From: Pedobacter cryoconitis
GTDB taxonomy: Bacteria; Bacteroidota; Bacteroidia; Sphingobacteriales; Sphingobacteriaceae
DNA length: 64,000 nt
Direction: 5' to 3'
NCBI RefSeq assembly: GCF_014207135.1
Contig: NZ_JACHCC010000005.1
Coordinates: forward strand, 248,001-312,000
A program made the translations under genes and the position numbers. Of the stretch, positions 1-64,000 are shown piece after piece. The notes beneath the pieces are model-generated. The model was not told where the DNA came from. It ran no database searches and saw nothing but the letters and a program-made list of their open reading frames with translations. How positions within the stretch are numbered: the stretch's first letter is position 1; each line of letters opens with the position of its first letter.

Positions 1-1
1 T

Positions 2-832
2 GCAAAGGATAATATCTTAAAACTGTTTAAAAAGGATTTTGTAAGGATCTATTCTGGAAGAGAGCTAAGCAATGGATTATACCTTTCCGGCAATATAGAA
101 TATGCAAACAGGACACCCCTGCTAAATACTTCATTCAGGGCTGCCGGAGATTTTCCGGATAAACAATTTACAGCAAACAATCCATATTCTTTATCCGGAA
201 ACGATTATGCTTTTAGTGCCAATAAAGCACTCACACTTGGTCTGAAGCTGAATATTGCTTTTGCACAAAGCTATATTGAACGTCCCGATTTTAATATCAG
301 ACAAGGCTCCAGATATCCGAAGCTGGAACTGGAATACCGCAAAGGCGTGAAAGGGATCTTTGATTCAGCTGTAGATTTCGATTATGCAGGGATCCGGGTA
401 TTTGACACCAATAAGAAGTTAGGTATTTTAGGCACTTTTAAATATAGTGCAGCCGCAGGTAAATTCTTCAATCGGGACAAAATGTACTATATGGATTTCA
501 AACATTTTGCAGGCAGCGACATTTTCCTCTATACCCAGTTCACTGATGGATTTATGATGCTCAATCCTTATGAATACAGTACAGGAAAGGAATTTTTGGA
601 AGCGCATGCCGAACACAATTTTGGCGGACTATTCCTGAGCAAGATCCCTTTATTCAAAAAGCTAAAACTGGAAGAGGTGATCGGGGTGAATTATCTGACT
701 TCTGATGTAATTAAAAACTATACGGAAGCTTATGTCGGTATACAGCGTTTTGGACTAAGATTCAACCTGGTCAAAACCTTTAATTACAAAAACGGCAACA
801 GCACAGGTTTCAGGGTTTCTGCTGCATTTTAA
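2..832 (+). CDS. DUF5686-family outer membrane protein, C-terminal part (5' end outside window)
   Basis: The frame is open from the first bases of the window to the stop at 832, so this is the last 276 or so residues of a longer gene. Internal landmarks such as RYPKLELEYRKG, YYMDFKHFAG and EAHAEHNFGG, and a tail rich in alternating aromatic residues ending in Phe, match from memory the C-terminal beta-barrel-like half of DUF5686 proteins. These are large Bacteroidota surface proteins, usually with an N-terminal carboxypeptidase-regulatory-like domain. The terminal Phe fits an outer membrane barrel. A methionine at 347 is internal and is not the start. A strong terminator follows about 110 bases downstream. 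The function of the family is unknown. Confidence 0.75.
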   Translation, partial: AKDNILKLFKKDFVRIYSGRELSNGLYLSGNIEYANRTPLLNTSFRAAGDFPDKQFTANNPYSLSGNDYAFSANKALTLGLKLNIAFAQSYIERPDFNIRQGSRYPKLELEYRKGVKGIFDSAVDFDYAGIRVFDTNKKLGILGTFKYSAAAGKFFNRDKMYYMDFKHFAGSDIFLYTQFTDGFMMLNPYEYSTGKEFLEAHAEHNFGGLFLSKIPLFKKLKLEEVIGVNYLTSDVIKNYTEAYVGIQRFGLRFNLVKTFNYKNGNSTGFRVSAAF

Positions 833-938
833 AGAATATATTTTGGAGATCAGGAAGCCAGTTCATAAAAAACATAAAGCTGAAGACAATAAATAACGTT
901 TTAGGCCGTATTATATCTGAGAGCGTTAATTTAGATAA

Positions 939-976
939 CGGGAACCGTCCGCCTGGATGGTTCCCGTTTCTTTTTC
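939..976 (+). terminator. Rho-independent terminator of the DUF5686 gene
   Basis: GGGAACCGTCC (940-950) pairs with GGATGGTTCCC (955-965), with one G-U pair and a 4-base loop, followed by a T-rich run. It lies about 110 bases after the stop at 832. Confidence 0.8.
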
Positions 977-1010
977 CTTCCATTCAATTACCTTTCCTCC
1001 CATTAATTAT

Positions 1011-1018
1011 TATATTTG
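1011..1018 (+). promoter_or_regulatory. Bacteroidota-type -7 element (TATATTTG)
   Basis: TATATTTG is an exact match to the TAnnTTTG -7 consensus of Bacteroidota primary-sigma promoters. It lies 15 bases before the ATG at 1034, giving a leader of only about 10 bases. No clear TTTG -33 element is visible. Confidence 0.45.
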
Positions 1019-1033
1019 AATAACATTATATAT

Positions 1034-1513
1034 ATGAAAACATATCTGTTAGGCTTTTTAGTCATGTTTCTTTTTTTTAACGCTGCCGGCCAGACCCCAG
1101 CTGCAACAGTTCCTGATTTTCAATTTTACAAAGCTGACGGGAAAGCGTTTAACAGATCCCAGATTACCAGCAACAGGAAATCTCTTTTTGTATTTTTTGA
1201 CGCTACTTGCAGTCACTGTCAGAAAACGATGCTTCAACTTTCAAAACGATATGCTGAACTTGACAAGTTAAATATCTACCTGGTTTCTCTTGATCAGCAT
1301 GTAACGATGAATGACTTCATGAGTCATTATGGCAAAAATCTGATTGGTAAGAAAAATGTATTATTACTGGAAGACAGGGATCATGTATTCATCCCTTTGT
1401 TTCAACCTTCAAAATATCCATCATTGTTTTTATATTCTCCTAAAAACACCCTTTTATTTAATACCAGCGGAGATACACAAATTCCTGAGCTTTTCGTGGC
1501 TGTAAAAAAATAG
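1034..1513 (+). CDS. Secreted thioredoxin-fold protein (TlpA/redoxin-like)
   Basis: The ATG at 1034 gives a 159-residue protein. An upstream TTG at 1016 in the same frame is rejected because the hydrophobic signal peptide (residues 1-20, ending near AAGQ) begins at this ATG. The dithiol motif is C59-S-H-C62 in the context DATCSHCQ, placed after a beta strand as in TlpA/ResA-type periplasmic disulfide oxidoreductases. The CSHC pair differs from the WCGPC of cytosolic thioredoxin. The protein probably reduces or exchanges disulfides in the periplasm; the partner is unknown. It is a single gene, convergent with the NUDIX gene. Confidence 0.75.
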   Translation: MKTYLLGFLVMFLFFNAAGQTPAATVPDFQFYKADGKAFNRSQITSNRKSLFVFFDATCSHCQKTMLQLSKRYAELDKLNIYLVSLDQHVTMNDFMSHYGKNLIGKKNVLLLEDRDHVFIPLFQPSKYPSLFLYSPKNTLLFNTSGDTQIPELFVAVKK

Positions 1514-1524
1514 GTCCTGCGTAT

Positions 1525-1917
1525 TTAAGCCCTCAGGCTTTCAAGATAATATTGTACAACAGGGATATCCGCCTCTGCCCAATCCAGTTTTTTTAAATCT
1601 TCAGGAAGAAGCCATAAAAAGGCTGCATGTTCTGTTAAATTGATTTCTCCCCCGATCAGTACACATTGAAAAGGAAGGAGACGGATAATCCGATCCCCCT
1701 GATCATAAATGGAAACTGGTAACGGATTGAGTATTTTTATATCTACCCCTAATTCCTCCCTGATCTCCCGGTACAAACAAGCCTCAGCACTTTCACCAGG
1801 CTCTACTTTACCTCCCGGAAACTCCCATTTTAAAGGCAAATGCATTACTGCACTTCTTTGTGTAACTAAAACTTGTCCATTATAGTCTGTTATCAGTGCA
1901 CAGGATACATCAATCAT
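1525..1917 (-). CDS. NUDIX hydrolase, MutT-like (8-oxo-dGTP diphosphatase type)
   Basis: A 130-residue protein with ATG at 1917. A full Nudix box, Gx5Ex7REUxEExGU, lies at residues 36-58 (G36, E42, R50, E51, E54, E55, G57), which binds the Mg-pyrophosphate of the substrate. Length and the N-terminal CALIT/VLVTQR strands resemble MutT-type enzymes that cleanse oxidised nucleotides. Substrate specificity cannot be read from sequence, and an (d)CTP or other NDP-X pyrophosphatase is possible. It is monocistronic and converges on the thioredoxin-like gene with an 11-base gap. Confidence 0.8.
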   Translation of the reverse strand: MIDVSCALITDYNGQVLVTQRSAVMHLPLKWEFPGGKVEPGESAEACLYREIREELGVDIKILNPLPVSIYDQGDRIIRLLPFQCVLIGGEINLTEHAAFLWLLPEDLKKLDWAEADIPVVQYYLESLRA

Positions 1918-2062
1918 GGTACTAAAATAAGTACAATATTCACGTTACTTCTATAAATTTTAATGATTCATCGGTGAATACACCCTCCTGGCAGACTCCT
2001 GGCCAGGACAATGAATAGTGGCACCTGGTTTGTTCATCACTGTATATCAATCAAATACACAA

Positions 2063-2599
2063 ATGAAAAGATTAATTTTAGCTGTAATCATCGGAGTAGC
2101 TTCGTTAAGCAGCATTAACGCCAATGCACAAATTAGCCTGAGTATAAATATTGGCTCTCAACCTACATGGGGTCCTACAGGATATAATCATGTCGAAAAT
2201 TATTACTTACCAGATATTGATGCCTATTATAATGTCCCTGCTAAAATGTACACCTACCAGGTTAACGGACAATGGGTAAATAGAAATACATTACCATCAA
2301 GATACAGCGGATATGATTTATACAGTGGTTATAAAGTAGTGATCAACAGGCCAAAACCTTATATGAACCATGCCCAGGACGTCAGACAATACAGTAAATT
2401 CAAAAATTACCGTGGGAAACAAGAGATGATCAGGGATAATCGTGATAAAAGATACGATGAATCGAGAAAAAACATAGGATCCCGTCCGAATGAAAGAGAC
2501 CATAACAATGGTAGGGGTAATAATGGTAACGGAAGAGGTAATGGTAAGGACGGACGTGATCAGAACAATGGAAGAGATCACAGAGATAACAGAAATTAG
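2063..2599 (+). CDS. Secreted protein with Asn/Gly/Arg/Asp-rich tail, unknown function
   Basis: The ATG at 2063 starts a clear signal peptide (residues 1-23, ending NANAQ). A GTG at 2018 would only add a non-signal extension and is rejected. The mature N-terminal half contains WGPTGYNHVENYYLPDID and PAKMYTYQVNGQWV, a pattern I recall from uncharacterised Sphingobacteriaceae proteins. From about residue 118 the chain becomes strongly charged, and its last 35 residues are almost only N, G, R, D and H in short repeats (NNGRGNNGNGRGNG). This tail is probably disordered and may bind polyanions. A hairpin terminator follows at 2634. No function can be assigned. Confidence 0.65.
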   Translation: MKRLILAVIIGVASLSSINANAQISLSINIGSQPTWGPTGYNHVENYYLPDIDAYYNVPAKMYTYQVNGQWVNRNTLPSRYSGYDLYSGYKVVINRPKPYMNHAQDVRQYSKFKNYRGKQEMIRDNRDKRYDESRKNIGSRPNERDHNNGRGNNGNGRGNGKDGRDQNNGRDHRDNRN

Positions 2600-2633
2600 G
2601 TTCACACAACAACACACAATACACACCGTAAAA

Positions 2634-2661
2634 GCGCTGGCCCTTTGAAGCCAGCGTTTTT
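2634..2661 (+). terminator. Rho-independent terminator
   Basis: CGCTGGC (2635-2641) pairs with GCCAGCG (2650-2656) around an 8-base loop and is followed by TTTTTG. It lies 35 bases after the stop at 2599. Confidence 0.75.
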
Positions 2662-2734
2662 GCGTTAACAGCTTCTTATATTGATTTTATATTTATATTG
2701 AGGAAATTATTCATAACCGTAGAAATTACACACC

Positions 2735-3520
2735 ATGAACCTGTCTTTAACAAATAAATATGCAGTAATCTGTGGAAGCACACAAGGTATTGGATTAGCT
2801 ACTGCTGTTATTCTGGCTCGTTTAGGAGCTAACTGCATCCTGATCGCAAGAAATGAGGATGCATTAATTAAGGCACTCAAAGACTTACCAGTCACAGAAG
2901 GCCAGCAACACGCTTATGGCGTGGCTGATTTCACAGATCCTTCAGGTTTAGCTCTGGTTATACAGGATATTGTCTCCCGGACACCAATAGAAATCCTGAT
3001 TAATAACAGCGGGGGGCCTAAACCAGGACCTATTACCGAAGCTACGGCAACAGACTTCAGTCAGGCTTTTAATCAGCATTTGATTTGTAATCAGTTATTA
3101 GTTAATGCCGTCTTACCAGGGATGAAATCCCGTGGTTATGGCCGGATTATTAATATCGTTTCTACTTCAGTAAAAACTCCCTTGCCAAATCTTGGAGTAT
3201 CTAATACAATCCGGGCCGCAGTTGCTTCCTGGGCAAAAACTCTTTCTAATGAAATTGGCCAGTACAATATTACAGTAAATAATGTACTCCCTGGACTAAC
3301 AGCTACCACGCGTTACGATAAACTGGTTGAGAGTATTTCAGGCAGTACGAATACTTCTGCAGCTGAAGTGGAACAGGGACTGATTAATACTGTCCCTATG
3401 AGAAGAATAGGTAACGCCGAAGAAATCGGGAATGTGATCGCTTTCCTTGCCTCTCCTGCGGCTTCGTATGTTACGGGTACCAGTATCCCGGTAGACGGTG
3501 GAAGAACACCTGCTATTTAA
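2735..3520 (+). CDS. SDR-family oxidoreductase with altered catalytic residues
   Basis: A 261-residue short-chain dehydrogenase/reductase with ATG at 2735. The cofactor-binding turn is GSTQGIG (residues 14-20); NNSGG replaces the usual NNAG; the C-terminal strand YVTGTSIPVDGG is typical of FabG-like SDRs. Aligned by eye to a classical SDR, the active-site YxxxK becomes SNTIR, so Tyr is replaced by Ser and Lys by Arg, while the preceding Ser is kept. I recall a branch annotated as 3-oxoacyl-ACP reductase with SN.LRA in this place, so this looks like a family trait and not decay. The reaction is unknown. A hairpin terminator lies beyond the DnaA-box region. Confidence 0.75.
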   Translation: MNLSLTNKYAVICGSTQGIGLATAVILARLGANCILIARNEDALIKALKDLPVTEGQQHAYGVADFTDPSGLALVIQDIVSRTPIEILINNSGGPKPGPITEATATDFSQAFNQHLICNQLLVNAVLPGMKSRGYGRIINIVSTSVKTPLPNLGVSNTIRAAVASWAKTLSNEIGQYNITVNNVLPGLTATTRYDKLVESISGSTNTSAAEVEQGLINTVPMRRIGNAEEIGNVIAFLASPAASYVTGTSIPVDGGRTPAI

Positions 3521-3547
3521 ACACTGACCAGCAAGATATTAACATAG

Positions 3548-3645
3548 TAATCAACAATTATTGTGAATAAGTACATCATATTATCCACAATAGTCCACAT
3601 TAAACAGAGTGTAATCAACAAGTTATAAACATCGGCTGTGGATAA
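3548..3645. other. Cluster of DnaA-box-like 9-mers (candidate replication origin or DnaA-titration site)
   Basis: The spacer after the SDR gene holds two perfect TTATCCACA boxes, at 3581-3589 (+) and 3637-3645 (-). A one-mismatch box TTATTCACA lies at 3562-3570 (-). Two-mismatch boxes are TAATCAACA at 3548-3556 and 3612-3620, TAGTCCACA at 3591-3599, and TTATAAACA at 3623-3631. That is seven sites in 98 bases, next to the AT-rich stretch AAAATAATATATA. Clustering of this kind is known from bacterial oriC and from DnaA-titration sites. No dnaA gene is in view, but Bacteroidota origins need not adjoin dnaA. Confidence 0.5.
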
Positions 3646-3666
3646 AATAATATATACCACAAAAAA

Positions 3667-3694
3667 GGGTGCATCAATATGATACACCCTCCCC
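3667..3694. terminator. Bidirectional terminator hairpin (GGGTGYATC type)
   Basis: GGGTGCATC (3667-3675) pairs with GATACACCC (3681-3689), with one mismatch, between convergent genes. A-run on the left and T-run on the right allow use on both strands; on the minus strand TTTTTT follows directly after the stem. It closely resembles the core of the palindrome at 22575-22636. Confidence 0.65.
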
Positions 3695-3722
3695 CTTTTA
3701 TGATGATTCTGTGTTATATTTA

Positions 3723-4037
3723 TTATTGAACCACTACACCATCTTTGTTGATTTTAATAAAAGCTTTTTCGGTGCCTTTTTTAACATCAATCTGATAGTA
3801 TTGGGATTTGTCAGCAGCGGTTACCAAAAAGGCCGTTGTAGCTGTCCAGTCCTTATAGGCATCTGCTTTTAAAGTCGCAGTAACCGGGGCCGGAAGTTCT
3901 TCCAATTTAACAGGTACTTTTTGTGTACTGTCTGCTGATATAGTTAAAGTTAACGGAGTTTTAGTTTCCGCTGCTTTTACTGTAGATATTCCTGTGAATG
4001 TTAATAATGCTGCTGCAGCTAAGATGTAAGTTTTCAT
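3723..4037 (-). CDS. Small secreted protein, PepSY-like
   Basis: The ATG at 4037 gives 104 residues with a signal peptide ending near VKAAET (about residue 23). Upstream in-frame codons would place the signal peptide internally and are rejected. The mature part (LPAPVTATLKADAYKDW, then QYYQIDVKKG and INKDGVVV) follows the pattern 'residues that should not be exceeded, lysine-rich helix, then YYxV strand and KDG turn' seen in small PepSY-like/DUF2874-like Bacteroidota proteins. The role is unknown. It is a single gene between the DnaA-box spacer and a long AT-rich spacer. Confidence 0.65.
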   Translation of the reverse strand: MKTYILAAAALLTFTGISTVKAAETKTPLTLTISADSTQKVPVKLEELPAPVTATLKADAYKDWTATTAFLVTAADKSQYYQIDVKKGTEKAFIKINKDGVVVQ

Positions 4038-4235
4038 AACAATTTGTTTTATTCTGTTTGAAATAATTATTTTCTTTATTCGTAGGTGATTCATTCAATC
4101 GCTAACTATAGTCACACAATAGTGCCAAAATCAAAAATAAAACACAACAAACTTAAAAACAGTTAATTACAAATAAACATAAGAAAACCATTTGGGGAAT
4201 AACGCTACAATCTGATGAGACAGGTAACAAAAGAA

Positions 4236-4264
4236 AAATGCTGACATCCATCAGCATTTTTTTT
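4236..4264. terminator. Orphan bidirectional terminator hairpin
   Basis: AAATGCTGA (4236-4244) and TCAGCATTT (4251-4259) form a perfect 9-bp stem with a 6-base loop. A T-run follows on the plus strand, and TTTTTCTTTT follows on the minus strand. No coding gene ends here on either strand, so it may end an unannotated small RNA or insulate the spacer. Confidence 0.6.
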
Positions 4265-4336
4265 ATTAACTACCTATTTATAAGCCTAGACGCTTATTTC
4301 TTTCGCAGTTATTTATCTGCATATTTTCAAAAAGGT

Positions 4337-4363
4337 AATTCTATCAGATAAAAAGATAGAATT
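4337..4363. repeat. Perfect inverted repeat AATTCTATC-N9-GATAGAATT
   Basis: The two 9-base arms at 4337-4345 and 4355-4363 are exact complements. The right arm lies in the word AAGATAGAATT, which occurs again in the repeat at 4436-4456. It may be an operator or part of an AT-rich structural site. Confidence 0.55.
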
Positions 4364-4435
4364 CAAATAAAAAACACGAGTAATAATTCAACTAATTGAG
4401 CGTCAATTTATTATCCAAGCGTTTAATACTAGTAT

Positions 4436-4456
4436 ATAATTCTAAGATAGAATTAT
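4436..4456. repeat. Perfect inverted repeat ATAATTCTA-AGA-TAGAATTAT
   Basis: The 9-base arms at 4436-4444 and 4448-4456 are exact complements with a 3-base spacer. It shares the half-site GATAGAATT with the inverted repeat about 90 bases upstream, and lies 190 bases before the yceH-like gene. Confidence 0.55.
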
Positions 4457-4646
4457 TTCCCAATAAAAACCAAATTATGATCGGTTTTTTTTACAAAAAA
4501 ATTGTTTTAGCAACTTAAATACCCAAAATAAGCTAACAGATAAGGAATATTGTTTTGAAATTAATAACCAGTCCGATTATTACGTACAATTATCTAAAAT
4601 TTAAATTATTTCTGTATCAAGAATCAAATCTTATATATTTATAGCT

Positions 4647-5288
4647 ATGGAAGATAATCTAACTTTACTACTATTAAGTCCTGCCGAACAACGGGTTATG
4701 GGCGTACTTATTGAAAAAAGCAGAACTACACCTGATTATTACCCGATGACTATAGCGGCATTGACAACTGCCTGTAATCAAAAGACCTCCAGAAACCCAA
4801 TTGTCAATTATGATGAGGAAACTGTAACGCTTACACTGAATTCCTTAAAAATCAAAGGATTGACCAGTACTGCTATGGGCGGAAGCAGCCGGAGCACAAA
4901 ATATAAACATAATCTGGCTATTGTATATCCCCTGATTCCGGCAGAGTTGGCTGTAATCTGCCTACTGCTTTTACGCGGTCCGTTAACGCCAGGTGAGATT
5001 AACAGTAATTCGGCAAGATTATATGAATTTGAAACGATTGAGGAAGTTCAGGAAATCCTTCAGAAGCTATCCGCAGAACACCCTCCTTTTGTCAGACAAC
5101 TGGATAAAAAACCCGGACAAAAGGAAGCCAGGTATAAACAGCTGTTTGGTGGTGATACACAAGAGGAAGAGTATCAGGAGCCCGAGATACAGCAGCAACC
5201 ATCTTCAGATCTTGAAAACAGGGTTACTAAACTGGAGCAGGAACTGGAAGAAGTTAAGGAGATGCTCAATCTTTTAATGAACCAATAG
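4647..5288 (+). CDS. yceH: YceH/DUF480-family protein
   Basis: A 213-residue protein with ATG at 4647. It starts LSPAEQRVMGVLIEKS, continues with YYPMTIAALTTACNQKTSRNP and later RGPLTPGEINSNSARLYEF, which are hallmark segments of YceH (DUF480), built from two winged-helix domains. The C-terminal 35 residues after an acidic Glu/Gln-rich linker form a leucine-heptad coiled coil (LENRVTKLEQELEEVKEML), suggesting dimerisation. The molecular function is not established; winged helices suggest nucleic acid or protein binding. It is convergent with the NTF2-like gene, with 3 bases between. Confidence 0.85.
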   Translation: MEDNLTLLLLSPAEQRVMGVLIEKSRTTPDYYPMTIAALTTACNQKTSRNPIVNYDEETVTLTLNSLKIKGLTSTAMGGSSRSTKYKHNLAIVYPLIPAELAVICLLLLRGPLTPGEINSNSARLYEFETIEEVQEILQKLSAEHPPFVRQLDKKPGQKEARYKQLFGGDTQEEEYQEPEIQQQPSSDLENRVTKLEQELEEVKEMLNLLMNQ

Positions 5289-5291
5289 AAA

Positions 5292-5657
5292 TCAATCCAG
5301 CGAAACAAAAAGTTCAGACTGAGTAAGCCATTTCCCTTTAATTTTACGCCACATCGCCGAATAATTACCTCTGAACTTTTCTGTTTTGTAGTTCCATTTA
5401 CCCGTTTCCCAGGCTAATACACCACTATCACCTATAGTAATTTCTGAAGGTAACCGTTCAAAAACTGGTGGGTCATTCCTGAACATATCTTTAAATACTT
5501 CAAGTAAAACCTTCTTACCGGCATATTGTCCTCCTTCACCAGAAATTACCACTATATCGTCCATCCAATATTGTGCAACGCCGGCTGCATCAGCTTTAAG
5601 AATAGCTGCATTTGAATTTTCTCTGGCTTGCTGAATAATTTTAGCTTCGTGATTCAT
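5292..5657 (-). CDS. NTF2-like protein (DUF4440/SnoaL-like)
   Basis: The ATG at 5657 gives 121 residues. The frame is open further upstream, but that stretch is AT-rich and lacks family sequence, so it is treated as leader. The pattern of an N-terminal helix with NAAILKADAAGVAQYWMDDIVVISG, then a GKKVLLEVF segment, GVLAWETGKW and a final YSAMWRKIKGKW strand, is typical of DUF4440 cone-fold proteins. Members are ketosteroid-isomerase-like or binding proteins; the ligand is unknown. The leader contains the 15-base palindrome at 5690-5704. Confidence 0.7.
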   Translation of the reverse strand: MNHEAKIIQQARENSNAAILKADAAGVAQYWMDDIVVISGEGGQYAGKKVLLEVFKDMFRNDPPVFERLPSEITIGDSGVLAWETGKWNYKTEKFRGNYSAMWRKIKGKWLTQSELFVSLD

Positions 5658-5689
5658 ACTTATATATACTGATTTTATGACGATAGATT

Positions 5690-5704
5690 TTTTATCAGAT
5701 AAAA
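5690..5704. repeat. Palindrome TTTTATC-A-GATAAAA in a gene leader
   Basis: A perfect 7+1+7 palindrome, 33 bases upstream of the ATG of the NTF2-like gene. Its right part TATCAGATAAAA (5693-5704) recurs exactly at 4342-4353 in the AT-rich spacer. It may be an operator, but it could be chance in AT-rich DNA. Confidence 0.35.
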
Positions 5705-5876
5705 TGCAAATATACTCCGATGAAATCATCATAAGCATACAACTTACATACTTAATGAATATGCTTATGATAACTTCATCACCGATAAAGAACAATATAT
5801 AACCCCGATGAAAAATATAATTATAATCATTCCTTTTTAGCTGGATTTTTGGTTATTTGCCGGATATAATAAAGAG

Positions 5877-7139
5877 ATGGACATAGGAATAATTGGATTA
5901 GGTGACATGGGGAAACTCTACGCAAAGCATTTTGCCAAAGCAGGGCATAATGTATGCGGAGCAGACCTTCCGGCTTTTCGTGAAAAACTGGAAGAAGAAC
6001 TATCGCCTTTAGGAATAGAAATACTGATTGATGGAAATGCGGTATCGCGCAGATGCGATGTCATTTTTTATGCTGTTGAAGCAGAAAAAATTGCTGAAGT
6101 TGTCGCTTTATATGGCGGGGCAACAAAATACGGAGCTATCGTTGCCGGACAAACATCGGTTAAACACCCAGAAATAGAAGCTTTTGAAAAGTACTTACCA
6201 AATGATGTAAACATCATTACCTGCCATTCTCTGCATGGTCCTGGTTTTGATCCCAAAGGGCAAACCCTGATAGTGATTCCACATCGCTGCGATCAGATGG
6301 CTTATCAACGAATGACTGATTTACTTGCTGTACTGGGTTCGGACATAGTAGAAATGAAAGATTATCATGAACATGATAAAATTGTAGCTGATACACAAGC
6401 TGTAACACATATGGGTTTTGAAAGTATGGGAACAGCATGGGCATCAGCAGGCTTCTTTCCCTGGGAAAATCCCTCTTACCTGGGCGGTATAGACAATGTG
6501 AAAATACTCACTATGCTCCGCATTTTCAGTTACAAATCACATATTTATGCGGGGCTGGCAATTATGAATCCTTATGCCCGTCAACAGATCAAACGTTACG
6601 CCCAGTCAGAATCCGAGCTTTTCAAATTGATGATTATGGAAAAAGAGGCAGAATTCCGTCAAAGGATCAAAGAAGTCAAAAATTTCCTTTTCCCCGACAC
6701 GAAACAGTTTCTGCTGCTGGATAACCAGATCATGAAGGAGTTCTCTCTTTCCGGCAGCGGGGCGCCACATACGCCTAATTCTCATTTGAGTTTACTGAGC
6801 ATGGCCGATGCCTGGTATCACCTGGGAATAAATCCTTACGATAATCTGATCTGTCAGACTCCCCCCTTCCGTTTACGCTTAGGTATCGTTGAATACCTGT
6901 TCAGAGACGAAGAATTACTGGAAGAATCTATCCATGCCGCATTGTATGACAAGCAGATCCGGGCTGACGATCTGGAATTTCATTCGGCAGTAAGGGAATG
7001 GTCTTCCATTATAGGTTATGGAGATATCAATGGCTATAAACAACATTTTGATCAGACAAAAGACTACTTTAACGACAGATTGGAACAGGGCAGAAAACAA
7101 AGCGCTGAAATGATCAACAGATTAAACCGTAATTCTTAA
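5877..7139 (+). CDS. Prephenate dehydrogenase of the fungal Tyr1 type
   Basis: A 420-residue protein with ATG at 5877 after a purine-rich AAAGAG. An N-terminal Rossmann fold (GIIGLGDMG, residues 4-12) is followed by SVKHPEIEAFEKYLP, ITCHSLHGPG, HDKIVADTQAVTH, YAGLAIMNPYARQQI, PNSHLSLLSMADAW and LEFHSAVREWSS. As I remember yeast Tyr1p, these blocks match it in order and almost residue for residue, along the whole length (yeast about 450 residues). The expected reaction is NADP-dependent oxidative decarboxylation of prephenate to 4-hydroxyphenylpyruvate in tyrosine synthesis. It lacks the chorismate-mutase or ACT domains common in bacterial TyrA. The histidine kinase begins 5 bases downstream, probably in the same transcript. 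Confidence 0.8.
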   Translation: MDIGIIGLGDMGKLYAKHFAKAGHNVCGADLPAFREKLEEELSPLGIEILIDGNAVSRRCDVIFYAVEAEKIAEVVALYGGATKYGAIVAGQTSVKHPEIEAFEKYLPNDVNIITCHSLHGPGFDPKGQTLIVIPHRCDQMAYQRMTDLLAVLGSDIVEMKDYHEHDKIVADTQAVTHMGFESMGTAWASAGFFPWENPSYLGGIDNVKILTMLRIFSYKSHIYAGLAIMNPYARQQIKRYAQSESELFKLMIMEKEAEFRQRIKEVKNFLFPDTKQFLLLDNQIMKEFSLSGSGAPHTPNSHLSLLSMADAWYHLGINPYDNLICQTPPFRLRLGIVEYLFRDEELLEESIHAALYDKQIRADDLEFHSAVREWSSIIGYGDINGYKQHFDQTKDYFNDRLEQGRKQSAEMINRLNRNS

Positions 7140-7144
7140 ACCAA

Positions 7145-8353
7145 ATGCAGACAAATCCTTCACCTGTACCAGGAAATGAGCTGGAAAGAATACTAAGCCT
7201 GGCAGAATTTGATATTGATTACTCTTCTATGGAGAATAATTTCAAAGATCTGGCGCATTTAGCGGCAAAAATTGCTGGTGCTGAAATATCCCTGGTCAAT
7301 CTGATTGACTCTTTTACACAATGGACCTATTCCAGCTATGGTATTGAAGGTGTTGAGCAAATGCCAAGAGAAGAATCTGTCTGCCAGTATACAATTACTG
7401 GAGATGAATATTTTGAAGTCCCCGACCTGTTATCCGACGATCGTTTTAAAGAAAAATCCTATGTTAGCGGCTCTCCTAATCTCCGTTATTATTTCGGCAT
7501 TCCTTTAACGACTTCTGATGGCTACAATATAGGCTCTCTTTGTGTCCTGGATAAAGACATGAGAAGACAGAGTCCTGAAAAAATTGAACTGCTAAAAATC
7601 GTTGCCGACGAAGTGGTGAACAGGTTAAAAGCATTAAAAGCCATAGACGGATTAAAATACAAACTCAACCAGGTCAAAGACACACAGAAAAAAGTGGCAC
7701 ATGATATCCGTGGCCCTATTGCAGGAATTGTTGGTCTGGCTGCAATTATTGCAGAACAGGGAGATAAAAACAATCTGGATGAAGTTTTGGAATTTATCTC
7801 CATGATCCACAAAAGCGGCAGGTCTGTACTGGAACTTGCCGATGAAATCCTGACAGAAGGAAAAGAGCTTGGACTGAAGGAAAATGAATTTACGCTCCTC
7901 TTATTTAAGGAAAAACTGGAACGTTTATATTTACCTCAGTCAAAGAATAAAAACATCAATTTTCTGGTTAAAGTCAATGAGAAAAACGAGCATATTCCAT
8001 TTATAAAAAATAAGTTGCTTCAGATCACCGGAAACCTGATCTCCAATGCCATGAAATTTACCCCTCAGAATGGCCATGTTACCGTCACCCTTAACCTGGA
8101 AACTGACATCAGTCAGTATAAATTAAAAATAACTGTGGAAGACTCAGGGGTTGGTATGGACAAACATACCATTGATTGTATTATTAACGGAGAAACATCC
8201 TCTACCGCTGGTACCGTCGGTGAAAAAGGGTATGGCTTTGGCCTTTCCCTCGTTAAACACCTGGTTCACAGTCTACATGGCAGTTTTGACATCCATTCTG
8301 AAATCGGGTCCGGTACAACCTTCGAAGTAACTCTCCTGCAAAATCACGCCTAA
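7145..8353 (+). CDS. Soluble GAF-domain sensor histidine kinase
   Basis: A 402-residue protein with ATG at 7145 and no membrane segments. Residues about 15-160 form a GAF domain (AAKIAGAEISLVNLID, YYFGIPLTTSDGYNIGSLCVLD). The HisKA phosphoacceptor is H186 in KKVAHDIRGPIAGIVG. The HATPase domain shows the N box (ISNAMKFTP), G1 box (DSGVGM) and G2 box (GYGFGLSLVKHL). It is a cytoplasmic kinase sensing a small molecule or redox state; no response regulator is adjacent, so it is an orphan kinase here. It follows the tyrosine gene by 5 bases and ends at a strong terminator. Confidence 0.85.
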   Translation: MQTNPSPVPGNELERILSLAEFDIDYSSMENNFKDLAHLAAKIAGAEISLVNLIDSFTQWTYSSYGIEGVEQMPREESVCQYTITGDEYFEVPDLLSDDRFKEKSYVSGSPNLRYYFGIPLTTSDGYNIGSLCVLDKDMRRQSPEKIELLKIVADEVVNRLKALKAIDGLKYKLNQVKDTQKKVAHDIRGPIAGIVGLAAIIAEQGDKNNLDEVLEFISMIHKSGRSVLELADEILTEGKELGLKENEFTLLLFKEKLERLYLPQSKNKNINFLVKVNEKNEHIPFIKNKLLQITGNLISNAMKFTPQNGHVTVTLNLETDISQYKLKITVEDSGVGMDKHTIDCIINGETSSTAGTVGEKGYGFGLSLVKHLVHSLHGSFDIHSEIGSGTTFEVTLLQNHA

Positions 8354-8381
8354 AAACAGGTCATAATTAACCCCACCGGAT

Positions 8382-8436
8382 AAAATCCGCTATGTTTTCG
8401 CTGAAATCTGCGCGAAAACACAGCGGATTTTTATTT
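8382..8436 (+). terminator. Strong Rho-independent terminator
   Basis: A 20-bp stem with one mismatch (8382-8401 with 8412-8431) around a 10-base loop, then a TTATTTTAAA tail. It is 28 bases after the kinase stop. Confidence 0.85.
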
Positions 8437-8507
8437 TAAATTTCTTCTGGGACCTTTTGATTAAACGGTTGTCATGTAAATGAGAAATCGATAAATCAAG
8501 GTATATC

Positions 8508-9308
8508 ATGTTCAAAATATTTTCATCAAAATCCAGAAAGAACCCTTACGGCTGGTTTGGAAATTATTCTTCCTGGGAGGAAGTCATGTCGGCTGCCGAT
8601 GGTTATGATTCGGCTGGTATACTGAACAAAACAAGGGACTCTCTTTTGAGGGTTAAAAATGGAAAGGCTGTTTACGAACGTGATTCCGTACTATTCGACA
8701 AAATAGAATATCCATTCCCGCTACTGACCTGTCTGTTACGCAGCGCCTCTTTGCTACAAAGACCTATTCATGTACTTGACTTTGGCGGATCACTGGGAAG
8801 TACTTACTACCAGGCCAGAAACCTGACAGGCCCAGAGATCTGTTCCAGCTGGAACATTGTAGAACAGGAACACTATGTAACTACCGGTAAAAAACACTTT
8901 GAGGATGACTATTTAAAATTCTACAATAGTATAGATGACTGCCTGCAGGATAAAAAAATCGATCTGGTTTTACTTTCCAGTTCCGTACAATACCTGGAGG
9001 CCCCACATGCTTTTCTCGAAAAACTCGCAGCCTATAACTTCGACTTTATTGTTTTTGACCGTACTGCTTTCCATCACGGCAAACAAGACAGGTTAACCCT
9101 GCAAATTGTACCACCTGAAATATATAAAGCTTCCTATCCTGCCTGGTTTTTCCAGGAAGAAGCTTTTTTAAAACACTACCATCAAACTTACAGGACTATC
9201 TGCGAATTCCCTTCCTATGTGGAAGGAGAAGCAGTGCTTTCTGTCGATCATCAGCCAATTGGTTTTAACAAAGGATTTTACTTAGTAAACACATCATTGT
9301 ATGCTTAA
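8508..9308 (+). CDS. Putative methyltransferase, TIGR04325 family
   Basis: A 266-residue protein with ATG at 8508. It begins with the family signature YGWFGNYSSWEEV and has a SAM-binding-like motif VLDFGGSLGSTYYQ (about residues 88-101), then VLLSSSVQYLEAP and FIVFDRTAFH. These features match the TIGR04325 putative methyltransferase family, often found in polysaccharide or glycan loci. The next gene, a glycosyltransferase, overlaps its end by 8 bases, so the two are translationally coupled. The pair probably modifies and builds a surface glycan; the acceptor is unknown. Confidence 0.75.
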   Translation: MFKIFSSKSRKNPYGWFGNYSSWEEVMSAADGYDSAGILNKTRDSLLRVKNGKAVYERDSVLFDKIEYPFPLLTCLLRSASLLQRPIHVLDFGGSLGSTYYQARNLTGPEICSSWNIVEQEHYVTTGKKHFEDDYLKFYNSIDDCLQDKKIDLVLLSSSVQYLEAPHAFLEKLAAYNFDFIVFDRTAFHHGKQDRLTLQIVPPEIYKASYPAWFFQEEAFLKHYHQTYRTICEFPSYVEGEAVLSVDHQPIGFNKGFYLVNTSLYA

Positions 9309-10329
9309 ATTCTGCACGCTATTCAACACAACCTATCTTTCCCGCGGACTGGCCATGTACAACTCACTGGAACAGCAATGTGAAAGTTTTCATCTGTATA
9401 TATTTGCTTTTGATAATCACTGCTTTGACCTGCTTACCAAAATGGCACTGAAGCATGCAAGTATTATCAATTTAACAGCATTTGAAAACGACAGGCTACT
9501 GGCCATCAAAGATGGGCGTACCGCCGGAGAATATTGCTGGACCTGTGCCTCTTCGACCATCAAATACTGCATTGATAAATATGCACTGGATCACTGTACT
9601 TATATAGATGCAGATTTGTTGTTTTTTAACGATCCAGCCATCCTGCTGAAAGAAATGGGAGAGAAATCAGTATTAATCACTGAACACAGATACACACCTT
9701 GTTATGATCAGTCAGCTACAAGTGGATTATATTGTGTCCAGTTTATGACCTTCAAAAACAACCCTGAGGGAATGGAAGTCCTGAACTGGTGGATTGATGC
9801 CTGTATAGACTGGTGTTTTAACCGTTTTGAAGATAACAAGTTCGGTGATCAAAAATATCTGGATGACTGGACAACACGTTTTGATTGTATCCATGTACTA
9901 AAACATCTTGGCGGTGGTGTTGCCCCCTGGAATGTACAACAATATAATTTTGTGAATACAAGCCGCAGTGTAAAAGGTCAGGAAACAGCTACAGCTAATT
10001 CTTTTGATCTGGTATTTTATCATTTCCATGATTTTCAATATATTAAGGGTAATACTTACCGTTTATCCGCGCCTGTCTATAATTTAGACCGGAATGTGGT
10101 TAAGTCGATTTACAAGCCTTATACTAAGGCCCTTTCGGCAGCAGAATCACAGATATACGCGGTAAATAAAGAAATATCTTCCCATGAATTATCGGATGAT
10201 AATACCTGGATAAGAAAAGTAATCGGAAGATCAGTTGTCTTCTTTTTAATGGGATACTATAAAAACTTTTACAGCAAACGTTCTATGGAATATGGCTTCC
10301 TGAGTATGAAAAGTTTTAGACTTAATTAA
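9301..10329 (+). CDS. Glycosyltransferase with DxD motif (GT-A-like)
   Basis: A 342-residue protein with ATG at 9301, overlapping the methyltransferase by 8 bases. The N-terminus FCTLFNTTYLSRGLAMYNSL and the metal-binding motif D103-A-D105 in TYIDADLLFFNDP resemble GT8-like nucleotide-sugar transferases. Further landmarks are FGDQKYLDDW and GGGVAPWNVQQYNF, typical of enzymes of this type that take sugar donors bound through Mn or Mg. There is no signal peptide; the C-terminus has one hydrophobic stretch (VVFFLMGYY). Donor and acceptor are unknown. No other glycan-synthesis gene is nearby, so this two-gene unit stands alone. Confidence 0.75.
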   Translation: MLKFCTLFNTTYLSRGLAMYNSLEQQCESFHLYIFAFDNHCFDLLTKMALKHASIINLTAFENDRLLAIKDGRTAGEYCWTCASSTIKYCIDKYALDHCTYIDADLLFFNDPAILLKEMGEKSVLITEHRYTPCYDQSATSGLYCVQFMTFKNNPEGMEVLNWWIDACIDWCFNRFEDNKFGDQKYLDDWTTRFDCIHVLKHLGGGVAPWNVQQYNFVNTSRSVKGQETATANSFDLVFYHFHDFQYIKGNTYRLSAPVYNLDRNVVKSIYKPYTKALSAAESQIYAVNKEISSHELSDDNTWIRKVIGRSVVFFLMGYYKNFYSKRSMEYGFLSMKSFRLN

Positions 10330-10366
10330 GCTATAATTAGTATTTTAGCCTTCTGTATCAAAGGGA

Positions 10367-10846
10367 ATGAAGGCCAAAAAAACAAGGTTATATACAACTT
10401 TAGGGAAATTTTCTGTTTTAATGTTCTTTGCATTATTATCATGCAAAAAAACACCATCAGAAGAAACGAGAATTAACCCGCCCGTAAGAAGTTATATCAT
10501 AACGGCAAGGATAGATAAAAAAGGAACGAATACAGATTCAGAGGGGACGGGTGTTTTAAAAGGATCTTATGACGAAGGATCAAAAACGCTGACTTATAAA
10601 CTCGATTTTGAAAATATTCGTCCTACACTAATCACTTTAAGAAGTGGTATTAAAGGATCAGTTGGAGAACTGGTCAGAGAGCTTTACAGAAATAATGGAC
10701 AATCAGCAGTCACAAGTACCCAGGGCTCTTTCAATCTGACCCCGCTACAGGAACGGAACCTGCTGAAAGGATTATGGTTTGTAGCTATAAGTACAACGTT
10801 AGCCTCTCCTGAGATTTCAGGTGTACTAACCTTAAAACAAAAATAA
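10367..10846 (+). CDS. CHRD-domain lipoprotein
   Basis: A 159-residue protein with ATG at 10367 and a lipobox FALLSC with the lipidated Cys at position 26. The mature part (about residues 50-157) follows the CHRD pattern: a glycine-rich strand GVLKGSYDEGSKTLTYKLDFENI and ending EISGVLTLKQK. CHRD domains are beta-rich modules known from chordin and many bacterial surface proteins. It sits 7 bases before the ECF sigma gene, so it may share a transcript with the sigma/FecR/TonB cluster. Function is unknown. Confidence 0.7.
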   Translation: MKAKKTRLYTTLGKFSVLMFFALLSCKKTPSEETRINPPVRSYIITARIDKKGTNTDSEGTGVLKGSYDEGSKTLTYKLDFENIRPTLITLRSGIKGSVGELVRELYRNNGQSAVTSTQGSFNLTPLQERNLLKGLWFVAISTTLASPEISGVLTLKQK

Positions 10847-10853
10847 TTTACGG

Positions 10854-11468
10854 ATGAGCGAGGAACAAAAATACTCTCTTCCGGATGGAGAACAGGAATT
10901 AATAGCTGCGGTAAAAGCGCATGACCGCAAAGCATTTGAGAGACTATATAAACAACATTACAAACAACTGTTTGCACTGGCCTACCGCTATGTTGGTCAG
11001 ACACCGGTTGCCGAAGAAATTGTACATGATGTGTTTCTGACGATCTGGAAAATGGCCGGTCAGCTGGAGATTCAGTCTTCTGTTAAAAGCTATTTATCCA
11101 GGGCGATCATCAACTCATCGCTTAATTATATTAAAAAAGAAAAGATCAAACAGGAGAAGCAGGATGCTTACCTGAAGATCGAAGGCAAAGAAGTTCATGA
11201 AACTGAACAGACCGAAGGCAAGGAATCAATGCTGGACAACCTGGAAAAAGCAATGGCTGTTTTGCCACCTAAATGCAGGGAAGTCATGCATTTAAGCCGT
11301 TTCACTAAAATGAAACAAAAGGAAATTGCGGAACAGCTGAATATATCTGTTAAAACAGTTAAAAATCACCTGACCTACGGTTTTCTAAAATTGAGAGAGC
11401 ATCTAAAAAAGCAGCAGCAAACTTTATTAGTCCTGCTGATGGTACTATATAAATATTGGGGCCAGTAA
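10854..11468 (+). CDS. ECF sigma factor (FecI-like, Bacteroidota RpoE family)
   Basis: A 204-residue protein with ATG at 10854. Region 2 is at about residues 25-90 (AFERLYKQHYKQLFALAYRYV, VHDVFLTIWK) and region 4 at about 125-185, with the helix-turn-helix QKEIAEQLNISVKTVKNHL. A FecR-type anti-sigma gene lies 10 bases downstream and a TonB receptor after that, which is the classical FecI-FecR-FecA surface-signalling arrangement. The C-terminus (QQQTLLVLLMVLYKYWG) is a short hydrophobic tail also seen in Bacteroidota members. It probably directs transcription of the receptor operon. Confidence 0.9.
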   Translation: MSEEQKYSLPDGEQELIAAVKAHDRKAFERLYKQHYKQLFALAYRYVGQTPVAEEIVHDVFLTIWKMAGQLEIQSSVKSYLSRAIINSSLNYIKKEKIKQEKQDAYLKIEGKEVHETEQTEGKESMLDNLEKAMAVLPPKCREVMHLSRFTKMKQKEIAEQLNISVKTVKNHLTYGFLKLREHLKKQQQTLLVLLMVLYKYWGQ

Positions 11469-11478
11469 AAAGCATACC

Positions 11479-12474
11479 ATGAAAGCATTTGAAACTAACG
11501 AAGAATTTATTCACTCTCTGATCATCGATGACCTCGAGGAATCGATCAGTCCGGCGCATAAAATCCTACTCGAAAAATGGAGATCGGAAAGCGAACTTAA
11601 TGAAAAGACTTATCAGGAATTTGTCGAAGTCGAGCAGAATATAAATGAGCTTTACAGCCGCCAGCCTTATACAGCCGAGGCTTCATGGGAGATCCTGGAT
11701 CAGAAAATTGACAGGTTGTCCAGCTCCTGGGAACCGCAGCAAAAAAACAATAACCTTAAAATATGGTATAGTATTGCTGCATCCGTTCTGCTGGTATTTT
11801 CTATCGGGTACTATTTTGCCAATAAAACCTCTTATACAGTAGTTAGCAATGAGCAAAATGCAGCCATCAAAAACATCACCCTTCCGGATGGTACACAGAT
11901 ACAGTTAAACGGCGGAGCCGCGATAAAATATGCTGCCGGAAATTTTAAAACGAACAGAAAACTTCAATTACTGAACGGAGAAATCTTCGTTAAAGTTATA
12001 CATCAGACAAAATATCCGTTCCTGGTTGATCTGGGAGATGTGCGTGCACTCGATCTGGGTACACGTTTCAACATTATCAGACATAACCGGGATATCACCT
12101 TAACCGTTGAAGAAGGTAAAGTCGCCCTGCAACAACCTATGGCTTCTAAATCCATATTACTGATGCCCAGTACGACTGGCCGTTATATTTCATCTACCGG
12201 TAAACTGACGATGGAGAAGAACACCGATGTGAATTATAAATCATGGGTTAGCAAAGAGTTCACATTTAATGAAACACCACTTAGTGAAGTCGTTAAAGAG
12301 CTCAGCAAAGTGTATCAGACAGCTATCACAATTGACGGAAACAAATTAAAATCACGCAAATTAAATGCACATTTACATTATCAGACACCAGATAGCGCCT
12401 TAAAAGTTATTACCGCAACTTTACAATGCCAGTTAACTATACGCGAAGGAGGTTTTATTTTAGCTGAAAATTAA
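11479..12474 (+). CDS. FecR-family anti-sigma factor
   Basis: A 331-residue protein with ATG at 11479. A cytoplasmic N-terminal part (residues 1-94) would hold the sigma factor, one membrane helix lies at about 95-113 (IWYSIAASVLLVFSIGYYF), and the periplasmic FecR domain follows (ITLPDGTQIQLNGGA, RKLQLLNGEIFVKV, LDLGTRFNIIRH). The C-terminal about 70 residues (FNETPLSEVVKELSKVYQ to the end) are the DUF4974/STN-like module. It relays receptor occupancy to the sigma factor encoded just upstream. Confidence 0.9.
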   Translation: MKAFETNEEFIHSLIIDDLEESISPAHKILLEKWRSESELNEKTYQEFVEVEQNINELYSRQPYTAEASWEILDQKIDRLSSSWEPQQKNNNLKIWYSIAASVLLVFSIGYYFANKTSYTVVSNEQNAAIKNITLPDGTQIQLNGGAAIKYAAGNFKTNRKLQLLNGEIFVKVIHQTKYPFLVDLGDVRALDLGTRFNIIRHNRDITLTVEEGKVALQQPMASKSILLMPSTTGRYISSTGKLTMEKNTDVNYKSWVSKEFTFNETPLSEVVKELSKVYQTAITIDGNKLKSRKLNAHLHYQTPDSALKVITATLQCQLTIREGGFILAEN

Positions 12475-12516
12475 AACAGCCTGACCTGAACGGCTCTCTT
12501 CCCTGGTAAAAAATGT

Positions 12517-15060
12517 ATGGTGAATAAAATTTTAGCGTTATTCCTTTTTGTCTGTTTATGGCAACCAGGAAAACTCTATGCTCAGAAAAAAACGGTTCTT
12601 GACAGGCATGTAGATATTAATCTGGGTGCCGACTCAATGATTAATGTCCTGGCTAAATTGCAGGCCAGTACACATACTAATTTTTCTTTTGACCCTGATC
12701 AGCTTAGATCCTATCGTACTCCGGCGCTGCATTTTGTACATGCACCCTTAACAGTAGTACTGCATAAAATTTTCAAGGGAACCCCCTTAAGCTTCTCGCT
12801 GGTTGGAAATGATATTGTGATTACCAGAACCAAACCCCAGGTATGGACTATCCACGGTCATATACGCGACCGCTCTGATGGAGAAGAACTGGTAGGGGCT
12901 ACTGTGTATATCCCAAAACTCAAAGTTGGTGTTATCACTAACCAATACGGTTTTTATTCGCTCAGTGTACCCGAAGGGACTTACGATATACTGATTTCGA
13001 CGCTGGGTTATGAAACCCAGCAGAAATCAATTGTTTTAAATCATGATTTTGAGCTGGAAAGTGAACTTACCGAACAGAGTAAGCTATTACAGGAGATAGA
13101 AATCAAACAAACAGTTACGCCAAATCCGCTGCTGCAAAATGAGCAAAACTTCAGTCCAAAGGCATTAGACCTGAAAGCCTACTATGCAGGAGAAATGGAT
13201 GTGGTCAAAGCTTTACAAATGCAAAACGGGATCAAAGCTATTTCTGAGGGCAGTTCAGGCTTATTTATCAGAGGTGGTAATTCTGATCAGAACCTGATTT
13301 TACTGGATGAAGCGGTAGTCTATAATCCTTCCCATCTGTATGGACTGGTTTCCGTTTTCAACCCCGATGCCATTAACAATCTGCAAGTCTATAAAGATTA
13401 TATCCCAGCTAATTTTGGCGGCAGGCTTTCTTCGGTTATCGTAAACCGAATGGCAGAGGGGAATAATAAAGAGTTCCATGTGAACGGAGGAATTAACCTT
13501 ATGTCTGCCCGGATTGCTGCCGAAGGGCCCATTGTAAAAGATAAGGGCTCCTTTATCGTTGCTTTCAGAAGAAGTTTACTGGATGTCTTCAGGAATAAGT
13601 TCAAACTGTTCAACCCTAACTCCGTTTATTACGATCTGAATGCGAAGGCGAACTATAGGCTCAATAAAAACAACAGTGTTTATTTTTCTGTCTATGCAGG
13701 AAAAGACCGGCTGCTATCTGAGAACTCTTTCCGAAATGACTGGGGCAATATTACCTCTACCCTCCGCTGGAACCATATTTTCAGTTCAAGATTATTCCTG
13801 AACATTTCTGCTATTTATAGTAATTACAGCAACCTGCTGGATCTGAATGCAGATACACTCTCACAGAAAAGTCAATGGAGTACAGGGGTAAAAGATTTCA
13901 CCTTAAAGGCCGATTATACATTTTACAAAAGCCCCACTAACCTGATCAAATTTGGCCTGTCCAGTACTTATCATCAGTTTATCCCCGGACAAACAAAAAA
14001 CAAAGAGGTCAACCAATTTAATATTGCCCGGGCACAATCAGTAGAATCGGCAATTTATTACAACCAGGAAATCTCGTTTGGCAAATCTTTCACATTGAAT
14101 TATGGACTCCGTCTGGGCATGTTCCGGAATGCAGAAGAACGTCTCGATGTCTTTGATCCCCAGGGCAACAGGCTAAATCAGTATGATTACAAAACATTTA
14201 TTAATCCCGAACCCAGGATTAACCTGAGTTACTTACTCAATAATCAAAACCGGATTTATATTACTTATAACCGGAATTATCAATATTTACAGCTGGTTCA
14301 GAACAGTACACTGGCATTTTCTTCCCTGGAGCCCTGGATACCGGCCTCTGCAACGATTGCCCCTCAATATGCCGACTTCTTTTCTGCTGGTTACCGTTAT
14401 TCTACTGAAGGCTATTTATTTTCAACCAGTGCCTATTATAAAAAGATGTCTAACCAGCTGGATCTGGTTGGACATGCCCAGATTATTCAGAATCCGGACA
14501 TCAGAAGCCAGCTCAAAGCCGGTAAATCAGATGCTTATGGTTTTGAAGCTGAGATCAGTAAAACGACAGGTAAATTCACAGGTAGTTTAGCCTATACTTA
14601 TTCCAGGGCATTCCGTACCATCCAGGACATCAATAGTGGCAATAGATTTGCGGCGAATTATGATATCCCTCATGAAATGAAACTGACAGCAACCTATGTT
14701 TTCAATAAACAGTTTTCTGTCCAATCCTTTTTCACCTATTCTACTGGCAGACCTTTAACACTTCCGGTGGGATATTATCAGCATGATGGGATTAATGTAC
14801 CTATCTTTGAGGGAAGAAATACCTCCAGATTCCCGGATTTCAGCAGACTGGATATTTCGGCACAATATAATTTTGAATCTGCTATATCCAGAAAAAGAGC
14901 CCTGGCAAGTACTGTTTCCGTAGGAATATATAATTTATATAATAGAAAAAACCCTTTGTATTACAATTTAACTCCAAGTGCTTCGAATACCACTCAGAAA
15001 AGCTCTTTAGAGTATGCTTTTGGTTTTTTCCCATGGATCGCTTACAGTTTTAAGTTTTAA
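12517..15060 (+). CDS. TonB-dependent receptor with STN signalling domain
   Basis: An 847-residue outer membrane protein. The signal peptide is residues 1-22 (ending KLYAQ). Then follow an STN domain (about 30-105, LAKLQASTHTNFSFDPDQL), a carboxypeptidase-regulatory-like domain (about 110-190, GHIRDRSDGEELVGATV), a plug (about 225-330, SEGSSGLFIRGGNSDQNLILLDEA) and a beta barrel ending in Phe (YSFKF). The STN domain fits direct signalling to the FecR protein encoded upstream. At under 900 residues it is shorter than SusC proteins and is closer to FecA-type receptors. The ligand is unknown. The following lipoprotein starts 1 base after its stop. Confidence 0.85.
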   Translation: MVNKILALFLFVCLWQPGKLYAQKKTVLDRHVDINLGADSMINVLAKLQASTHTNFSFDPDQLRSYRTPALHFVHAPLTVVLHKIFKGTPLSFSLVGNDIVITRTKPQVWTIHGHIRDRSDGEELVGATVYIPKLKVGVITNQYGFYSLSVPEGTYDILISTLGYETQQKSIVLNHDFELESELTEQSKLLQEIEIKQTVTPNPLLQNEQNFSPKALDLKAYYAGEMDVVKALQMQNGIKAISEGSSGLFIRGGNSDQNLILLDEAVVYNPSHLYGLVSVFNPDAINNLQVYKDYIPANFGGRLSSVIVNRMAEGNNKEFHVNGGINLMSARIAAEGPIVKDKGSFIVAFRRSLLDVFRNKFKLFNPNSVYYDLNAKANYRLNKNNSVYFSVYAGKDRLLSENSFRNDWGNITSTLRWNHIFSSRLFLNISAIYSNYSNLLDLNADTLSQKSQWSTGVKDFTLKADYTFYKSPTNLIKFGLSSTYHQFIPGQTKNKEVNQFNIARAQSVESAIYYNQEISFGKSFTLNYGLRLGMFRNAEERLDVFDPQGNRLNQYDYKTFINPEPRINLSYLLNNQNRIYITYNRNYQYLQLVQNSTLAFSSLEPWIPASATIAPQYADFFSAGYRYSTEGYLFSTSAYYKKMSNQLDLVGHAQIIQNPDIRSQLKAGKSDAYGFEAEISKTTGKFTGSLAYTYSRAFRTIQDINSGNRFAANYDIPHEMKLTATYVFNKQFSVQSFFTYSTGRPLTLPVGYYQHDGINVPIFEGRNTSRFPDFSRLDISAQYNFESAISRKRALASTVSVGIYNLYNRKNPLYYNLTPSASNTTQKSSLEYAFGFFPWIAYSFKF

Positions 15061-15061
15061 T

Positions 15062-15895
15062 ATGAAAAGGCTACATTATCTGTTACTCCTAATTCCGGGT
15101 CTGCTGGCTTCCTGTAAAAAGGATGCGGGTAAAGTCTTGTTTAATAAACCAAATAAACAATATGATCTGGCCGTAGAAGGCGGGATCAATACTTTAATAC
15201 GCACCCAGTATATTAAACTGACTAAACCAGCACTGACACCAGATGCCTCACCTACACCTATTTCCAAAGCCGAAGTAATTGTAAATGACAGCAAAGAAGA
15301 CATCGTGTTTAAAGAGACATCTACAGCCGGAGTCTATTCAGCCACGAATAATAACAGTCCGAATTACAACAAGGCATACAAGCTAACCATTCATTTTAAT
15401 AAACAAACCTATACTGCCGTAGATACTTTAAGACAGGTCGTGAATATCGTAGATGATTTTTTGCCGCTTAAGGTTAAGAAAAATGAAAACGGGACTTATG
15501 ACGGAACAATTCCAAAACATACGTTCGGCTACCTGAACCCTAATAAATGGTGGATTAATTATACTGGGGTACCAGCCTGGAACCCTGCTAAATTTGACCA
15601 GATGCAGTATTATAATTACACGCACTTCTTAGGTTCCCCGAATTCTTTATATCCGTTAAATAACCTGAAACGCACCTTCAATTTAATGAGTGAAGATCAG
15701 ATCTTCATTTATAAATTCTCTCTTTCCAAAGAGTATGCAAAATATCTGTACGGTGTTTTCCTGGAAACTGACTGGAATGGTCTTTTCTCTAATGTACCAG
15801 TCAATGTGAATGGTAATATATCAGGAAATGCACAGGGCTATTTTTTCGTTACCGATATTGATTTACGGAAATATAAGGTTAAGGAATTAATCTGA
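15062..15895 (+). CDS. DUF4249-family lipoprotein
   Basis: The ATG at 15062 gives 277 residues; an in-frame start inside the receptor gene is rejected because the lipoprotein signal (LLLLIPGLLASC, Cys at 18) begins here. The mature part (YDLAVEGGINTLIRTQYIKLTKP, then AEVIVNDSKEDIVF and YKLTIHFNKQTYTA) matches DUF4249, a family that regularly follows TonB receptors in Bacteroidota. It is presumably a surface-exposed partner of the receptor, comparable in position to SusD but unrelated in sequence. No terminator is evident; the gene ends 7 bases from the convergent trxA. Confidence 0.8.
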   Translation: MKRLHYLLLLIPGLLASCKKDAGKVLFNKPNKQYDLAVEGGINTLIRTQYIKLTKPALTPDASPTPISKAEVIVNDSKEDIVFKETSTAGVYSATNNNSPNYNKAYKLTIHFNKQTYTAVDTLRQVVNIVDDFLPLKVKKNENGTYDGTIPKHTFGYLNPNKWWINYTGVPAWNPAKFDQMQYYNYTHFLGSPNSLYPLNNLKRTFNLMSEDQIFIYKFSLSKEYAKYLYGVFLETDWNGLFSNVPVNVNGNISGNAQGYFFVTDIDLRKYKVKELI

Positions 15896-15902
15896 TCGTT
15901 TT

Positions 15903-16202
15903 TTATAACAGATGACCTTCTATAATTTCCCGTAACTGACCTGCAGGTATTACGCCGGACTGTCTCCATTTGATCTCGCCATTTCTGAAAAGGATCAACG
16001 TGGGTACACCCTGAATCTGATATTGATTTGAAACTGCAGGATTCTTGTCTACGTCAACTTTTAAAATGGTTGCGCGATCACCTATCATCCCTTTGAGCTG
16101 CTGCAGGATTGGTGCCATCATTTTACAGGGGCCACACCATTCAGCTGAAAAATCCACGAGGACTGGTTTATCTGATTTAATAATATCTGAGAAGTTTGAC
16201 AT
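15903..16202 (-). CDS. trxA: Thioredoxin
   Basis: A 99-residue cytosolic protein with ATG at 16202. The active site is W22-C23-G24-P25-C26, followed by K27, with the usual VPTL cis-proline loop (GVPTLILF). It is a general dithiol reductant fed by thioredoxin reductase, which is not in the window. It is a single gene, with the terminator of the upstream DinB-like gene lying just before it. Confidence 0.9.
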
Positions 16203-16231
16203 AAACTATGATTTGTAATATAACAATCTAC

Positions 16232-16271
16232 AAAAAAAGAAGCGGGGATCCAACTTTCGCCGTATCCCCGC
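16232..16271 (-). terminator. Terminator of the MFS/DinB-like operon
   Basis: On the minus strand GCGGGGAT (16271-16264) pairs with ATCCCCGC (16249-16242) around a 14-base loop and is followed by TTCTTTTTTTG. It lies 60 bases beyond the stop of the DinB-like gene at 16333. Confidence 0.75.
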
Positions 16272-16332
16272 CATCTAAATTAACGCTCTCGGATATATAG
16301 ACGCTTATATTTTGATATTATTATATATTTTA

Positions 16333-16800
16333 TCAAATATTTTTTGATATCACCCTTTTTAAGGCCATGATATATCCAAAATGCAACCCTTCATGAAAAG
16401 AAAGAAAAGCTGCCGCATCTTCAATACTATTTAAATCAACGCCATACCGGGTAGTCCATCCTTTATAGTTCCCAAATATCTGATTCTGATAGTCTGTTTT
16501 AAACTGGTCCAGGGTAGAAATCATCAGCGCCTTGATATGGGCTATCCCCTCTTCTGTGACTGTACCATTTGGTTTGGTACCGCCAGTATAAGCCAGATAG
16601 TAATCTTGATCGACTACGGTCTCCAAACCGGCCCTTAGATAAGAGATTCCTTGCTGGGCAGCCACAAGATGTGCCATATTCCAGATAATGTTATTATTGA
16701 ACCCTTCCGGTATTTCATTCAGTTCGGCAACTGATAACCCATTGATACTTTCAATAAAGGCTACTCTTACTTGTTTGACGTTATCAATTAACTTGTCCAT
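16333..16800 (-). CDS. DinB-superfamily protein
   Basis: A 155-residue protein with ATG at 16800. Helical pattern with likely metal-binding histidines in NMAHLVAAQQ (about residue 43) and SFHEGLHFGYI (about 134-138), as in DinB/YfiT-type four-helix bundles. Such proteins act as metal-dependent thiol transferases (for example bacillithiol or mycothiol transferases) or damage-induced proteins; which applies is unknown. It begins 10 bases after the MFS gene stop, so the two form one transcript ending at the hairpin 16232-16271. Confidence 0.75.
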   Translation of the reverse strand: MDKLIDNVKQVRVAFIESINGLSVAELNEIPEGFNNNIIWNMAHLVAAQQGISYLRAGLETVVDQDYYLAYTGGTKPNGTVTEEGIAHIKALMISTLDQFKTDYQNQIFGNYKGWTTRYGVDLNSIEDAAAFLSFHEGLHFGYIMALKRVISKNI

Positions 16801-16810
16801 ATCATAATAT

Positions 16811-17980
16811 TTAAGCTTTTTCAGGTGTTGTTGTCAGGCTACGCTGATGTCTGAAGAAAAGTTGCGAAACAGGGATCAGCATTAAACCGCTTAACCCAAA
16901 AATAATAAATGCAACCCTCAGCCCAAAAGCATGTGCCAGGTAACCGATAATCGGAGGTCCAAGCAACATCCCGGTAATGGCATAAGTTGCAATAATAGAG
17001 ATTGCCATTCCTGGTGAATATTTACCTGAAGCCCCTGCCAGCGCATAAGACATTGGAACAACTGCCGCTGTACCAAAGCCAACCAGTGAGAAACCGATCA
17101 TGGCTGTCCAGAACTGAGGAACCAGAATGGCCAGTGAAATTCCCAGAATGATAAAGGATGCGCTCATCAGGTAGGTAGCAGGCATGCCTATCCTGGCAAT
17201 AATCAAATCCGAAAGGAATCTGGACATGGCCATAAAGGTCATAAAGATCAGGTACCCGTAAGTAAAAATCTTCACGTGCAGTACTTCCTGAAAATAGATT
17301 CCGCTCCAGTCAAACATGCCGCCTTCACAAATCGCCGCAAAAAAGACAACTATTCCCAGATACAAGATATAGGGATCTGGTTTACCTACAATAATTTTAT
17401 TTCCACTTTCCGAGCGGTCGCCTTTTAACAGGAACTGATAGGAATAGCAGGTAATCAGCAGCGTAATCACAGCTACACTAAGCAAATGCATCTGGAGGGA
17501 AACATTATAGGTCAGCAGCAGCGTTGAAAATGCTACCCCAGCAATACCTCCGGTACTCCAGAAACCATGAAAAGAACCGATAATCTTCTGACTGAATTGT
17601 TTTTGGAGGGTGATAGCCTGTGTGTTTACTGAAATATTAAAAATACGGGTTGTAAAAGCAAACAGTACAACAGCAGCAACTAAACTATAGGTATGTTGAG
17701 TAAATCCGATCATGGCCAGCGCAATGGCATTTAGCCCATAACCAACAGCCAGTGGTACACGGCTGTGATACTTTGAGACCAGCCAGCCTGAAATTGGCAG
17801 ACCAATTAAAGAACCTATCGGCATGGCGAGCAGAATGGTACCTAATTCTGCTTCATTAAAACCAAAGGCCATTTTGATAGTTGGAATTCTTGATGCCCAG
17901 GTAGCAAAACTAAATCCTGACATAAAGAAAAAGGTACTTAAAAATATTCTGTGCTTGTTTTTACTGATTGGATCCTTCAT
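16811..17980 (-). CDS. MFS transporter, YbjJ-like
   Basis: A 389-residue protein with ATG at 17980 and about 12 membrane helices. The start (FFMSGFSFATWASRIPTIK) and the loop GSLIGLPISGWLVSKYHSR are typical of the YbjJ-like branch of the major facilitator superfamily, with GFSLVGFGTAAVVPM in the second half. The substrate is unknown. An exact -7 motif lies only 9 bases before the ATG, so the mRNA may be almost leaderless. The DinB-like gene follows in the same direction. Confidence 0.8.
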   Translation of the reverse strand: MKDPISKNKHRIFLSTFFFMSGFSFATWASRIPTIKMAFGFNEAELGTILLAMPIGSLIGLPISGWLVSKYHSRVPLAVGYGLNAIALAMIGFTQHTYSLVAAVVLFAFTTRIFNISVNTQAITLQKQFSQKIIGSFHGFWSTGGIAGVAFSTLLLTYNVSLQMHLLSVAVITLLITCYSYQFLLKGDRSESGNKIIVGKPDPYILYLGIVVFFAAICEGGMFDWSGIYFQEVLHVKIFTYGYLIFMTFMAMSRFLSDLIIARIGMPATYLMSASFIILGISLAILVPQFWTAMIGFSLVGFGTAAVVPMSYALAGASGKYSPGMAISIIATYAITGMLLGPPIIGYLAHAFGLRVAFIIFGLSGLMLIPVSQLFFRHQRSLTTTPEKA

Positions 17981-17988
17981 TTATACAG

Positions 17989-17996
17989 CAAATATA
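17989..17996 (-). promoter_or_regulatory. Bacteroidota-type -7 element (TATATTTG)
   Basis: On the minus strand this is an exact TAnnTTTG. The spacing to the ATG at 17980 leaves only a few bases of leader. Confidence 0.4.
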
Positions 17997-18025
17997 AGCA
18001 TCAGATTACATTGATTCTGTCTTCT

Positions 18026-18538
18026 TTATAATTTGACATAAGCCAATAATTGTTTCCATTGTTCCAGTTTCTGTTCAAAAGTTCTGGCGGCATTGGCCCG
18101 GCTTGGAGAGGGTAATAAATGATAATTCTTAGCTTCACTTTTTTTAATATACCGGAGATAAAACTGTTCCGCCCTTCTGCTGTCAAAGAATACTTCTGTA
18201 ATAGACGGATATTGTTTATAAAAAGCCGGAAAATCATTCACCACCTCATTTTTGATATTACTATCCAGACTTCCTTCACAGGTACAAGACTCCAGGACAT
18301 CCCACAAAGCAATCCCATGGGATAGCAGAAATCTCTTCCGGGCTTCATAATCAGGATCGACAGGCAGTTCAAAAAGAGCATATATTAATTTCCAGAAATG
18401 GTTTCCGGCATGTCCATAGTATTGTTGCAGACTTAAAGAGCGGTCACCCGGCATAGTACCTAATAACAGGATTTTACATTGCCGATCTATAATGGGCGGA
18501 AAGGCAGTCTTAACAGGGCTTTTGATTAATTTATCCAT
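18026..18538 (-). CDS. DNA-deoxyinosine glycosylase (hypoxanthine-DNA glycosylase, UDG superfamily)
   Basis: A 170-residue protein from the ATG at 18538; an alternative ATG at 18577 would add 13 residues that do not look like the family. The N-terminus SFPP-like (TAFPPI), LLLGTMPGDRSLSLQQYYGHAGNHFW, GIALWDVLESCTCEGSLDSNI and the C-terminal HLLPSPSRANA are the conserved motifs of UDG family 6 enzymes. They excise hypoxanthine, the deamination product of adenine, from DNA in base excision repair. The gene is divergent from cvfB. Confidence 0.8.
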   Translation of the reverse strand: MDKLIKSPVKTAFPPIIDRQCKILLLGTMPGDRSLSLQQYYGHAGNHFWKLIYALFELPVDPDYEARKRFLLSHGIALWDVLESCTCEGSLDSNIKNEVVNDFPAFYKQYPSITEVFFDSRRAEQFYLRYIKKSEAKNYHLLPSPSRANAARTFEQKLEQWKQLLAYVKL

Positions 18539-18594
18539 TCTGACAGAATAACAACCGGACGCGAAAGATGTTCTCATAATCTTAGCGATATTGC

Positions 18595-18602
18595 TACCTT
18601 TG
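18595..18602 (+). promoter_or_regulatory. Bacteroidota-type -7 element (TACCTTTG)
   Basis: An exact TAnnTTTG, 24 bases before the cvfB ATG at 18627. No good -33 TTTG was seen. Confidence 0.5.
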
Positions 18603-18626
18603 CAGATTGAATATTAAGAAATACCA

Positions 18627-19460
18627 ATGATACAGATAGGACAATACAACGAGTTGAGAATTATAAACAAGACAGAAGCAGGACTGATACTGTCTGATGG
18701 CGATAAGGAAGCGCTACTTCCTTACAATCACGTCCCTGCTGGTGCAGAACTTGGAGATAATATCAACGTTTTTGTTTACATGCATAAGGATGGAAAACTA
18801 CATGCAACTACGCAGAAACCTCTGGCTTGTGTAGGCGATTTTGCCTACCTGACCGTTGTTGAAGATGGGGAGAATGGGGTTTTCATGGATATTGGCATTG
18901 ACAAAGACGTGTATGTACCTGAAAAGGAGCAAAAACGCCCGATGTTTAAGGGTGATAAACACGTAGTTTACGTTTTCCTTGATGATAGTAATGACCGTAT
19001 GGTTGCTTCTTCCAGATTAACTAACTATGTGGAAGAAGAAGAAATTAATTTTGAAGAGGGTGATGAAGTGAGTCTGCTGATTGCTGACCGCAGTGACCTG
19101 GGATATAATGCAATTATTGATAACAAGTATATTGGTTTATTATATCAGAATGAATTATTTGATCAGCTGAACCCTGGTGAGATCAGAAAAGGATGGATCA
19201 AAAAAGTAAGGGTAGAAGGTAAAATAGACCTGAGCTTACAACCGATGGGTTACGGTCATATCCTGGATATGAAAGAAGTGCTGATCAAAATGCTGGAAGA
19301 AAACCAGGGTGTTATCCACCTGGGTGATAAAAGTACACCAGAAGCTATTTATGAGCAGTTGAAAGTCAGCAAAAAAGCATTCAAGAAAACAACCGGAGCA
19401 CTTTATAAAGAACGTTTGATTACAATTGGTGATCATGAAATCAGACTATTATCTGAATAA
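18627..19460 (+). CDS. cvfB: S1-domain RNA-binding protein, CvfB family
   Basis: A 277-residue protein with ATG at 18627. Tandem S1-like beta-barrel repeats occupy the first about 210 residues (MIQIGQYNELRIINKTEAGLIL, GDFAYLTVV, VFMDIGIDKDVYVPEKEQ, GYNAIIDNKYIGLLY), with a winged-helix-like C-terminal part (STPEAIYEQLKVSKKAFKKTTGALYKE, split here by one residue). This is the CvfB architecture, an RNA-binding regulator affecting virulence and stress functions in Staphylococcus. The targets here are unknown. The gene is monocistronic with its own promoter and terminator. Confidence 0.85.
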   Translation: MIQIGQYNELRIINKTEAGLILSDGDKEALLPYNHVPAGAELGDNINVFVYMHKDGKLHATTQKPLACVGDFAYLTVVEDGENGVFMDIGIDKDVYVPEKEQKRPMFKGDKHVVYVFLDDSNDRMVASSRLTNYVEEEEINFEEGDEVSLLIADRSDLGYNAIIDNKYIGLLYQNELFDQLNPGEIRKGWIKKVRVEGKIDLSLQPMGYGHILDMKEVLIKMLEENQGVIHLGDKSTPEAIYEQLKVSKKAFKKTTGALYKERLITIGDHEIRLLSE

Positions 19461-19466
19461 GATGCT

Positions 19467-19510
19467 AAAAGGCACTAAGTAGAAAAACTGCTCAGTGCCT
19501 TTTGTTTTTT
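19467..19510 (+). terminator. Rho-independent terminator of cvfB
   Basis: A 16-bp stem (19467-19482 with 19488-19503, two G-U-type pairs) around a 5-base loop, ending in TTTTGTTTTTT. It lies 6 bases after the stop. Confidence 0.85.
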
Positions 19511-19517
19511 AACAGCC

Positions 19518-20006
19518 CTATACTCCGATCTTATGTAGCATCCAGATTGTACAGGAATAATGCCCTGTATTCCCCACTGGTTTGTCCAGCAGTTCAAAAC
19601 CAAGTTTCTTATAGGCAGAAACAGCCGCAGCTAATTCCGGCATAGATTCCAGATATATATTTTTATATCCCAGCTCCCCGGCCAAAGCCATACATTTTTG
19701 CATGAGCATCTTCCCCAGCCCTTTACCCCGATGTTCGGGTACCAGATACATTTTCACCAGCTCCACTGTATCTGCCGGTAATCCTTCTGAAGGATAGACC
19801 CCGGCCCCACCCAAAATCTGACCACCCTCAGTGGCTACAAAATATTTGCTTCCCGCAACACGGAATGATTCATACAGATGGTTGGTACTGTCATCAAAAT
19901 AAGCTGTACCCGGGATATTAAGACCAAATTCTTCTAAACTTGTTTTAATAATTACTGCCATTGCAGCGTTATCCTCCGGCTGAATTTCTCTAATTGTTAT
20001 ACCCAT
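19518..20006 (-). CDS. GNAT-family N-acetyltransferase
   Basis: A 162-residue protein with ATG at 20006. The acetyl-CoA pyrophosphate loop is HRGKGLGKML (about residues 95-104) after the strand VELVKMYLVPE, followed by NIYLESMPELAAAVSAYKKLGFEL, a typical GNAT C-terminal motif. N-terminal REIQPEDN is the usual first strand and turn. The acceptor amine is unknown. It is a single gene convergent with cvfB. Confidence 0.85.
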   Translation of the reverse strand: MGITIREIQPEDNAAMAVIIKTSLEEFGLNIPGTAYFDDSTNHLYESFRVAGSKYFVATEGGQILGGAGVYPSEGLPADTVELVKMYLVPEHRGKGLGKMLMQKCMALAGELGYKNIYLESMPELAAAVSAYKKLGFELLDKPVGNTGHYSCTIWMLHKIGV

Positions 20007-20135
20007 TTATATTTTACTGTTTAAGCGAATTTAAAAATAAAAATTATTCATAAAAACAATCCCTATCGAATAGTGTTATATATTATCAAAATAGAATTTA
20101 ATTCATCATTATAGAATACATATTATTAATAATTA

Positions 20136-20726
20136 ATGAAATATTGCGTTCTCTTACTCTTTCTACTCTGCTCAGAAAATATACTCGCTCAATCTGCTAC
20201 CTATAAACTAATTAATAAGGCAGCTGGCACAACGGGCAATATTTCAATCCGGAGAACCGATGATGAGCTAGACGTAAATATTATCGCTAACTGGAATAAC
20301 AAAGCTGGTACTTATGGTGATTTTACAGGAAAAGGAATTCTGGTTGATAACAAATGTATCCTTAAAAAGGAAAAGGGCTCACAGTTGTGTAAAGTGTCTC
20401 TGACTTTTAAAGAAGATTCTTTGCTGGTCGATTTCCAGGATTGTACAAACTATCAGCTCCCTGATAATTTTTCTGGTGGTTATGCTAAAATAGCGGACAA
20501 CATAACTGGTGAATATATAGTTGCTGCTGACATCTGTTATTTCTATAGCAAACCAGACGAAAAATCAAGGAAAAGAGCTTTTGCCTATCCACCCGAGATC
20601 TTGAATATTGAAGAAATTTTTGAAGGCAACTGGGGCTTCGCCACCTTTATGTCTAATGGAAAACAGCTTTTTGGCTATGTAAAATTAACAGATCTAAAAT
20701 TTAAAAGAACCTACCTCTATGACTAA
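20136..20726 (+). CDS. Secreted protein of unknown function with SH3-like C-terminus
   Basis: A 196-residue protein with ATG at 20136 and a signal peptide (residues 1-19, ending NILAQ). I do not recognise the N-terminal beta-rich part (NISIRRTDDELDVNIIANW). The C-terminal segment from about residue 125 (EYIVAADICYFYSKPDEKSRKRAF, broken here at its start, then NWGFATFMSNGKQLFGYVKLTDLKF) looks like a bacterial SH3 fold: a short-strand pattern in which Gly and Trp precede a GYVK strand. The next gene overlaps by 8 bases, so they are co-translated. Confidence 0.6.
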   Translation: MKYCVLLLFLLCSENILAQSATYKLINKAAGTTGNISIRRTDDELDVNIIANWNNKAGTYGDFTGKGILVDNKCILKKEKGSQLCKVSLTFKEDSLLVDFQDCTNYQLPDNFSGGYAKIADNITGEYIVAADICYFYSKPDEKSRKRAFAYPPEILNIEEIFEGNWGFATFMSNGKQLFGYVKLTDLKFKRTYLYD

Positions 20727-21726
20727 AACTAAATGGACCACAACATCAGACCAGATTACGATCCTGCCGAAATCACATTATACCCTGTATGGACTAATCG
20801 CATTTGCCGCATTTTTGGCATTGGGATATTTCACCAAAAATGAATTAATGGGAAGTACAAGAACGCTGATCAGTTACATCATTGTTTTCGGCTCTGTTCC
20901 GGCAATTTATTTTGCACTGACCAGGAATACGATCATCTTTAATCGGATTACGCAGTTGATGACGGTTAAATTATTTGGTATCATTCCCCTGAAGAATATT
21001 CCGTTTAGTAACATAGCTGCTATTGAGCCTGTTTATATTAACGGTGGCGCATTCGAGTTTAAAGTTTTTCTGAAAAGTAACAGACATGGTAAAGGAATCA
21101 GCCTGACTAAACAATACGGTAAAGAAAGCGACGAAAATGCAACAGCTTTTATCCATGAGGTTATCGAACCGGTAGAACAATGGCTGGGGATAACCGCACC
21201 AGCTGCTGACACGCTTGTTTCAGCTATTCCGGAATCACAATTCAGCAGACCAGTTGTAACTTCTTTTGAGAACTATAAGATAGACAATGGTATTTATACC
21301 ATCAGTCAGCAAAAGATCGGGGGCGTAGTTTTAGCCGGCCTGGTCATTGCAGGGGGCGTATTTTACTGGGTATCACAAGGCGCAAATGCGGGTTTATTTG
21401 TGCCTTTATTTTTGATCGGTCTGGGTTTGTATTTACTCAGTGTCGTCTTAAAAAAAGTTGATCTTGATACCAATACTAAGATGATCACAGTAACCACAGC
21501 TGGTGGCCTGCGCAAAAAAGATTATGCCTTTCACCATTTTGCAGGCTTCAGTATTGTTCGTAATACAACAAATTTTGCACATACTGGCACAGTCGTCAGT
21601 TTACAAATGAGTGTTGGCAATTCGGATAAGATAACGCTGGTTCCACTGAAGGCGTTTACCCAAACCAATAAAATCGAAGATTTTCTGAACGAGACTTCGA
21701 CCATTTTAGGTAAGGAGACCGCTTGA
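20719..21726 (+). CDS. Membrane protein with internally duplicated TM-TM-PH-like unit, unknown function
   Basis: A 335-residue protein, ATG at 20719, overlapping the preceding gene by 8 bases. It reads as two similar halves. Each has a pair of membrane helices (about 23-65 and 200-240) and then a soluble beta-rich segment: first NTIIFNRITQLMTVKLFG, second KVDLDTNTKMITVTTAGG. Each half then ends in a helix (AFIHEVIEPVEQWLG; QTNKIEDFLNETSTILG). This TM-TM-beta arrangement resembles bacterial PH-like (bPH) membrane modules. No family name can be given with confidence. It forms a two-gene unit with the secreted SH3-like protein. Confidence 0.6.
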   Translation: MTKTKWTTTSDQITILPKSHYTLYGLIAFAAFLALGYFTKNELMGSTRTLISYIIVFGSVPAIYFALTRNTIIFNRITQLMTVKLFGIIPLKNIPFSNIAAIEPVYINGGAFEFKVFLKSNRHGKGISLTKQYGKESDENATAFIHEVIEPVEQWLGITAPAADTLVSAIPESQFSRPVVTSFENYKIDNGIYTISQQKIGGVVLAGLVIAGGVFYWVSQGANAGLFVPLFLIGLGLYLLSVVLKKVDLDTNTKMITVTTAGGLRKKDYAFHHFAGFSIVRNTTNFAHTGTVVSLQMSVGNSDKITLVPLKAFTQTNKIEDFLNETSTILGKETA

Positions 21727-21732
21727 TAAATA

Positions 21733-21765
21733 AGTGTCTATTATTTTTCGGACACTCATTTATTT
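21733..21765 (+). terminator. Possible weak terminator
   Basis: AGTGTC (21733-21738) and GACACT (21751-21756) pair around a 12-base loop and are followed by CATTTATTTC. The stem is short and the T-run is interrupted. Confidence 0.35.
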
Positions 21766-21796
21766 CTTCATGATGTATTTAAGATTATCAAACACA

Positions 21797-21833
21797 TTAT
21801 AGAACCATACTCCATCTAGGGATGGTTCTATAA
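21797..21833. repeat. Perfect inverted repeat TTATAGAACCAT / ATGGTTCTATAA
   Basis: The 12-base arms (21797-21808 and 21822-21833) are exact complements with a 13-base loop. It covers the two stop codons of the HlyD remnant. Confidence 0.7.
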
Positions 21834-21845
21834 CTTTACAATAAC

Positions 21846-21906
21846 TTCTTGTCCTTCCTTTATTTTACCAGCCCCCTGAGCTGGTAAAATAAAGGAAGGA
21901 CAAGAA
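21846..21906. repeat. Perfect 27-bp inverted repeat with 7-base loop
   Basis: Arms 21846-21872 and 21880-21906 are exact complements over 27 bases. One arm encodes true HlyD sequence (AGKIKEGQE in the minus direction). The other replaces the segment that should encode the linker after KVL and causes the frameshift. There is no T-run after the stem, so it is not a normal terminator. Confidence 0.8.
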
Positions 21907-22160
21907 CCTTGTCTTGCTTAGGAACAATCGTAAACACCTGTTCTCCACTAGAAACGAACTGGTTTTCAGCATAAAACTTCAGAAATTGAACTTTCCTACT
22001 AAATGGGCCCCTAAAAACGTATTTTTGATCCCATGTTTTAATATTATCGGTTAAATCATTATAACTTGACGTCAATAATAAAGACACTTACCACAATAGC
22101 AATATTTGCTACTAACACAATATTTATAAAATTATATGAATATAAACAAGCTCACTAAAT

Positions 22161-22550
22161 ATGTTTAAGAATCTGGTTACAACACTATATAAAGTGATGT
22201 ATAATAAAAGGATTAAACAATCAAATGATCCAAAAATATTTGGTTGTTTAACCTCTTCTCTATTTTTGTTTGCGTTCTTTTTAAACATTATAACTACTTA
22301 TGAGATTATTTCTCGAACCCGTGTAGTAATATATTATGGAAAAATAAGCAGCTTTATTATTTTCGGCACATTTTCATTTTTCATGTATTTGTTATTGTTT
22401 AGAGTCTTTAATGTAGATCAGGATGACATAGGTACAAGTGGTTACGAAATAGAAAAAACAACTACGAGAAAAGTATGGATGATCTATATAATCAATACCA
22501 GTCTATTGTTCATTTTACCACTACTCAGAAAATTCATTTTCAAGGTTTAA
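22161..22550 (+). CDS. Small membrane protein, unknown
   Basis: A 129-residue protein with ATG at 22161. I do not recognise it. It is lysine-rich at the N-terminus and has three hydrophobic helices (about 31-50 SLFLFAFFLNIITTY, 60-82 FIIFGTFSFFMYLLLF, 107-123 IYIINTSLLFILPLL). The composition is more AT-rich than the neighbouring genes. It lies next to the HlyD remnant, so it may be a leftover of the same lost export locus. It ends just before a 62-base palindrome. Confidence 0.5.
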   Translation: MFKNLVTTLYKVMYNKRIKQSNDPKIFGCLTSSLFLFAFFLNIITTYEIISRTRVVIYYGKISSFIIFGTFSFFMYLLLFRVFNVDQDDIGTSGYEIEKTTTRKVWMIYIINTSLLFILPLLRKFIFKV

Positions 22551-22574
22551 TATAATTTCAAAAAATGAGCCCTC

Positions 22575-22636
22575 AAGTTAATCATATAAAAGGGTGTATA
22601 TCATATATGATATACACCCTTTTATATGATTAACTT
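22575..22636. repeat. Perfect 62-bp palindrome without spacer
   Basis: The arms 22575-22605 and 22606-22636 are exact complements, beginning AAGTTAATCATATAAAAGGG and meeting at CATA|TATG. It lies between convergent genes and probably ends transcription of both, since the stem has GGGTG/CACCC flanked by A- and T-runs. The core resembles the hairpin at 3667-3694. Confidence 0.8.
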
Positions 22637-22646
22637 TATGATAAAA

Positions 22647-23423
22647 CTATTTAGATCCGGTTAGTTCATTGTATACACCATTCCAGAGATTTATTCTCTG
22701 TTTCAGCGAGGCTATAGTTACCTCTTCTGCGGCTTTCCAGTAAGCTTCATTGTCTCCGCAAAGTTCTGCAGTCATATCCAGTGCTAAATGACTGTGATGG
22801 TCTCCGTCTACTTCGATATGACGTTCCAGGTAGTATTTGATTAATGACAACTGATCCGGGAATTTTTTGTTCAGATCTCCTACGATAGAGATAAACATAT
22901 TCGGGATCAGGTCTTCTCTTCCAAAAGTAAAGGCTGCTGACTGCAAATGAGATTGCTGGCCATTGATTACTTCAAAAGTGAAATCCATAAATTCACGTGC
23001 TTCAGCCGGAACCCCTGCTACCGCGGAAGCTTCGGTCAGAGATTTTGTTTCTTTTAAAGTGCTAATAAATTTATCGATTACTGTCGTATCTGCACCACAC
23101 TGTGCCATAGCTTCCAGATACATTTCATAATGGCTCTTGCGAACACCCGAACCATCTACATCAGATTCTTCACCGGCAACAATTTCGTTGATCAGGTACC
23201 TGGTATTGGCATTCCCAACAGGAAACCAGGGTGTAGTGGTACAGGTTAGTCCAATTTGTAAGGATTTCAACAATGACATAAAATCCCATACAGCATAAAC
23301 ATGATATTGCATGAATACCTTCAGGTCATCCAGACTATTAATTACTGAATATACCTTGTGATTAATAATTTCCTGTCGGAGGGGTTCAATTACCTGCTGT
23401 ATTTTGGTGATGTGCTGATTCAT
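22647..23423 (-). CDS. DUF3050-family protein
   Basis: A 258-residue, mostly helical protein with ATG at 23423. Landmarks are VFMQYHVYAVWDFMSLLKSLQ, split here after Y, NANTRYLINEIVAGEESDVD, and EVDGDHHSHLAL near residue 212, which contains histidines placed like metal ligands in haem-oxygenase-like or diiron helical folds. These match DUF3050 from memory. The biochemical role is unknown. It is a single gene with an exact -7 promoter motif 27 bases before the start. Confidence 0.75.
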   Translation of the reverse strand: MNQHITKIQQVIEPLRQEIINHKVYSVINSLDDLKVFMQYHVYAVWDFMSLLKSLQIGLTCTTTPWFPVGNANTRYLINEIVAGEESDVDGSGVRKSHYEMYLEAMAQCGADTTVIDKFISTLKETKSLTEASAVAGVPAEAREFMDFTFEVINGQQSHLQSAAFTFGREDLIPNMFISIVGDLNKKFPDQLSLIKYYLERHIEVDGDHHSHLALDMTAELCGDNEAYWKAAEEVTIASLKQRINLWNGVYNELTGSK

Positions 23424-23449
23424 TAAGATTTGTATTTATAATCCGGGCG

Positions 23450-23457
23450 CAAATGTA
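23450..23457 (-). promoter_or_regulatory. Bacteroidota-type -7 element (TACATTTG)
   Basis: An exact TAnnTTTG on the minus strand, 27 bases before the ATG of the DUF3050 gene. Confidence 0.5.
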
Positions 23458-23525
23458 TCAGTTAATCAACCGTTTTGATAACAACAGCTCATAATATTAC
23501 TTTTCAAAGAAAAATCTGATTGGGG

Positions 23526-24494
23526 CTACCCTACTTTCAGGATGATTTTGCCAATATGTGTACTGCTTTCCATCAAACGTTGTGCATCTGCAGCCTGCGC
23601 CAAGGGGAATACTTTGTAGATAATTGGTTTGATCTCTCCTTTTGCAATCAGCGGCCAGATCGTCTGTTCAATTTCCTGTGCCAGGATAGCTTTAAAATCA
23701 TCGGTTCTGGGCTTCAGCATACTCCCCGTAATCACTACCCTTTTAGTCATCAGCTGCAAAATATCAATTTCTGATTTTGATCCGTTCATCGCATTAATGA
23801 AAGAGATACGTCCATCCTGATTCAGGATATCAATATTTTTAAGGGTATTCTCTCCCCCGGTCATATCTAAAATCACATCTATCCCAATAGATTTTAGCAC
23901 AGCTACAAAATCTTCGGTTTTATAATTAATCGCCAATGTAGCACCAAGCTTTTCACAAAACCTGCATTTTTCATCGCTACCAGCTGTTGCATAGGCCTTA
24001 CCACCCATTGCGACAATCATTTGTATAGCCATTACGCCTATTCCACTGGTTCCACCGTGAATCAGAAAATTCTCACCAGCTTTAAAACCAGCCGTTTTAA
24101 ATACATTGTACCAGATTGTAAAGATAGTCTCCGGTAAAGCTGCTGCCTCTTCAAAAGAAAAACCTTCGGGAACAGGAAGACATAAACGTTCATCCACTGC
24201 CTTGTACCCGGCATATCCGCCTCCTGCAATTAACGCACAGACAGCATCACCGGTTTTCCAGCGTTTAACATCAGGACCGACAGCTTCAACTAAACCCGAT
24301 ATCTCCAGTCCGGGAATCTCTTTTTCAGTTGTTTTTCCATACAGATTACTGCTTCTCGAAATTACATCGCTCCGGTTCAATCCGGCAGCACTTATTTTGA
24401 TAAGCACTTCGTTCCCCTGAGGTACCGGCGTTGCCACATTTTCTAATTGAAGAACTTCAGGGCCACCTTTCGCCGTAATTACTATAGCATCCAT
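23526..24494 (-). CDS. NAD(P)H-dependent quinone oxidoreductase (zeta-crystallin-like MDR)
   Basis: A 322-residue protein with ATG at 24494. It has the zinc-free medium-chain reductase pattern: AAGLNRSDVISR, PGLEISGLVEAVG, AALPETIFTIWYNVF, and the NADPH loop IHGGTSGIGVMAIQMIVAMGG (residues about 142-162, quoted here in part). YATAGSDEKC and IGKIILKV at the end fit the QOR/PIG3 branch. It reduces quinones or enones using NADPH. Its start overlaps the end of the VirJ-like gene by 13 bases, so the two are translationally coupled. Confidence 0.85.
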   Translation of the reverse strand: MDAIVITAKGGPEVLQLENVATPVPQGNEVLIKISAAGLNRSDVISRSSNLYGKTTEKEIPGLEISGLVEAVGPDVKRWKTGDAVCALIAGGGYAGYKAVDERLCLPVPEGFSFEEAAALPETIFTIWYNVFKTAGFKAGENFLIHGGTSGIGVMAIQMIVAMGGKAYATAGSDEKCRFCEKLGATLAINYKTEDFVAVLKSIGIDVILDMTGGENTLKNIDILNQDGRISFINAMNGSKSEIDILQLMTKRVVITGSMLKPRTDDFKAILAQEIEQTIWPLIAKGEIKPIIYKVFPLAQAADAQRLMESSTHIGKIILKVG

Positions 24495-25243
24495 AAACCG
24501 TATTGTTTTAAAAATTGATTCCTTCTTAACCCGCGCAACGCTTTAAAGATTTCCTGATGCGAGGAAACATCATAATGATGATCTCCAGGCACAATCTTCA
24601 GGGTAAAATTCTTTTTCTCCAGTTTCTGCATCGGTTTAGGATCTTCTTTTTCGCCATAGAAACAAAAAACAGGAACTTTTACCGCTTCAATCTCTGGCTG
24701 TACTTTAAATTCACGGTCATCACCTGCAATATTCAGCAAGTCGGAAGTATGAACTTTAAATGCTGAGGTTGAGTAAGGAGACATCAGTTCCAGCGCCACC
24801 ACATTATTTTTCATCGCCTCAGGCAGGCGGTTGTAAATAAAAGGGACTACGTCGGCACCAAAAGAATAACCAACCAGATAAATGAGTTTGGTTTTATATA
24901 AGGCAGAATACTTGTAAATCAATTGAGCAATATCATCAGCGGTTTGCTGAGGTGTTCTGCTACTCCAAAAATAGCTCCTTGAATTAAATCCTATCGTATG
25001 AAACCCCTTTTCTGCGAAACCAGTAGATAACTGATCTTCAAAGTCCAGCCAGCCTCCATCGCCCGAGAGTAAAATAAGTAATCTTTTTGAATTAGGGTTT
25101 GCACTTGGATAGTTAATTACCGGGAGATTAAAATCATCTGTTTCAATTCCATGGTGATTGGTCGCTCTGGTCTTCATCAGCAAACCACAGCCAGAAAGCG
25201 TAAAAACATAGACAAGACAGAAAGCGCGTAACCAATACTTCAT
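24482..25243 (-). CDS. VirJ/AcvB-like lipoprotein, alpha/beta-hydrolase fold
   Basis: A 253-residue protein with ATG at 25243 and a lipobox TLSGC (Cys at 19). The mature part has LLILLSGDGGW (residues 55-65), GFNSRSYFW, the nucleophile elbow GYSFGADVVP with Ser127, and a C-terminal His in PGDHHYD. These are signatures of the VirJ/C-terminal AcvB family. In Agrobacterium and others such proteins hydrolyse aminoacyl-phosphatidylglycerol; whether this one does so is inference. No MprF-like synthase is in the window. Confidence 0.75.
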   Translation of the reverse strand: MKYWLRAFCLVYVFTLSGCGLLMKTRATNHHGIETDDFNLPVINYPSANPNSKRLLILLSGDGGWLDFEDQLSTGFAEKGFHTIGFNSRSYFWSSRTPQQTADDIAQLIYKYSALYKTKLIYLVGYSFGADVVPFIYNRLPEAMKNNVVALELMSPYSTSAFKVHTSDLLNIAGDDREFKVQPEIEAVKVPVFCFYGEKEDPKPMQKLEKKNFTLKIVPGDHHYDVSSHQEIFKALRGLRRNQFLKQYGLWML

Positions 25244-25387
25244 TATAAATTAAAATAGATGTTAATTTGGTTTTATGCACAATCTATGCCATTTCGGCCC
25301 GATTTCGCTAATACATAAGCGTTATGCATAATAAAAACCGTATTTATGACAATCAGAATCGATTTAAGTTTAATGGTTTCTTTAAAA

Positions 25388-26002
25388 TTAACCAAATTTA
25401 AGCTGATCAATTCTTACCCAGTGCATTCCTGCGGCTTCGGCAGCTTGCACCCCTGGGTTTCCATCTTCAAAAACAAGACATTTCTGCGGATTTACCCCCA
25501 ATAACTCTGCTGCTTTTAAAAAAGGATCGGCAAAAGGCTTGCCTTTTGGTGTTTCTCCGGCACAGACCAGGACTTCTACATATTTACTGACTCCTATAAC
25601 CTCGAGTGTACGCTGCACTGCCCGGCGATCCCCGCCAGAAACTACAGCTATCCTGACTCTTCCGGCATTCACTTTCAGATGTTCCGTTACATAAATAATC
25701 GGCTGGGCTTTACCGATATAATGTTCAAAGTAAAGTTCTGCCTTTCTTGCCGTAAATTCTTCAGGATCCATCTCCGACTGATAACGGCGGTTGAGTTCTT
25801 CTACTACATTGAGGATAGGCCACCCGGCCAGTTCATCTATAATTGCCGGATCCATATCTACACCATACTGTTTCGCTATCTCAACATAGGTCTCCGTATG
25901 TGCCGGCATATTGTCCGCCAGCGTACCATCACAGTCGTATAAAAATGCCTCGTAATCTCCTGCAGTCAGCTGACTGAGTCTTGAAAAATTGGTCTCTTCC
26001 AT
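25388..26002 (-). CDS. HAD-superfamily phosphatase/phosphoglucomutase-like
   Basis: A 204-residue protein with ATG at 26002. The HAD motif I is D23-C-D25-G-T (YDCDGTLADN), motif II is in VVSGGDRR, and motifs III/IV are GKPFADPFLKAA and VFEDGNPGVQAAEAAGM. The small helical cap resembles beta-phosphoglucomutase or sugar-phosphate phosphatases. The substrate is unknown. It starts 12 bases after the cydB stop and is the last gene of the ndh-cydAB unit. Confidence 0.8.
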   Translation of the reverse strand: MEETNFSRLSQLTAGDYEAFLYDCDGTLADNMPAHTETYVEIAKQYGVDMDPAIIDELAGWPILNVVEELNRRYQSEMDPEEFTARKAELYFEHYIGKAQPIIYVTEHLKVNAGRVRIAVVSGGDRRAVQRTLEVIGVSKYVEVLVCAGETPKGKPFADPFLKAAELLGVNPQKCLVFEDGNPGVQAAEAAGMHWVRIDQLKFG

Positions 26003-26014
26003 AAAAAATATGCA

Positions 26015-27034
26015 CTAATGTACTCCTTTACTTCCCTTCTTCTGCTGAAAACTATAAATCAGGTAAACCAATGCCGGGAGTATAAAAATACTGCCGATCA
26101 GCAAGGCATAACCTAAAGTTTCCATGGTTTTAAATTGCCCCTGGTGGGTAAGTAAAGAAAGGTTATCTCCTCCTTTTAATAAAATTATATCCGGAAAATG
26201 ACTGTATGTGGCGGCAAAAAGGATCATCGTTACCTGAAAACCCGCCAGTAAACGTAACATAACTGGTTTATTCCTGTTCAGGAGTACAAATGTGATAACC
26301 AGTGAAATGGTAGCCAGGATAATTCCTATAATTCCGGGAACATCACTAAAGATCCAGTGTAAGAGAGGAATTCCTTCAGCATGAGCTGCCAGGAACACTA
26401 ATCCGCCCGCAGCCATAACGATAAAGATGGTCCGTCTTGCTTTTCTGGTAAACAACTGTCTGTCAGATTCATTTTCTGCTTCTCCGATAATAAATATGGT
26501 GGCCAGGTAAGCACAGATCGTCACGGTAAACAAACCGACGCTTAAAGAGAACCAACTTAACCAGCTTAGGATATAGGCAGAAACAAAGCTCTGAGCTTGC
26601 AGATCTATCTGGCCTGAAACCGCACTTGCTGCAATAATACCCAGGAAAAATGGGGTAATAACGCTCGAAATGACGAATATAGGCGTATATACTTTTTGCA
26701 TATCGTCCTTCACTGCATCGTAGTTCCTGAAAACGAAAGCCGTACCCCGGGCAATAATCCCCATGAGCATGCAAACCAGAGGGATGTGCAGATAAATAGA
26801 AACAGTAGTATATATTTTAGGAAAACCGACAAAAAGAATAACAATCACAATAATCAGCCACATATGGTTTGCTTCCCATACCGGCCCGATTGCCTCATAC
26901 ATCTTTTTTCTCATCCGGGGACGGTTAGCCCTGGAAGTAAACAATTCTATAATTCCGGCACCAAAATCAGCTCCTCCCAACAGGATATATAACAGAATGG
27001 CAGTCCACAGGAAAATTATTACGACGTATACCAT
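26015..27034 (-). CDS. cydB: Cytochrome bd quinol oxidase subunit II
   Basis: A 339-residue protein with ATG at 27034 and about eight to nine membrane helices. The signature LLGGADFGAG (residues 19-27) near the N-terminus, WEANHMWLI and the pattern of long helices mark CydB. With CydA it forms the high-affinity quinol oxidase that reduces O2 without pumping protons. It begins 3 bases after the cydA stop. Confidence 0.92.
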   Translation of the reverse strand: MVYVVIIFLWTAILLYILLGGADFGAGIIELFTSRANRPRMRKKMYEAIGPVWEANHMWLIIVIVILFVGFPKIYTTVSIYLHIPLVCMLMGIIARGTAFVFRNYDAVKDDMQKVYTPIFVISSVITPFFLGIIAASAVSGQIDLQAQSFVSAYILSWLSWFSLSVGLFTVTICAYLATIFIIGEAENESDRQLFTRKARRTIFIVMAAGGLVFLAAHAEGIPLLHWIFSDVPGIIGIILATISLVITFVLLNRNKPVMLRLLAGFQVTMILFAATYSHFPDIILLKGGDNLSLLTHQGQFKTMETLGYALLIGSIFILPALVYLIYSFQQKKGSKGVH

Positions 27035-27037
27035 AGG

Positions 27038-28366
27038 TTATTTGGTGTTTTTATCAGTGGAAGAATCATATAGTTTATCAACCATTTTAATCTGACGGAA
27101 TAACAACAGACTTACAATAATGGCCAGGGAAATGTAAACAGCTGTAAAAAGATAAAAAGAGTAAGCAATTCCCGGCATAGGCGTAACCGCACTGGCCGTG
27201 CGCATGACCCCGTAAATGATCCAGGGCTGACGTCCGACTTCAGTCACCGTCCAGCCTGCTTCGAGCGCAAGAAATCCCATGGGGGTTGCAAGCACGAATA
27301 ATTTAAGCATCCATTTACTTTCGTACCAGGTCCTTTTCTTCAGCAGGGCGATGAAATAAACCACTGCTATCCCCAGCATAGCCATCCCTAAACCGACCAT
27401 AATCTGGAAAGCATAATGCACTACAGCTACAGGCGGATGATCTTCTTTCGGAATACTGTCTAATCCTTTGACTTCACCATTAAAATCACCGGTTGCCATA
27501 AAACTTAAGGCTTTAGGGATTTTCAAAGCATACTTAACGGTTTGGGTAGCGGTATCAGGAATTCCTCCGATAATTAAACCGGCCCCCTTTTCGGTATGAA
27601 AATGAGCTTCCATTGCAGCCAGTTTTGCAGGCTGACGGTGAGCTACATCTTTAGCCGAGATATCCCCACTTATAGGTTGCAGACAAGCCGCTACAGTACT
27701 GAATATGGCTGCTATCTGAAAAGCCTTACGGTGGAACTGTACATTCTGTCCTTTCAGGATCATCAGGGCATGTACACCTGCAACGGCAAAACCAGTGGAT
27801 ACGAAGGCAGCCACACACATATGTAAAGCCTGTGAGAACCAGGCCTCATTAAACATGGCCTTCATCGGGTCTATGTTCAGGTATTGCCCACCGATAAAAT
27901 CAAATCCCGCCGGGCTGTTCATCCAGGCATTAGCTGCCACAACCAGAATACCCGAAAGCAATCCGCTGATACCGACAATAACGCCGGTAAACCAATGAAA
28001 CCAGGGATGAAAACGGTTCCATCCATAAAGATAAAATCCAAGGGCTATCGCTTCTATAAAAAATGCGGTTCCTTCCAGCGAGAAAGGCATCCCGAAAATC
28101 GGCCCTGCATGTTCCATAAATTTAGGCCAGAGCAGCCCGAGTTCAAAAGACAAAACTGTTCCCGAAACAGCACCGGTAGCAAAGAAAATTGCAACACCTT
28201 TACTCCATGCCTTAGTGACATCGAGATAAACAGCTTTTTTTCTTTTTAACCAGAGATAATGAGCAGTACACATGAAGAACGGCATAACCATTCCGATACA
28301 GGAGAAAACAATGTGGAAGCCTAGTGAAAAGGCCATTTGGAGTCGCGCGGCTAAGAAATCATCCAT
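27038..28366 (-). CDS. cydA: Cytochrome bd quinol oxidase subunit I
   Basis: The ATG at 28366 (MDDFLAARLQMAFSLGFH) gives 442 residues; the in-frame extension up to 28474 overlaps ndh and is rejected. H18 is the expected haem b595 ligand, and GRQPW in the C-terminal part belongs to the quinol site. The protein is clearly shorter than E. coli CydA (about 520), so the Q-loop is of the short type. It follows ndh after 79 bases and precedes cydB. Confidence 0.92.
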   Translation of the reverse strand: MDDFLAARLQMAFSLGFHIVFSCIGMVMPFFMCTAHYLWLKRKKAVYLDVTKAWSKGVAIFFATGAVSGTVLSFELGLLWPKFMEHAGPIFGMPFSLEGTAFFIEAIALGFYLYGWNRFHPWFHWFTGVIVGISGLLSGILVVAANAWMNSPAGFDFIGGQYLNIDPMKAMFNEAWFSQALHMCVAAFVSTGFAVAGVHALMILKGQNVQFHRKAFQIAAIFSTVAACLQPISGDISAKDVAHRQPAKLAAMEAHFHTEKGAGLIIGGIPDTATQTVKYALKIPKALSFMATGDFNGEVKGLDSIPKEDHPPVAVVHYAFQIMVGLGMAMLGIAVVYFIALLKKRTWYESKWMLKLFVLATPMGFLALEAGWTVTEVGRQPWIIYGVMRTASAVTPMPGIAYSFYLFTAVYISLAIIVSLLLFRQIKMVDKLYDSSTDKNTK

Positions 28367-28445
28367 GTAACAAATGTAATAGTTATGCCTTATGAACCTA
28401 TGGAACGGGCCGTTTAAATTGCTTGAAAAATGTAATATTAGCGGA

Positions 28446-29723
28446 TTACAATTGCTTAACGCTGGGCCGGACAATCATACGTAATGACTGATCTTTGGTA
28501 AAATAAGCGATCATCCAGTTATAAAGTGTTTTAACCCTGTTTCCTGTATTAATCAGAGAGATCAGGTGTATAAACAACCACATCACCCAGGCGATAAACC
28601 CACTGAAGAACAATTTGGGTTTTGGAAGATCGGCAACGGCCTTATTTCTACCTATAATAGCCATAGTCCCTTTATCTACATAACTGAATACTTTCAAATT
28701 CTGCCCTTCACTCTTCCGGATCATATTTTTCCCCAGATTATCCCCCTGCTGGATGGCGACCTGTGCCAGTTGCGGATGTCCCTGCGGAAAAGCAGGATCT
28801 GTCAGCTGAATACAGGTATCGCCTATGGCATAAATATCTGTTAAACCCAGGACCTGGTTGAATTCATCCACCTTTAACCGTTTTCCTCTTCCATAAGCTT
28901 CATCGGGCATCCCTTTAAAGGTCATCGCAGTAACGCCGGCTGCCCAGATCAGGTTTTTGGAGGCGATAGTACTCCCATCGGCAAATTGAATAGTATCTGC
29001 CACAAAATCTTTCACCATCATATTCAGCCTGACCTTCACTCCCATCTTCATCAGGGTATCATAGGTATATTGCTGTGATTTTTCACTCATAGGTGCCAAT
29101 AACGTTTTTACACCATCTACCAGATAGATTTCACCGCCAGCACCTTTAAGCTCAGGATAATCTTTAGAAAGAATAGTTTTTTTCATTTCAGCAAACATCC
29201 CTGAAATCTCCACCCCTGTAGGGCCGCCACCAGCTACCACTACAGTCAGCAGCTTTTTCCGTTCTACAGGATCTTGTTCACGTGAAGCTTCCTCCAGGCG
29301 TTCCAGTAAAGTATTACGCATCTGAAGCGCATCAGCAACAGTCTTCATCGGAATGGAATATTTTGCGACATTTTCCATCCCAAAATAATTACTCTCACAG
29401 CCTGTGGCAAAAACCAGATAATCATAACTGATTTCACCGGTAGAAAGGATCGCTTTCTTTTGTTCAGGCAGAACTTCGAGCAATTCCCCCAGCCTGAACA
29501 TAAAGTTCTTCTTTCCTCTGAAAAGCTTACGGAACGGGTAGGTAATATTGGAGGTTTCCAGATACCCGGTAGCAACCTGATAAAGTAATGGCGGAAAGAA
29601 ATTGTAGTTATTTTTATCTACAAGGACTATATCGAAAGCTTCATGATCAGCTAGTTTTTTCGCCAGGTTAACGCCGGCGAAACCGCCGCCAACTACGACT
29701 ATCTTTTGAGGGGTATGCTTCAT
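28446..29723 (-). CDS. ndh: Type II NADH dehydrogenase (NDH-2)
   Basis: A 425-residue flavoprotein with ATG at 29723. Two dinucleotide-binding motifs are GGGFAG (12-17, FAD) and AGGGPTG (164-170, NADH). NFFPPLLYQVATGYLE (about 41-56) and IYAIGDTCIQ are typical for NDH-2, and the C-terminal amphipathic helices (about 360-390) serve membrane attachment. It oxidises NADH and reduces quinone without proton pumping. As first gene before cydAB, it supplies the bd oxidase. Confidence 0.9.
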   Translation of the reverse strand: MKHTPQKIVVVGGGFAGVNLAKKLADHEAFDIVLVDKNNYNFFPPLLYQVATGYLETSNITYPFRKLFRGKKNFMFRLGELLEVLPEQKKAILSTGEISYDYLVFATGCESNYFGMENVAKYSIPMKTVADALQMRNTLLERLEEASREQDPVERKKLLTVVVAGGGPTGVEISGMFAEMKKTILSKDYPELKGAGGEIYLVDGVKTLLAPMSEKSQQYTYDTLMKMGVKVRLNMMVKDFVADTIQFADGSTIASKNLIWAAGVTAMTFKGMPDEAYGRGKRLKVDEFNQVLGLTDIYAIGDTCIQLTDPAFPQGHPQLAQVAIQQGDNLGKNMIRKSEGQNLKVFSYVDKGTMAIIGRNKAVADLPKPKLFFSGFIAWVMWLFIHLISLINTGNRVKTLYNWMIAYFTKDQSLRMIVRPSVKQL

Positions 29724-29851
29724 ATACGAATGGATTAACGCTAGCTTTAAAACAGTCAGTAAGACACTAAGTTTTAAAAAACAGAATAATATTTTGTATG
29801 TGGTGCATCAAATAAAGCCGTAACTTATAGCTTTTTAAGCCCTGACCACTT

Positions 29852-31390
29852 ATGAAGTATAACCTGCTCTTATTTTTCACCTTCTGGATAAATGTAAGTC
29901 TTGCACAAGTAGATAAACCACAGCTAAATAATGTAACTTTTTTCGGCACCCGGACGGGAAAGGATTTTTTTTATCAGATTCCGGTAAGCGGAAAAAGACC
30001 GTTAAAAATACAACTACAGCATTTACCTGCCGGGGTTTCGTTTGATGCGGAAAAAGGGATTATCTCTGGAAAACTGGAGAAAGACGGCCAGTACAAAATA
30101 AAAATAAACGTAGCGAACAAATCTGGTAATGACAGTCGCGATTTAACGCTCGTTGCCGGAGATAAACTAGCCCTGACACCCCCCATGGGCTGGAGCAGCT
30201 GGTATAGTTACGGGAGAAAGGTAAAAGAAGAAGATATTCTGAGAACTGCAAAACTGATGAAACAATATGGGCTGGATCAATATGGATGGAGTATTCTTGA
30301 AATCGATGATCCCTGGACCAACCAGCCTGGCGAGAAGGATCCGGTGTGGTCTGCCTTTAAAGATAAACCAGACAACAAGGTTTATGAATATCATGAAGGT
30401 CCCGGAAATTTAACAGACCGCGTGGGATTAACCCGCGATCAGGATGGCACAATTATTCCGAACCAGTATTTTAAAAATATCGGACAAACGGTAAAGGACA
30501 TTCATAATTTAGGTTTTAAGGTTGGCATTTATAGTTCTCCGGGCCCCTTAACCTGTGGAGGAGTAGCAGGGAGTTACCAGCACGAGCAGCAGGATGCGGA
30601 ATATTTCGCAAAAACAGGTTTTGATTACCTTAAATATGACTGGTGCAGTTATGGCATTTTCGCCAAAGACAATTCTATAACGGAATTAAAGAAACCTTAT
30701 GAGTTAATGGGAAAAGCGCTCAAAAGCCAACCGAGAGATATTATTTTTTCTTTATGTCAGTATGGTATGGGTGATGTCTGGAAATGGGGATTTGAAACTG
30801 ATGGACAATTATGGAGAACCGGCGGTGATGTAAGGGATAACTGGAAATCAATTTATAGTGCTTTTAAACTGCTGGCTGATAAGAGTGCCTATGTTAAGCC
30901 CGGCAGATGGAATGATCCTGATATTTTACAGATCGGTGCAGTAGGTGCCGAAAGCAGGTCTGGTAATAGCAATCACCTGAATAACCAGGAACAAACTACT
31001 TTAATGAGTATGTGGTGCCTGTTAAGTTCTCCGCTTTTAATCGGAGCAAACCTCGAGCACATGGACCCTTTTACGCTTTCCCTGCTCACTAATAATGAAG
31101 TCATCGCTATTAATCAGGATGCGTTGGGCAAAGCTGCAAACCTCAAATATACTTTTCCTAATCAGGTAGAGATCTGGAGCAAAGATTTGTATGGAGGCGG
31201 AGTTACTGTCGGGCTCTTAAATCCGGCAGATCAGGAAAAGGAAATTAAATTTCCATTTACACTGATTGGCAAAAAAGGACGTTATCAGGTAAGAGATTTG
31301 TGGAAGAAAAAAATGATCGGCACTGGCCTCAAAGAGATCCAGGCAAAGATTCCGCCACATGGAATTTTACTGATCAGCCTGAAAGAGTAA
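29852..31390 (+). CDS. Secreted GH27 alpha-galactosidase with N-terminal Ig-like domain
   Basis: A 512-residue protein with ATG at 29852 and a signal peptide (residues 1-19, ending SLAQ). Residues about 20-103 are a putative Ig-like domain (GKDFFYQIPVSGKRPLKIQL). The GH27 barrel starts at LTPPMGWSSW (108-117). The nucleophile is D263 in YLKYDWC and the acid/base is D326 in WRTGGD, as in human alpha-galactosidase A; RWNDPDIL (352-359) is the substrate-binding motif. A short beta-sandwich domain ends the protein. It releases terminal alpha-galactose (possibly alpha-GalNAc) in the periplasm or outside the cell. The nearby six-hairpin glycosidase may act on related glycans. Confidence 0.88.
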   Translation: MKYNLLLFFTFWINVSLAQVDKPQLNNVTFFGTRTGKDFFYQIPVSGKRPLKIQLQHLPAGVSFDAEKGIISGKLEKDGQYKIKINVANKSGNDSRDLTLVAGDKLALTPPMGWSSWYSYGRKVKEEDILRTAKLMKQYGLDQYGWSILEIDDPWTNQPGEKDPVWSAFKDKPDNKVYEYHEGPGNLTDRVGLTRDQDGTIIPNQYFKNIGQTVKDIHNLGFKVGIYSSPGPLTCGGVAGSYQHEQQDAEYFAKTGFDYLKYDWCSYGIFAKDNSITELKKPYELMGKALKSQPRDIIFSLCQYGMGDVWKWGFETDGQLWRTGGDVRDNWKSIYSAFKLLADKSAYVKPGRWNDPDILQIGAVGAESRSGNSNHLNNQEQTTLMSMWCLLSSPLLIGANLEHMDPFTLSLLTNNEVIAINQDALGKAANLKYTFPNQVEIWSKDLYGGGVTVGLLNPADQEKEIKFPFTLIGKKGRYQVRDLWKKKMIGTGLKEIQAKIPPHGILLISLKE

Positions 31391-31442
31391 CAGGCAGATT
31401 ACCCGGAATCCGGTCTGATTTTATTAAGTTTACAAAAAAAAG

Positions 31443-31952
31443 ATGAGTTCAGAAGATCAACCAGCAGCAGCTATTTTGTTATTCAACAAAGGGAAATATG
31501 TATTTACAGACAATTTAACTGAAGTACATCCTGAAGGTGTAAGCGTTCCTTTCTTTTCTGCAAAAGCGATTTTAATAACAACTGAAAATGACCAGCTACA
31601 CGGAGATATAGCCGCTGTTAAGATCAGTGACCTGATCCTGAAGCAATCCAGTTATATCGATGAGAATGGAAAAGTGCTGGAAGCACATAAATTATATACC
31701 TGGCCACGTAACCTGGGCAGTAATGCGCAATGGGCGGCCTGTAAAAGAGAATTTCTGGACGAGTTTGTCTTAAACTTTCCTATTGAAATTATCTCTTTGC
31801 AGGAATCAGGTGGGGTAACCTGGAGATATATAACCCCTGAAAACTTTAAAAATTTCCCTGGAGATATCCAGGCTTCTTCCGGTTTTCAGGAGTTTGCACG
31901 GCATCAGGGCGAGTATTTCTTTTTACGCCGCCCTTTAAATGAGCCAAAGTAA
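31443..31952 (+). CDS. Conserved hypothetical cytosolic protein
   Basis: A 169-residue protein with ATG at 31443. I do not recognise it. It has no signal peptide or membrane helix. Features are a mixed alpha/beta sequence, a Trp-rich middle (LYTWPRNLGSNAQWAACKREF, quoted as a pattern) and an aromatic end (EFARHQGEYFFLRRPL). It follows the alpha-galactosidase by 52 bases, possibly in the same transcript, and ends 5 bases from the convergent glycosidase gene. Confidence 0.55.
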   Translation: MSSEDQPAAAILLFNKGKYVFTDNLTEVHPEGVSVPFFSAKAILITTENDQLHGDIAAVKISDLILKQSSYIDENGKVLEAHKLYTWPRNLGSNAQWAACKREFLDEFVLNFPIEIISLQESGGVTWRYITPENFKNFPGDIQASSGFQEFARHQGEYFFLRRPLNEPK

Positions 31953-31957
31953 TATTG

Positions 31958-34648
31958 TTATTTTATTCTGATTAACCTCATGTAATCCAACATGGCCTGA
32001 TTGATCTCGCCATTCATATTTTCATTCCAGGTTTCAAAAGAAAGGTTGAACGTATGTTCCCCTTTCTTTAGTTTTACCGGATTGACATTACTGAATCCCC
32101 AGTCAGACCACTCTTGTTTTCCACGCTGAGGGAAGACAAAGGTTCCTGCGAATAATCCGTCTACCATGAAGGTTCTGATAGCACATTTATTCTCTGTATT
32201 GGTTGGCCCGTTTCCATTGGCATAACGGAAGTCAATGGCATACGTACCATCTTCAGGTATATTTACTTTAATGGCGATAACTGCATTCTTCGTTTTACTG
32301 ATCTCAATAAAACCATTTCCGGTATATCCCTGGTAAGGAAGATCTGATTTTGGCGCTATCTTTTCCATTCCGATCTTTTCTACTGCTGCTGTATCGATAA
32401 TCAGAACAGGTTCACTGGCAAAAGAAGGCACTTCATTTTTGTCTATTGCAATCACCTGGTATTCTCCGCTTAGCTTAGCCGCGTAATTCAGACCGTTAGT
32501 TCTCAGGGTTTCTTCCCCATTACGAAGTACACTGTAAGTTTGCGCCCCGTCTACCTTGTCCCAGCTAAAAGAATTCTCCCCATTCCTGATCACTAAAGGT
32601 GCGACAACAGAGAAATAATCTTTAGCATGATCCACCTTACCTTTTTCTAATTTGTTATCAGCCAGAACAATTACGACAGCGTGTCTACCTGTTACGTTTG
32701 CAGGAATTTTTGCCTGTGGCAGGATTTTACCGTCCAGGGTAATAGATTTGATGATATTACCATATCCACTCAGTTTAATATCCAGTATCGCTTTGCGGTA
32801 TTTAAAATTACTTAATGTCCGTTCTCCTTTCAGAACTTCAGGGATGAATGGTTTGAATACTAATCCATTTTCCTGGATATCTATCCCAAACAAAACTTTA
32901 TAGACCAGACTGATGTTTCCAGCCAGGCTCCACAACATATTACTGGAGTTGACTTGTGTACCGGCAAAATCTCCTGTAGTAGAAACAAAATTCTCTTTAT
33001 TGGTCAGGAATAATGCCGCAGGGCGATAAATAGCACTCATACTTTGAACCAATGCTTCGGCATTGCCTGTTTTGGCAGCAGCAAGCGACCAGTAGGCTTG
33101 TACAAAAGGCCATACAGCATTATTATGATAAGGAGGAATATTTGGGATCTGGGGATAAATACAAGGGATACCAAAATTAGTCACAGGTGTACTGGCGACT
33201 ACAGTTTTTTGTCTTTCCTGATCTGCGATGTCAAATAAAACTGTCAGCGCCTCACCTAATGCCTCAGAACGGGGAGATAATATCTTAAACTGTCTGCCGT
33301 ATAAATATTGCCCGTAATACCCTTTTTCCGGTATCCATAGATGGGTATTAATAGCTTTTTTCAATTGTGAAGCTATAGCTGAATATTTGTCCGCCGCTGC
33401 CTGGTCTTTCATCAGTACAGCCATCTGTGAGAGCACATGGTTAGTCTGATAATGTACAGCATTGGTACCGAGGTTTTCTGAAGAATAGATATCAGCAGAC
33501 TGCATCCATTTTGGATAAGTCTGATCTCTCCAGTCAAGGAAAGAAGATTCACCTCTGACCAGACCGGTCTGAGGATCATAAACGTTTTTCAGATCGTCTT
33601 CTACCGAATTTTTAATAATCCGGTAGGCCTTAGCTAACCAGGCCTGATCACCTGTAGTTTTATAAACTTCCCAGGCAGCAACGGCCCAGATCATTCTGTC
33701 TGAAGATACTGGCCATGAACCTCCGGTTCCTGTATCCTGAATTACCCGCTCATTTTTTACTTTTCTCAACAAGCTATATTGGGCAACCTTAGGCTGGAGG
33801 GTAGCCATGGATAAGATAATACTATAGCTGATATCCCTGGTCCAGACTCCTGCCCACTCTTTTCCTGTTCTGAATGTACTATCTGGTTCCACTGCATTTT
33901 CCATCTCTTCTAAAGCGAGATTATAGAGTGCATCCATCATCGGGACATCAGATTTATAAGCCGGAAAAGCAGAGATGTTTTTTGTCAGCTGCCAGGCAGA
34001 AGCTGTAGTCTTTTTTTCTTTTGCTTTATTCATTTCAAGGGTTACGGTATAAATACCGTCCCCATCCGGATCTTTTAATTCCAGTTCCTTGTGATTCGAC
34101 AGGTTATCAAAATCCCAGATCAGCGGACTGATACTCCCAGCCACAAAAACACCTTTAAAATCTGCTTTATAAATTTTGGTACCATCAAAAGTGGCATAAA
34201 AACCTTTGTCCGCAAAGGCTGCCATTACCTCACGCATATCTAAGCGGATGGTAAATTTGGTATCCGGCTTCAGGAAAACTCCTTTCGCAGCCAGGTCCTT
34301 TCCGGTAAACTGTTGCCCGAACCGGATGACAGGAGTTTCAAATTTTCCATTTGCTGCGATAATACTAATCTGGTGGTTCTTTCCCGAAACCATTTCATTA
34401 TCCTTACCATTAATACTGAACTTAAAGGATAAGACCGGACTGATTTCTAAATTAACCGGGCTCTGATAATTCGAGTGCAGCGCTGTTGAAGATAATGCTG
34501 TCGCTTCAAATGTTCCTTGTGTAACCTTACTTTTTGATAAATTATAGCTATCAGACTGAAAGATATTATCCATAGGTTTTTGAGCCTTAGTGGTAGTGAA
34601 AGAGAGCAATAATAAAGAAGGAACGGCAATTTTACAAAGTCTGGTCAT
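31958..34648 (-). CDS. Large secreted six-hairpin glycoside hydrolase (MGH1/GGH-like) with C-terminal carbohydrate-binding-like domain
   Basis: The ATG at 34648 gives 896 residues with a signal peptide (ending TTKAQ); the upstream open frame is rejected. Residues about 30-230 are beta-rich. An (alpha/alpha)6 barrel spans about 240-620: EWAGVWTRDISYSIILSMA, GTGGSWPVSSDRMIWAVAAW, NNAVWPFVQAYW. A small Fn3-like stretch (SFSWDKVDGAQTYSVLRNG) and a C-terminal CBM-like beta-sandwich (DGTYAIDFRYANGNG, DYMRLIRI) follow. The barrel resembles glycogen-debranching, trehalase and GH63-type enzymes. The exact GH family and linkage are unknown. It has its own promoter. Confidence 0.7.
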   Translation of the reverse strand: MTRLCKIAVPSLLLLSFTTTKAQKPMDNIFQSDSYNLSKSKVTQGTFEATALSSTALHSNYQSPVNLEISPVLSFKFSINGKDNEMVSGKNHQISIIAANGKFETPVIRFGQQFTGKDLAAKGVFLKPDTKFTIRLDMREVMAAFADKGFYATFDGTKIYKADFKGVFVAGSISPLIWDFDNLSNHKELELKDPDGDGIYTVTLEMNKAKEKKTTASAWQLTKNISAFPAYKSDVPMMDALYNLALEEMENAVEPDSTFRTGKEWAGVWTRDISYSIILSMATLQPKVAQYSLLRKVKNERVIQDTGTGGSWPVSSDRMIWAVAAWEVYKTTGDQAWLAKAYRIIKNSVEDDLKNVYDPQTGLVRGESSFLDWRDQTYPKWMQSADIYSSENLGTNAVHYQTNHVLSQMAVLMKDQAAADKYSAIASQLKKAINTHLWIPEKGYYGQYLYGRQFKILSPRSEALGEALTVLFDIADQERQKTVVASTPVTNFGIPCIYPQIPNIPPYHNNAVWPFVQAYWSLAAAKTGNAEALVQSMSAIYRPAALFLTNKENFVSTTGDFAGTQVNSSNMLWSLAGNISLVYKVLFGIDIQENGLVFKPFIPEVLKGERTLSNFKYRKAILDIKLSGYGNIIKSITLDGKILPQAKIPANVTGRHAVVIVLADNKLEKGKVDHAKDYFSVVAPLVIRNGENSFSWDKVDGAQTYSVLRNGEETLRTNGLNYAAKLSGEYQVIAIDKNEVPSFASEPVLIIDTAAVEKIGMEKIAPKSDLPYQGYTGNGFIEISKTKNAVIAIKVNIPEDGTYAIDFRYANGNGPTNTENKCAIRTFMVDGLFAGTFVFPQRGKQEWSDWGFSNVNPVKLKKGEHTFNLSFETWNENMNGEINQAMLDYMRLIRIK

Positions 34649-34667
34649 ATTTATTGATATATAACCA

Positions 34668-34675
34668 CAAAAGTA
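34668..34675 (-). promoter_or_regulatory. Bacteroidota-type -7 element (TACTTTTG)
   Basis: An exact TAnnTTTG on the minus strand, 20 bases before the ATG of the six-hairpin glycosidase. Confidence 0.5.
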
Positions 34676-34679
34676 TAAT

Positions 34680-35066
34680 TTATTTATCCATGCTGGTATA
34701 ACGATCGGCCGCAATTCCAAAAAGAAGGATTGAACCGATAAAGAATAGTAATCCAAAAAAAACATATCCTCTTTTTGGAATTAACTTTTCATATTTAGTT
34801 TCGATAATTTCAAAATTGCTCAGGAAATAATGCTTTCCATTCAGATAAGTGAACGCAAAAATCATTGGAAAGCTGAGGGCCAGCATAATAGGATTTATAC
34901 TAAAATGTATCCTCCATATTCCAAGCTGAAGAAAAATAGTCATTGCAATGATGGCGTAAAACATCGCCAGTCCGAAACAGGCCCTGTCAATCCGTTTATC
35001 CTCCCGGTTATAGAGTACTATTGAATAGTAACAGTAGAAAATAAAATTATTCAGGGGTTTAAGCAT
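34680..35066 (-). CDS. Small membrane protein, unknown
   Basis: From the ATG at 35066 the protein has 128 residues; the frame stays open up to 35159 inside thiH, but no good start lies there. Three hydrophobic helices (about 28-44, 52-70, 102-120) are separated by short charged loops. I do not recognise it. It follows thiH by 53 bases and may be read from the thiamine operon. Confidence 0.5.
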   Translation of the reverse strand: MLKPLNNFIFYCYYSIVLYNREDKRIDRACFGLAMFYAIIAMTIFLQLGIWRIHFSINPIMLALSFPMIFAFTYLNGKHYFLSNFEIIETKYEKLIPKRGYVFFGLLFFIGSILLFGIAADRYTSMDK

Positions 35067-35119
35067 ACTGGCTTCGAATTTAAGTAAAAAAGCCAGCGCC
35101 GCCTGAAATTTTATTTCAT

Positions 35120-36244
35120 TCAATGAGGATTTATCAGCGATTGGTCCCAGTCTTTCCACACCGCTTCATAACCTCTTCCTTTTAGCATGGTCACGATCTC
35201 AGCTGTGCTCCTTTCATCAGAAATTTCAAACTGCTCCAAAGATTCGGGCTCAACGGCATATCCTCCTGGGTTAGTCTTAGATCCCGCGCTCATCGACGTA
35301 ATTCCCAGATTAATAATATGATCACGGAACACAGTCGACTCCCTGGTAGAAATAGACAGCTCTACTTCCTCATTAAATAGACGGTAAGCACAAATCAGCT
35401 GCACCAGCTCCTTATCAGACATCTCCACTTTTGGCTCCAGCCCCCCGCTAAACGGCCGCAGGCGTGGGAATGATAAACTATATTTACTTTTCCAGTACTT
35501 TTTCTCAAGGTAATTCAGATGCAGTGCTGTAAAAAAAGAATCTGTCCTCCAGTCTTCCAAACCGATCAGTACGCCTAATCCCATTTTATGTACTCCCGCC
35601 CTTCCCAGTCTGTCGGGTGTTTCGAGCCGGTACTCAAAATTGGATTTCTTTCCTTTCGGGTGATGCTTCTTATAATCCTCTCTATGGTAGGTCTCCTGAT
35701 AAACCAAAACAGTATTTAAACCTAAAGGTATCAGTTCCTCGTAATCCTCCTGGTCCAGGGGCTGTACCTCCATTGAAATATGAGCAAAGTGTGGCCGGAG
35801 CAATTTCAGCACATCTTTAAAATAAGCAGTATGTACAGATTGGTTCGCCTCGCCGGTAACCAGTAAAACATGATCATACCCCATCTTTTTCAAGACAGCT
35901 ACTTCCTGCATGATCTCTATAGGCGACAGGGTTTTACGTCTGACCTTGTTATCATAACTGAAACCACAATAAGTGCATATATTATTACACTCATTGGAAA
36001 GATAAAGCGGAACATAAAGCTGTATCACTTTACCAAAACGTTTCAGGGTAATTTGTCTGCTCAGCTGGGCCATCTGTTCCAGATAAGGTGCCGCAGCCGG
36101 AGAGATCAATGCTTTAAAATCTTCCAGCGTCCTTTTACTGCTCCCTAAAGCACGTTCAACGTCCTGAGCAGTTTTGGCATAGATACTCTCGCTGGTTTGC
36201 GTCCAGCTATAGGTTTCAAAGAGTGTATTGAAATTATCAGTCAT
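35120..36244 (-). CDS. thiH: 2-iminoacetate synthase ThiH (radical SAM)
   Basis: A 374-residue protein with ATG at 36244. The radical-SAM cluster motif is C86-x3-C90-x2-C93 in [15 protein letters not shown]. Further blocks ([35 protein letters not shown]) are typical for ThiH. It cleaves tyrosine to dehydroglycine (2-iminoacetate) and p-cresol for thiazole synthesis. It overlaps thiG by 8 bases, so the pair is translationally coupled. Confidence 0.92.
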
Positions 36245-37001
36245 CCAGAAAAGAAGTTAAAGGGCTGCTCGACACAGCAAATGAATTTACAGAACCTAAT
36301 TTTGCTTCAAAAGCCATTCTACCGGCAATTACAGCCATTTTAAAAGCCTCTGCCATGCGAACAGGGTCACTGGAAACTGCTATAGCGGTATTGACCAGTA
36401 CTGCATCGGCCCCTATTTCCATGGCTTTTGCGGCATCAGAAGGAGAACCTATTCCGGCATCCACGATCACTGGTACATTACTCTGGCTGATGATGATTTC
36501 CAGGAAATCTATCGTCTTTAATCCCTTATTACTTCCAATGGGTGAACCTAAGGGCATGACTGCCGAAGTTCCGGCATCTTCCAGGTGTTTACATAAAACA
36601 GGATCAGCATGGATATAAGGCAATACAATGAAACCCAGTTTGGCCAGCTCCTGCGTAGCTTTCAGCGTTTCTATCGCATCTGGCATCAGATATTTCGGAT
36701 CAGGATGAATTTCCAGCTTGATCCAGTTTGTTTCGAGTGCTTCTCTTGCCATTTGGGCAGCAAAAACAGCTTCTTTTGCATTTCTGACTCCCGAAGTATT
36801 AGGTAGCAGGTTCATCTGCGGATAATCCAGATGACGAAGGATATCATCATCTCCATCCTTTAAATCCACTCTTTTTAGGGCTACTGTAACCAATTCTGAA
36901 CCAGAAGCCAGTAGTGCATTTTCCATGAGTTCTGCCGAACTGAACTTACCAGTCCCGGTAAACAACCTTGAATTAAATACTTTATCTGCGATCTTTAACA
37001 T
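36237..37001 (-). CDS. thiG: Thiazole synthase ThiG
   Basis: A 254-residue TIM-barrel protein with ATG at 37001. The Schiff-base lysine is K95 in TNWIKLEI; other landmarks are [52 protein letters not shown] (quoted in pieces) and VNTAIA. It joins 1-deoxyxylulose phosphate, ThiS-thiocarboxylate and dehydroglycine to the thiazole phosphate. It overlaps thiE by 7 bases and thiH by 8. Confidence 0.93.
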
Positions 37002-37645
37002 GTCTTTTGTGTTGAATTAAGATTTATTTCACGGTAAAGCTGATTAACATTTTCCGTAGAATTCCCCTCCTGTGTCAGCAGGCCAGAAACTGCAATACCA
37101 TATATCCCGGTTTCCAGGATGGGTTTAATATCAGTCAGTCCGATCCCGCCTATAGCGATGATGGGTGTCTTTATGCCTGCATCACTGACTTGCTTCATGA
37201 GCTGCAAGTAACCTCCAAGTCCCAGAACCGGGCTTAAGTTCTTCTTGGTCGTCGTAAAACGAAAAGGTCCCAGGCCAATATAATCAGCTTCTTCTTCTAC
37301 TCTTCTGCAGATATCTGCAAAAGTATTCGCGGTGCCGCCTATACACTTATCTTTTCCCAGAAGCGCCCTTGCTTCAGGAACCGGCATATCATCTAAACCA
37401 AGATGTACCCCATATGCACCAGCCGAAAGCACAATCTCCGGATAGTCATTCACTATCAGTTTTGCGCCATACTTTAAGCATAAATGGTTAGCCTCAATGG
37501 CCAGTTCAAGTACAACATGTTCAGGCTGTTCTTTGACCCTGAGCTGTATCCATTTGCCGCCGGAGCTTAATACCTCTTCTATAGCAGTCAGATGGGTACC
37601 CTTCGCGGGGGCTTGTGATATATAATGTAACTGATCGATTATCAT
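36995..37645 (-). CDS. thiE: Thiamine-phosphate synthase ThiE
   Basis: A 216-residue TIM-barrel protein with ATG at 37645. WIQLRVKEQ (about residues 33-41), [24 protein letters not shown] (in parts) and IIAIGGI are the pyrimidine- and phosphate-binding segments of ThiE. It couples HMP-PP with thiazole phosphate to thiamine phosphate. The [11 protein letters not shown] loop is of the usual type. It sits between the TenI-like gene and thiG with a 7-base overlap to the latter. Confidence 0.88.
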
Positions 37646-37652
37646 GATGGTT

Positions 37653-38246
37653 TTATACTGATTTTAACATTTTTTCAAATTCTTTTAATGCGGATGGCGG
37701 ATGGTTCCAGATTGACCCAAGTATAACGGCTCCATGGAAATTCATCCTTTTCAAATCTCCTAACCGGTGCGCAGTAATCCCACCTATGGCAAAAATCTTT
37801 AAACCGCCAGGTACACCGGATAAATAGAAATCTTTAGGTATGGTACTTAAATAACCAGGTTTGGAAATGCTGTTAAATACAGGGCCAAAGAAAACATAAT
37901 CGAGGAAAGCTGTATCTGCCGGAACCTCCCATTGATGAACGGAACGGCTTAAACGGAATCCACTGGTAAAAAGTTCTATTTTTCTTTGTCCCGTAGTGCA
38001 AGACCATAATTTTTCGGGAAAGTGAAGCCGCATAATAGAGAACTCATCTGCCAGTTCATGGTGCTGATGAATAGAAATATCCTGATAGTAAAGCGGGTTT
38101 ATTTCATTCATCAGCGCCCTGAATTTAGCAACGTCATTTTCCGGTTTCCGAAGATGTAGTAAGCGAAGACCTGCACCAAAAAGCGCATTGATCAACTCTC
38201 CTTCTCCCGGAAAGTAATCTGGACGGGTAATGACAATCAGTTCCAT
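37653..38246 (-). CDS. TenI/ThiE-like protein (probable thiazole tautomerase)
   Basis: A 197-residue ThiE homologue with ATG at 38246. Compared with ThiE, the substrate loop reads LLHLRKPEND instead of IQLR.KE, and the NDxxxxA...HL.QED motif is degenerate (ISIHQHHELADEF, MRLHFPEK). A histidine in SRSVHQWE lies where the TenI catalytic His is expected. TenI converts the ThiG product to the aromatic thiazole carboxylate. The assignment to TenI and not to a second ThiE is inference. It lies between thiC (1-base gap) and thiE (7 bases). Confidence 0.75.
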   Translation of the reverse strand: MELIVITRPDYFPGEGELINALFGAGLRLLHLRKPENDVAKFRALMNEINPLYYQDISIHQHHELADEFSIMRLHFPEKLWSCTTGQRKIELFTSGFRLSRSVHQWEVPADTAFLDYVFFGPVFNSISKPGYLSTIPKDFYLSGVPGGLKIFAIGGITAHRLGDLKRMNFHGAVILGSIWNHPPSALKEFEKMLKSV

Positions 38247-40220
<1,974 letters not shown>

Positions 40221-40273
40221 CTGTCGGATTCATCGTTATATGATTTATTTTTTAACAAACAGAAATTTGGAAA

Positions 40274-40477
40274 TTACCCGCCCTGGGTCGCTTTGATCAG
40301 CATGACCTGGTCACCGGGCTGAAGATGATATACAGACCAGTCAGTTTTAGACACAATAGACTGATTGACAGCTACCGCAATACCGCTCCCTGGAATTTGT
40401 AAAACAGCCGTCAAAAGCTGCACTACAGAACATGGAACAGCAACAGAATAAGTTTGATGATTTACAGTAATTTCCAT
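40274..40477 (-). CDS. thiS: Sulfur carrier protein ThiS
   Basis: From the ATG at 40477 the protein is 67 residues (MEITVNHQTY); an ATG at 40486 would add three. It is a ubiquitin-like fold ending in the Gly-Gly that is adenylated and thiocarboxylated (KATQGG). It gives sulfur to ThiG. It is the first gene after the TPP riboswitch. ThiF, needed to activate its C-terminus, is not in the window. Confidence 0.9.
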   Translation of the reverse strand: MEITVNHQTYSVAVPCSVVQLLTAVLQIPGSGIAVAVNQSIVSKTDWSVYHLQPGDQVMLIKATQGG

Positions 40478-40548
40478 TCTTTTCATTTTTAACAACGATA
40501 GGAATGACCTGTATAAGGAACCGAAAGCACGCAATGGAGTTGCAGCTT

Positions 40549-40618
40549 CACTTTTCCCTTCGGCAGTACTAACTGCATCAGGTTCAAAGGGTATATCTCA
40601 GCACAAGGCACCCCTAAA
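40549..40618 (-). ncRNA. TPP riboswitch (THI element)
   Basis: On the minus strand the leader reads AGGGGTGCC, then GCTGAGATATACCC, TTTGAACCTGATGCAGTTAG and CGAAGGGAA. These are the conserved P1-P2, J and P4-P5 core segments of the thiamine pyrophosphate riboswitch. It precedes thiS by about 70 bases and should shut the thi operon when TPP is high. Confidence 0.93.
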
Positions 40619-40713
40619 GTTTTTTGTAAACCTATAACATTTTTGATAAGAAACGAAATTTATTAAAAAATCAGATTTTAAGATTTGTCTTTCAAGGGTA
40701 ACTTTTGTATTAC

Positions 40714-40728
40714 AAACATCTGATGTTT
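40714..40728. promoter_or_regulatory. GntR operator candidate, copy 1 (AAACATC-T-GATGTTT)
   Basis: A perfect 7+1+7 palindrome in the divergent region between the thi riboswitch and the GntR gene. An identical palindrome with a different centre base lies 35 bp downstream. FadR/GntR regulators often bind such odd-centre palindromes next to their own gene. Confidence 0.65.
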
Positions 40729-40740
40729 AAAGTCATTACA

Positions 40741-40748
40741 TACCTTTG
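40741..40748 (+). promoter_or_regulatory. Bacteroidota-type -7 element (TACCTTTG)
   Basis: An exact TAnnTTTG placed directly before operator copy 2, so that regulator binding there would cover the transcription start. Confidence 0.5.
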
Positions 40749-40763
40749 AAACATCAGATGTTT
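40749..40763. promoter_or_regulatory. GntR operator candidate, copy 2 (AAACATC-A-GATGTTT)
   Basis: A perfect 7+1+7 palindrome, centre-to-centre 35 bp from copy 1, ending 5 bases before the GntR ATG. Its location at the probable +1 fits autorepression. Confidence 0.65.
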
Positions 40764-40768
40764 AAACC

Positions 40769-41419
40769 ATGCAAAGAACTAATCTCTCCGACAAAGTCAT
40801 CAACGCCCTGAAAAACGACATTGCGTCTGGAAAACTAAAAAAAGGGGCACGGATTCCGGCAGAACCGGAACTGATGGAACGTTATGAAGTAGGCCGCTCT
40901 ACGATCAGGGAAGCCATAAAGACACTGGCCATTTCAGGAATCCTGAAAGTACAGCAAGGGTCAGGGACTTTTGTCGCTTCTAAAATAAAAGACGAGACAC
41001 TTACCCAGCGGTTACGCCGGGCAGATTTTGAAGAAATAAATACCGTTCGTTCCTTACTGGAAAAAGAAATCGTAAGACTGGCTTGTCAGAACCGGACGGC
41101 TAGTGATATATCCAAAATGCTTCATTGCCTGGAGTTGCGAAAAAAAGCTATCGTAGCTGATCAGCAGCAAAAATGCACAGATGCAGATATTGCCTTTCAC
41201 ATCAGTGTTGCCAAAGCCTCAGGAAACCAGGTTTTGTTAGACCTGTACCAGAGTTTCACTTCGGTGATCCGTAATTTCTTTGCAAAGCGAAAAGAGGAAA
41301 ACATGATTCAGTTTGCTAAAAGCCATCAGTGGCATGAAGAACTGGCACAGGCTATCAAAGAGCAGGATCAGCAGGCTGCACAACAGCTTATACAAACCTT
41401 ATTAGACAACAATTATTAA
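40769..41419 (+). CDS. GntR-family regulator, FadR subfamily
   Basis: A 216-residue protein with ATG at 40769. N-terminal winged helix (residues about 5-70): LKNDIASGKLKKGARIPAEP, RYEVGRSTIREAIKTLAISG and VQQGSGTFVA, the canonical GntR DNA-binding domain. The C-terminal helical FCD domain (about 85-210) has metal- or acid-binding-type positions (DADIAFHISVAKASGN, ...HEELAQAI). The effector is unknown. It is followed after 11 bases by the TSUP permease it probably controls through the two palindromes upstream. Confidence 0.88.
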   Translation: MQRTNLSDKVINALKNDIASGKLKKGARIPAEPELMERYEVGRSTIREAIKTLAISGILKVQQGSGTFVASKIKDETLTQRLRRADFEEINTVRSLLEKEIVRLACQNRTASDISKMLHCLELRKKAIVADQQQKCTDADIAFHISVAKASGNQVLLDLYQSFTSVIRNFFAKRKEENMIQFAKSHQWHEELAQAIKEQDQQAAQQLIQTLLDNNY

Positions 41420-41430
41420 ACAAATAAATC

Positions 41431-42264
41431 ATGACAATTTTAACCTTTACGCTGATCCTGTTATTAGGCGCGTACCTAGCCGGGCTTGCCGGTTCACTGA
41501 CCGGTTTGGGTGGTGGTGTGGTAGTTATCCCATTACTGACATTGTTTTTTCACGTTGATATCCGGTATGCTATCGGTGCGGCACTGGTTGCTTCGATTGC
41601 GACTTCTTCCGGATCAGCAAGTGCTTATGTCAAAGAAGGGATTACCAATATCCGTCTGGGGATGTTTCTCGAAATTGCAACCACTGCCGGAGCAGTAATG
41701 GGAGCCGTGCTGGCTATTTATACGCCCGTAAATATAGTAGCGATTCTTTTCGGCGTGACACTCATTTTTTCTGCGGCAATGACTCTGAGAAAAAAACATG
41801 AAGGAGCCTTAACTGAAGGTAGTAAACTTTCCTATACCTTGAAACTCAACAGCAGCTACCCTACCCCTGAAGGTGTGGTCGATTATAAACTAAAAAACAT
41901 AGGTGGTGGCTTTTCTATTATGACTCTTGCCGGTATGTTATCAGGTTTATTAGGTATAGGATCGGGTGCTTTAAAGGTGCTGGCAATGGATAGTGCGATG
42001 CGGGTACCTTTCAGAGTAAGTACTACAACCAGTAATTTCATGGTTGGTGTAACAGCTGCTGCCAGTGCAGTAGTGTATTTACAAAGAGGTTATATTGATC
42101 CCGGAATTGCTTTTCCTGTAATTATTGGTGTACTGGCAGGTGCATTTACAGGCTCTAAACTACTGATGAAACTGGATGTGAAATTATTAAAAATCATCTT
42201 CAGTATTGCGATTACGATTATCGCCATCAATATGATATACAATGGTTTTAATCATAAATTCTAA
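41431..42264 (+). CDS. TSUP-family permease (TauE/SafE-like)
   Basis: A 277-residue protein with ATG at 41431 and about eight membrane helices. The first half has GSLTGLGGGVVVIPLLTLFF and the second GMLSGLLGIGSGALKVLAMD, the duplicated signature of the TSUP (DUF81) family. Members export sulfite, sulfoacetate or other organic anions. The DUF1634 protein encoded 5 bases downstream is a usual partner. The substrate is unknown. A FadR-type regulator upstream suggests an organic-acid or sulfonate ligand; that is inference. Confidence 0.85.
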   Translation: MTILTFTLILLLGAYLAGLAGSLTGLGGGVVVIPLLTLFFHVDIRYAIGAALVASIATSSGSASAYVKEGITNIRLGMFLEIATTAGAVMGAVLAIYTPVNIVAILFGVTLIFSAAMTLRKKHEGALTEGSKLSYTLKLNSSYPTPEGVVDYKLKNIGGGFSIMTLAGMLSGLLGIGSGALKVLAMDSAMRVPFRVSTTTSNFMVGVTAAASAVVYLQRGYIDPGIAFPVIIGVLAGAFTGSKLLMKLDVKLLKIIFSIAITIIAINMIYNGFNHKF

Positions 42265-42269
42265 ACAGG

Positions 42270-42665
42270 ATGAAACACAAAGAAATAAAAAGAGTTACTG
42301 ACTATGACATGCAACAGCTGATTGGTCAGGTATTGAGATATGGAGTTTTGATCTCGGGCGCAATTGCAATTATCGGAGGAATATGGTATTTGTATCAGCA
42401 AGGTTCCGGTCTCCCGGCTTACACAGAATTCCATGGAGAAGGTAAAGGATTTACCAGTCTGACAGGGATTATTCAAGGGCTGGGCAATGGTAATGCGACA
42501 GAAATCATCCAGCTGGGTGTAGTTATCCTGATTGCAACCCCTATCATAAGAATCGTGTTCTCGCTAGTGGCATTCATTTTTGAAAAGGACAGATTATATG
42601 TATTTATCACCCTGATTGTACTCTCTATAATCCTGTTTAGTACGTTCGGTGGATTAAGCCTTTAA
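42270..42665 (+). CDS. DUF1634 membrane protein
   Basis: A 131-residue protein with ATG at 42270 and three membrane helices (about 22-43, 81-105, 109-128). LIGQVLRYGVLISGAIAIIGG and IIQLGVVILIATPIIRI match DUF1634, which is regularly encoded beside TSUP permeases, presumably as an accessory subunit. Its stop codon overlaps that of the convergent MFS gene within TTTAAA. Confidence 0.82.
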   Translation: MKHKEIKRVTDYDMQQLIGQVLRYGVLISGAIAIIGGIWYLYQQGSGLPAYTEFHGEGKGFTSLTGIIQGLGNGNATEIIQLGVVILIATPIIRIVFSLVAFIFEKDRLYVFITLIVLSIILFSTFGGLSL

Positions 42666-43876
42666 ATTGTTTTAACTGCCGCCTGCCTGCTTTTGTAATA
42701 AGCAAAGATGCCGGTGGCAGTCAATCCGATAAAACCTTCAATCAATACTGCTGGTCTGGGACCAATTAAATGGGCAACCCAACCAATTAATAAACTACCT
42801 ACCGGAATCAATCCCTGGTAAGCCATTACATAATAACTGATCGCACGTCCGCGCATTTCAGGAATAGAGTGTGTCTGGATATAAGTATTAATGGCTGAGG
42901 ATTGTGCCATCATCCCTACCCCGGATAATCCCATGAAAAATAAAGCGATTGGCAGCTGCGGTGCATAGGCCAGAAATAATAAACTACCTCCCAGTACTCC
43001 ACCGGCAATGGTTGTTAATTTGATCATTGTGTTGCTCTGTTTCAGATTAGCCAGATATATCGCACTGATGATCGATCCAAGACCTGCCGCACTTTCAAAC
43101 CAGCTGAAGGTTTTAGCGTCCCCCTGAAAGATGTCCTTGGCAAAAATAGGCATCAGGGTATTAAATGGGATCACAAAAAGACTACTGATCCCGATCATCA
43201 TAATCATACTGCTCAATTCTTTATCACCAGATACATATTTAAACCCTTCTTCCAGTTCTCTCCAGATACTTTTAGTCGATTTGGTAATCACCTGAACAGG
43301 TAAACGCATCATAAATAAACAGATCAGGACTGGAATATAACTCAGGAAGTTTCCCAGAAAACACATATCCGTTCCGAAAGTACTCAGTATAATTCCAGCT
43401 ACCGCAGGCCCCGCAATACGTGCAAAATTGGCCATGGAAGAGTTTAAAGCAATTGCATTAGGCAAATCATCTTTATCATTGACCATCTCGACCATCAGCG
43501 ACTGTCTGCAGGTTACATCAAAAGCATTTACAATTCCCTGCACCAGACTGAGTACTATGATGAAAATAATACTGTTGTAACCAAAATAGATAATCCCTGC
43601 CAATATACCCGCCTGGATCATAGATACAACCTGTGTGATCACCAGGATACGGTAACGGTTATGTCTGTCAACCAAACTCCCTGCGTAAGGAGATAAAACT
43701 AAGGAAGGAATAAGACTGACGAAACCAACTACGCCTAACAACACAGCCGAACCTGTCAGTTGATACACTAACCAGCTGACTGCAGTCTTCTGCATCCAGG
43801 TACCTATCAGGGAAATTGATTGTCCATAAAAGAAGAGTTTGAAATTGCGTGATTTTAGTGATCGAAAAACAGTCAT
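42662..43876 (-). CDS. MFS exporter, EntS-like
   Basis: A 404-residue protein with ATG at 43876 and about 12 membrane helices. The N-terminus FRSLKSRNFKLFFYGQSISL with GTWMQKTAVSWLVYQLTGSA, and the loop AGSLVDRHNRYRIL, are typical of the EntS/MFS_3 branch of efflux proteins. It probably exports a small compound; the substrate is unknown. It converges on the DUF1634 gene, with the stop codons overlapping, and has the fold-back element in its upstream region. Confidence 0.82.
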   Translation of the reverse strand: MTVFRSLKSRNFKLFFYGQSISLIGTWMQKTAVSWLVYQLTGSAVLLGVVGFVSLIPSLVLSPYAGSLVDRHNRYRILVITQVVSMIQAGILAGIIYFGYNSIIFIIVLSLVQGIVNAFDVTCRQSLMVEMVNDKDDLPNAIALNSSMANFARIAGPAVAGIILSTFGTDMCFLGNFLSYIPVLICLFMMRLPVQVITKSTKSIWRELEEGFKYVSGDKELSSMIMMIGISSLFVIPFNTLMPIFAKDIFQGDAKTFSWFESAAGLGSIISAIYLANLKQSNTMIKLTTIAGGVLGGSLLFLAYAPQLPIALFFMGLSGVGMMAQSSAINTYIQTHSIPEMRGRAISYYVMAYQGLIPVGSLLIGWVAHLIGPRPAVLIEGFIGLTATGIFAYYKSRQAAVKTI

Positions 43877-43900
43877 GATGTGATTATATTGCTATTGCTC

Positions 43901-44061
43901 AGAGCTTGTTTAAATTTAGATGGTAAAATTGTTTATAGCTTATTTTTAAGCGAAACGAGTCCTATTTATTTCTGGTAGCCTTCCTACCTGAAATGAATAG
44001 GATGAGGTTGCAGCTAAAAAGAAGCATAAACAAATTATCAGATGAATTCTAAACAAGCTCT
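43901..44061. mobile_element. 161-bp fold-back (MITE-like) element with 12-bp perfect terminal repeats
   Basis: The element starts AGAGCTTGTTTA (43901-43912) and ends TAAACAAGCTCT (44050-44061). Aligned by eye, the two arms of about 78 bases stay roughly two-thirds identical throughout, with matching inner blocks such as TCCTATTTATTTC and its complement, and a tiny loop near 43979. It is non-coding, lies in the divergent spacer of the MFS and lysR genes, and upstream of both, so it is not a terminator. No clear target-site duplication was found. Confidence 0.6.
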
Positions 44062-44093
44062 TATGAAGCTGTTACAAATTTCGGTATTATAAC

Positions 44094-44101
44094 TATATTT
44101 G
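44094..44101 (+). promoter_or_regulatory. Bacteroidota-type -7 element (TATATTTG)
   Basis: An exact TAnnTTTG, 46 bases before the lysR ATG and 32 bases after the fold-back element. Confidence 0.45.
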
Positions 44102-44147
44102 TAAAATTGATAGTTTTAATGATATTGATTAGTTTAAACGATTGATT

Positions 44148-45020
44148 ATGGAAGTCAGACAATTGAATTATTTTATCAAAGCCGCAGAATTGCTGCACTT
44201 TACGGAAGCAGCAGCGGCATGTTTTGTGACCCAGTCAACTTTATCTCAGCAAGTGAAACAGCTGGAAGAGGAACTTGGTATGTTACTGTTTGACAGAATG
44301 GGGAAACATGTGAAACTGACAGAGGCCGGACATGTTTTTTTAGTTCACGCCAGACAGATTATGCTGGATATCAAGAAATCAAGACAAGCGATTTTTGAGC
44401 TGGCCAATATGGTTAACGGAGAACTGAGGATTGGGGTAACTTATGCTTTTAGCTCTCTCCTTTTACCCGCCCTGACCCCATTTTCAGAAAAACATCCTGG
44501 TATTATCATTCACGTAGAATATGGAACCGCGGCCGAACTGGAAGCCAAGCTTAAAATGGCTGATCTGGATCTGATCCTGGCCTTTCATGAACAGGTAGAT
44601 AACAGCGGTTTTGAAATGCAGCCTTTGTTTTCTTCAAGAATCGTGATGGCAGTATCGAAAAAGAGCTCACTGGCAAAACTGCATAAAATCTCCCTGAAAG
44701 AACTGGGAAAACTGGAACTGATTTTACCCAGTAAGGGCTTTAGTTCGAGGGATATGCTGGATGACCTGTTCAGGAAAAATAATATTCAGACGAGTATAAA
44801 AATTGAAATGAATGATGTGCATTCCTTATTATCGATGGTAGAATCAGGGAAATGGGTAACCATCATTAATGAAAAAGCAATCAGTACATGGGATGACCTG
44901 ATTGCGGTTCCTATAGCAGACAAGACACTCTACAAACAGGCATTTTTACTCTGGCAGAAGGGTGTTTACCGGAAAAGATCTGCCATATTGTTTATGGAGG
45001 AGTTTATGAAGGTAATCTGA
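44148..45020 (+). CDS. LysR-family transcriptional regulator
   Basis: The ATG at 44148 (MEVRQLNYF) gives 290 residues; the TTG two codons earlier is not needed. The N-terminal winged helix (residues 1-60) has HFTEAAAACFVTQSTLSQQV and LEEELGMLLFDRMGKHVKLT, and the C-terminal periplasmic-binding-like domain follows from about 88. It resembles CynR/OxyR-type members. Target and inducer are unknown; the divergently encoded MFS exporter is the likely target. Confidence 0.85.
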   Translation: MEVRQLNYFIKAAELLHFTEAAAACFVTQSTLSQQVKQLEEELGMLLFDRMGKHVKLTEAGHVFLVHARQIMLDIKKSRQAIFELANMVNGELRIGVTYAFSSLLLPALTPFSEKHPGIIIHVEYGTAAELEAKLKMADLDLILAFHEQVDNSGFEMQPLFSSRIVMAVSKKSSLAKLHKISLKELGKLELILPSKGFSSRDMLDDLFRKNNIQTSIKIEMNDVHSLLSMVESGKWVTIINEKAISTWDDLIAVPIADKTLYKQAFLLWQKGVYRKRSAILFMEEFMKVI

Positions 45021-45034
45021 TCAATATTTTGTGA

Positions 45035-45529
45035 TCAAAGCTTAATTGTATTCGAATAAACAACTTTTTTTCTCATTCGCTCTCCTATCTTTCCATTAAA
45101 AATTATAATCTCTAATTTCGCGTTATTCTCAATTGTAATAAAACTAATAGTGAAAATGCCATATCCCATGACCTGACATTTAGAACAGCCCGATCTCCTT
45201 GCCGGTTGCCATTTGTAACGATTAAAAATATCTTTTATGAATTTGTTTACTGATAAATAAATAGAATCGGGATACAATACTCCAGATATAACCTTACCAT
45301 TTGGATCGATTTTAAAATCATAAGTATAACTTTCTGGCATCCCCACATTACTTTGATATTTAAGAATATCTTTCAGGTTGGTACTGGTAACTATATCTTT
45401 CACCAGCCTTCCACTATCTATAAAAACAGGAGCTATAAACAGATTGGAACCAGTTCTTTTTTGTGAATAACCGGATAAACTCAGGCTGCACAAAAGAATA
45501 AATACAAAATAAACAACTAACTTTCTCAT
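45035..45529 (-). CDS. Secreted protein of unknown function, weakly TonB-C-like
   Basis: A 164-residue protein with ATG at 45529 and a signal peptide (residues 1-22, ending GYSQ). The segment YDFKIDPNGKVISGVLYPDS, with NRYKWQPA after it, has the order of a TonB C-terminal domain (strand, helix, KWxPA), but the strength is low. A single Cys pair C116-x2-C119 (GCSKCQ) might bind metal or form a disulfide. It overlaps the preceding small gene by 4 bases. Confidence 0.5.
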   Translation of the reverse strand: MRKLVVYFVFILLCSLSLSGYSQKRTGSNLFIAPVFIDSGRLVKDIVTSTNLKDILKYQSNVGMPESYTYDFKIDPNGKVISGVLYPDSIYLSVNKFIKDIFNRYKWQPARRSGCSKCQVMGYGIFTISFITIENNAKLEIIIFNGKIGERMRKKVVYSNTIKL

Positions 45530-45777
45530 CTTACTACTTTAACGGGTGATACAGAATCAGCTGAAAGACGCAGAGTTCTGATATCTGCTGATGAACCATT
45601 AGGAAAAGTCTGGAGCCAACCAACATACGCATCTACCCTAAATGATTCATTTATATATATCATTCGTCCAGTTGAAGTTATTAAATCGGCAGGATGAACA
45701 GCATCGGTAGGGGAAAATACATTAATTCTATTCCCGGTAAGGGTATTTATACGTTGAAATACTTGTAAGTTATACAT
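45526..45777 (-). CDS. Small hypothetical protein
   Basis: An 83-residue protein with ATG at 45777. It has no signal peptide, membrane helix or recognisable motif; the sequence is mixed (NRINVFSPTDAVHPADLITS, FRVDAYVGWLQTFPNGSS). Its stop overlaps the start of the next gene by 4 bases (ATGA type), which supports that both are real and translated together. Upstream there is a 266-base AT-rich spacer holding only the susCD terminator. Confidence 0.45.
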   Translation of the reverse strand: MYNLQVFQRINTLTGNRINVFSPTDAVHPADLITSTGRMIYINESFRVDAYVGWLQTFPNGSSADIRTLRLSADSVSPVKVVR

Positions 45778-45986
45778 TGCGTAAGAGATAATAATAATTA
45801 CATTAAAACTAAACGCTGAGATAAAAGAGTCAATTTACTATATTATTTATCATTAACACAACTAAATTAAAACATCAACACACAAAACATCGCCTTATAT
45901 TTAAAAAGTTATCAACATTACAAACATCAGAATTAAACTTTCAACATTCTGAATTCGAAGGTGTATCGCTATAGACGGATAAAACA

Positions 45987-46027
45987 CACAAGGCTGTCCT
46001 GAAATATTTTCCAGAGACAGCCTTGTG
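45987..46027 (-). terminator. Terminator of the susCD operon
   Basis: CACAAGGCTGTC (45987-45998) and GACAGCCTTGTG (46016-46027) form a perfect 12-bp stem. On the minus strand it is followed by TGTTTTATCC. It lies 17 bases beyond the stop of the DUF4397 gene. Confidence 0.75.
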
Positions 46028-46043
46028 CTTATTTACTGATCAT

Positions 46044-46958
46044 CTACTTGTTGGTATAAGAAACCAAACCAGGCACATTAAAATAGATTTCAGGGAATTT
46101 TGTAGTTGGATCTGTGGCCGGCGTAGTTGGTCTTGCAGTTGCTTTTAAGACGATACTTGTTCCTGGAACCGGATAATCAGCAGCCAGGCCTTTTAAAATC
46201 AACGTATAATAACGACCAGGCGCAAGACTAGCTGTTACTGTACTGCCCAGTTTAGTCGCAGTACCTGCCAGATTGGACTGAAAAACGTAACTTGTAGTAC
46301 TTACCGTGTTAACGTCTACAGCGATAAAACTACTTACTTTTCCATAACTGATATTGGTTATTGGAGTGACAGTTGTGGAAGTTCCGTTTACCGGCGTATA
46401 AGTACCGGTGACATCAACAGCGCCACCATTAGGTATCAGGTTGATCAGACGCACATAAGCCTTTCCTGCTGCCGCTACCGGAAATACATCCTTTATAACC
46501 AGCGAAGTTAAGGGAGTGGTTGTCGAACCTGGTAATCCGCAGGTAAAAACAGAATAGACTGAGGTATCAGCTATGGCCTGTGTAATCGTGCTTATAGTTG
46601 TTCCTGGAGCCACAGTCTGTGCACTGACCAATGCAGGTACTGGTATGGCAGTACCTATCTTTATTTCATGATTACCAGAAGCAATCACTGCGTAATTACT
46701 TGCCGGAAAACCTGTCGAATAAGCATATCCGGTTACAATTGAAGTGGCCACCTGATTATCTGTTACCGACTGATTTACTGCTGCATTAATTTGTACACCA
46801 TCGACCAGTACATTTAACGCTGGTACTCCCGGCGCAGCATGGAAGAACTTAATTCTCCCGCCAGTTGCCGGATTTGAAATCTGTGTAATTACAGATTTTT
46901 TACAACTGCTTACCAATAAAATCAATAAGCAGACTGCCATGTAAAGTATTTTCTTCAT
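46044..46958 (-). CDS. DUF4397-domain lipoprotein
   Basis: The ATG at 46958 gives 304 residues; the longer open frame overlaps susD and is rejected. A lipobox LLVSSC puts the lipidated Cys at 19. The mature part has IKFFHAAPGVPALNVLVDG and later YVRLINLIPNGGAVDVTG, two DUF4397 repeats. It is the third gene of the SusC-SusD unit, 13 bases after susD, and is probably surface-exposed, aiding binding of the nutrient. The ligand is unknown. Confidence 0.8.
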   Translation of the reverse strand: MKKILYMAVCLLILLVSSCKKSVITQISNPATGGRIKFFHAAPGVPALNVLVDGVQINAAVNQSVTDNQVATSIVTGYAYSTGFPASNYAVIASGNHEIKIGTAIPVPALVSAQTVAPGTTISTITQAIADTSVYSVFTCGLPGSTTTPLTSLVIKDVFPVAAAGKAYVRLINLIPNGGAVDVTGTYTPVNGTSTTVTPITNISYGKVSSFIAVDVNTVSTTSYVFQSNLAGTATKLGSTVTASLAPGRYYTLILKGLAADYPVPGTSIVLKATARPTTPATDPTTKFPEIYFNVPGLVSYTNK

Positions 46959-46971
46959 CTCTTTTTCTGAA

Positions 46972-48552
46972 TTAAGGTAAAATGAACCATGGTTTCTTAG
47001 TGTGATAATCTGGTGCCATTGCGCCAATAGCCTGTAATGAAGGTACATTCCAGATATATTCTGAATTATAACGTGGTCTTACCAGATAAACCTGTTTGCC
47101 AGCATTGTCAGGATACAATGAGGGTACCTGAAAGCCCTGGAAAATAGTCGGGTCATAACTGTATCTACGTTCATCTGCCCAGGCTTCAAATGATCCCCAG
47201 ACGAACAAAGAGATAAATTTCTGTTGTAAAATATCACTCAGCTGTAATTGAGCAGCACTCTGTCTGACACATGGGCCCGCCAGATAAGCTGCCCTGGCAG
47301 CCGCAGAGATATTATTTTGCGACCCGGTTAATGCAGTTCCCGCAGGTGGATTACTTACAAAATCGATACTTCCTGATATACCGTTAATATAGGCTGAATA
47401 AGCCCCCGGAAGATCACCTTTTTTAAACAGCGCTTCAGCTTTAAAAAACTGAAGTTCAGCATAAGTCATCAGAATACCCCGGGAATTATCATTGAAAATA
47501 TATTTCTGTGGAGTCCCTGCAGCTGGATTAGTGGTTATCCCGGCACCAAATAAATAGGGAATCGAGGTATTTGCATTAGTTGAATTAGGATCACCATTCG
47601 CTCCTATTACACCCCGGTAAACCCCGTCTTTACTTGCAGCAAGGAGATAAGGTAAACGCGGATCTAAATTCGTGTTTTGTACCGCCGACCCTGTAAATAT
47701 ACGTCCATCCAGTAAACGCACCATATAATCAGATTGTCTGAAGCTCCCAAGGTTATTACGTGAAGGGCCCCAGAAATTGGAATCCCCGGATTGCGATCCA
47801 TTACATTGTACACTGGCATTATCAGCATTACTTACAAAAGAACTGTCTACATATTTTTTCACATTATCCGCGCTGAACGCTGCCTTATTACTTTGGTGCA
47901 AAGCATTCTGGGCCAGTATTGCGTATACAAATTTGATCCATTTGGTACGATCTCCATAATAGATATAATCGCCCTTGGCCAGGTTTGTAGATACATTTAA
48001 CTGATCTGTCTGAATCGCCAGGTTTAAATAATTAAGTGCTAACTGACATTCTTTGACCACTTCAGCATAGACATAATCCGGCGAATCATAATCAAAAGTT
48101 AAGCGGCCCGGCTCAAAGGCCTGCTTTACAACCATATTATTGTAAAGGTCGCCTCCATTTTGCCAGCCCCAGGCTCTCATGGCATGACCTACCCCTACAT
48201 AATCCCATGCTTTTTTAGAAAGGGCACTCTGCCACATCAGGTTTACATTCTGACCAAGGCTAAAGTAAACTGTACGCCACATTTCGCCATTTGTATCCGT
48301 GCCGGGAGAGTAACCTTCCTGATCCCAGACATTATTAGCGGCCGGTGAACCCCATACCTGCGCATACTGACCAATATAACGGCTATCGTACCAAACCCCT
48401 CTGGCCATACCCGCCTGCATTGGTGGTAACAAGGTAGAAGCATCAGCCACTGTCGGCGCATTCGGATTCGTATTAACGTCAATATATTTTTTACAACTGC
48501 TTACTGAGAACAGTGCCAGTATCGCAATCAATGAATATTTAATTTTTTTCAT
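46972..48552 (-). CDS. SusD/RagB-family nutrient-binding lipoprotein
   Basis: A 526-residue protein with ATG at 48552 and a lipobox SVSSC (Cys 20), followed directly by KKYIDVNTNPNAPT, the typical SusD start. TPR-like helices follow (HAMRAWGWQNGGDLYNNMVV, then AEVVKECQLALNYLNLAIQ), with the C-terminal YIWNVPS. It forms the lid of the SusC transporter and binds the ligand at the cell surface. No glycoside hydrolase or peptidase is coupled to it, so the substrate cannot be inferred. Confidence 0.9.
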   Translation of the reverse strand: MKKIKYSLIAILALFSVSSCKKYIDVNTNPNAPTVADASTLLPPMQAGMARGVWYDSRYIGQYAQVWGSPAANNVWDQEGYSPGTDTNGEMWRTVYFSLGQNVNLMWQSALSKKAWDYVGVGHAMRAWGWQNGGDLYNNMVVKQAFEPGRLTFDYDSPDYVYAEVVKECQLALNYLNLAIQTDQLNVSTNLAKGDYIYYGDRTKWIKFVYAILAQNALHQSNKAAFSADNVKKYVDSSFVSNADNASVQCNGSQSGDSNFWGPSRNNLGSFRQSDYMVRLLDGRIFTGSAVQNTNLDPRLPYLLAASKDGVYRGVIGANGDPNSTNANTSIPYLFGAGITTNPAAGTPQKYIFNDNSRGILMTYAELQFFKAEALFKKGDLPGAYSAYINGISGSIDFVSNPPAGTALTGSQNNISAAARAAYLAGPCVRQSAAQLQLSDILQQKFISLFVWGSFEAWADERRYSYDPTIFQGFQVPSLYPDNAGKQVYLVRPRYNSEYIWNVPSLQAIGAMAPDYHTKKPWFILP

Positions 48553-48565
48553 CTTTATATTTCTT

Positions 48566-51500
48566 TTATAATTTCACTCTTATTCCAAAAGAAAACACGC
48601 GTGGTGAAGGCAGTGATCCATAATCAAAACCCGCTGCACCTGATCCTAATGTCGACCCGTTAGTTCCGTTTACATTCGGATCTGCTCCTGAATAGTTCGT
48701 AATTAAAAACACATTGGTAGCCGTTACAAATACGCTGGCCATTTTAAATACTTTCTGGTGGTTCATTAATTTCTGTGGTAGCTTATAGTTCAGGGTAATA
48801 TCCTGAAGTCTGATCCAGTTGATATTATGTTCCACAAAATCAGATTCAATGCTATTTGTATAATAAGTACTCTGATAAAAAGGAGTAACCTGAATAGAAT
48901 TAACTGTTGGTGTAGTACTGTTTTCCTTTCCGTCTTTTAATACGCCTGGAACCACGATCGGAGTCATTCTGTCCACCGTACGTGCACTTAGTCCATATCT
49001 GGTCAGGAATAACTCATTCCCGTTAAACACATCCCCGCCTTTACGGATATCAAACAGAAAACTGAGTTCGAAATCTTTATAAGTAAAATGATTACTTAAA
49101 CCTATGGTGAATTTTGGCTGCCTGTCACCAGATACACCAAACGTTGCATTACTTATTGGCAGACCGCTACTCGGGTCAACTAATATTTGTCCTGCATTAT
49201 TACGGGCATAACTGTATGTTGCAATATTGGTGGTACTGCTACCAGGAAATATACTTGCTCTTGCATTTGCATATACCCAGGTGTCAGAGTTATAGTATTC
49301 CGGGAAACCACCTAAATTAACCACTTTACCCCTTGCTCTTGTGAAATTCAGCAACACATCCCAGCTAAAGTCTTTTGTTCTTACCGGTACGCCGGTTAAC
49401 GAAATCTCCAGTCCATGATTCTTTACTTCACCACCATTAATGTACTCCACAACATAACCTGAAGCATAACTGATACGCGAGTTAAATATCTGATTGGTAG
49501 CCCTGGTCTGATAATAACTGATATCAGCACCTAAGCGTCCTTTAAAGAATTGTAATTCAGCACCCACATCAAACTGTCTGTCACGTTCAGGAACCAGTTT
49601 CGGGTTATTTCCGTTAACATCATAAGCAAATCCCCCACCTGTGGTTGTTTGCTGCAATAAAGTAGAGGATATTTTGTAAGGCGCAGATGGATCTTTACCA
49701 ACCTCCGCATAAGAAGCCCTTAATTTACCATATGATAAGATGTTATTATTCTTTAATGCCGGTAATTCAGTGAATATAAAACCAGCCCCAACTGACGGGT
49801 AAAAATAATGGTATTGGTTTGTCCCTGAAAGTTTAGAAGTGTATTCCTCCCTCGCAGTGGCATTCAGGGTAACCATATCTTTATACACAATTCCAAACCT
49901 GGCAATCCCCGACAGATAACGTACTCTTTTCAGGTAATCAGAATTACGCTGGGTTGTTGGTAAAGTATTATTAATACTGTTGAAATCCGGCTGGACAAAT
50001 TTCTCTCCGTAAAAACCAGTCATGTCATCATTATTGCTAACGATTTCTGTACCTACAGCCAGTGTAGTACGAAAGTCACCGAATGTTTTTTTAGCAGTTG
50101 CAAACAATGAACCGTTTAACTGCATGTTATTATCATTATAGTTATCTATAATACCACCTGCAGCTATACCACTTGTACTGGCAAAACTATTTAATGCGGA
50201 ACTCTGATAAGAAGAGCTATACTGACTATAAAAGTTATTACCGCTTGTAGCCGCAAAATCAATTCCGACTAATCCTCTCAGATTAAGCCAGGGTGCAACG
50301 TCATATGATAAATCAACATTCCCGATCATCCGGTTGGTTTTATCCCGGCTGATGTTATTATGTGCATCCCAAAGCGGGTTATCAAAATCAATACTGCCGT
50401 CAGTCACAATGTTACTTCCACTTGCCGGTAATAACAGTCTTCTGCTACCATCCGGGTTCAGGTAATTACGTGCATCATCATTGGTAGGCCAGGCCAGTGC
50501 ATTGATAAAAGTCCCGGAATTACCTTTATTCAATTTACGGTTATCAATATTAAAGTAGTTAAATGATGCAGTACTGGTCAGCTTGGGCGTTATTTTAGCC
50601 GATCCTGACAACCGCAATGAAATTTTATCATTAGAAGCCACTGGCAAGACACCGGTAGCATTTCTCATAGAAGCAGAAATACGGTAAGTCGCGATATCAT
50701 TCCCCCCTTCAAATGCTATATTATTCTGTACAGTACGACCTGTCTGCAAAATGTTTTGCAGGTTGTTATAAGTCTTTGTGCCTGGTGCATAGGCAGGACC
50801 GAACATAGTACGCACAGTGGCGCTGCTGGCTCCGTTTGTACCTATCCCAAATTCGGTTTGAATTTTAGGAAAACGATATTCATTAGCAAAACTAAAAGCG
50901 TTGTCATAGGTAATCGACCCCGGGCCGCTATGTCCTGTTTTTGTCGTGATTACAATAGCACCACTTGCTGCAGATGAGCCATATACAGCTGCTGCATCAG
51001 CACCTTTCAGTACAGTAATTGACTCAATATCATCAGGGTTAATATCAGCCATACGGTTCGTAAAATCTGCCCCCCTGTTATTTCCGTTTGAAGCGAGCGA
51101 ACTCTGATCAATCGCATCATTACTTACCCGCATTCCGTCAATGATGAACAGCGGACTGTTACTCCCTCCGATTGAATTTACGCCGCGCAGTACAATGGAC
51201 GCCGATGCCCCGGGATTGCCGCTTGTACTGGTAACTGATGCTCCGGCAACACGTCCCTGTAATGCATTGATGAAATTTTCCTGCTGGGTCTGCTGTATGT
51301 CTTTCCCTTTTACAACTTGTACTGCCGAAGTCAGATCTCTTTTTTCCTGTTTTACACCAAAACCTGTTACGACGACTTCGTTCATCGTATTTGCCGATTC
51401 CTTTAACTGTACATTGATTACAGTCGAATTCCCTATGAGCCTTTCTTCTTTTAATGTACCAACAGAGGTAAAAACCAGAATCTGTGTGGGATTTGCATTA

Positions 51501-51688
51501 ATTTTATAAGATCCGTTGCCATCACTTACGGCGCCAAGGTTGGTACCTTTAATTTTAACTGAGGCCCCAGGCAGCGGAAGTCCATCCTCCGCCCCTGTTA
51601 CCTTTCCGGTAATAGTCTTAGTCTGTCCGACGATGTTTGTCACACAACAAAACGCGGCCAGAAAAAGCATGAGTAGCTTTTTTTTCAT
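48566..51688 (-). CDS. SusC/RagA-family TonB-linked outer membrane transporter
   Basis: A 1040-residue protein with ATG at 51688 and a signal peptide (ending NIVGQ). A carboxypeptidase-regulatory-like domain (about 24-100, ITGKVTGAEDGLPLPGASVK) is followed by the plug (NEVVVTGFGVKQEKRDLTSAV and VLKGADAAAVYGSSAASGAI) and a large barrel ending SFGIRVKL. With SusD it imports a nutrient using TonB energy. The leader contains a hairpin at 51771-51809. Confidence 0.92.
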   Translation of the reverse strand: MKKKLLMLFLAAFCCVTNIVGQTKTITGKVTGAEDGLPLPGASVKIKGTNLGAVSDGNGSYKINANPTQILVFTSVGTLKEERLIGNSTVINVQLKESANTMNEVVVTGFGVKQEKRDLTSAVQVVKGKDIQQTQQENFINALQGRVAGASVTSTSGNPGASASIVLRGVNSIGGSNSPLFIIDGMRVSNDAIDQSSLASNGNNRGADFTNRMADINPDDIESITVLKGADAAAVYGSSAASGAIVITTKTGHSGPGSITYDNAFSFANEYRFPKIQTEFGIGTNGASSATVRTMFGPAYAPGTKTYNNLQNILQTGRTVQNNIAFEGGNDIATYRISASMRNATGVLPVASNDKISLRLSGSAKITPKLTSTASFNYFNIDNRKLNKGNSGTFINALAWPTNDDARNYLNPDGSRRLLLPASGSNIVTDGSIDFDNPLWDAHNNISRDKTNRMIGNVDLSYDVAPWLNLRGLVGIDFAATSGNNFYSQYSSSYQSSALNSFASTSGIAAGGIIDNYNDNNMQLNGSLFATAKKTFGDFRTTLAVGTEIVSNNDDMTGFYGEKFVQPDFNSINNTLPTTQRNSDYLKRVRYLSGIARFGIVYKDMVTLNATAREEYTSKLSGTNQYHYFYPSVGAGFIFTELPALKNNNILSYGKLRASYAEVGKDPSAPYKISSTLLQQTTTGGGFAYDVNGNNPKLVPERDRQFDVGAELQFFKGRLGADISYYQTRATNQIFNSRISYASGYVVEYINGGEVKNHGLEISLTGVPVRTKDFSWDVLLNFTRARGKVVNLGGFPEYYNSDTWVYANARASIFPGSSTTNIATYSYARNNAGQILVDPSSGLPISNATFGVSGDRQPKFTIGLSNHFTYKDFELSFLFDIRKGGDVFNGNELFLTRYGLSARTVDRMTPIVVPGVLKDGKENSTTPTVNSIQVTPFYQSTYYTNSIESDFVEHNINWIRLQDITLNYKLPQKLMNHQKVFKMASVFVTATNVFLITNYSGADPNVNGTNGSTLGSGAAGFDYGSLPSPRVFSFGIRVKL

Positions 51689-51770
51689 ACTTGGTTTGTT
51701 TAGGGTAAATATTTAGTTTTAGTTAGAGGAATACTTGTTAAAAAACGATTTATGCAACACTAATTTATAT

Positions 51771-51809
51771 AAAAAACTCTCCAACACTGCATGTTTTGTA
51801 GAGTTTTTT
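51771..51809. other. Leader hairpin upstream of susC
   Basis: AAAAAACTCT (51771-51780) and AGAGTTTTTT (51800-51809) pair, with T-runs on either strand. It lies 82 bases before the susC ATG on one side and 56 bases before the DUF5009 gene on the other. It could be an attenuator or a divergent terminator. Confidence 0.45.
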
Positions 51810-51865
51810 TAATATATCAGCAAAAAACCGCAAATTTAATCTAACTATAGCTCAACAGTTTAAAT

Positions 51866-53005
51866 ATGAATTCACCATTAAATCAGGATACAAAAAAAAT
51901 CCGCCTGCTTTCTCTCGATGTATTTCGCGGAGTTACTGTCGCAGCAATGATATTAGTTAATAACCCTGGTGACTGGGGACACATCTATGCGCCGCTGGAA
52001 CATGCGACATGGAATGGCTGTACCCCTACCGACCTGATTTTCCCGTTTTTCCTGTTTATTGTTGGTGTATCCATTGTGTTTGCCATGGAAACCCAGAAGG
52101 CAGACCCCGCCAATCATCGCAAAATGATTTTAGGTGCATTACGCCGGGGGATACTCCTGATCCTGATCGGATGGTCCATCAATCTTTTTTACAAACATAG
52201 TTTAACCCATCTCCGGTTTCCCGGAGTTCTTCCCCGGATTGGCCTGGTCTATTTTATTTGCAGTCTGATCTATATTAAAACCAACGCGAAATATCGCGAC
52301 TGGATATTTCCATTTGTACTGATTGCATACTATTTAATCATGGTATTGATACCTGTTCCTGGCCAGGGATACGCCACACTCGAACCTGAAACCAATATCG
52401 GGGCATGGTTGGATAGAATTATATTTACCAGCAATCACTTGTATGGAAGAACAAAGACATGGGACCCGGAAGGACTATTGGGTACTTTACCAGCTTTAGG
52501 GACAACCCTTTTTGGGATAATTGTCGGGACTTGCCTTAAAAAAACTGATTATAAAAACAGTGTTAAAATAAAACGGCTTTTCAGTTATGGCGTTGCAGCC
52601 ATTCTGACTGGCTTACTGTGGAATATATTCTTTCCGATCAATAAATCCCTCTGGACAAGTTCTTATGTATTGTACACAGGGGGCCTGGCTACTATCGGTC
52701 TCACTTTTACTTATTGGCTGATTGATATTAAGGGCTATAAAAAACTAGCGTGGCCTTTCGTCGTATTTGGGATGAATGCGATAACTGCCTTTGCACTTTC
52801 CGGTATTTTAATCGGTCTGATTAATTTTATACCCGCTGAGCTAAATGGCAAAACAGTTACTGCCGGTGCATATTTTTACAAAACAACCCTCGTACCTTAT
52901 TTCTCACCCAATGATGCTTCTTTGATCCGGGCTATCATTTATGTACTGATCATTTGGGTCATGATGCTTTACCTTTACCGGAAAAAGATATTTATAAAGG
53001 TTTGA
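51866..53005 (+). CDS. DUF5009/HGSNAT-like membrane acyltransferase
   Basis: A 379-residue protein with ATG at 51866 and about ten membrane helices. It starts with RLLSLDVFRGVTVAAMILVN and has HATWNGCTPTDLIFPFFLFIVG, the hallmark of the heparan-alpha-glucosaminide N-acetyltransferase (NagX/DUF5009) family. Members transfer acetyl groups across the membrane onto aminosugars. The conserved His in EHATW is the likely catalytic residue. It ends at a strong terminator shared with the convergent ribB. Confidence 0.82.
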   Translation: MNSPLNQDTKKIRLLSLDVFRGVTVAAMILVNNPGDWGHIYAPLEHATWNGCTPTDLIFPFFLFIVGVSIVFAMETQKADPANHRKMILGALRRGILLILIGWSINLFYKHSLTHLRFPGVLPRIGLVYFICSLIYIKTNAKYRDWIFPFVLIAYYLIMVLIPVPGQGYATLEPETNIGAWLDRIIFTSNHLYGRTKTWDPEGLLGTLPALGTTLFGIIVGTCLKKTDYKNSVKIKRLFSYGVAAILTGLLWNIFFPINKSLWTSSYVLYTGGLATIGLTFTYWLIDIKGYKKLAWPFVVFGMNAITAFALSGILIGLINFIPAELNGKTVTAGAYFYKTTLVPYFSPNDASLIRAIIYVLIIWVMMLYLYRKKIFIKV

Positions 53006-53016
53006 TAGTTTTATAA

Positions 53017-53072
53017 AAACAGCTGGCATGAACGCTGGTAAAAAGAGAACTCATGCCAGCTGTTTTTTTTTT
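53017..53072 (+). terminator. Strong Rho-independent terminator
   Basis: A perfect 15-bp stem (53017-53031 with 53051-53065), a 19-base loop and ten T residues after it. It lies 12 bases after the DUF5009 stop and touches the ribB 3' end. Confidence 0.85.
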
Positions 53073-53724
53073 ATAAATTCTTCAGTGCTAATCTATACTG
53101 GAAGATATCTTCTATAGATACAACCGTAGATTCTCTTTTAACTGCAAAAGCCGCAATTTCCGGCAAACGTGCCATTGTTCCGTCTTCATTGGTTAGTTCA
53201 CACAATACCGCTGCTGGTCTTAAGCCGGCCAGGACCATCAGATCGACACTTCCTTCTGTATGCCCGCGTCTTCCGAAAACACCATCTTCATTTGCCCGTA
53301 AAGGGAATACATGTCCTGGTCTGGACAGGTCTGAAGGTTTTGCCTGATCAGAAATTGCTGTTCTGATTGTCTGTATACGGTCCGCTGCCGAAACACCGGT
53401 TGTCACGCCTTCTTTAGCCTCAATTGTTACCGTAAAAGGGGTATGAAATTTACTTGTGTTGACCTGTACCATTGGTTGTAATTCTAATGACTCAACCTTA
53501 GCTGGTTTAAGACAAAGACAGATAATACCACTGCACTCTCTGATCATTAAAGCCATATCAGCTACTGTCATGGTTTCGGCAGGGAAGATTAAATCTCCTT
53601 CATTTTCTCTGCTTTCATCATCAACGACTAATACTCCTTTGCCATTTTTCAGGCAGTCCAGTGCACGCTCAACTCTTTCTTTAAAACCATTTCCGAAACG
53701 GGACAGTTCATAATGATCTTCCAT
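53071..53724 (-). CDS. ribB: 3,4-dihydroxy-2-butanone 4-phosphate synthase
   Basis: A 217-residue protein with ATG at 53724. [16 protein letters not shown] (residues 35-50) is the acidic active-site loop, and [11 protein letters not shown] with [12 protein letters not shown] completes the site. It makes the four-carbon unit of riboflavin from ribulose 5-phosphate. The protein stops after the DHBP domain (no GTP cyclohydrolase II fusion). No FMN riboswitch is visible in the 43-base upstream gap. Confidence 0.93.
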
Positions 53725-53767
53725 ATATATAGTTTTTTTGACGCTGCAAAGGTGAATAATTTAACTT

Positions 53768-55084
53768 TCAATTCAAATGCAAAGGAAATAAATCGGCCTG
53801 CACAGCAAGATTAATAGCAACATAAAAAGTAGTCCCTACGTTTAAAGTGCTTTCCACCCATATTCTGCCATGTTGCATGGCTATAAATTCTTTACATAAT
53901 ACTAAACCCAGCCCTACTCCTTTTTCCTGGTTTGTACCATATGTACTTTCCGAATGTAAGGAAAATATACTCTCATACTCTTGCAGCGCAATGCCTATAC
54001 CGGTATCTTTTATCTTTATCCAGCATTCATGACCATGAGTTTCTGAAGAAACAGTGATTTCTCCGCCTGCAGGTGTAAACTTAACTGCATTGTTCACCAG
54101 ATTACGGATAATCAGTTCGAGCATATCGCGGTCCGCAATCACCTGGATATACTTTTCAATCCTGTTACTTAATTTAATTCCTTTCTCTTCCGCAAGACTG
54201 GTTTGCAGGAGCAAAGTCGGTTCAAGTGTTCTCTCCAGCTCAAGACTGATCAGTCTGACTTTCACTCCATCCATCTGGGTTTTGCTCCAGGACAGCAGGT
54301 TAATCAGCATTTGTCCGGTATACTGCGTTTCCTTCAGCAGGCTTGAATTTATGTTTCTTTTTTCACTTTCTTCAATCCCGATTTCCATAGAAATTTCCAG
54401 GAAACTCTGAATAGAATTTAACGGTGATCTCAGATCATGTGCCAGAATAGAGAATAATTTGTTTTTTGACTGGTTGGCCAATTCCAGTTGCTCTGCCCGT
54501 TTTTGCGCCAGCTGTCTTTCGCGGTTATACCTGGAAATGATATTTGTGATGATGAAATAGACAATAATCAGTGTAAAAAAATACACATAGCCAAAATCCA
54601 GATGCCGGCTAAATTCATCTTTATATTTAACAGGGACAAGTTCAGGATGGTAGAACTGAAAAAAAATCAGACTTACAGCAACCATAATATTCACAGCCAT
54701 CCAGATCAAACGCTGGTTCTTAGGCACAATACTCATGACCAGGAAGAAAAAAAGAAGATAGATGATCAGTCCAGGACCATTAATCCCCGAATTATTCAGA
54801 TAAAATGCAATAAAAAGAAGATTACCCAATGTACAAAAAATGGCGACAGCAAGATTGAGCCTGAACTTATACCTTGATAAGTAATAAACAAAACAAGTGG
54901 CCAATACCGCCGGAATAAGCAATAAGGACAGGGTATACAAACCAATGCTGTAATTGAAGAAAATACTACAGGTAAAAAGCAGGATAGTAGAAATGCAGGT
55001 AATATGAAATATGGTAGCCTCCAGCGTATGGGTATCCGGACTGCCAATCAGCTTCTCCCAGAACTGCATTTTTTCTTTCTTCAT
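53768..55084 (-). CDS. Membrane sensor histidine kinase
   Basis: A 438-residue protein with ATG at 55084. Six hydrophobic helices occupy about residues 25-182. A short coiled linker leads to HisKA with H216 in FSILAHDLRSPLNSIQ. The HATPase domain has LVNNAVKFTPAGG, IKDTGIGI and GVGLGLVLCKEF. There is no PAS or haem-binding domain, so it is not a FixL-type oxygen sensor by sequence, although it is divergent from the cbb3 operon. No response regulator is adjacent. Confidence 0.85.
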   Translation of the reverse strand: MKKEKMQFWEKLIGSPDTHTLEATIFHITCISTILLFTCSIFFNYSIGLYTLSLLLIPAVLATCFVYYLSRYKFRLNLAVAIFCTLGNLLFIAFYLNNSGINGPGLIIYLLFFFLVMSIVPKNQRLIWMAVNIMVAVSLIFFQFYHPELVPVKYKDEFSRHLDFGYVYFFTLIIVYFIITNIISRYNRERQLAQKRAEQLELANQSKNKLFSILAHDLRSPLNSIQSFLEISMEIGIEESEKRNINSSLLKETQYTGQMLINLLSWSKTQMDGVKVRLISLELERTLEPTLLLQTSLAEEKGIKLSNRIEKYIQVIADRDMLELIIRNLVNNAVKFTPAGGEITVSSETHGHECWIKIKDTGIGIALQEYESIFSLHSESTYGTNQEKGVGLGLVLCKEFIAMQHGRIWVESTLNVGTTFYVAINLAVQADLFPLHLN

Positions 55085-55214
55085 TTTGTCAGGATGATAG
55101 CCAGAGGCCTGAGCCTCATTAAATGTTCATTTATAGTATAATTATATCTGGTATACGTTAATATTAATACAAGAGTTTTTAATATCAAGAAATAAGACGC
55201 AAATCTATAGAAAT

Positions 55215-55236
55215 AAAAGTGACAAATATCACTTTT
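55215..55236 (+). promoter_or_regulatory. CRP/FNR-type operator upstream of the cco operon
   Basis: AAAAGTGA-CAAATA-TCACTTTT is a perfect 8+6+8 palindrome with the GTGA-N6-TCAC core of CRP/FNR-family sites. It is centred 76 bases before the ccoI ATG. An A/T-rich -7-like TATCATTTT begins at 55249, placing the operator near -35 to -42. Confidence 0.65.
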
Positions 55237-55301
55237 TAAGGTTTCTCATATCATTTTAAAATCAGAGACCGATACCCATTTTTGGCGGAAAGAATTTCAG
55301 C

Positions 55302-57692
55302 ATGAATGGAAAAATAAGACTGATAACAGATACTCATTGTTTTCACTGCGGAGAAGATCTTCCTGACAAACCATATCACTCGGATGACAAAGAGTTTTGC
55401 TGTCTGGGCTGTCAGGGAGTATATCAGCTCCTTTCAACTCATAATCTCTCAAGCTATTATTTATATAATGATGTACCCGGTAGCTCTCAACAGAAAAAAG
55501 TGCAGCGTTTCGATTATCTCGATGAACCGGATATTACTGCCGGACTGGTCGATTATACCGACGATAAAGTTACAGTCATTACCTTATTCATTCCGGTAAT
55601 TCATTGCAGTTCCTGTATCTGGCTGCTGGAACATCTGCATAAAATCACCCCTGCTGTTTCACAGTCAAGGGTAGATTTTCTAAAAAAACAAGTCAGTATT
55701 ACTTTCCGGAACCAGGAAATTTCACTGCGCCAGGTAGTGGAAACCCTGAGTGCCATTGGTTATGAACCCCTGATTAGTTTACAGGATATGATCCAGAAAC
55801 AAAGGTCAGATCATTCTGAGCGTAATCTGCTGACAAAAATTGCAGTTGCTGGTTTCTGCTTTGGTAATGTCATGCTGCTAAGTTTCCCGGATTACTTCGG
55901 ACTCGGCAATTTAGACCAGGAATTCAAAACTTTTTTTGGATGGATTAACCTGGCTTTTTCCATTCCGGTTTTATTATACAGCGCAAGAGACTATTTTATC
56001 TCTGCCTGGAAAAATCTAAAAAACGGGGTACTGAATCTTGATTTTCCATTGGCGCTGGGTATTGCAGTTATGTTTATCCGTTCTGCTTATGAAATTACAA
56101 CTGGCACGGGTGCCGGTTTTGTAGATACCTTATGTTCTCTTGTATTTTTCCTGCTGATTGGTAAATGGATGCAAAAACGCACTTATCATTATCTGTCTTT
56201 TGAACGTGACTTTCGTTCCTATTTTCCCGTAGCAGTCACGCAGCTAAAAAATGGCAAGGAGCAGCCTCTCCCATTGAATGAACTGAAAACTGGCGACCGC
56301 ATCCTGATCCGCAGCTATGAAATTATTCCTGCAGATGCTATTTTACTGAAAGGAGAAGCTAAACTTGATTTCAGTTTTGTCACCGGTGAATCCCTTCCCG
56401 TAGAAAAAGTTCTGGGTGAGATCGTTTATGCCGGAGGAAGGCAGTTAATGGGTGCAATTGAGCTGGAGGTTGTTAAACCTGTATCCCAGAGTTATCTGAC
56501 CAAACTCTGGAATAATGAAGCCTTTTCGGGCCAGAGAGATCCCATTAAGACCTTTAGTGATACGGCTAGTAAATACTTTAGTATTATTCTTGTCGCCGTT
56601 GCGCTGGCCGCCGGTCTGTATTGGCTCAACACCGACACGAACCGGGCAATAGCTTCATTTACTGCAGTTCTGATTATCGCCTGCCCTTGTGCACTCGCAT
56701 TGAGCTCTCCTTTTACCCTGGCTGCAGTCCTGAGTATTTTCGACAAAAATAAATTCTATCTGAAAAGTACGGCAGTCATTGAAGAACTAGCCAGGATCGA
56801 CACGATAGTATTTGATAAAACAGGGACAATTACTAATCCCGAAGCTATAGATTTTGATTTTACCGGTGAATTAAGCGCACAGGAAAAACAATGGGTCAGT
56901 GACCTGGCAAGAAATTCGGGACACCCCTTAAGCCGGGAAATGGTCAAATGGCTAAAGCTCAGCCCAGGATTTCCAGTGGATCATTACAGAGAAAAGGTGG
57001 GCCGCGGAATCAGCGGTTTTGTAGATGGACACGAACTGAAATTAGGAAGTGCTGCCCATCTGGGATTAGATCTGCAGGATAAAGGAAGTCTGGTCCATAT
57101 CTTAATAGATGGTCATTACCGTGGTTATTTCCTTTCCGGGCAGCGCTGGCGGAAAGGCTTTAAAGAACTTGCTTTAAAACTGGACCGGCAGAATGATCTT
57201 CATTTATTATCTGGTGACCAGGACCACGACCGAAAACTCCTTACCCCATTTTTTCCAGGAACGCATCAGTTACATTTTGGACAAAGTCCGCAGCAAAAGC
57301 TGGATTATATCCTTCGGCTACAGCAAAACGGAGCCAAAGTGATGATGCTGGGTGACGGACTGAATGATGCCGGAGCTTTGAAACAAAGTAACCTTGGTGT
57401 AGCTGTCACTGATGATATCAATAATTTTTCTCCCGGATGTGATGCCATACTGGATGGTACCGCTTTCAGTAAGCTCCCTCAGTTTATGAAGCAGGCCAAA
57501 GATGCCGTGAAGGTTATTCATATGAGTTTCGTCATCTCACTGATCTATAATGCAGCTGGTTTATTTTTTGCCGTCCAGGGCTTGCTCTCTCCTTTGATCG
57601 CGGCTATTCTGATGCCCCTGAGCACAGTCACCATCATTTTATTCACCAGTTTAACCGCCCGGTTTTACGCCCGTAAAAACAAGTTATTATGA
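55302..57692 (+). CDS. ccoI: Copper-type P-ATPase CcoI (cbb3 oxidase assembly)
   Basis: A 796-residue protein with ATG at 55302. The N-terminus is a cysteine-rich metal site (C13-F-H-C16, C33-C34-x2-C37) and an HMA-like domain with C102-x2-C105. Eight membrane helices are expected, with the ion-path C461-P462-C463, the phosphorylation motif D505-K-T-G-T and GDGLNDAGAL near 690. The cysteine-rich N-terminus and neighbourhood identify CcoI/FixI, which exports copper for insertion into the cbb3 oxidase. It is the first gene of the operon and overlaps ccoS by 4 bases. Confidence 0.92.
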   Translation: MNGKIRLITDTHCFHCGEDLPDKPYHSDDKEFCCLGCQGVYQLLSTHNLSSYYLYNDVPGSSQQKKVQRFDYLDEPDITAGLVDYTDDKVTVITLFIPVIHCSSCIWLLEHLHKITPAVSQSRVDFLKKQVSITFRNQEISLRQVVETLSAIGYEPLISLQDMIQKQRSDHSERNLLTKIAVAGFCFGNVMLLSFPDYFGLGNLDQEFKTFFGWINLAFSIPVLLYSARDYFISAWKNLKNGVLNLDFPLALGIAVMFIRSAYEITTGTGAGFVDTLCSLVFFLLIGKWMQKRTYHYLSFERDFRSYFPVAVTQLKNGKEQPLPLNELKTGDRILIRSYEIIPADAILLKGEAKLDFSFVTGESLPVEKVLGEIVYAGGRQLMGAIELEVVKPVSQSYLTKLWNNEAFSGQRDPIKTFSDTASKYFSIILVAVALAAGLYWLNTDTNRAIASFTAVLIIACPCALALSSPFTLAAVLSIFDKNKFYLKSTAVIEELARIDTIVFDKTGTITNPEAIDFDFTGELSAQEKQWVSDLARNSGHPLSREMVKWLKLSPGFPVDHYREKVGRGISGFVDGHELKLGSAAHLGLDLQDKGSLVHILIDGHYRGYFLSGQRWRKGFKELALKLDRQNDLHLLSGDQDHDRKLLTPFFPGTHQLHFGQSPQQKLDYILRLQQNGAKVMMLGDGLNDAGALKQSNLGVAVTDDINNFSPGCDAILDGTAFSKLPQFMKQAKDAVKVIHMSFVISLIYNAAGLFFAVQGLLSPLIAAILMPLSTVTIILFTSLTARFYARKNKLL

Positions 57693-57880
57693 ATATGATC
57701 TATATGCTGATTGGCTTCAGCATTTTACTGGCGCTGTTGTTTTTACTTGCCTTTTTCTGGGCAAGCAAATCCGGTCAGCATGATGACCTCTATACTCCTG
57801 GTGTCAGAGTTCTCTTTGAGGAAGAAAAACAGGAAAAGGTTCCTGAAGAAAAAAGTGATGAAGATCATCCCGCGGGATAA
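57689..57880 (+). CDS. ccoS: cbb3 oxidase assembly protein CcoS
   Basis: A 63-residue protein with ATG at 57689, overlapping ccoI by 4 bases. One membrane helix (about 5-26) is followed by FFWASKSGQHDDLYTPGVRVL, split by one residue here, the CcoS pattern, and an acidic tail. It is needed for cofactor insertion into the oxidase. Confidence 0.88.
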   Translation: MNMIYMLIGFSILLALLFLLAFFWASKSGQHDDLYTPGVRVLFEEEKQEKVPEEKSDEDHPAG

Positions 57881-57947
57881 CTCCTGTCACACCAGGGCTT
57901 AGATCAGCAAAGTAATTTTACCCCCATAAACCACACCAATTTTTCTT

Positions 57948-60059
57948 ATGACTGAAAAATTTTACTACGACAACAAAACCGTCAGAAATTTCGCCATTGC
58001 CACCATAGTCTGGGGCATAGTAGGCATGACGGTTGGGCTTTTGATAGCGATGCAGCTATTCAAACCAGCCATGAACCTGGGTTCCCAGTACACCACTTTT
58101 GGCCGGATCAGGCCATTGCATACCAACGCGGTAATTTTTGCCTTTGTAGGTAATGCAATTTTCATGGGTGTTTATTATTCGTTACAAAGGCTACTGAAAG
58201 CCAGAATGTACAGCGATACGCTAAGTAAAATACATTTCTGGGGCTGGCAATTGATCATTGTAGCTACCGCTATTACGCTGCCCTTAGGGTTCACGACTTC
58301 ACATGAGTATGCCGAAATGGAATGGCCGATAGATATTGCCATCACAGTTATCTGGGTAGTGTTCGGGATCAATATGTTCGGTACGATTATTAAAAGACGG
58401 GAAAAACACATGTATGTGGCTATCTGGTTTTATATCGCGACGTTTGTAACAGTAGCCGTTCTGCATATTATCAACTCTTTTGAATTACCTATTTCTGCCT
58501 GGAAAAGTTATTATCTCTATGCAGGTGTTCAAGATGCATTGGTACAGTGGTGGTACGGACATAATGCCGTAGCTTTTTTCCTGACCACACCCTATCTGGG
58601 AATGATGTATTACTTCCTTCCTAAAATGGCTAACCGTCCGGTATATTCCTATAAACTGAGTATCCTGCATTTCTGGTCCCTGATCTTTATCTATATCTGG
58701 GCCGGGCCACACCACCTGTTATATACTTCACTCCCTTCGTGGGCACAATCATTGGGTGTAGCCTTTTCCATTATGCTGATTGCACCAAGCTGGGGTGGTA
58801 TGATTAATGGTTTACTTACCCTGCGCGGTGCATGGGACAAAGTAAGGGAAGACCCGAAACTTAAATTCATGGTTGTAGGTTTGACAGCCTATGGAATGGC
58901 CACCTTTGAAGGCCCTATGCTGGCTTTAAAACAGATTAATGCCATAGCCCATTATACCGACTGGATCATAGCACACGTACACGTAGGTGCATTAGGCTGG
59001 AACGGATTTTTAACTTTCGGTATTCTGTACTGGCTGATCCCAAGAATCTATAATACTAATTTATACTCCAATAAGCTGGCTTCCTTCCATTTCTGGATTG
59101 GTACCCTGGGCATTATATTTTATGCTGTGCCTCTTTATTTCGCCGGATTTACACAAGGCCTAATGTGGAAAGAGTTTACTCCTGAAGGTGTATTAAGGTA
59201 CCCTAATTTCCTGGAAACAGTTATCCAAATCATCCCTATGTATATGATGAGGGCCGTTGGTGGTGCATTATATCTGTCTGGTGTAATCGTCATGACTTAT
59301 AACCTGGTTAAAACCATGAAAGCAGGTAAACTGGTTGCCAATGAAGCTGCCGAGGCCCAGCCCCTACCTAAAGAATACGTTCCGCAGGGCGATGACAGGA
59401 AAGTACACAGAATGCTCGAACGTAAACCAATGGTGTTTATGGTGCTGTCTCTGATTGTGATCCTGATTGGCGGGATGATAGAAATGATGCCAACTTTTAC
59501 CATCAAATCTAATATTCCAACCATAGCCAGTGTCAAACCTTATACACCACTCGAATTACAGGGGCGCGATATCTATATCAGAGAGGGCTGCGTCAATTGC
59601 CACTCACAGATGATCCGTCCGTTCCGTTCCGAAACCGAACGTTATGGTGAATATAGTAAAGCGGGCGAATTTGTTTACGACCATCCGTTTTTATGGGGAT
59701 CAAAAAGGACCGGTCCAGACTTACAACGCGAGGGCGGCAAATACGGTAATGCCTGGCATTACAATCACTTGTATGATCCACAAACGATGTCACCGGGTAG
59801 CATTATGCCTCCTTACGAATGGCTGGTCAACCAGAAACTGGATACAACAAATACACGCGCAAAAATCAATGCCATGCGTACCCTTGGGGTTCCTTACGAA
59901 ACTGGTTACGAGCTTGTGGCCAATGCAGCTCTGGACAAACAAGCCAAAGCAATTGCCGCGGATTTAAAGCAAAATAATATTAAGGTGAAAAGTGATAAGG
60001 AGATCATTGCGATCATCGCTTATCTGCAACGCCTGGGAACAGATATAAAAGCAAAATAA
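57948..60059 (+). CDS. ccoNO: Fused cbb3 cytochrome c oxidase subunits I and II (CcoN-CcoO)
   Basis: A 703-residue protein with ATG at 57948. Residues about 1-460 are CcoN with about 12 membrane helices and the haem/CuB histidines in RPLHTNAV, WWYGHNAVAF, WAGPHHLLY and HVHVGALG. After a linker and a membrane helix (about 490-512), CcoO follows with haem c site C548-V-N-C551-H552 and GSIMPPYEWL, which supplies the axial Met. The fusion is the common Bacteroidota form. The enzyme reduces O2 at low concentration. Confidence 0.95.
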   Translation: MTEKFYYDNKTVRNFAIATIVWGIVGMTVGLLIAMQLFKPAMNLGSQYTTFGRIRPLHTNAVIFAFVGNAIFMGVYYSLQRLLKARMYSDTLSKIHFWGWQLIIVATAITLPLGFTTSHEYAEMEWPIDIAITVIWVVFGINMFGTIIKRREKHMYVAIWFYIATFVTVAVLHIINSFELPISAWKSYYLYAGVQDALVQWWYGHNAVAFFLTTPYLGMMYYFLPKMANRPVYSYKLSILHFWSLIFIYIWAGPHHLLYTSLPSWAQSLGVAFSIMLIAPSWGGMINGLLTLRGAWDKVREDPKLKFMVVGLTAYGMATFEGPMLALKQINAIAHYTDWIIAHVHVGALGWNGFLTFGILYWLIPRIYNTNLYSNKLASFHFWIGTLGIIFYAVPLYFAGFTQGLMWKEFTPEGVLRYPNFLETVIQIIPMYMMRAVGGALYLSGVIVMTYNLVKTMKAGKLVANEAAEAQPLPKEYVPQGDDRKVHRMLERKPMVFMVLSLIVILIGGMIEMMPTFTIKSNIPTIASVKPYTPLELQGRDIYIREGCVNCHSQMIRPFRSETERYGEYSKAGEFVYDHPFLWGSKRTGPDLQREGGKYGNAWHYNHLYDPQTMSPGSIMPPYEWLVNQKLDTTNTRAKINAMRTLGVPYETGYELVANAALDKQAKAIAADLKQNNIKVKSDKEIIAIIAYLQRLGTDIKAK

Positions 60060-60066
60060 CGCAAAT

Positions 60067-60246
60067 ATGTTTAAGCAATTTTTAGATAAGGTTGACGGGA
60101 ACCAAGGGTATCTGCTCAGCTCACTCGGCATCTTCATGCTATTCTTTTTACTGGTAGGAATATTATTACTGACCATGAAAAAGGACGAAATAAAATATAT
60201 GAGCGAACTCCCTTTAAAAGACGATCAGGATGAAAGAGATAATTAA
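60067..60246 (+). CDS. ccoQ: Small cbb3 oxidase subunit (CcoQ-like)
   Basis: A 59-residue frame with ATG at 60067, 7 bases after ccoNO. It has a short polar N-terminus (MFKQFLDKVDGNQGYLLSSL), one membrane helix (about 21-37, IFMLFFLLVGILLLTM) and an acidic C-terminus. Size, topology and position between ccoNO and ccoP fit CcoQ/FixQ, though the sequence itself is not diagnostic. It overlaps ccoP by 17 bases. Confidence 0.75.
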   Translation: MFKQFLDKVDGNQGYLLSSLGIFMLFFLLVGILLLTMKKDEIKYMSELPLKDDQDERDN

Positions 60247-61066
60247 CAGCAGCTGGTCAACAGGAAGTTTATCAGCAGATATCGTCATCGGCCTGATGCT
60301 GGTGACGGCAATTATGATCCTTTGCGTGGCTATCCTGATGATGAAGGTGATCCGGTTTTATGTACAGGAATCTATTAACCCTACTCCTTTTGCGACTCCC
60401 GAAGAAAGGGAAAGGAAAAGACTGGAACAAGAGGCTAAACTGGAGATAGAAAAACAAAAACCTTCTATCTGGACCAGGATCATGCAGCTGAAACCATTGG
60501 AGGAAGAGAAAAACCTGGTCATGGAGCACAAATTTGATGGGATCGCAGAACTCAATAATCCTACGCCTGCCTGGTTTATGGTGCTTTTTTACGGTACGAT
60601 CATCTTTGCAGTTTGTTATTTACTGAACTATGAAGTCCTTGGCTTTGGTAAATCACAGGAACAGGAATATAGTACCGAAATAGAGCAGGCAGCTGAGGCA
60701 AAAATAGCATTCCTTGCAAATCCTAAGAATTCGGCCAGTGCAGTGAATGAAAATAATATTGTGCAAAGTAAAGATGATGCGGTTATTAAAAGTGGTGCGG
60801 CATTGTTTGCCAACCGTTGTACACCTTGTCACGGGGAACATGCCGAAGGGATTGTGGGACCAAATCTGACCGATGAATACTGGTTACATGGCGGAAGCAT
60901 AAAAGATGTCTTCAAAACTATCAAATATGGAGTTCCCGAAAAAGGCATGATCTCCTGGGAGAAATCACTCAGCGCACAACAAATATCAGATTTAGCGAAT
61001 TATGTACTGTCATTACAGGGAACAAAACCTGCAGGTGCCAAAGCCCCACAGGGTAAAAAAGAATAA
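60230..61066 (+). CDS. ccoP: cbb3 oxidase subunit III CcoP (monohaem)
   Basis: A 278-residue protein with ATG at 60230. Two membrane helices (about 19-41 and 104-122) flank a charged cytoplasmic loop that includes the FixP_N-like NNPTPAWF. The periplasmic domain has one haem c motif, C197-T-P-C200-H201, and MISWEK with the axial Met. Proteobacterial CcoP has two haems, so this is the shorter electron-entry form. It precedes ccoG by 2 bases. Confidence 0.9.
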   Translation: MKEIINSSWSTGSLSADIVIGLMLVTAIMILCVAILMMKVIRFYVQESINPTPFATPEERERKRLEQEAKLEIEKQKPSIWTRIMQLKPLEEEKNLVMEHKFDGIAELNNPTPAWFMVLFYGTIIFAVCYLLNYEVLGFGKSQEQEYSTEIEQAAEAKIAFLANPKNSASAVNENNIVQSKDDAVIKSGAALFANRCTPCHGEHAEGIVGPNLTDEYWLHGGSIKDVFKTIKYGVPEKGMISWEKSLSAQQISDLANYVLSLQGTKPAGAKAPQGKKE

Positions 61067-61068
61067 GT

Positions 61069-62466
61069 ATGTCACAGAGTCCTGCAAATTTCAGAGATCA
61101 GCCCGGCACCATTACCGATGACGGAAAAAGTAGAAAATGGATCTATCCTAAAATAATCAAGGGAAAAATCTACCGGTATCGTGCAGCAGTCAGTTATTTT
61201 TTCCTGGCCCTGCTTTTTGCAGCACCATTTATCAAACTGAACGGAGAGCAACTGGTTTTACTGAATGTACTAGAAAGGAAATTTGTCTTTTTTGGTATCA
61301 TTTTCTGGCCGCAGGATTTCTATTTATTCGTACTGGCTCTGTTGACCTTTATTGTTTTCGTGGTCTTATTTACGGTGGTATTCGGCAGAGTTTTCTGCGG
61401 TTGGGCCTGTCCCCAGACTATTTTCCTGGAAATGGTCTTCCGGAAAATTGAAAACTGGGTAGAAGGTGATCATCTGAAACAAAAGAAACTGGATGAAGGA
61501 CCAATGAACTTCGAAAAGGTCAGGAAGAAAACGATTAAACATAGTTTATTTCTGGCCATATCTTTCCTGATCGCCAATATCTTCCTTTCTTACCTGATCG
61601 GGAGTTCAGTGCTCTGGAAAATCATGACTGAACCTGTAGCAGAGCATACCACCGGATTTATTGCAATCTGTGTATTTACTCTGGCTTTCTATCTCGTTTT
61701 TTCGAGAATGAGGGAACTGGTTTGCACCGTGGCTTGTCCTTATGGCCGTTTACAGGGCGTACTACTGGATAACCAGAGTATTATTGTTGCCTATGATTAT
61801 CAACGTGGTGAGCCTCGTGGAAAAAGAGTTAAAGAAACACCGCAGCCTGAAGGGGATTGTATTGACTGCAAATTGTGTGTGCAGGTATGCCCTACGGGTA
61901 TAGATATCAGAAATGGCACACAGATGGAATGTGTGAACTGTACGGCTTGTATTGATGCCTGTGACATGGTTATGGAGAAAATTAACCGACCGCTGCGTTT
62001 AATCGGTTTCAAGTCTGAGGATGAAATTGCCAGTAAAAAACCTTTCCATCTCAATAAACGGATTTATGGCTATAGTGCGGTATTACTTATCCTGATGAGT
62101 GTACTGGCTTACCTGCTGGTTAGCCGGAGTGCCATAGAAACAACCATTCTCCGGGCCGGAGGAACATTATACCAGCTCAGGGATAAAGATCAGACCGTGA
62201 GTAATCTTTATAATTCGGAACTGGTCAACAAAACCAATCATCCGATGAAGTTTGAGATTGTACCGGATAACAAAGAAGCTAAAATCCAGTTTATCCAGAA
62301 AGAGGATATCATTAAACCTGGAGAAACGATTAAAATCACTTTTTTTGTCATCCTCCCTCAGAAATCTGTTCAACAATATAAAACAGCTATAAGTTTTAAA
62401 CTGCTTGCTGAAAACAAAGTGGCTGGTCAGTTTAAAACTACATTTATTGCACCTGCTAATGATTAA
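61069..62466 (+). CDS. ccoG: Cytochrome c oxidase accessory protein CcoG (FixG/RdxA)
   Basis: A 465-residue protein with ATG at 61069. Membrane helices near 45-65, 85-115, 165-185, 195-215 and 335-355. It contains FCGWACPQTIFLE, CTVACPYGRLQG and two ferredoxin-type 4Fe-4S motifs (CIDCKLCVQVCP; CVNCTACIDACD), and ends in an Ig-like FixG_C domain. In other bacteria CcoG reduces Cu(II) for cbb3 assembly. It lies 2 bases after ccoP and 3 before ccoH. Confidence 0.93.
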   Translation: MSQSPANFRDQPGTITDDGKSRKWIYPKIIKGKIYRYRAAVSYFFLALLFAAPFIKLNGEQLVLLNVLERKFVFFGIIFWPQDFYLFVLALLTFIVFVVLFTVVFGRVFCGWACPQTIFLEMVFRKIENWVEGDHLKQKKLDEGPMNFEKVRKKTIKHSLFLAISFLIANIFLSYLIGSSVLWKIMTEPVAEHTTGFIAICVFTLAFYLVFSRMRELVCTVACPYGRLQGVLLDNQSIIVAYDYQRGEPRGKRVKETPQPEGDCIDCKLCVQVCPTGIDIRNGTQMECVNCTACIDACDMVMEKINRPLRLIGFKSEDEIASKKPFHLNKRIYGYSAVLLILMSVLAYLLVSRSAIETTILRAGGTLYQLRDKDQTVSNLYNSELVNKTNHPMKFEIVPDNKEAKIQFIQKEDIIKPGETIKITFFVILPQKSVQQYKTAISFKLLAENKVAGQFKTTFIAPAND

Positions 62467-62469
62467 CTT

Positions 62470-62895
62470 ATGAATTGGGGAATAAAAATAACAATAGGCC
62501 TTGCCTCCTTTATGTCTTTCATCATTGTACTGGCAGTCATCATGTTTAACAGTAAAACAGATGCACTGGTCGATAATGATTATTATGAAAAGGGAATCAA
62601 CTACAATCAGGTTTACAATCTTAAAGAACAAGTCAAACATGATCAGGCAAAACCCTTGGTCAAGGTGAATACCGAAGTGATAAGCCTGCTCTTTAAAGAA
62701 CAGGCAAAAGGCAGGATCAGACTGATGCGGACTTCAGATAAACGCATGGACAGGGTAATGCCCCTGGAAACAAATGCGGACAGACAAGTATTCATTCCCG
62801 TCTCAGCTTTGCAGAAAGGTTCCTGGCGTTTAATTATCGAATGGGAAAGCCAGCATAAAAAATATCTTGATGAACGGGAAATTAGCATCCGATGA
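62470..62895 (+). CDS. ccoH: cbb3 oxidase assembly protein CcoH (FixH)
   Basis: A 141-residue protein with ATG at 62470. One N-terminal membrane helix (about 5-27) is followed by the FixH signature LVDNDYYEKGINYNQ and a beta-sandwich (GSWRLIIEWESQHKKYLDE). FixH helps assemble the oxidase. It overlaps the SafE-like gene by 4 bases. Confidence 0.9.
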   Translation: MNWGIKITIGLASFMSFIIVLAVIMFNSKTDALVDNDYYEKGINYNQVYNLKEQVKHDQAKPLVKVNTEVISLLFKEQAKGRIRLMRTSDKRMDRVMPLETNADRQVFIPVSALQKGSWRLIIEWESQHKKYLDEREISIR

Positions 62896-63569
62896 GTGAG
62901 CAGTATCTGGCATTCCTGATTGGCCTTCTGGGCAGTGTACATTGTCTGGGAATGTGCGGTCCTCTGGCATTTGCCATCCCCACCTTGCATAAAGGCTGGG
63001 GATTCCTGGTATGGGACAAACTCAGTTATCAGCTGGGCAGGATTATCTCTTATTGTATCCTGGGTGCAATTATTGGCTTGCTGGGCAGACAAATATGGCT
63101 TTCTGGTGTACAACAGGCCGTGAGTATTTTAAGTGGCGTACTCATTCTGCTGGCTGCCTTTTCGAGATTATTTAAATTCTCTGTCGGACAGACCAGTTCA
63201 AAGCTACTCCTCCCCTTCAATAAATTGTTTGGTTATGCCCTGAAACATAAAGCAAATCACCTGATCATTGGAATCATTAATGGCTTTCTGCCTTGCGGTC
63301 TGGTTTACCTTGCTCTGGCCGGGGCGCTGAATACAGGTTCAGTGAACCATGCTGTTGAATATATGTTCTGGTATGGGCTTGGAACCCTTCCTCTGATGTT
63401 TATTGCCGGAATAAGTGTAGGATTGACAAGTGCTGTATTTAGAAAAAGGATGAATAAGCTTGTGCCTTATATGATGCTTTTACTAGGTACCTGGTTTATT
63501 CTGCGGGGGATGGAACTCAATATTGCTTATTTAAGTCCGGCCAGAGCCGGTACCGCAGAATGCAGGTAA
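62892..63569 (+). CDS. Sulfite exporter TauE/SafE-family (DsbD-like) membrane protein of the cco operon
   Basis: A 225-residue protein with ATG at 62892, overlapping ccoH by 4 bases. Six membrane helices; GSVHCLGMCGPL (about 15-26) and NGFLPCGLVYLALAGAL (about 134-150) carry paired cysteines of the DsbD_2/SafE type. Such proteins regularly end Bacteroidota cco operons and are thought to act in copper or thiol handling for the oxidase. The exact role is inference. Confidence 0.82.
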   Translation: MSEQYLAFLIGLLGSVHCLGMCGPLAFAIPTLHKGWGFLVWDKLSYQLGRIISYCILGAIIGLLGRQIWLSGVQQAVSILSGVLILLAAFSRLFKFSVGQTSSKLLLPFNKLFGYALKHKANHLIIGIINGFLPCGLVYLALAGALNTGSVNHAVEYMFWYGLGTLPLMFIAGISVGLTSAVFRKRMNKLVPYMMLLLGTWFILRGMELNIAYLSPARAGTAECR

Positions 63570-63571
63570 TT

Positions 63572-64000
63572 TTATCCAGCCATACTGAAAAGCTGTGCCT
63601 GGGGCTGATTAGCCCATAATCTTGAATCCAGTGCCATGCAGATATTTCTGAGGAACCTTTTTCCTAAACGGGTTACCTTTAATTCAGTTCCCCGGATAAT
63701 CACCAGTCCGTCATCAGCAATCAGTGCCATACGCTCCAGACCTTTACTGAAACCCTCACTTTGCTGTTCCGGATCTGACCAGGAAGTTTCTCCCTTACAC
63801 ATCAGGTTCAGGATATGTCTTCTGATCACCAGATCTTCCTGGTCCAGGATATGTCCTTTAAAAACAGGTATTTTCCCTTCGTTGACCAGACTGATATACT
63901 CTTCCACTTTCTTCACATTCTGTGCAAAGGCAGTCCAGCTGTCACTGATAGAAGATACCCCCAGACCAATCATCAGCCTGCTGTACTGATGGGTATATCC
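63572..64000 (-). CDS. hemN: Oxygen-independent coproporphyrinogen III oxidase HemN, C-terminal part (5' end outside window)
   Basis: The frame is open to the window edge; the residues before the internal Met read GYTHQYSRL, followed by MIGLGVSSISDSW, the HemN core, and a C-terminal winged-helix-like end (LVIRRHILNLMCKG, VTRLGKRFLRNICMALD). HemN makes protoporphyrinogen IX without oxygen using radical SAM chemistry; the 4Fe-4S motif lies outside the window. It converges on the cco operon with only 2 bases between. Confidence 0.88.
   Translation of the reverse strand, partial: GYTHQYSRLMIGLGVSSISDSWTAFAQNVKKVEEYISLVNEGKIPVFKGHILDQEDLVIRRHILNLMCKGETSWSDPEQQSEGFSKGLERMALIADDGLVIIRGTELKVTRLGKRFLRNICMALDSRLWANQPQAQLFSMAG

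Follow-up and report, generated by a model that had tools for sequence, protein, structure and literature searches.

A cluster of DnaA boxes in facing pairs in Pedobacter cryoconitis: a possible DARS-like DnaA-reactivating site outside the replication origin

The closest described systems are the DnaA-reactivating sites of Escherichia coli, DARS1 and DARS2, which PMC5742627 places at 0.81 and 2.97 Mb of the K-12 chromosome. In the bioD-uvrB spacer (813,107) and in the spacer upstream of mutH (2,969,135) we found one and the same order of DnaA boxes, namely a plus-strand box, a minus-strand box after 5 nt and another minus-strand box after a further 3 nt; several of these E. coli boxes are not perfect either, having one or two mismatches. 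The head-to-head pair is described as the functional hallmark of DARS (PMC10380432, PMC8682772). DARS-type control is presented as known from E. coli, sequences resembling DARS being described from many genomes of Proteobacteria (PMC10380432), and the DARS2 core is said to be conserved specifically among the gamma-proteobacteria related to E. coli (PMC4245941). Bacillus subtilis is described as having six DnaA-box clusters outside oriC, the removal of which leads to early initiation (PMC13220808). For Bacteroidota, no report of DnaA-reactivating sites was found among the matches listed in the literature searched, from which most subscription journals were missing.

The locus considered here belongs to a Pedobacter cryoconitis genome (G000; 6.01 Mb, 29 contigs) and was found in a window of 64,000 nucleotides (G000:C5:248001-312000), to which positions refer unless a contig is named. 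An earlier note on this DNA had counted seven DnaA-box-like sites at 3548-3645, and the count is exact: two are perfect (3581, plus strand, and 3637, minus strand), one has one mismatch and four have two. They lie in a 202-bp convergent intergenic spacer (3521-3722; hereafter site A), delimited by flanking open reading frames and box density and bounded by two gene 3' ends. One is that of the short-chain dehydrogenase gene SDR1 (2735-3520, plus strand; PF13561, PF00106), whose three best named matches come from Pedobacter. The other is that of a minus-strand gene (3723-4037, its start chosen by eye inside the open reading frame 3723-4094) for a small secreted-type protein, which had no match when Pfam and NCBIfam were searched. 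A DUF480 gene completes the neighbourhood. Downstream of the small gene, apart from the boxes, RNA folding gives a terminator-like hairpin with a T-run (3661-3689, minus strand); the fold of 3655-3722 on that strand has -23.3 kcal/mol (z -4.6), and the hairpin is absent from the list returned by a consensus terminator scan. The sole match in an Rfam search of the window was a TPP riboswitch at 40538-40625 on the minus strand (RF00059, 70.9 bits), with none at site A. An AT-rich spacer with inverted repeats had also been claimed nearby. The spacer exists at about 4038-4646, divergent between two genes and with a GC content of 0.24-0.30 in 200-bp windows starting at 4000-4500, but even the longest of its inverted repeats, two of which have 23-nt arms at 74%, are weak, the one exception being a short hairpin at 4231-4264. 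Nothing was found that ties this spacer to the box cluster.

Seven sites with at most two mismatches in 98 bases are the highest count of the window, which elsewhere has 3 at most. When the 64 kb were shuffled 150 times with dinucleotides preserved, the best 98 bases had 3, 4 or 5 sites, and seven were never reached when the 202-bp spacer was shuffled 20,000 times. These comparisons bear out the claim that the density is far above chance. It is the clustering alone that is unusual: over the whole window boxes with at most one mismatch show no excess (23 versus 21.2 expected).

The cluster resolves into two modules, in each of which two boxes face each other across 5 nt and a third box lies outside the pair. 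In module A1, box II (TAATCAACA, 3548-3556, plus strand, two mismatches) faces box I (TTATTCACA, 3562-3570, minus strand, one mismatch), the pair reading TAATCAACA-attat-TGTGAATAA (3548-3570); a weak outer box III (ATATTAACA, 3536-3544, plus strand, two mismatches to TTATCMACA) lies 3 nt before box II. In module A2, box II (TTATAAACA, 3623-3631, plus strand, two mismatches) faces a perfect box I (TTATCCACA, 3637-3645, minus strand) in the pair TTATAAACA-tcggc-TGTGGATAA (3623-3645), and box III (TAATCAACA, 3612-3620, plus strand, two mismatches) lies 2 nt before box II. Two extra plus-strand boxes stand between the modules, a perfect TTATCCACA at 3581-3589 and TAGTCCACA at 3591-3599, the latter with two mismatches and 32 bp before box II of A2. 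Such pairs are rare: the pattern TTATCMACA-N5-TGTKGATAA, allowing two mismatches, occurs at three sites in the whole 6.0-Mb genome, two of which are A1 and A2 and the third site B on contig C6, and the reversed control pattern gave zero sites in the same search. An RNA hairpin or terminator was considered as the meaning of the pairs and rejected, the 23-nt units failing to fold (-0.3 and -1.0 kcal/mol; z 0.42 and -0.12). The whole of site A folds somewhat better than its shuffles (z -2.1, 9/200).

That these 9-mers are DnaA boxes is made credible by the dnaA genes themselves. In dnaA1-type promoters of 12 genomes of the genus, a minus-strand TTATCAACA is present in 12/12, at about -91 relative to the start as called mechanically, a distance that is smaller where the called start is earlier. 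At 84 bp before it there is a plus-strand TTATCCACA (6 genomes), TTATCAACA (3) or TTATTAACA (2), in all 11 that have enough upstream DNA (dnaA loci were read with n=24, G032 yielding no entry). Owing to these fixed places we regard TTATCCACA, TTATCAACA and TTATCMACA as credible DnaA boxes, and a perfect TTATCCACA is present in site A as well as in the sites B and C of G000 described below. The genome carries three full-length dnaA genes (C7:379759-381153, C14:119618-121012 and C3:299087-300487), mutually 85.7-91.2% identical, with the motifs Walker A, SRFKWG and GGRDHSTV and with boxes upstream of every copy; a broken fourth piece at C3:184578-184913 has two stops. At a threshold of E 1e-100, three dnaA genes were counted in 16 of 145 genus genomes, two in 22, one in 106 and none in one. 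A tree places the second and third dnaA copies of G000, G019, G006, G018 and G023 in one group within the genus. Two dnaA copies in one Pedobacter genome have already been published (PMC3080875).

The earlier note had proposed conservation in close relatives as a check, and the boxes are indeed kept there. The cluster is found at the matching locus in G006, G019, G013 and G023, and also in G018, which has three modules arranged differently and matches the sequence model described below only at E 0.04. For this differing arrangement G018 was left out of the five-genome alignment (G000, G006, G013, G019, G023), the model and the column counts, and was placed in a separate alignment. Invariant columns make up 48/72 within boxes versus 11/46 elsewhere, in a count for which the outer boxes had been chosen by looking at the alignment. 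Box I has 8/9 invariant columns in both modules, box II 6/9 in A1 and 7/9 in A2, and box III 6/9 in A1 and 7/9 in A2. The extra boxes are less conserved, the one at 3581 poorly (2/9) and the one at 3591 partly (4/9). The 5-nt facing pairs are kept in 5/5 aligned genomes, and the modules are spaced by 125-126 bp in G006, G013, G019 and G023 and by 75 bp in G000. Box III of A2 reads TAAYYAACA in 5/5 aligned genomes; that of A1 has 3-4 mismatches in the four relatives.

The five loci were made into a sequence model, which found full-length copies in at least 8 of the 145 genus genomes, the filters of the search being strict so that weak matches were lost. Matches outside the building set were obtained in G458 (E 1.3e-32), G540 (4.6e-29) and G481 (1.3e-28). 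Among the matches listed, 8 genomes have a full-length site A, seven of them with three dnaA genes and one, G006 (84% complete), with two. We considered a link between site A and dnaA copy number and did not retain it as proven: nine other three-dnaA genomes are without a full-length site among the matches listed (one of these, G514, has a weak match at 2.8e-5), and the 8 carriers look like one related group. Among the single-contig genomes, mnmG lies 1.20 Mb from site A in G019, 1.19 Mb in G006 (84% complete), 1.23 Mb in G540 and 1.21 Mb in G481. Gene order is probably shared among them and may account for this constancy, which is weak evidence of a positional need.

Site B (G000:C6:238850-238896) is a 47-bp perfect palindrome that contains a facing box pair and lies in a convergent spacer of 73 bp. 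The pair, perfect and with its boxes 5 nt apart, is present at this site in a convergent spacer in G000, G006, G013, G019 and G023, with outer ACA-ending boxes 2 nt away that are weak in several genomes. The palindrome has 21/21 arm pairs in G000 and G006, whose outer letters differ, and 15-17/21 in the other three, so a hairpin could be under selection there. Site C (G000:C9:320374-320397, and L277:18047-18070) is a facing pair with a 6-nt gap, lying in G000 and G019 beyond a terminator-like run after a paralog of the small secreted-type gene that flanks site A. Gap-6 pairs are also present in G013 and G023 among the matches listed.

In 40 genus genomes searched at gaps of 0-15, at least 13 gap-5 pairs were found, and 11 of those listed belong to G000, G006, G013, G019 and G023. 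Across 395 Bacteroidota genomes, a scan limited to perfect boxes, and hence blind to variant boxes such as those of site A, found a perfect facing pair at gaps of 0-14 in 26 genomes; gap 5 occurs among the places listed only in G000 (site B) and G257. A phylum-wide gap-5 rule, considered on perfect boxes in these 395 genomes, was not found. Other inverted arrangements were seen along the way. Eight genomes of family f19 (G067, G149, G264, G319, G331, G335, G362, G385) each have one gap-6 facing TTATCCACA pair and also one gap-12 or gap-13 TTATCCACA pair (two in G264). G120 has twelve facing TTATCCACA pairs, the five listed all having gap 13 and similar spacers, which may make them a repeated element. 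At G000:C5:438369-438401 there is a 33-bp inverted pair with 15 nt between its arms; in six contexts this pair lies 3' of a pyrB-like gene, and gap-15 pairs occur in at least 28 of the 40 genus genomes. The arrangement TTACCAACA-N5-TGTTAATAA occurs in nine other Pedobacter genomes and in five contexts (L253, L255, L260, L265, L266) precedes a conserved 309-aa gene by about 50 bp.

We tentatively read site A, with a confidence that stops a little short of an even chance, as a non-origin element of the chromosome with a regulatory role through DnaA binding, the likeliest kind being a DARS-like DnaA-reactivating site. If it worked as DARS does in E. coli, DnaA would bind the facing boxes as a pair, the ADP-DnaA molecules would touch via their AAA+ domains and release ADP, and the apo-DnaA would leave and rebind ATP, so that the site would help to set the timing of initiation. 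What speaks for this reading is the geometry, the box dialect, the conservation and the matches of the model in genomes it had not seen, together with the genome-wide rarity of the pairs, the existence of site B, the persistence of modules without a second SDR gene in G000 and G018 (see below) and the failure of the 23-nt pairs to fold. What speaks against it is that box III of A2 and of site B stands at 2 nt, that box III of A1 is weak in relatives, that perfect gap-5 pairs are rare in the phylum, that the second SDR gene begins at a promoter-like distance, and that the arrangement in G018, the possible hairpin at site B and the fold of site A (z -2.1) fit it less well. A further point against is that Fis is described as restricted to gamma-proteobacteria related to E. 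coli (PMC4245941); IHF and Fis sites characterise DARS2, and a stimulating flank DARS1. The earlier note had proposed either an origin or a titration or reactivation site; the latter is supported as a class, with putative binding of DnaA, by the conservation of the boxes, the non-promoter setting in G000 and the DARS-like geometry, but in the relatives the cluster may have a promoter role.

If reactivation does not take place, a site built in this way could still keep DnaA in store. This leads to the best surviving rival, which we consider unlikely, namely a titration cluster like those of B. subtilis in which the boxes just hold DnaA back and their geometry is secondary. The box density above chance in intergenic DNA is as it should be in such a cluster, the convergent spacer holds many boxes, the extra boxes at 3581 and 3591 are the less conserved ones, and the six B. 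subtilis clusters outside oriC, with early initiation upon their removal (PMC13220808), provide a precedent. However, titration would need less order than exact 5-nt facing pairs in five genomes and a module spacing of 125-126 bp in four of them.

Less probable still, but raised by one observation that at the same time lowers the DARS-like reading, is that the cluster is a DnaA-controlled promoter of a second SDR gene in the relatives and a remnant after gene loss in G000. The observation is a constant distance: in G019, G006, G013 and G023 a second SDR gene, 75-86% identical to the G019 copy, lies beyond the cluster with its aligned start 52, 54, 53 and 53 bp after A2, as a promoter site would have it. 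Yet G000 and G018 lack the second SDR gene at the site and still have modules in a convergent spacer, and the best tblastn match of that gene in about 0.81 Mb of distinct G000 DNA is at 28%. Since the modules of G000 sit between two gene ends, the cluster cannot be an ordinary promoter site for either neighbour there. Site B, moreover, is in a convergent spacer in 5/5 genomes.

We think it very improbable that the site is the operator of another dimeric regulator whose half-site resembles a DnaA box by chance. Palindromic 23-bp units at a fixed spacing would suit any dimer, and TTACCAACA-N5-TGTTAATAA upstream of the 309-aa gene in other Pedobacter genomes is a similar arrangement; against this, the half-sites equal the boxes at fixed positions of dnaA promoters, and the perfect TTATCCACA recurs in sites A, B and C.

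The remaining rival is an active or secondary origin of replication. The closed relative G019 (5.95 Mb) has the matching cluster at 3.730 Mb, where it is the top box cluster of 48 ranked pieces (score 15, next 9), some of which had been picked for holding boxes; among the ranked pieces of G000, site A is second (10), behind the upstream region of the C3 dnaA (11). Reading 440 of the 455 kb of contig C5 in ten-kb bins gives a negative GC skew for 40 of 44, both before and after the cluster, and the mnmG and dnaA genes of G000 are on other contigs. In 20-kb samples of G019 the skew is negative in 7/7 at 2.1-3.6 Mb and in 12/14 at 3.72-4.90 Mb, and positive in 8/10 at 5.0-5.93 Mb. In 5-kb bins it is negative in 4/4 at 4.90-4.92 Mb, mixed at 4.92-4.94 Mb and positive in 11/12 at 4.94-5.00 Mb. 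The sign thus changes at about 4.94 Mb, 1.2 Mb from site A and near mnmG (4.925-4.927 Mb), a gene that neighbours oriC. The names MnmG, PyrB and phytanoyl-CoA-dioxygenase-like are presumptive, judged by eye from sequence. G006 samples at 3.44, 3.60, 3.85 and 4.10 Mb are negative as well. Of the six 16S genes of G019, the one at 3.949 Mb, a minus-strand gene, is transcribed towards site A, and the plus strand carries the other five (5.07, 5.07, 5.61, 5.62 and 0.015 Mb); provided that rRNA genes point away from the origin, these orientations place it between 3.95 and 5.07 Mb. In favour of an origin at site A, every spacer of the skew switch region of G019 (4.90-4.98 Mb) has at most one box with at most one mismatch. 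On skew and rRNA orientation we nevertheless reject site A as the origin that the earlier note had considered, and we give an active or secondary origin the smallest chance of all the readings, as the site lies off the skew switch, shows no sign change in either G000 or G019 and is outside any mnmG or dnaA neighbourhood.

To return to the DARS-like reading, a broader claim can be built on it, which we hold as possible, with doubt outweighing belief: DnaA reactivation by facing boxes would exist outside Proteobacteria, and a Pedobacter clade with three dnaA genes would keep at least two DARS-like loci, one of them with two cores, that recharge DnaA paralogs or share them out. The interest of the matter is that such recharging sites are known from Proteobacteria. 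If the claim is true, it would point to a route of recharging DnaA that is older than thought or arose twice. Site A offers a defined DNA of about 110 bp for testing it.

Site A may finally be set beside the known systems. With a bacterial oriC it shares dense DnaA boxes and AT-rich DNA not far off; unlike an oriC, it has neither the skew switch nor the mnmG or dnaA neighbourhood. It resembles the B. subtilis clusters in being a group of DnaA boxes away from oriC (PMC13220808). The datA locus of E. coli is likewise described as an intergenic box cluster located downstream of genes (PMC5742627), and has features of its own, depending on an IHF site and lying near oriC at 94.7 min (PMC10380432). 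The IHF site of datA stands between two DnaA boxes that are essential. E. coli DARS differs from site A in several respects: site A has two cores, box III of A2 stands at 2 nt, the box dialect is TTATCMACA, and the Pedobacter host has three dnaA genes and belongs to another phylum. The match to DARS lies in the geometry. Both A1 and A2 have opposing boxes I and II at a fixed spacing, and the site is intergenic between oriC and terminus at a conserved position, which shared gene order could explain. In the core of DARS1 and DARS2 as described (PMC5742627, PMC10380432), as at site A, boxes I and II face each other across a 5-nt gap with a third box outside beside box II (at site A 3 nt away but weak in A1, and 2 nt away in A2), in intergenic DNA away from oriC.
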